Origin: Candidatus Zixiibacteriota bacterium
GTDB taxonomy: Bacteria > SM23-81
Direction of reading: 5' to 3'
DNA: 6,807 bases
Assembly: GCA_030628225.1 (NCBI GenBank)
Contig: DAOVRJ010000135.1
Location: 1 to 6,807, forward strand
The position numbers and the translations under genes are program-made. This document shows positions 1 to 6,807 of the stretch, piece by piece; within the stretch, counting starts at the first letter, position 1, and each line of letters starts with the position of its first letter. Below the pieces are notes generated by a model that worked only from the letters and a program-made list of their open reading frames with translations, was not told the DNA's origin and did no database searches.

Positions 1-507
1 CTTCAGCACATCGCTCACTGTATTGGCGATACTCGCAGCGGACACGGGATCAGTTGCCTGCACCTTCACCTTTATAATATCCGCATCCCTCACCGGCTCA
101 GCAGATATCTTCTTTCTAATTCTCCGGGCAACAAGCTTCTCCCTGGTGAACCCAGGTGGTAATGGATTAGGAATGTTGAATTGCTCGGTTACCGTGAGTG
201 GGAGTGCAATCGCTACTTCTTCAGAAAGTGTCCTGGACTTTATCTCCTCAATCTGATTTGTAATGAAGCTTTTCCGAGAGATGGCCCCTGAGAAATCGAA
301 TGCAGGCATAACCTCTCTGGCTTCCTCAAACACGATGGATGTCTCGGCCTCATAGACTGGTGGAGTTGTCTGGTTGTAGTAAACGATGGGAGCTAGCACC
401 CCACACAGGCAGAGCATGAGCAGCCATTTCTTTCTGCGAAGCGTATTAACGAGGTCGTAGAATGTAATCTGCTTACTCTTTTTTGTTGTCGGTGTGATCT
501 GTCGCAT
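1..507 (-). CDS. Wzz/GumC-family polysaccharide chain-length determinant, N-terminal part (runs off the left edge)
   Basis: I translated 169 codons by hand from ATG at 507 to the window edge with no stop, so the gene is partial. Residues 1-27 are a polar, basic cytoplasmic stretch (ITFYDLVNTLRRKKW). Residues 28-44 form a transmembrane segment (WLLMLCLCGVLAPIVYY). Then come the periplasmic signature PPVYEAETSIVF (49-60) and, near the edge, IIKVKVQATDPVSAASIANTV (from about 144), which matches the conserved dP..Aa.iAN segment of the family. Wzz/GumC/ExoP proteins are inner-membrane polysaccharide co-polymerases that set O-antigen or exopolysaccharide chain length and work with a Wza-type outer-membrane exporter. 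The start has a good ribosome site (GGGGAGGG at 522-515); a GTG directly before the ATG, at 510-508, could also serve. Whether a C-terminal BY-kinase domain follows cannot be seen. The co-oriented SLBB gene at 4199-4630 supports a polysaccharide export locus. Confidence 0.88.
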   Translation of the reverse strand, partial: MRQITPTTKKSKQITFYDLVNTLRRKKWLLMLCLCGVLAPIVYYNQTTPPVYEAETSIVFEEAREVMPAFDFSGAISRKSFITNQIEEIKSRTLSEEVAIALPLTVTEQFNIPNPLPPGFTREKLVARRIRKKISAEPVRDADIIKVKVQATDPVSAASIANTVSDVLK

Positions 508-680
508 CACATATCCCTCCCCAGAAAATTTCTAATTCTACTCTTAATTGGCCTCAAAGTGACCAGTTATCAAAAAAGCTCGCCTGAGGGGATTTCAGTT
601 GCTCGCGGGCCAAGACGAGACACCCGCAATTAGTTGGATCACCGGTTACGATCTTAATAGCAGTCCGTCATTTATACCAG

Positions 681-694
681 GTATTTCGAAATAC
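681..694. repeat. Perfect 14-bp palindrome
   Basis: GTATTTC followed directly by GAAATAC is perfectly self-complementary with no spacer. It lies about 175 bases upstream of the Wzz start. With no loop it would suit a dimeric DNA-binding protein better than an RNA hairpin. No function is assigned. Confidence 0.55.
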
Positions 695-897
695 TCAAAC
701 CACTTTTTAAAGACTACTGTTGAATATTCTGGCATCCCGATCAAGTTCAGGAGATTGTTTTTTTCTCCTCGGCGGAGGGAAACAGAGGAGGAAAAGGCTT
801 CTTTTAATGACGTAAACCAAGGAATTCATCTAACGGTCGCCGCATCAGCTGTAGCGTGGTCAATCACAAGTGCCTTTTGGCGGGGTTAGGTTGGGCA

Positions 898-970
898 CTG
901 CCTCCTGCCGACTGGGGTGGGAGTGGGCAGAAATGTCGGGCTCTGCCGACTGCCTATTGCCTCCTGCCAT
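898..970. repeat. Degenerate CTGCCNN heptanucleotide repeat
   Basis: Four consecutive 7-base units occur at 943-970 (CTGCCGA, CTGCCTA, TTGCCTC, CTGCCAT), and two more at 898-911 (CTGCCTC, CTGCCGA) run into a decayed third. The two blocks are separated by about 30 G-rich bases. Translated, the period gives LPTAYCLLP-type peptides, which from memory are common in spurious ORFs from environmental genomes, so the apparent ORFs here (for example 856-1065, plus strand) are most likely artefacts of the repeat. The unit is too short and too degenerate for a CRISPR repeat. Confidence 0.7.
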
Positions 971-1033
971 CATGGAAGGAATGGAAGGAGAATGGAATCC
1001 GCCGGCGGCTGCATACGCTGGTCAGCCAGTCTC

Positions 1034-2902
1034 CTATCGCAAAAACACCATCTTCCGCGTGCTGACAAAGTTCTCTGTATTTAAACGATAGAAATAGACA
1101 CCAGAAGCCAGTACCTGGCCATCTTTATCCTTGCCATCCCATCGGACGGTGTGCATACCAGCAGTCTGCATCCCATCCACCAGGCTGGTCACCTTCTGGC
1201 CCAGGCTGTTGAAGATCTCCAGGCGGACATGACCGACCTCATGCAGCGCGTAGCGGATCTGGGTACTGGCGTTAAAGGGATTGGGAGTATTCTGGTGCAG
1301 GATAAACTCTGTAGGCTGCGCAACCAGTTGAATGAAAATGGGCGGATAGGTGGTTATCTCACCTTGAATACTCACATCCGAAAGGCGATAATAATAACTC
1401 TCACCGACCTCGACAGTGACATCGGTAAAAGCATATTCTGTGCGAATCGATGTGGTGCCCTGACCTTTTAGGGCATCATGTGTTCGGTAAGACGCCATTT
1501 CTTGCCATGATTCATCATTGCCCTCAGAACGGTCAAGAATAAAACCAAGATCCTCAATCTCACTCTCTGTTACCCATCGTAAAGTAACACTACCACTTTT
1601 TTGCTCAGCGGTAAAAGAAGAAAGTTCAACGGGCAGCGAACCTTCATCATTCCAGTATTCATAAGACCCAATATCAATAGTGCCGTTTCTCTGTGCGCCG
1701 CGTTGATCAGTTGAAGGAACAGGAACACTACCATTATCTGTACTGTTTCCTGCATTAATTGCCACAGAACCGGAAGTCGTTTTTAAGGTTTTTACACCTG
1801 TTGTAGAATTATTCTCTGCTAAAGTAGAACTTAAATTAAGATTTGTTTGATTTCCGGTTATATCACCGGTTCCACTAAATGTATAACCAGATGCATACTC
1901 TACAATATTGTATCCATTATCTGTAACAGAACCTGAATTATTTGCAAAATCCTTTGACCAGCTTCCCTGATCTGCTAGTATTGTATTTTTTATTATTACT
2001 ATTCCTTCAGAATATATTCCACCACCATACTCCGAACCATTTGCAGTATTACTTTTGAGAGTACAATTTGTAAGAGTCAGCGTACAGGTAGTACCAACAT
2101 AAATTGCACCACCCTTTTCTGCATCATTAGTTATAAATGTACTGTTTGTTACCACAGCTGTGGCAGAAGAACTAGGCTCGTTATAAATACATCCACCATT
2201 GCCATCAGGTTTAAATTCCGGCCATTCGGGTTCACCATACGAACCACCATACCCTGCATTATTATTGTAAAATGTTGTACCTGTTACGACAAGTTGCCCT
2301 TTGTTGTAAATAGTACCACCATCGCCACCTTCGCCAGCATCTGAACCATCCCACTCAATTCCATCGCTTCCGAATCCTGCCATATTATAGTAGAGATAGC
2401 AATTCTCTAATTTCAGATCACCCTCATTAAAGATCGCACCTCCTGGGTCACCATCTTGAGAATATCCCAGATATCCTAAGATATATTGTTTCCCATAGGA
2501 TATTTCAACAAGCTTAATTGTTGCAGTAATACCACTTGAGATAGTAAAAACTCGTCTGTTACCCCAGTATTCAAAGGATGAATAAGCTCCTACAGTTGTT
2601 TCATCGGCTGCCTGTCCCTGGATTGTGATATTTTTATTAATCGTATAACCAGTAACGCTGTTCTGTCCTCCGGTTTCTTCGGCATTGTCCCAACTAAAAG
2701 TACCTGTAAGATCAAGAATATCACCATTGCTTGCCATTGTGTATCCTTTGTGAAAACTTTTATAGGGAGATCCGGAAGAACCATCCCCCGAAGCATCATT
2801 TCCTGTGCTGTAATTGACATAAACTGTAGCAGCCATCAGGCTTGCACTCATTGCTAATCCTAAGATCAGTATAATCACAGGAATTAAACTCAGCTTTTTC
2901 AT
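1034..2902 (-). CDS. Secreted right-handed beta-helix protein with choice-of-anchor Q motif and T9SS type A sorting domain
   Basis: This 622-aa protein is probably exported and displayed on or released from the cell surface. Residues 1-24 are a signal peptide (MKK, hydrophobic core, cleavage near LMA/A). The passenger (about 25-415) opens with the YVNYSTGNDASGDG lead-in typical of parallel beta-helix proteins. It has five GGxI(Y/F) rung motifs at 154, 195, 236, 264 and 293, most followed by FxxN-like turns (FYNN, FITN), resembling Pmp-type repeats. AINAG (381-385), DQRG (399-402) and DIGSYE (410-415) match the choice-of-anchor Q ending. Residues 423-530 are a beta-sandwich segment (LPVELSSFTAEQ...TLRW). 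Residues 531-622 are the sorting domain (HQNTPNPFN, VRWDGKD, ASGVYFYRL, KMVFLR). The start has AAAGGAGG eight bases upstream, and the ParA stop lies only 35 bases before it, so co-transcription is likely. Coding DNA for the passenger is much more AT-rich than that for the tail. The ligand or enzymatic activity is unknown. Confidence 0.9.
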   Translation of the reverse strand: MKKLSLIPVIILILGLAMSASLMAATVYVNYSTGNDASGDGSSGSPYKSFHKGYTMASNGDILDLTGTFSWDNAEETGGQNSVTGYTINKNITIQGQAADETTVGAYSSFEYWGNRRVFTISSGITATIKLVEISYGKQYILGYLGYSQDGDPGGAIFNEGDLKLENCYLYYNMAGFGSDGIEWDGSDAGEGGDGGTIYNKGQLVVTGTTFYNNNAGYGGSYGEPEWPEFKPDGNGGCIYNEPSSSATAVVTNSTFITNDAEKGGAIYVGTTCTLTLTNCTLKSNTANGSEYGGGIYSEGIVIIKNTILADQGSWSKDFANNSGSVTDNGYNIVEYASGYTFSGTGDITGNQTNLNLSSTLAENNSTTGVKTLKTTSGSVAINAGNSTDNGSVPVPSTDQRGAQRNGTIDIGSYEYWNDEGSLPVELSSFTAEQKSGSVTLRWVTESEIEDLGFILDRSEGNDESWQEMASYRTHDALKGQGTTSIRTEYAFTDVTVEVGESYYYRLSDVSIQGEITTYPPIFIQLVAQPTEFILHQNTPNPFNASTQIRYALHEVGHVRLEIFNSLGQKVTSLVDGMQTAGMHTVRWDGKDKDGQVLASGVYFYRLNTENFVSTRKMVFLR

Positions 2903-2920
2903 CTTTTTTTCCTCCTTTAC

Positions 2921-2940
2921 TAAATATTATTGAATATTTA
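2921..2940. promoter_or_regulatory. AT-rich perfect inverted repeat between the ParA and beta-helix genes
   Basis: TAAATATT (2921-2928) and AATATTTA (2933-2940) are exact reverse complements around a 4-base spacer. The repeat includes the ParA stop codon (2940-2938) and ends just upstream of the ribosome site of the beta-helix gene (2918-2911). An all-A/T stem is weak as RNA and has no adjoining T-tract, so a protein-binding operator or an AT-rich promoter element is more plausible than a terminator. This assignment is inference. Confidence 0.45.
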
Positions 2941-4080
2941 AAATCCCTTCTCAATCTCTTGGGTGCCCTCACTGCTCTGCTTCCTTTCCCGCTCGCCGTA
3001 CTCAATGATGGAGTTCATCACGCCGTAAGGGCTCTCAACCTTGCGGGGATTGTTCGGGTCCTCCCCCCACTGGCCATCCACCCTGAAACGGTACTGATAG
3101 ACACCTGGCTTCAGGCATAGCACCTTGGTCCAGGTCCCCTGGCCATCGACGTCCAGCATGGCTCCTTCGCTGGCATTCCAGTTGTTAAAATCTCCGGCCA
3201 CCTGCACGCTCTTGGCCCCTGGGGCATAGATGCTGAACCTGACACCATCCTCCACCGGCTGTGTTCCCAGGGAAGATGCGGAGGTGGCGGCTCTGGCACC
3301 ATCACGGTGAACTCTAGCTTTCCCCAAGGAGAGCACCTCCTGGGCCAGGACGGCATAATCCCGGTAGCCACTGCTGCGTCGATCGTACTGGCAGATGGGC
3401 TGGCCGAAACCGGTGGCTTCCCTGAGCTGCACGTTGATGTGGATGATGGTTCTGAACAGGTTCTCGCCGAAGTGTTCGCGGAGTTCCTCCCAGACCTCTC
3501 CAGCGATCCGAGTGCGCTGATCGTAGATGGTAGCCAGGACCTGCATGTGTTTTTTCTGGCCGAACCGATCTTCCACCAGCTTAATGGTCTCGCTGATCTT
3601 GCCCAGGCCGTGCAGGGCGAAGAAACTGGTTTCCACGGGCACGATCACCTCGCGGCAAGCCCTGAGAGCGTTAAAGGCGAGCAGACCCAGGCTGGGCGGG
3701 CAGTCGACGACGATATAGTCATACTCCCCGGGCATTTCCGCCAGGGCGTTCAGGAGACGGTCCTCCCGGCCGGGCTGTCCGGCCAGCTCCTGCTCCACCG
3801 CGCTGAGCATGATCCCCGAGGGGGCCAGGTCGAGGTACTTGTCCACGCCGACGATGACGTCTTCCATTCCCACATCCCATTGTGTCTCGGATAGAACGTG
3901 GTACATGTGCTTCTCGATCTCCTCGGGCTTGACGTTGAGACCCAGGGAGGAGTGGCCCTGGGGGTCCAGATCCACGAGCAGGACTCTCTCATTGCGCTCT
4001 GCCAGGCAGGCAGACAGGTTGATGGACGTGACGGTCTTGCCACATCCTCCCTTGTGATTGACGATGGCGATGGTTCTCAT
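2938..4080 (-). CDS. ParA-family ATPase fused to a C-terminal CBM48/AMPK-beta-type glycogen-binding domain
   Basis: This is a 380-aa two-domain protein. Residues 1-253 form a Soj-like ParA ATPase: deviant Walker A NHKGGCGKTVT (8-18) with signature Lys10 and Lys15, the A' motif LLVDLDPQG (34-42), Walker B YIVVDCPPS (122-130), and the C-terminal ParA signature LREATGFGQPICQYDRRSSG (219-238). There is no N-terminal helix-turn-helix, so it resembles chromosomal Soj or short ParAs (about 250 aa). Residues 254-275 are an Ala/Ser-rich linker. Residues 276-361 form an E-set glycogen-binding module: VQVAGDFNNWN (292-302), YQYRFRVDGQW (328-338), then DPNNP and MNSIIEY. Trp301, Trp338 and Asn356 match known glucan-contact positions. 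A charged tail follows (362-380). The ribosome site is AAAGGA at 4092-4087, six bases before ATG. No ParB is visible in the window. ParA proteins position cargo by ATP-dependent nucleoid binding, so a glycan-linked cargo is inferred, not shown. Confidence 0.93.
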   Translation of the reverse strand: MRTIAIVNHKGGCGKTVTSINLSACLAERNERVLLVDLDPQGHSSLGLNVKPEEIEKHMYHVLSETQWDVGMEDVIVGVDKYLDLAPSGIMLSAVEQELAGQPGREDRLLNALAEMPGEYDYIVVDCPPSLGLLAFNALRACREVIVPVETSFFALHGLGKISETIKLVEDRFGQKKHMQVLATIYDQRTRIAGEVWEELREHFGENLFRTIIHINVQLREATGFGQPICQYDRRSSGYRDYAVLAQEVLSLGKARVHRDGARAATSASSLGTQPVEDGVRFSIYAPGAKSVQVAGDFNNWNASEGAMLDVDGQGTWTKVLCLKPGVYQYRFRVDGQWGEDPNNPRKVESPYGVMNSIIEYGERERKQSSEGTQEIEKGF

Positions 4081-4166
4081 GACGCTTCCTTTGAAGCAAG
4101 TTGAGACACCCAGTCGAATCTCAGCCCATCTTGAGGAGGCAAATTGAGTAAAGCGCTGTTTCGCCT

Positions 4167-4196
4167 ATTTTATGTGGCACGTGTAGAGGCTGTAAA
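4167..4196 (-). promoter_or_regulatory. Candidate sigma70-type promoter for the ParA-CBM gene
   Basis: On the minus strand, TTTACA (4196-4191) is followed after 18 bases by TAAAAT (4172-4167); each hexamer matches five of six consensus bases. The -35 element lies just past the stop of the SLBB gene, and the predicted start would leave a leader of roughly 80 bases before the ParA ATG. Read-through from the SLBB gene is equally possible, since no terminator is evident between them. Confidence 0.4.
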
Positions 4197-4198
4197 AG

Positions 4199-4630
4199 TC
4201 AATCTCTTGTCAGCCAATAATAGACATTGGCGATTATGGCCACATCAGCCACGACCCTGATGAAGGTCCGCCATCTATGCCAGGCATTTCGTGGCACTCT
4301 GACCACGTCTCCCTTCTGCAGGATGGGCAGTGGTTTAAAGTTCTCTTTTTCCAGGTAATCTTTTAAATTAACCGTAATTGACCTTTCTGGTTCTTTGATG
4401 GCATGGGTGAGTTTCACCTTGCCCAAATTTGCGTATTCGGTCGGTCCGCCGGCTTTGGAAAGAAGCTCTATAATGTTCGTTCCCGCCAGCACACGATACT
4501 CCCCGGGGGCCTGCACCTCACCCCAGATATGCACCTCCACCAAGAGTTGAGCGTGACTGCCCGGGATGTGGATCGTAAACAGAACAAGTGATAGAACAAA
4601 GCATACGAAAAATGCTTTTTGCCGTTTCAT
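4199..4630 (-). CDS. Small SLBB-domain protein, probable polysaccharide export component
   Basis: This 143-aa protein has a signal peptide (1-27: KRQK, hydrophobic core FFVCFVLSLVLFTI, cleavage near SHA/Q). A single SLBB (soluble-ligand-binding beta-grasp) domain follows: VEVHIWGEVQAPGEYRV (31-47), then NIIELLSKAGGPTEYANLGKV (52-72), with LQKGDVVRVP (104-113) closing it. A C-terminal hydrophobic stretch (about 123-140, FIRVVADVAIIANVYYWL) could be a membrane anchor. SLBB domains occur in Wza-type exporters, where they line the periplasmic part of the channel, but those proteins also carry an N-terminal poly-export domain that is absent here. It is therefore an accessory or minimal export protein rather than a full Wza. 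The start is set by the signal peptide and a GAGGGG ribosome site at 4639-4634; an in-frame TAG lies upstream. The gene is co-oriented with the ParA-CBM gene (118-base gap) and with wzz, consistent with an exopolysaccharide role. Confidence 0.85.
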   Translation of the reverse strand: MKRQKAFFVCFVLSLVLFTIHIPGSHAQLLVEVHIWGEVQAPGEYRVLAGTNIIELLSKAGGPTEYANLGKVKLTHAIKEPERSITVNLKDYLEKENFKPLPILQKGDVVRVPRNAWHRWRTFIRVVADVAIIANVYYWLTRD

Positions 4631-4648
4631 GATCCCCTCGGGAGATTG

Positions 4649-4666
4649 GTCATCGCTGGCGATGAC
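4649..4666. promoter_or_regulatory. Operator-like perfect dyad upstream of the SLBB gene
   Basis: GTCATCGC (4649-4656) and GCGATGAC (4659-4666) are exact reverse complements separated by two bases. The dyad sits 18-36 bases before the SLBB ATG, just upstream of its ribosome site. The two-base gap is too small for a stable RNA loop without opening inner pairs, so a binding site for a dimeric regulator is the simpler reading. No regulator gene is visible in the window. Confidence 0.5.
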
Positions 4667-4749
4667 AGGGTGGAAAACCTATGACTACCTCCTGACCATT
4701 TGTCCTTTCCCCACACGATCTGATTGTTTCAGCTCCCTTCTATAACTCG

Positions 4750-4790
4750 GTCTTGACATCGTGCAGACATGTTCTTTCGAACATCAAGAC
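4750..4790. repeat. Nested inverted repeats (GTCTTGA...TCAAGAC around ATGTTC-TTTC-GAACAT)
   Basis: The outer arms GTCTTGA (4750-4756) and TCAAGAC (4784-4790) are exact complements, and the inner arms ATGTTC (4769-4774) and GAACAT (4779-4784) form a hairpin with a TTTC loop. Together they give a long stem with a one-sided bulge of about 12 bases. It lies about 120-160 bases upstream of the SLBB start and may be an operator or a leader-RNA structure. Confidence 0.4.
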
Positions 4791-4939
4791 AGGTTTGGCC
4801 AACCTATTTTGTGCTCCTGATACACAGAGACACAACTTCTTGTGCCGATCAATGATCACCTGCTTCAAATATACTGGGGCCCATCTAAGACACAAGAACA
4901 AACTGAACAGAAGATGACAGTATTTATCTGATTATCGTA

Positions 4940-4977
4940 TAGGACATCGCCTTACTTAAACGTCAGTACATGTCCTA
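4940..4977. repeat. 8-bp inverted repeat with 22-base spacer
   Basis: TAGGACAT (4940-4947) and ATGTCCTA (4970-4977) are exact reverse complements. The spacing of about three helical turns between arm centres would suit paired protein-binding half-sites. There is no T-tract, so it is not an intrinsic terminator. Confidence 0.4.
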
Positions 4978-5126
4978 CATTTGTGGGGCCATGCTTCTGG
5001 TAACAATTCACCTTTTCAGCCTGACACCGTTGCCTCCATGATTATTGTACCTTTCCGAATCGAAATAGCACTTATCGCCATTACAGGACAACAGTAGAAT
5101 GAACGCGATTGTTCATGCCAGAGCAT

Positions 5127-5162
5127 AAAAAAAAGCAGAACCTCTCAAAAGAGAAGCTCTGC
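5127..5162 (-). terminator. Intrinsic terminator of the tRNA-Asn transcript
   Basis: On the minus strand a 12-bp stem (arms 5162-5151 and 5146-5135, ten Watson-Crick pairs plus two G-U pairs) closes a TTTT loop and is followed by eight T residues (5134-5127). It begins about 11 bases after the CCA end of the tRNA. Because the two mismatched positions become G-U wobbles only in the minus-strand RNA, and the T-tract is on that strand, the direction is clear. It separates the secA/GlcF/tRNA block from the SLBB-ParA block. Confidence 0.9.
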
Positions 5163-5173
5163 CTTTAGACATC

Positions 5174-5249
5174 TGGCTCCGGCGGTAGGACTTGAACCTA
5201 CAACCTAGTGGTTAACAGCCACCCGCTCTACCGATTGAGCTACGCCGGA
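5174..5249 (-). tRNA. tRNA-Asn (anticodon GTT)
   Basis: The 76-nt gene folds into a full cloverleaf: acceptor stem TCCGGCG/CGCCGGA, D stem GCTC/GAGC, anticodon stem GGTGG/CCACT (one G-T pair), anticodon loop CTGTTAA with GTT at 5216-5214, variable loop AGGTT, T stem GTAGG/CCTAC with loop TTCAAGT, discriminator G, and an encoded CCA at 5176-5174. It reads asparagine codons AAC and AAT. The gene has its own promoter and terminator. I see no integrase or duplicated tRNA 3' end nearby, so nothing suggests it is a used integration site. Confidence 0.97.
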
Positions 5250-5267
5250 ATGTTATCCTGTTTTTTC

Positions 5268-5296
5268 AAAATATAAAAATAAAAGCCTCTTGTCAA
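5268..5296 (-). promoter_or_regulatory. Sigma70-type promoter of tRNA-Asn
   Basis: A perfect TTGACA -35 hexamer (5296-5291, minus strand) is followed by an AT-rich -10 region: TATTTT (5273-5268) at 17-base spacing or TATATT (5275-5270) at 15. Transcription would begin about 12 bases before the mature tRNA. The promoter lies just past the stop of the GlcF-like gene, so the tRNA need not depend on read-through. Confidence 0.7.
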
Positions 5297-5318
5297 GATT
5301 TTTCCTGGAGACGGCCTC

Positions 5319-6545
5319 CTATTGCGTCTCCGCCGACAAAGATCTCCCCACCCCAAAGGCCTCCGCCAGAACCTCCGCCAGGTGCATAACCTTCTGAGAC
5401 ATCCCCCGAGACTCCAGGGCCCACTCCAGCTGCATCATGCATGCCGGGCTATCGGTGATCACGGCGTCGCAGTCAGCTCTGGCAATAGCCTGCAACTCTC
5501 GATCCAAAATAGTCCGGGAGAGCTCCGCATGGACGGCCGAGAAAAAGAGGGATCCTCCACAATTCTCCGCAGACGTCTCTATCTCCACCAGCTCTAACTC
5601 CGGGATTTTGGTTAACAATTCCACCTGCCGGCATCTGTCTTCACTCAGACCAGCCGAGTGCAGGTAGACGATCTTCTTGGGCAGCGGAGACGCTTTCAGC
5701 GGACCGGGCAGAACATCGAGGAGGAACCCGGCAACATCGTATACGGGCGCCGAAAACCCCTTCAACCCCAAAAGATTTGCGTAGTATCTCTTCAGTACCC
5801 GGTTGCCGGCGGCACAACTTACCAAGATGGCATTGATGTCATGTCCTTTAAAAGCTTTGATGTTCGCCTGAACCAACTTGCCGGCAGCGGAGAAATCTCC
5901 CGCCTCCATAAAGGGCCATCCACAACACACCAATCCCTCGGGCACGATGGCCATGACGTCGTTTGCTTCCAGAACATCCATAACCGCCCTGGTAACTCGA
6001 GGATAGATGAACTGGGCACACCCCGGGAAATAGCCCACGCGTAGAGCGATCTGTGATGGCTCTATCTTCCCCAGCATCCTTTTCGATGAAATATGTGGCC
6101 GGTTCCTCGGCCATGTCCCACCGTGGATCTGGGACAACAGGCTCAATATGGCCGTCAGGGGCTGTTCTGGCGAAGATCCCATCTCCCGAAGATAGCGCGC
6201 CCACCGGGAGATGGCGGGAAATGGAGCTGTCTTCCCGGCCCGGATAAGATCCTGGGCAGAGACCAGCTCGTTCCTGGCCAACAGCACGATCTCGGTGACC
6301 GGCACATCCGCCGGGCAGGTCTGCTCACAAAGGCCACAGGTCAAACAGCGAGAGAGCAAGTGCGCCATGCCATCCGAGGGCTCCATCTCGCCGGCCAACA
6401 GGGCACCGACCAGCTGAACCTTTCCCCGGGCCACGGCGGGCTCCTGCCCCACCTCCAAAAAAACCGGGCATACTGCCCGGCACAGGCCACAGCGAAAACA
6501 ACGGTCGATCAAATCGTGTATGGACTTTAGGTGCTCCCTGACCAT
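5319..6545 (-). CDS. GlcF/LutA-like (Fe-S)-binding CCG-domain oxidoreductase subunit
   Basis: This 408-aa cytoplasmic protein resembles the iron-sulphur subunit of glycolate oxidase (GlcF, about 400 aa), which passes electrons from a flavin subunit such as GlcD to the respiratory chain. Two 4Fe-4S ferredoxin motifs are complete: C16-C19-C22-C26-P and C67-C70-C73-C77-P. The first CCG domain is intact: FPGC (173-176), VCCG (206-209) and SCAAG (243-247). The second is degenerate: the usual PCH-type motif reads HSAG (296-299) and the CC pair reads NCGG (328-331), while C369 remains. No flavin-subunit gene (glcD/glcE) is in the window, so the substrate is uncertain; glycolate, lactate or a related hydroxyacid is possible. 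Spacing to the upstream secA stop is 55 bases with no terminator, so read-through is plausible. The ribosome site is weak (GGGA about seven bases upstream), but an in-frame TGA upstream limits other starts. Confidence 0.85.
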   Translation of the reverse strand: MVREHLKSIHDLIDRCFRCGLCRAVCPVFLEVGQEPAVARGKVQLVGALLAGEMEPSDGMAHLLSRCLTCGLCEQTCPADVPVTEIVLLARNELVSAQDLIRAGKTAPFPAISRWARYLREMGSSPEQPLTAILSLLSQIHGGTWPRNRPHISSKRMLGKIEPSQIALRVGYFPGCAQFIYPRVTRAVMDVLEANDVMAIVPEGLVCCGWPFMEAGDFSAAGKLVQANIKAFKGHDINAILVSCAAGNRVLKRYYANLLGLKGFSAPVYDVAGFLLDVLPGPLKASPLPKKIVYLHSAGLSEDRCRQVELLTKIPELELVEIETSAENCGGSLFFSAVHAELSRTILDRELQAIARADCDAVITDSPACMMQLEWALESRGMSQKVMHLAEVLAEAFGVGRSLSAETQ

Positions 6546-6600
6546 CGGTTTTCCCAGAAAACGAAGAAAACACAGGCCGGCAACTCACGGCATCTTAAGC

Positions 6601-6807
6601 TCAAGCTCCACAGCATTTCTTGTACTTCTTGCCACTTCCGCAGGGACAGGGGTCGTTGCGGCCCACCTTTTTGCCCGCCTGTATAGGTTGCGGCTTTCCC
6701 GCCCGCGCGGCCCGCACCTGACCGGGATCCGGGGCCACCTCCGGCGCTGGCGGGCGATATGCTCGCTGGCCGATAGGGGCCGTTGATGGCTCTTGGGGAG
6801 CGGGTGC
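6601..6807 (-). CDS. secA: SecA protein translocase ATPase, C-terminal end (runs off the right edge)
   Basis: I translated the last 68 codons and the TGA stop (6603-6601) by hand; the rest lies outside the window. What is visible is the Pro/Ala-rich flexible linker followed by the SEC-C motif [20 protein letters not shown], which ends one alanine before the stop. The three visible Cys pairs/positions (CPC and CC) give the zinc-binding C-X-C...CC/H pattern that in SecA binds the SecB chaperone or ribosomes. SecA is the motor that drives preproteins through SecYEG, and it would export the signal-peptide proteins in this window. SEC-C motifs also occur in other small proteins, but this length of Pro/Ala linker and the [17 protein letters not shown] junction are typical of SecA. 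Confidence 0.9.

Follow-up and report, generated by a model that had tools for sequence, protein, structure and literature searches.

What does a bacterium gain from a ParA-type ATPase that carries a glycogen-binding domain on its own polypeptide? ATPases of the ParA/MinD group place DNA, carboxysomes, flagella, chemotaxis clusters and division sites, and the gene considered here, a fusion of ParA to a domain of the CBM48/AMPK-beta type, raises the question of whether a carbohydrate might be placed in the same manner. The gene lies in a window of 6,807 nucleotides from a Candidatus Zixiibacteriota bacterium, the window being the whole stretch of DNA analysed and also an entire contig of its source genome (306 contigs, 92% complete). 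The earlier note on this DNA could name no characterised protein with the ParA-CBM48 architecture and we found no publication describing one in the library searched, a search of the literature for ParA or MinD proteins with a CBM48 or glycogen-binding domain having returned nothing relevant.

The fusion gene, identified by the ORF call, Pfam matches, a structure model and its orthologues, is an uninterrupted frame of 380 codons plus a stop that begins with ATG and runs on the minus strand from 4080 to 2938; the plus-strand frame over 2938-4080 is interrupted by stops. The frame is not a chance one, since the same genome encodes a 76%-identical paralogue and two-domain orthologues are present in many genomes. 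Residues 1-253 (3322-4080, minus strand) form a Soj-type ParA ATPase domain, of which residues 1-174 match AAA_31 in Pfam (E 5e-51), and include at residues 10-16 (4033-4053, minus strand) a deviant Walker A motif, KGGCGKT, whose cysteine at a variable position is a mark of the fusion lineage. A flexible linker at residues 254-270 (3271-3321, minus strand), the segment that changes fastest between the paralogues, leads to a glycogen-binding domain of the CBM48/AMPK-beta type at residues 271-362 (2995-3270, minus strand). This domain is matched by CBM_48 (PF02922) over residues 271-342, with E 1.7e-13 and 51.1 bits against a Pfam gathering threshold of 22.4, and by AMPK1_CBM (PF16561) over residues 286-360, with E 2.6e-12 and 47.2 bits against a cut-off of 26.8. 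The closest solved structures are chromosomal Soj/ParA proteins for the ParA domain (E 1e-54) and the glycogen-binding domains of mammalian AMPK beta-1 and beta-2 for the C-terminal domain (E 7e-11). An AlphaFold2 model contains two confidently predicted domains (mean pLDDT 85) and a disordered linker at 258-269 (pLDDT <50), and its ParA part superimposes on Soj/ParA structures with Z of 35-39 and an rmsd of 1.2-1.6 over 241-251 residues, the scores against McdA (Z 31) and BcsQ (Z 27) being lower. Because the fold search listed mostly matches to the ParA domain, the CBM fold rests on the sequence matches and on the confidence of the model.

The residues expected to serve the two activities are retained across the family. 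K10, K15, D39 and D126, which represent the deviant Walker A motif with its signature lysine, Walker A' and Walker B, are present in 55/55 aligned family sequences; at the positions where Soj contacts DNA, R189 is found in 45/55 and a lysine or arginine at 218 in 51/55, the window copy having a glutamine at 218 where its relatives have K or R. AMPK-beta contacts glycogen through W100, K126, W133, L146 and T148, and mutation of W100, W133, K126 or L146 cuts binding (PMC2642990). Alignment with AMPK makes Trp301 (3178-3180, minus strand) and Trp338 (3067-3069, minus strand) the equivalents of the glucan-stacking Trp100 and Trp133 of AMPK-beta1, and among 54 sequences compared at the CBM contacts W301 is present in all 54, W338 in 53, an arginine or lysine at 331 in 53, an aromatic residue at 352 in 49 and N356 in 52. 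W100, W133, K126 and L146 have conserved or conservative equivalents in the family, across phyla, and the equivalent of T148 varies, being V, E or Q. The predicted ATPase motifs and both putative glucan-stacking tryptophans are thus nearly invariant. E-set domains are often protein-binding folds, and the C-terminal domain could have lost glucan binding and become a protein-protein interaction module, as the failure to keep T148 would allow; we regard this as very doubtful given that the stacking tryptophans, the basic residue, the aromatic residue at 352 and N356 are all kept across phyla. The earlier note had described one continuous 380-codon frame at 2938-4080, joining a complete Soj-like ParA domain to a complete glycogen-binding domain, and on these points the Pfam matches (AAA_31, CBM_48 and AMPK1_CBM), the structure model and the conserved catalytic and glucan-contact residues bear it out; the strand, which the note did not give, is minus.

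A search for homologues and their neighbourhoods, which the earlier note had suggested, showed that the fusion is no rare artefact: about 75 further loci were found in several phyla, comprising Zixibacteria, Planctomycetota, two further phyla and probably Omnitrophota. In a scan of bacterial and archaeal genomes, ten loci matched over the full or nearly the full length; they belong to Zixibacteria, Planctomycetota, Omnitrophota and further bacteria, the Omnitrophota match being weak (31%). Whole-genome searches found the fusion in 60 of 80 genomes of a large further phylum (57 full length and three cut by contig ends), in 3/3 genomes of the phylum of genome G027, and in a minority of 294 sampled Planctomycetota genomes. 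A plain ParA is also present in many fusion-bearing genomes. The cysteine of KGGCGKT occurs at 76 of the 77 family loci, a set that includes one without a recognisable CBM, as compared with 0/25 plain ParA proteins. When 32 fusion and 25 plain ParA domains are placed in one tree, fusions and plain proteins are split with one change (support 84 by a quick method), so that a single ancient fusion event explains the distribution most simply. The fusions form one ParA lineage, recognisable by a P-loop signature of its own, and a single origin fits the tree. Against the paralogue, which lies on contig C50, dN/dS is ~0.16 in the ParA portion and ~0.21 in the CBM portion, and among the copies of the window, of C50 and of the same-family relative SM23_81 the ratios are near 0.1-0.2 for ParA and 0.2-0.26 for the CBM; as judged from these substitution ratios, both domains are under purifying selection. 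An assembly or frameshift artefact is ruled out by the many independent orthologues and by this selection. A plasmid or phage partition gene was also considered and rejected, with 0 plasmid records and a single phage record that covers 80% of the query (35% identity over query residues 2-306) in a match that stops inside the CBM.

The gene that follows the fusion usually starts with a basic peptide and then '[LI]xxISHLFLS', recognised by pattern and by eye and usually located at about residue 10 of the encoded partner; one such partner peptide reads KKDKRLGKGLEDISHLFLSAEQK. The core reads LEDISHLFLS in Zixibacteria, LRDVSHLFLS and IDAIAHHFLS in the large further phylum, FEDISHYFLS in the phylum of G027 and IDELAELYLT in Planctomycetota, the wider pattern after the basic stretch being [LIF]xx[IL][SA]H[LFHY][FY]L[ST]. 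The strict motif stands behind the fusion at 35 of 54 loci as compared with 9 of 2412 control ORFs and, in a larger set, at 48 of 77 loci (59 of 77 for the extended motif), counts that describe enrichment and are no blind test, because the strict pattern was written after the first examples; a second batch of 23 loci was fetched after it was written. Residues just ahead of the motif are 33% K/R/H, against 13% in the remainder of the partner proteins. The Zixibacterial version, KRLGKGLEDISHLFLS, resembles the LGKGL start of Spo0J, and the ISHLFLS peptide resembles the start of MinE as well; a ParA-binding peptide fits better than a membrane-binding, MinE-like one because of the preceding basic residues and the conserved histidine. 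In known activators of ParA/MinD ATPases, N-terminal peptides of this kind are attached to unrelated domains (PMC7993993), and the activating motif of ParB is aliphatic plus basic (PMC12462528). The N-terminus of the partner resembles this anatomy, making it a candidate activator. The supposition in the earlier note that the fused domain would let the ATPase find its cargo without a separate adaptor is not supported for the family, the next gene in most orthologous loci encoding a partner with an activator-like N-terminal peptide.

The bodies that carry this peptide differ. A model of the partner behind the C50 copy has a MinD fold, with FlhG (4rz2) as the best match (Z 29.6, rmsd 2.3 over 252 residues); residues 1-11 and 15-43 are predicted with pLDDT <50, and the peptide itself is modelled as a short helix. 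The P-loop of the partner is broken and its signature lysine lost (GDHRSLEKS in the C50 partner, PPGGVEKP in genome G002). In one partner (L039:9062-9940, plus strand) a start resembling the peptide, LEKLFSFFLT, precedes an ATPase body of the AAA_22 (ExeA) type in place of a MinD-like one, and in the phylum of G027 the body is an unrelated small protein. No match to a ParB domain was found among six partner proteins scanned. Genome G416 has two fusion copies (L189 and L190), and an ISHLYIS partner of its own accompanies each of them. The gene behind the partner at L117:2-580 (minus strand) and L037:7837-8418 (plus strand) has a weak NucS_C (endonuclease-like) match (E 0.012), and a similar stretch can be recognised by eye in the C-terminal part of a planctomycete partner, L042:9456-11252. 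A DUF3467 gene, of a family that has almost no literature and is mentioned in one unrelated paper, immediately precedes the fusion at each of the three partner loci of Zixibacterial type (L117:2672-2986, minus strand; L037; L118). DUF3467 was rejected as a general part of the system, as it adjoins the fusion only in Zixibacterial-type loci, and in other fusion genomes the family is located elsewhere in most and is absent from some.

In the window itself the fusion gene lies between an export-like gene and a surface-protein gene. Upstream is a 143-aa secreted-type SLBB protein (4199-4630, minus strand) that resembles polysaccharide-export proteins (SLBB, E 6e-9; pepcterm_export, E 4e-8, below its cut-off); downstream, 36 bp after the fusion, is a surface protein recognised by its domain matches as having a type IX secretion sorting tail (1034-2902, minus strand), and a Wzz chain-length determinant (1-510, minus strand; E 1.9e-10) is cut by the contig end. 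The surface protein gene is AT-rich (GC 42%) and its product contains a choice-of-anchor Q domain, and a tRNA-Asn (gtt) gene at 5174-5249 (minus strand) separates the SLBB gene from a GlpC/GlcF-like iron-sulfur gene. The GC content of the fusion gene is 60%, compared with 42-49% in its window neighbours. The window contains no partner gene, and a search of the whole genome, with a pattern that a more divergent motif would escape, gave a single exact ISHxFLS-type match, located behind the C50 copy; the genome also has a separate plain ParA on contig C83. With no partner nearby, the sole exact motif behind C50, and exopolysaccharide genes (SLBB, Wzz) as neighbours, the window copy is thus a lineage-level duplicate that sits within an exopolysaccharide locus.

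A surface-polysaccharide setting recurs elsewhere. In 18 loci of the large further phylum the fusion, the partner, a Wzy polymerase/ligase, a GT4 glycosyltransferase and a PNPT protein (Glycos_transf_4) follow one another on one strand, most of these loci having a small single-pass protein between the partner and Wzy. In the one Wzy-type locus scanned, a DUF212 (divergent PAP2 phosphatase) gene is just upstream of the fusion (L250:13443-13871, minus strand). This conserved order, and the position of the window copy between the SLBB export-like gene and Wzz, could mean that a Wzx/Wzy-type exopolysaccharide machine is coupled or localised by the module, in the way that BcsQ serves cellulose synthesis and the ParA-like tyrosine kinase CpsD serves capsule synthesis; the CBM48 would then read either a lipid-linked oligosaccharide at the cytoplasmic face or, as a carbon signal, a cytosolic glucan. 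ParA-like ATPases that take part in capsule synthesis offer a precedent (PMC4574921). We consider this explanation unlikely. Other orthologues have genes for glycogen, secreted lipoproteins, riboflavin or other functions beside them, the syntenic block lacks the chain-length or kinase partner to be expected, a polymer made in the periplasm would be out of reach for a cytosolic CBM, and the ParA domain is Soj-like and not BcsQ-like (79.6 bits with the BcsQ model against a cut-off of 157.85).

The glycogen connection is seen most fully in genome G421, where the genes after the module encode a free CBM48 protein, two glycosyltransferases of the GT4/GT5 type, a branching enzyme of family GH57 and a phosphorylase. 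These predicted neighbours constitute a glycogen set, of which the full operon was found once, with a partial version in G416. A branching enzyme adjoins the Zixibacterial SM23_81 copy and a GH57 glucanotransferase adjoins the Omnitrophota copy, and GH57 adjacency, at three loci, is suggestive only. Both of the cargoes named in the earlier note, glycogen and exopolysaccharide, have genomic links to the family. A secreted lipoprotein-like gene adjoins the module at a further 16 loci that have neither glycogen nor surface-polysaccharide genes. A free-standing CBM48 protein of ~130 aa lies next to the fusion in L193, about 670 bp downstream, and one is likewise present in L189. Glycogen synthase is encoded by 61 of 78 genomes of the large further phylum regardless of the fusion, and its presence was rejected as proof of the cargo, being too widespread and kept in genomes without the fusion; co-occurrence fails to single out glycogen because the enzyme is common with or without it.

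The conserved fusion and its partner suggest an undescribed system that positions sugar polymers or the machinery for their synthesis. Our main reading, to which we assign a probability of about one half, is of a chromosomal ParA subfamily tethered to CBM48 that performs nucleoid-based positioning of an alpha-glucan or of glucan-linked glycan machinery. ATP-bound ParA dimers would bind the nucleoid via the conserved basic residues, and the CBM48 on its flexible linker would hold an alpha-glucan, most simply a glycogen particle or alternatively an intermediate in the assembly of surface polysaccharide that contains glucan. The product of the following gene, in many loci a pseudo-ATPase resembling FlhG/FleN whose disordered basic N-terminal peptide ends in ISHLFLS, would bind the dimer and prompt ATP hydrolysis, such that repeated release and rebinding might distribute or anchor the glycan cargo; the window copy would either have no partner or borrow the single one detected, behind the C50 copy. 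We infer that the ATPase binds the nucleoid and a glucan, that the partner activates it and that a cargo is positioned, and we infer which cargo this is. Counting against positioning is that the glycogen and surface-polysaccharide contexts point to different cargoes, as do the 16 loci with neither context, the Q218 of the window copy and the lack of a partner beside it, the loss of the T148 equivalent, and the different partner bodies of L039 and of the phylum of G027. We propose more tentatively that these proteins are a new ParA partition class, present in several phyla, in which CBM48-bound glycogen particles or glucan intermediates are segregated on the nucleoid with a pseudo-MinD activator.

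Variable neighbourhoods would also suit a regulator, and glucan binding by the CBM might tune the state of the ATPase or its binding to the partner, regulating polysaccharide genes or enzymes while the cargo stays unmoved. The CBM of AMPK-beta is a regulatory sensor (PMC2642990), and the partner body resembles FlhG/FleN, of which FleN regulates the transcription factor FleQ. An activator-like peptide and conserved DNA-binding arginines are nonetheless features of nucleoid-positioning ParA proteins, and among the neighbours, annotated in part, no transcription factor is constant; we think a glycogen-responsive switch of this kind quite improbable.

If the positioning reading is true, carbohydrate cargo is a new class for ParA/MinD ATPases, and a cargo-binding domain fused into the ATPase is an unusual arrangement. 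With this gene pair one could test directly whether glycogen is actively shared out between bacterial daughter cells. The subfamily is easily recognised by the combination of KGGCGKT, CBM48 and an ISHLFLS partner, and uncharacterised ParA proteins of Planctomycetota and candidate phyla can therefore be annotated.

Comparison with known systems places the fusion near several of them. It shares with the ParA (Soj) of ParABS systems the fold, the deviant Walker A motif, the catalytic residues, most of the basic residues with which Soj contacts DNA and a partner with a basic plus aliphatic N-terminal peptide, but differs in its CBM48, the KGGCGKT signature, a partner that is not ParB and a separate branch of the tree, the plain ParA of this genome being the one on C83. 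BcsQ is likewise a ParA-type ATPase tied to glycan synthesis, although it has no CBM, the fusion falls under the TIGR03371 cut-off (79.6 versus 157.85 bits), and no obvious bcs cluster is nearby. McdA/McdB similarly pairs a ParA-type ATPase with a partner that has a basic N-terminal extension, whereas the fusion is 18-19% identical to McdA structures and has cargo recognition partly fused to the ATPase, and no carboxysome gene was seen among those neighbours that were annotated. CpsD-type tyrosine kinases are also ParA-like P-loop proteins of polysaccharide loci; the fusion, in contrast, combines a Soj domain with a CBM and matches kinase models weakly (eps_fam, 24.3 bits versus 108). The partner body has the MinD-like fold of FlhG/FleN (Z 29.6 and 26.4), differing from these in its broken KGGxGKT P-loop, its N-terminal ISHLFLS peptide and its location behind a ParA-CBM48 gene. 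With AMPK beta and other CBM48 proteins the fusion has in common the domain fold and the main glucan-contact residues, but here the domain sits on a ParA ATPase and not on a kinase complex or a glucan enzyme.
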